Assembly (NCBI GenBank): GCA_030622375.1
Contig: JAUXGC010000101.1
Location: 1 to 5,163, forward strand
DNA: 5,163 bases
Source of the DNA: Sulfurovum sp.
Lineage (GTDB): Bacteria > Campylobacterota > Campylobacteria > Campylobacterales > Sulfurovaceae
Direction of reading: 5' to 3'
Both the position numbers and the translations under genes were made by a program. The notes below the pieces were generated by a model, which was not told where the DNA came from, ran no database searches, and saw only the letters and a program-made list of their open reading frames with translations. This document shows, piece after piece, positions 1-5,163 of the stretch (within the stretch, counting starts at the first letter, position 1; every line of letters begins with the position of its first letter).

Positions 1-421
1 GGCTACGATCCGACTTTATTTTATGGAGATGAGATTTTTCTATAGAAAAGGCATAGACTGCAAAACCTAAGTTACTTACAGAATTTAGCTCTTGTCCAGG
101 ATGGTAAATAACCATAGTGGAAGTACTTTTAGTCATCTGATGGTTAAAGTTAAACATAGAACTCTCTTTAGCCATAATGATAAAGCTCCACATATTTTCT
201 GGTGAAACCCCTTTTTGGTCAAGGTGACTGTCCAAATTGGTATATCCCACCTGTATCTCGGGTATGATGACTTGTTGTAACTGAGAAGAAAAAGTATCTC
301 CATCAAGTTGAGTAAAATCAAAAGTCCAATCTTTTGTAGCTTCATTAAATTGTTCATAGTTATCAAATTCAATATCGACCCATAGCAGTGGTTCTGTTTT
401 TTCATCTTTTAAATTATTCAT
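1..421 (-). CDS. AraC-family-like transcriptional regulator, N-terminal sensor part (partial, runs off left edge)
   Basis: An open leftward frame begins at ATG 421-419 and stays open for 140 codons to the left edge, so the C-terminus is missing. The protein begins MNNLKDEKTEPLLWVDIEFD. Segments such as WVDIEFDNYEQFNE (residues 14-27), DQKGVSPENMWSFIIMAKES (68-87) and VIYHPGQELNSVSNLGFAVY (104-123) match my recollection of the N-terminal sensor domain of a group of AraC-type activators, with RG-x-(S/T)-P-x-x-(M/V)-W-(S/T)-F and (Y/H)PPG-like signatures. The helix-turn-helix part would lie outside the window, so DNA binding is inferred. The gene is divergent from the first sulfatase with 98 bp between them. 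A 30-bp element with AraC-like direct half-sites lies in that gap, which makes it the likely local regulator and possibly autoregulated. No convincing Shine-Dalgarno precedes the ATG. An in-frame TTG at 436-434 is an alternative start. Open frame: high confidence; family: moderate. Confidence 0.65.
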   Translation of the reverse strand, partial: MNNLKDEKTEPLLWVDIEFDNYEQFNEATKDWTFDFTQLDGDTFSSQLQQVIIPEIQVGYTNLDSHLDQKGVSPENMWSFIIMAKESSMFNFNHQMTKSTSTMVIYHPGQELNSVSNLGFAVYAFSIEKSHLHKIKSDRS

Positions 422-426
422 AAAAA

Positions 427-435
427 AGTATAGCA
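427..435 (-). promoter_or_regulatory. Possible extended -10 (TGCTATACT) of the regulator gene
   Basis: Read on the minus strand, TGCTATACT fits an extended -10 (TGn plus TATACT, hexamer at 432-427). Transcription would then begin at about 421-419, at the ATG itself. This implies a leaderless mRNA or a start codon other than the one chosen. A second AT-rich -10 candidate (TATATT) lies further upstream, within the operator region, so this call is weak. Confidence 0.3.
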
Positions 436-440
436 AAATT

Positions 441-470
441 TCTATATAACTTTCCGAAATTGGATATAAA
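441..470 (+). promoter_or_regulatory. Predicted AraC-type operator, site 1, upstream of sulfatase 1
   Basis: This 30-bp element matches the one at 3875-3904 at 27 of 30 positions, differing only at positions 10, 11 and 20. It holds two similar 9-bp direct half-sites, TCTATATAA (441-449) and TGGATATAA (461-469), 20 bp apart, with TTCCGAAA between them (452-459). It ends 17 bp before the TATAAT at 488-493, so its right half occupies the -35 position, where no TTGACA-like hexamer is visible. That layout is typical of activator-dependent promoters of the AraC family. Its place in the divergent gap would also let it control the regulator gene. The binding protein is inferred. Confidence 0.7.
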
Positions 471-487
471 TATACTTTTTTTACAGT

Positions 488-493
488 TATAAT
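488..493 (+). promoter_or_regulatory. -10 box TATAAT of sulfatase 1
   Basis: A perfect TATAAT lies 32 bp upstream of the ATG and exactly 36 bp from the first T of the upstream TTCCG core. The -35 region (465-470, TATAAA) is poor, in line with dependence on an activator. AAGGA at 510-514 gives a ribosome site 5 nt before the start codon. Confidence 0.65.
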
Positions 494-519
494 AGAAGAT
501 AAAATTAAAAAGGATACAG

Positions 520-2172
520 ATGTTAAAGAAAAAACTATCACATTTAGCCATAGCTTCATGCCTAGTAGCTCCTATGATGCTAGGTGCAGGAGATATTATA
601 CATGATGCGGAGTACTCAATACTAGAGTCGCAACACGCTGAAAAATGGGCGAAAGACGACAAAATAGTTGATGATAAACTTGCAAACTTCAAAAAGAAAA
701 ACGGAGGCAAATCTCCAAACATCATTTATATTCTTGTCGATGACCTCTCTTTTGGTGAGATGGGAATTCCAGAGCTTAACTATGTACGTGGTTCACAAAC
801 CCCAAATATCAATAAACTTTCAGATGAAGGTCTCTCTTTTATGCGTATGTACACAGAACCATCTTGTACACCATCTCGTGTAGCTATGATGACGGGTCGT
901 CACCCTGTAAGAAATGGTCTAGGTGAAGTAAAAGCAACGGTTGCAGGTGCTGGACTTGCTAAAAGTGAAGTTACCATCGCTGAAATCTTATCTAAGGTAG
1001 GCTATAACACTGTTCATATTGGTAAATGGCATATGGGTGATATCGCAGAGTCGTACCCACATACACAAGGGTTTGACTATGCGTCATTCCCTGTGCATCA
1101 ACAAGTTTTACTGGGCTTGATGACAAAAGAATCTGATAAAACACATGCACTCAAAGGTTGGCATGCGAGTTCAGGAAATGACCCATTTGCACTAGATGCA
1201 AAGTTTAAACCAAATGGTCTGGTCTATAATCTTGAAGGATACAAAGGGCAAGAAGCTAAAGAGGTTGACTTTAAAGCAGGTGAAGAGTGGACACAAAAGC
1301 ACTATGATGATATGAATGACAAATATCAACAGCAAGCAATGGAGCATCTAGGGAAACTAGCCAAACAAGACAAGCCTTTCTTCTTGCAGTATTGGCCACT
1401 TATCCCACTAGATTTCACACATACACCAGGTGCTGAACTTCAAATGTCAAATGGTGGAAGTGGTGTAGAATCTCTGTTTAAACTAGACAAATGGGTTGGA
1501 CAAATTGTCGATGAAGTCGATCGTTTAGGTATCGCTGAAAATACGATGATAGTCCTTATGGCTGACAATGGAAGAATGCGTCAATATGATAGTATCTTAG
1601 GTTTTTCAGGAACAATGTATCGTGGTGGTAAAGTTGATACTACAGAAGGTGCAGTGCGTGTAAATGCTTTTGCTAGATGGCCAGGTATGATAGAAAAAGA
1701 CAAACTAGCAGGCGATATGATACATATATCAGATATCTATACTACTTTTGCTAGAATTGCTGGAGGTACAGAATATATCCCTAGAGATAGAATTATTGAT
1801 GGATTAGACCAATCTGCACTTTTCTTAAATGGTGAAGGTAATGGTCGTAGAGATTATGTATTTATCTATAGTGGAGATACGCTTAAAGGTATCGTAAAAC
1901 AAAAGTTTAAATTAGAATTACCCGCACCTGGTGCCCCTGGTGTTGCTGCAAAGATGTATGACTTACAACGTGACCCTCGTGAAGAAGCACCTAGTATTGA
2001 GATATCTCTTTGGGCAGGTTCTGTATTTCAAGACTTGACACAAAGACATTTAATGCAGATGCAAAAATATCCAAATGCAAAAGTGGGTAAAGATACGCCT
2101 TATAGTGGCATATCAAATTTACGTCCTGAAAGTAAAAAAATGGTAGCTGATTTTGTAAGTTGGAGTAAGTAG
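520..2172 (+). CDS. Exported sulfatase (arylsulfatase-like, formylglycine type), canonical active site
   Basis: This 550-aa protein of the alkaline-phosphatase/sulfatase superfamily is predicted to hydrolyse a sulfate ester in the periplasm. The start is ATG with AAGGA 5 nt upstream. Residues 1-23 form a Sec signal (KKK, hydrophobic stretch, small residues); IASC at 11-14 resembles a lipobox but sits too early in the hydrophobic core. A charged extension at about 28-64 precedes the catalytic domain. By analogy with Pseudomonas arylsulfatase, metal ligands are D74, D75, D349 and N350. C116-T-P-S-R120 followed by T125-G-R127 is the formylglycine signature. K169, H171 (GKWHMG), H301 (FTHTP) and K371 (YRGGK) complete the pocket. 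MYDLQRDPREE at 479-489 is the usual C-terminal sulfatase segment. EGAVR (376-380) replaces the common EGG(I/V)R. The cysteine needs a maturase that is not in this window. Family: very confident; substrate: unknown. Confidence 0.93.
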   Translation: MLKKKLSHLAIASCLVAPMMLGAGDIIHDAEYSILESQHAEKWAKDDKIVDDKLANFKKKNGGKSPNIIYILVDDLSFGEMGIPELNYVRGSQTPNINKLSDEGLSFMRMYTEPSCTPSRVAMMTGRHPVRNGLGEVKATVAGAGLAKSEVTIAEILSKVGYNTVHIGKWHMGDIAESYPHTQGFDYASFPVHQQVLLGLMTKESDKTHALKGWHASSGNDPFALDAKFKPNGLVYNLEGYKGQEAKEVDFKAGEEWTQKHYDDMNDKYQQQAMEHLGKLAKQDKPFFLQYWPLIPLDFTHTPGAELQMSNGGSGVESLFKLDKWVGQIVDEVDRLGIAENTMIVLMADNGRMRQYDSILGFSGTMYRGGKVDTTEGAVRVNAFARWPGMIEKDKLAGDMIHISDIYTTFARIAGGTEYIPRDRIIDGLDQSALFLNGEGNGRRDYVFIYSGDTLKGIVKQKFKLELPAPGAPGVAAKMYDLQRDPREEAPSIEISLWAGSVFQDLTQRHLMQMQKYPNAKVGKDTPYSGISNLRPESKKMVADFVSWSK

Positions 2173-2194
2173 TAAGATAGTGTATTCTACTCCA
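2161..2194. repeat. Inverted repeat spanning the stop codon of sulfatase 1
   Basis: TGGAGTA (2161-2167) and TACTCCA (2188-2194) are perfect 7-bp complements with a 20-nt loop that contains the TAG stop codon (2170-2172). No T-run follows on the plus strand, so it is at most an accessory hairpin in front of the one at 2200-2221. It could be coincidence. Confidence 0.3.
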
Positions 2195-2199
2195 AAATG

Positions 2200-2221
2200 A
2201 CCTCTCCACTTAGTGAGAGGT
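2200..2221. terminator. Hairpin between convergent genes, probable bidirectional terminator
   Basis: ACCTCTC (2200-2206) pairs with GAGAGGT (2215-2221). One bulged C and two further pairs close on a TTA loop. It fills the 53-bp gap between the convergent stop codons of sulfatase 1 (2172) and the barrel gene (2226). The right side is followed by TCTCTTAAT on the plus strand, and the left side by CATTTTGG on the minus strand. Both are only moderately T-rich, so termination strength is uncertain, but the position is what a shared terminator would need. Confidence 0.55.
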
Positions 2222-2225
2222 TCTC

Positions 2226-3158
2226 TTAATAGTCTACACTAAAGCCAATTCCGAAATTGTATCCCTCTAAACCATCTGCCTGTGTGGTGCTCATATCAAA
2301 ATAGAAATTCTCAACAAGAGATAGGCTATGGGGCGTATGCCAATAAGCAATTGCTCCTAGAGTTGAGTATGTATTAAACTGTACACTTTTTTCAATAGCA
2401 CCAGTTAAATAGTTTGCATTCAAGTAAGCTTCTAGTGTCAAATAGTTTGTATGGTAATATAGTAGTTCTTCTGTCTCTGCTCCGAGTAAAAGAGTCGTTA
2501 CGCTTGACTCAGTGTTAAATTTGCTAAGTTCATCAAATGAAAATGTAGATTTTGTTTCATAAAGTTTGTAGCCTAGTTTTACATAAGGTTTAAAGTCTGT
2601 CATCTTAGGTTTATATTCAACAAGAGCAAATAGTTTATAGCTAAGGTTGTCATTATACTCTTCATTAAAAAGATCTTCTATGGCATCGCCTAAATCATCA
2701 TCGGGTTTTTTAACACTGGCTCCTGAACGGGAGTAGATGAACTCAACTCCACCAGATATATGTAACTCCTTACTCGCCTTATATTTAATACCACCACCAA
2801 GACCAGCAACATAGGTTCTCAAGTGACTCTCATGGTCTAGGTTAATATTTGAACCTATATCAACACCCTCTGATATAGTTACATTACTATAGCCAACATT
2901 TCCAACCATAAAGTAATTAAGAGAGCTGTCTCCCGAATCAAAATCATAAGTAAATGGTAGATTATAGACTCTCATATCTACACCTACATTTGTAAAGTGA
3001 TAAAGTCCCGTACTAAGAGAATCTTGAGCTGTAAATATTAGTAGCGCATTGATGTTTGCTAGATGTGCTTTTTTTACAATATCTTCAACTGAATCAGCAC
3101 ATATATTTGTACAAAACAATAGAGCTGAAAATGTAAGTGTAGTTATTTTGTATGTCAA
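2226..3158 (-). CDS. Predicted outer-membrane beta-barrel protein (310 aa)
   Basis: The protein starts with a Sec signal (TYKITTLTFSALLFCTNICA, cleavage probably after A21). It then shows repeated stretches of alternating hydrophobic and polar residues with aromatic girdles, for example 112-127, 131-144, 172-183, 190-201, 238-250 and 264-274. It ends NFGIGFSVDY, with the C-terminal aromatic residue typical of BAM-assembled barrels. An acidic loop (PDDDLGDAIEDLFNEEYND, 152-170) is probably surface exposed. The ALLIFTAQDSLSTGLYHF region recalls the solitary outer-membrane autotransporter-type barrel family (Omp_AT), but I hold that loosely. The only usable start in frame is TTG at 3158; an ATG 14 nt upstream is out of frame (see findings). 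It lies downstream of the lipoprotein gene on the same strand, with 96 bp and a hairpin between. A TTACTT/TACTAT promoter (-10 at 3176-3171) is possible. Role: unknown; it could be a channel or surface protein for the sulfatase substrate. Confidence 0.75.
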   Translation of the reverse strand: MTYKITTLTFSALLFCTNICADSVEDIVKKAHLANINALLIFTAQDSLSTGLYHFTNVGVDMRVYNLPFTYDFDSGDSSLNYFMVGNVGYSNVTISEGVDIGSNINLDHESHLRTYVAGLGGGIKYKASKELHISGGVEFIYSRSGASVKKPDDDLGDAIEDLFNEEYNDNLSYKLFALVEYKPKMTDFKPYVKLGYKLYETKSTFSFDELSKFNTESSVTTLLLGAETEELLYYHTNYLTLEAYLNANYLTGAIEKSVQFNTYSTLGAIAYWHTPHSLSLVENFYFDMSTTQADGLEGYNFGIGFSVDY

Positions 3159-3215
3159 GTTTAGTTCTTCATAGTATCTTATGTATTTTTTGAAGTAACG
3201 CCTAAAAGTAGAATG

Positions 3216-3238
3216 CTATCCAGGATTGTCCCGGATAG
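3216..3238 (-). terminator. Stem-loop downstream of the lipoprotein gene
   Basis: CTATCC (3216-3221) pairs with GGATAG (3233-3238). After one A/C mismatch, GGA (3223-3225) pairs with TCC (3229-3231) around a TTG loop. It lies 17 bp beyond the lipoprotein stop codon on the minus strand and upstream of the barrel gene. The bases after it on that strand (CATTCTACTTTT) are T-rich but interrupted, so it may be a leaky terminator or an mRNA-processing hairpin that lets some transcription reach the barrel gene. Confidence 0.5.
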
Positions 3239-3254
3239 ATTTAGACAGAAAAGA

Positions 3255-3767
3255 TTAGATCTCTGCAAGCATCTTTTTAATAGCATAATTTAAACGCTTC
3301 TTAGCTTCTTTTGCAGGTAAGTTCTTAGCGTCACCTTCTGCTGTTGAAAGACCTATGATTGCTCCGGTATCAGCATCTACAAGAATTAACGCTATGCCTG
3401 ATACAGGTTTGCTATGTAGGGTTTCTTGACCCTCTTTATTGATCTTCTCTTCAATTGCATCCATATCTGTACCTGCTATATAGGCAACATAAAAATCTGG
3501 GTCTCTTACAACCGGAATTTTACCTTTTTTAGCCAGTTCAGCATTGATCATTTGTTTCATTTCTGCATCAATGTCCAGATTATCGCTGCGTTGTGTATTG
3601 TCAACAATACCACTGCCCTCGATGATCTCATATGTTTTGTATCCAGCTAAATTAACTTTTTCTGACGTGAATGCTTCTACTTCTATATCTTTAGTACTGG
3701 TACAAGCTGAAACCCCTATGATCACTAATGTAATCATCACACCTTTTAATACATTTAATCTTGACAT
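3255..3767 (-). CDS. DUF4136-like lipoprotein (170 aa)
   Basis: A lipoprotein signal spans residues 1-21 and ends in the lipobox V19-S-A-C22. T at position +2 favours sorting to the outer membrane by the enterobacterial rule. The mature part matches the general pattern I associate with DUF4136: a YKTYEI strand (43-48), an INAELAKKG helix (74-82), DPDFYVAY (89-96), a strand-turn-strand with DADTGAIIGLSTAEG (131-145), and a C-terminal helix RLNYAIKKMLAEI (158-170). Homologues are usually of similar length; their function is unknown. The start is ATG with AAGGA 6 nt upstream. It is transcribed divergently from sulfatase 2 across a 191-bp gap. An extended -10 and a weaker copy of the sulfatase operator at the conserved distance suggest it belongs to the same regulon. 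Lipoprotein: very confident; DUF4136: moderate. Confidence 0.8.
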   Translation of the reverse strand: MSRLNVLKGVMITLVIIGVSACTSTKDIEVEAFTSEKVNLAGYKTYEIIEGSGIVDNTQRSDNLDIDAEMKQMINAELAKKGKIPVVRDPDFYVAYIAGTDMDAIEEKINKEGQETLHSKPVSGIALILVDADTGAIIGLSTAEGDAKNLPAKEAKKRLNYAIKKMLAEI

Positions 3768-3793
3768 TTTATTTCCTTGTTATTATTTTATAA

Positions 3794-3802
3794 ATTATAG
3801 CA
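3794..3802 (-). promoter_or_regulatory. Extended -10 (TGCTATAAT) of the lipoprotein gene
   Basis: Read on the minus strand, TGC followed by TATAAT (hexamer 3799-3794) is a perfect extended -10, 32 nt from the ATG, the same distance as for sulfatase 1. No good -35 hexamer stands 16-18 bp upstream. The position is instead occupied by the GATA part of the operator-like element at 3821-3835. Confidence 0.65.
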
Positions 3803-3820
3803 GTAAAAAAGAGAGTTAAC

Positions 3821-3835
3821 TATCTCTTTTCGGAA
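3821..3835 (-). promoter_or_regulatory. Weaker operator-like site 3 upstream of the lipoprotein gene
   Basis: On the minus strand this reads TTCCGAAAAGAGATA, matching the same part of site 2 (TTCCGAAAATGGATA) at 13 of 15 positions and site 1 at 12 of 15. The first T of TTCCG lies 36 bp from the first base of the lipoprotein -10, exactly as at both sulfatase promoters. The distal half-site that would fall at about 3838-3846 is not well conserved, so binding may be weaker or rely on one half-site plus contacts with polymerase. Confidence 0.5.
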
Positions 3836-3858
3836 AATATTTTGAATTATTCTTTCCC

Positions 3859-3873
3859 TCTATAAAACTTTCC
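3859..3873 (+). repeat. Extra upstream copy of the operator left half
   Basis: TCTATAAAACTTTCC matches the left half of site 1 (TCTATATAACTTTCC, 441-455) at 14 of 15 positions and the start of site 2 (3875-3889) at 12 of 15. It lies directly upstream of site 2 with a 16-bp period. It is not followed by GAAA or the TGGATATAAA half, so it is a partial site. It may help recruit a further regulator subunit or be a remnant of duplication. Confidence 0.45.
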
Positions 3874-3874
3874 T

Positions 3875-3904
3875 TCTATATAATATTCCGAAAATGGATA
3901 TAAA
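3875..3904 (+). promoter_or_regulatory. Predicted AraC-type operator, site 2, upstream of sulfatase 2
   Basis: This is the counterpart of the element at 441-470 (27/30 identical). The direct half-sites TCTATATAA (3875-3883) and TGGATATAA (3895-3903) are 20 bp apart, with TTCCGAAA at 3886-3893. It ends 17 bp before the TATTAT at 3922-3927 and covers the -35 position. Identical placement over 3.4 kb, while the flanks have diverged, points to selection on a binding site. Confidence 0.7.
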
Positions 3905-3918
3905 AATTGTAATATTTC

Positions 3919-3927
3919 TGATATTAT
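3919..3927 (+). promoter_or_regulatory. Extended -10 (TGATATTAT) of sulfatase 2
   Basis: TATTAT at 3922-3927 is preceded by TG at the extended -10 position. It lies 36 bp from the TTCCG core of site 2 and 37 bp before the ATG. No TTGACA-like -35 is visible. AAGGA at 3948-3952 stands 6 nt before the start codon. Confidence 0.55.
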
Positions 3928-3958
3928 TAATACTAAATAAAATTTAAAAGGAAAAGAT

Positions 3959-5163
3959 ATGTTAAAAACAAAAATGTCGCATTTCGCTATAGCTTCACTA
4001 CTCATTGTGGGTGCTACTGCAATCAATGCAAAACCTATTGTTCATGACGCAGAATTCTATGTACTGAATGTACAGAACGGAGATAAGTGGGCGAAAGAAG
4101 ACAAAGGCTTAGATGAAAAACTCGCAGCATTAAAGAAAAAGTTTGGTACACCACCAAATATCATCCATATTATGATAGATGATACCGCTGTTGGAGAGAT
4201 AGGTATTCCTGCAATTCAAAAGGTTCGTGGTTTTGAAACTCCCAACCTAAATAAGATGGCAAGTGATGGTATCAACTTTATGAGAATGTACACAGAACCT
4301 TCATGTACTCAAAGTAGAGCAGCAGCCATGACTGGTCGACACCCTATTAGAAATGGTATGTACAATGTCGGTTTTCCTTATGAAAACGGTGGATTACCAA
4401 AAGATGAAGTTACTATGGGTGAAGTCTTAATTGAAGCAGGTTATGCAACTGCGTTTTATGGTAAATGGCACTTAGGTGATGTTGAAGAAAGTTATGCTAC
4501 AAATCAAGGTTTTGATGATGCACTATGGACTCCATACAACCAAGCAACAAGTATGTATCTTCCACAATTTGAAGCTGCTGGTGCAGTTGCTCCTACTGCT
4601 CTATACCCAGAGACTTTTCCACATGACCCTTATGATATAGATAAAGGATGGCGGGTAAAAGGTTTAGTATGGCATTTAGAGGGTACTAAAGGTGGAGAGG
4701 TTAAAGAATTTTTGCCTCCAACTGATCTTAAAAACTGGTATGCAGGTATGGAACAAGAAGAGTCAAGAACGATGGCATTTATAGAGAAAAATGCTGCTGC
4801 TAAAAAGCCTTTTTATGTTTCTTACTGGCCAAGCTTGATAGCCTTTGCACCTTTCCCTGAGACTAAAACACTTTCACGTGGATTTTTGCAAGAAGGTCTA
4901 GCAAGACTTGATCCATTTGTAGGAAAGATGATGAAGCGACTCAAAGAACTTGGAATCTCTGAAAACACCCTTGTTGTATTTATGGCTGATAATGGACCTA
5001 TGACACATAATGGACCTGCTGGTATGGTTGAAACACTTTACCGTGGTGGAAAAGGTGATTATATGGAAGGTGGTATTAGGGTTGCAGCTATGGCATCATG
5101 GCCTGGTATGATTGAGCCTGGTCAGACAATTGGAGATATTATTCATATTACTGATTTATATAC
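3959..5163 (+). CDS. Exported sulfatase-family protein, atypical active site (partial, runs off right edge)
   Basis: The frame is open from ATG 3959 to the window end (401 codons). It is a paralogue of the sulfatase at 520-2172: the first 130 or so residues align without gaps, with about 41 of 65 identical over residues 66-130. A Sec signal spans 1-24 (cleavage after INA), followed by the same charged extension (HDAEFYVLN, KWAKEDK, LDEKLAALKKK). Metal ligands D74, D75, D344 and N345 are kept, as are C116, R120, T125-G-R127, K169, H171 (GKWHLG) and K365 (YRGGKGD, then EGGIRV). Two departures stand out. The maturation motif is C-T-Q-S-R rather than C-T-P-S-R. The segment after YWP (289-291) reads SLIAFAPFPE and lacks the histidine found in FTHTP of the paralogue. 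It may have a different substrate, altered chemistry or reduced activity. Its promoter carries the same operator. Superfamily: very confident; activity: uncertain. Confidence 0.9.
   Translation, partial: MLKTKMSHFAIASLLIVGATAINAKPIVHDAEFYVLNVQNGDKWAKEDKGLDEKLAALKKKFGTPPNIIHIMIDDTAVGEIGIPAIQKVRGFETPNLNKMASDGINFMRMYTEPSCTQSRAAAMTGRHPIRNGMYNVGFPYENGGLPKDEVTMGEVLIEAGYATAFYGKWHLGDVEESYATNQGFDDALWTPYNQATSMYLPQFEAAGAVAPTALYPETFPHDPYDIDKGWRVKGLVWHLEGTKGGEVKEFLPPTDLKNWYAGMEQEESRTMAFIEKNAAAKKPFYVSYWPSLIAFAPFPETKTLSRGFLQEGLARLDPFVGKMMKRLKELGISENTLVVFMADNGPMTHNGPAGMVETLYRGGKGDYMEGGIRVAAMASWPGMIEPGQTIGDIIHITDLY

Follow-up and report, generated by a model that had tools for sequence, protein, structure and literature searches.

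Two sulfatase genes on a Sulfurovum sp. contig are preceded by nearly the same 30 bp, placed at one fixed distance from the -10 box. The question that this locus raises is whether the match marks a conserved activator site, and of which protein, or was inherited when the genes were duplicated. The window (the whole stretch of DNA analysed) is one entire contig of 5163 bases, from a genome that is 76% complete; its features are listed in Table 1. Both measurements behind the proposal of an activator site, made in an earlier note, proved exact: the elements have 27 of 30 bases in common, and each ends 17 bp before a -10 box. Ungapped comparison of the two intergenic regions gave 27 as the highest 30-mer match; in 200 mononucleotide shuffles the mean was 19.6 and the highest value 22, and the similarity is well beyond chance for these two stretches. 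When up to three mismatches were allowed, the 30-mer was found at two places in its own genome (reversed control, 0) and was absent from 99 other family genomes.

A shorter core was common to the upstream regions of sulfatase relatives. An alignment of 16 promoter sites, from which G131 site A and the site of a paralogous regulator were left out, gave the 17-bp consensus TTTNCCGAAANNRGATA, in which CCG and G are invariant and which lies 21 bp before the -10 box. A TANNNT hexamer was present exactly 21 bp after the core in 13/16 aligned sites and at 22 bp in G110; the remaining rows, both from the G109 cluster, have TTTAAT at 21 bp in one case and nothing recognisable in the other. G131 site A also lacks TANNNT at 21 bp. 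The left arm of the 30-bp element, TCTATATAA, occurs in the aligned rows only at the two window sulfatase promoters, and recurs elsewhere only at the left-out G131 site A. Since other target promoters have only the core in common, the left arm falls outside the regulon consensus, and the 30-bp regulon motif was rejected. What survives of the motif as proposed is its fixed distance from the -10 box, its conservation in related genomes and its presence before several genes, but the real motif consists of the 17-bp core and the 21-bp spacing that follows it, without the left arm.

Two features of the window had been overlooked: a third site, with the same 21-bp spacing, before a DUF4136-like lipoprotein gene, and a regulator gene beside site 1. 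Without any regulator, the match could in principle be a mere remnant of a duplication that gave rise to both sulfatase promoters; the sulfatases are paralogs (46% identity), and the left arm is common to both of their elements. The core, however, is found before unrelated genes (DUF4136-like, outer-membrane protein, fatty-acid cis/trans isomerase, RND adaptor, patatin) at the same 21-bp spacing and with differing flanks. We regard common descent, already disfavoured by the third site, as highly improbable.

Table 1. Annotated features, in window coordinates except for the last row, which gives two loci from relatives.
Feature	Position	Strand	Remarks
AraC-family regulator gene, N-terminal 140 codons	2..421	-	start codon 421-419; cut by contig end; divergent from sulfatase 1
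Predicted -10 TATACT, regulator gene	427..432	-	predicted from sequence; transcript predicted nearly leaderless
30-bp element, site 1	441..470	+	sequence comparison
17-bp core of site 1, CTTTCCGAAATTGGATA	450..466	+	one mismatch; -50 to -34 from predicted start
Predicted -10 TATAAT, sulfatase 1	488..493	+	sequence
Sulfatase 1, PF00884	520..2172	+	Pfam match; CTPSR motif
310-aa ORF between both sulfatases	2226..3158	-	without Pfam match
DUF4136-like lipoprotein gene, third target	3255..3767	-	PF13590, 32.5 bits, slightly below the 32.8 cut-off
Predicted -10 TATAAT, DUF4136-like gene	3794..3799	-	sequence
17-bp core of site 3, TTTTCCGAAAAGAGATA	3821..3837	-	exact
30-bp element, site 2	3875..3904	+	sequence comparison
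17-bp core of site 2, TATTCCGAAAATGGATA	3884..3900	+	one mismatch
Predicted -10 TATTAT, sulfatase 2	3922..3927	+	sequence
Sulfatase 2, PF00884	3959..5161	+	Pfam match; cut by contig end
Reversed cores	L189:1264-1280, L083:1501-1517		before c-type cytochrome gene; resembles class I site

The targets in the window are the two sulfatase genes and the DUF4136-like lipoprotein gene; no core at two or fewer mismatches was found before the 310-aa ORF. The expected formylglycine site of sulfatase 2 (window 4304-4318) reads CTQSR, where sulfatase 1 has CTPSR.

The window copy of the regulator lacks the DNA-binding half, because the contig ends there, and its specificity is read from relatives. Over residues 2-137 it is 68% identical (translated match) to a full-length regulator (L046:496-1470). 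HTH_18 scored above cut-off in 6/6 full-length relatives scanned, and the relatives carry the AraC/XylS DNA-binding domain at the C-terminus (ca. 100 residues, two helix-turn-helix motifs). A structure model of one full-length relative has a MarA-like fold and, at the N-terminus, a cupin-like fold of the kind that a ligand-sensing domain would have; the cupin-plus-MarA-like architecture is modelled with confidence. The best NCBIfam matches, over most of the regulator, were to EutR and AndR, regulators of ethanolamine and anthranilate genes, but scores in four relatives (77-89 bits for EutR, NF007522, and 81-100 bits for AndR, NF041686, versus cut-offs of 319 and 350) place the regulator in neither family. 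Likewise, curated models of the MarA/SoxS type gave, where listed, 20-29 bits versus cut-offs of 174-250, and only the DNA-binding half resembles MarA and SoxS in sequence. The top Foldseek matches of the regulator model were CuxR, ToxT and Rns, AraC proteins whose sensor domains have been solved, at sequence identities of 10-15%; judged by entry titles, the structure entries of ToxT and Rns include fatty-acid-bound forms. Within the Campylobacterota, PsrR of Wolinella succinogenes is reported as an AraC-family regulator needed for polysulfide reductase (PMC6682613). Its target is respiratory, which sets it apart from the regulator here; the likeness is drawn from the published description.

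The predicted -10 box of the regulator gene lies on the other strand, 15-18 bp from the core in 5/6 loci and 37 bp from it in G109. It ends 5-6 bases before the regulator start codon in six loci (window 419-432; L046, L038, L050, L039 and L058), so close that the regulator mRNA is predicted to be nearly leaderless. The site common to the regulator and sulfatase 1 may set the level of the regulator.

To find out where else regulator and core occur, 175 family genomes were searched. The regulator gene was present in five of them, while the exact 17-mer was found at 23 places in 13. The five regulator genomes contained 14 exact-core places, versus 0 for the reversed control, and TANNNT followed at 21-22 bp in 11 of the 14 (two of the eleven being one duplicated G110 locus). 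The other 170 genomes contained nine exact-core places, in eight genomes, versus ca. 42 for the reversed control. TANNNT at 21-22 bp was seen at none of the nine; eight lay inside mechanically listed ORFs of at least 90 residues (the L206 ORF is doubtful) and the ninth (L208) between ORFs. Promoter-spaced exact cores were seen in exactly those five of the 175 genomes that have the regulator, a co-occurrence that partly counts shared descent, since the five are related; Fisher values treat the sites as independent. An order-level search for the regulator at E values up to 1e-60 found it in 1/398 genomes drawn, the source genome itself, the other four regulator genomes evidently being outside the draw. 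A homologue (P0008) is encoded by Sulfurovum sp. CS9.

The core might instead be bound by some other regulator, for example a response regulator, the AraC gene being a mere neighbour or another target; the core is also upstream of the AraC gene itself, as would fit a target. Against this speak the coincidence of regulator presence with promoter-spaced exact cores (5/175 genomes), the two-box structure of the core, whose boxes, about one helical turn apart, fit two helix-turn-helix motifs, and a paralogous regulator with which an altered core at unchanged spacing is associated (one case, described below). We consider a different binding protein unlikely.

The core, its spacing, the third site, the gene order and the co-occurrence in the same five genomes are all read from sequence, and are best explained if the AraC-family regulator whose gene lies beside site 1 binds the core and activates the three window promoters from a class II position; we put the probability of this reading at roughly 80%. 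In 3/3 window promoters the core spans -50 to -34 from the predicted start and no -35 hexamer is present, as in class II promoters. CCGAAA and GATA would be contacted by the two helix-turn-helix motifs, in successive major grooves near -42, and the bound regulator would recruit RNA polymerase to promoters that have no -35 element. A small ligand may be sensed by the cupin-like N-terminal domain, and the site between the regulator and sulfatase 1 would also tune the regulator's own promoter.

That the sulfatase promoters have no recognisable -35, as pointed out in the earlier note, is correct, but it is weak evidence by itself, because ca. 89% of Campylobacter jejuni promoters are reported to have no clear -35 box (PMC3656092). 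A fixed -10 distance combined with a missing -35 would also be seen if the core belonged to a promoter recognised by an alternative sigma factor. The -10 box, however, is an ordinary TATAAT, often after T tracts, as described for C. jejuni sigma70 promoters (PMC3656092). Moreover, the core is 17 bp long, has a second, tandem copy 51 bp upstream in L046, and elsewhere stands in reverse, 47 bp from a -10 box. An alternative sigma factor is hardly credible.

MarA-type proteins touch successive major grooves with their two helix-turn-helix motifs, and the core is, in our judgement, different in sequence from the marbox. At class II promoters of MarA, SoxS, Rob and RamA, as here, the activator site is described as taking the place of the -35 region and being followed by an ordinary -10 box, and those of MarA and SoxS as being without -35; the reversed, more distant core at another promoter here resembles the class I arrangement given for MarA-type activators in the same source (PMC10268841). 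Unlike the MarA group, the regulator is ca. 325 amino acids long, has an N-terminal cupin-like domain and adjoins one of its targets.

The specificity of the core was examined by counting matches. A search of 78 genus genomes with TTNCCGAAANNRGATA found 20 places, spread over eight genomes but for the most part (17 places) in five of them. When places with at most one mismatch in the source genome and G131 were considered, TANNNT stood at exactly 21 bp in 10/16, whereas no other spacing from 10 to 39 exceeded three in either genome; one of the ten (G000 C29) is within an ORF and is probably due to chance. At two mismatches, TANNNT was at 21 bp in 4/95 places of the two genomes. Raw counts were not above the reversed control, either at one mismatch or fewer in six genomes (29 versus 31) or at two mismatches in the source genome (55 versus 74) and G131 (56 versus 75). 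Extending the regulon by allowing mismatches was therefore rejected, the two-mismatch places having no 21-bp peak, and the case rests on the exact core together with its spacing. For the same reason the credible set in the source genome (76% complete) consists of the three promoter-type sites seen there, all in this contig. The expected genome-wide concentration before genes did not appear in the source genome, where the six places with at most one mismatch were the three window promoters and three positions inside ORFs (one exact match, in C179, is inside a gene), but it was seen in relatives, above all G131.

In AUK004/G131 the targets are genes for an outer-membrane barrel protein (PF13505), for a sulfatase, for a DUF4136-like protein, for a patatin (PF01734) and for a fatty-acid cis/trans isomerase (PF06934, 1e-137). 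A further target there is an efflux operon that encodes an adaptor (TIGR01730), an ACR_tran pump and an OEP outer-membrane protein. In both NORP77 and CSMAG_270 the target is a sulfatase gene with an NMT1-like gene after it; next comes another sulfatase gene in NORP77, and in CSMAG_270 a pair of genes that are outer-membrane-like by eye, without Pfam match. Of two more CSMAG_270 sites, one precedes a 268-aa gene without Pfam match and the other a barrel-like gene whose PF13505 match is below cut-off. Sulfatase genes are targets, as had been anticipated, but other genes are too. For maturase genes, likewise anticipated, 0/8 FGE (PF03781) loci from relatives had a core at two or fewer mismatches, and the maturase was rejected as a target. 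The FGE family was present in 5/6 genomes searched and was not found in the 76% complete source genome.

Three further arrangements were observed in relatives. At L046:1500-1567, before an outer-membrane protein gene, two tandem cores are 51 bp apart (about five helical turns), and the upstream one is identical to window site 1 over 30 bp. An NMT1/THI5-like gene follows the sulfatase gene in two genomes (L062:2984-4090, L059:3116-4216); it possibly encodes a binding protein for the product. In G131 and G110, a reversed core with one mismatch in each lies exactly 47 bp from the TAAAAT box of a c-type cytochrome gene (PF13435).

The second and third sulfatase genes of G131 are without the consensus core. 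The one in C40 (55% identity) has no core, while that in C165 adjoins the gene of a second regulator (51% identity); TATAAT lies exactly 21 bp from a variant core there, which differs from the consensus at four positions. Four or fewer mismatches to the core are reached by 0.18% of places. Among 685 TATAAT occurrences in the fetched loci (overlapping loci counted repeatedly), 36 had such a match at 21 bp, 33 of them with 0-1 mismatches, taken to be the known sites, and three with four, taken to be overlapping copies of the C165 variant core. The second regulator has H255, Q301 and H304, positions at which 32, 32 and 28 of 34 close homologues have N, H and Q, respectively. In the model, residues 255 and 304 fall in helices 250-261 and 302-313, and residue 301 just before the latter.

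Both strands of 26 loci from the sulfatase search (L011-L036, source and regulator genomes included) were scanned for cores with four or fewer mismatches 21 bp from TANNNT. Known sites were recovered (L022 twice, L032), together with eight other rows of 3-4 mismatches among 4347, about the number expected by chance (0.18%), two of them being one duplicated locus. Two of the eight rows lay exactly 21 bp before the -10 box of a sulfatase gene in regulator-free genomes: L013:52-68 (G140; four mismatches, TATTAT) and L017:1344-1360 (G121; three mismatches, TATACT). They are either chance matches or diverged sites of other AraC proteins, and they weaken the argument from the paralog, which is one case only.

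The presence of a fatty-acid cis/trans isomerase, a patatin, an RND pump and outer-membrane proteins among the targets of relatives leads us to guess that the ligand is lipid-like. A wider picture, which we offer tentatively and think rather doubtful as a whole, is that of a small, patchy envelope regulon of Sulfurovum relatives. One cupin-sensor AraC activator would sense a lipid-like or sulfated compound. It would follow Mar-like rules, with class II sites at -42 and reversed class I sites at -68, in switching on periplasmic sulfatases, outer-membrane proteins, RND efflux and membrane fatty-acid isomerisation; a duplicated regulator would have been rewired to an altered core through three recognition-helix residues, the spacing being unchanged.

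No paper describing such a regulon was found in literature searches; the regulator and its regulon are new, while their kind, an AraC-type activator, is well known. The shared element is most likely a real activator site, that of the adjacent AraC-type regulator, to judge from the DNA. What had been a visual motif becomes a pair of regulator and site with a list of targets in Sulfurovum relatives, and sulfatase genes are linked to membrane functions. The system offers a test of how AraC activators act at promoters without a -35 element, and the pair of paralogs is a natural experiment on the joint change of recognition helices and their sites.
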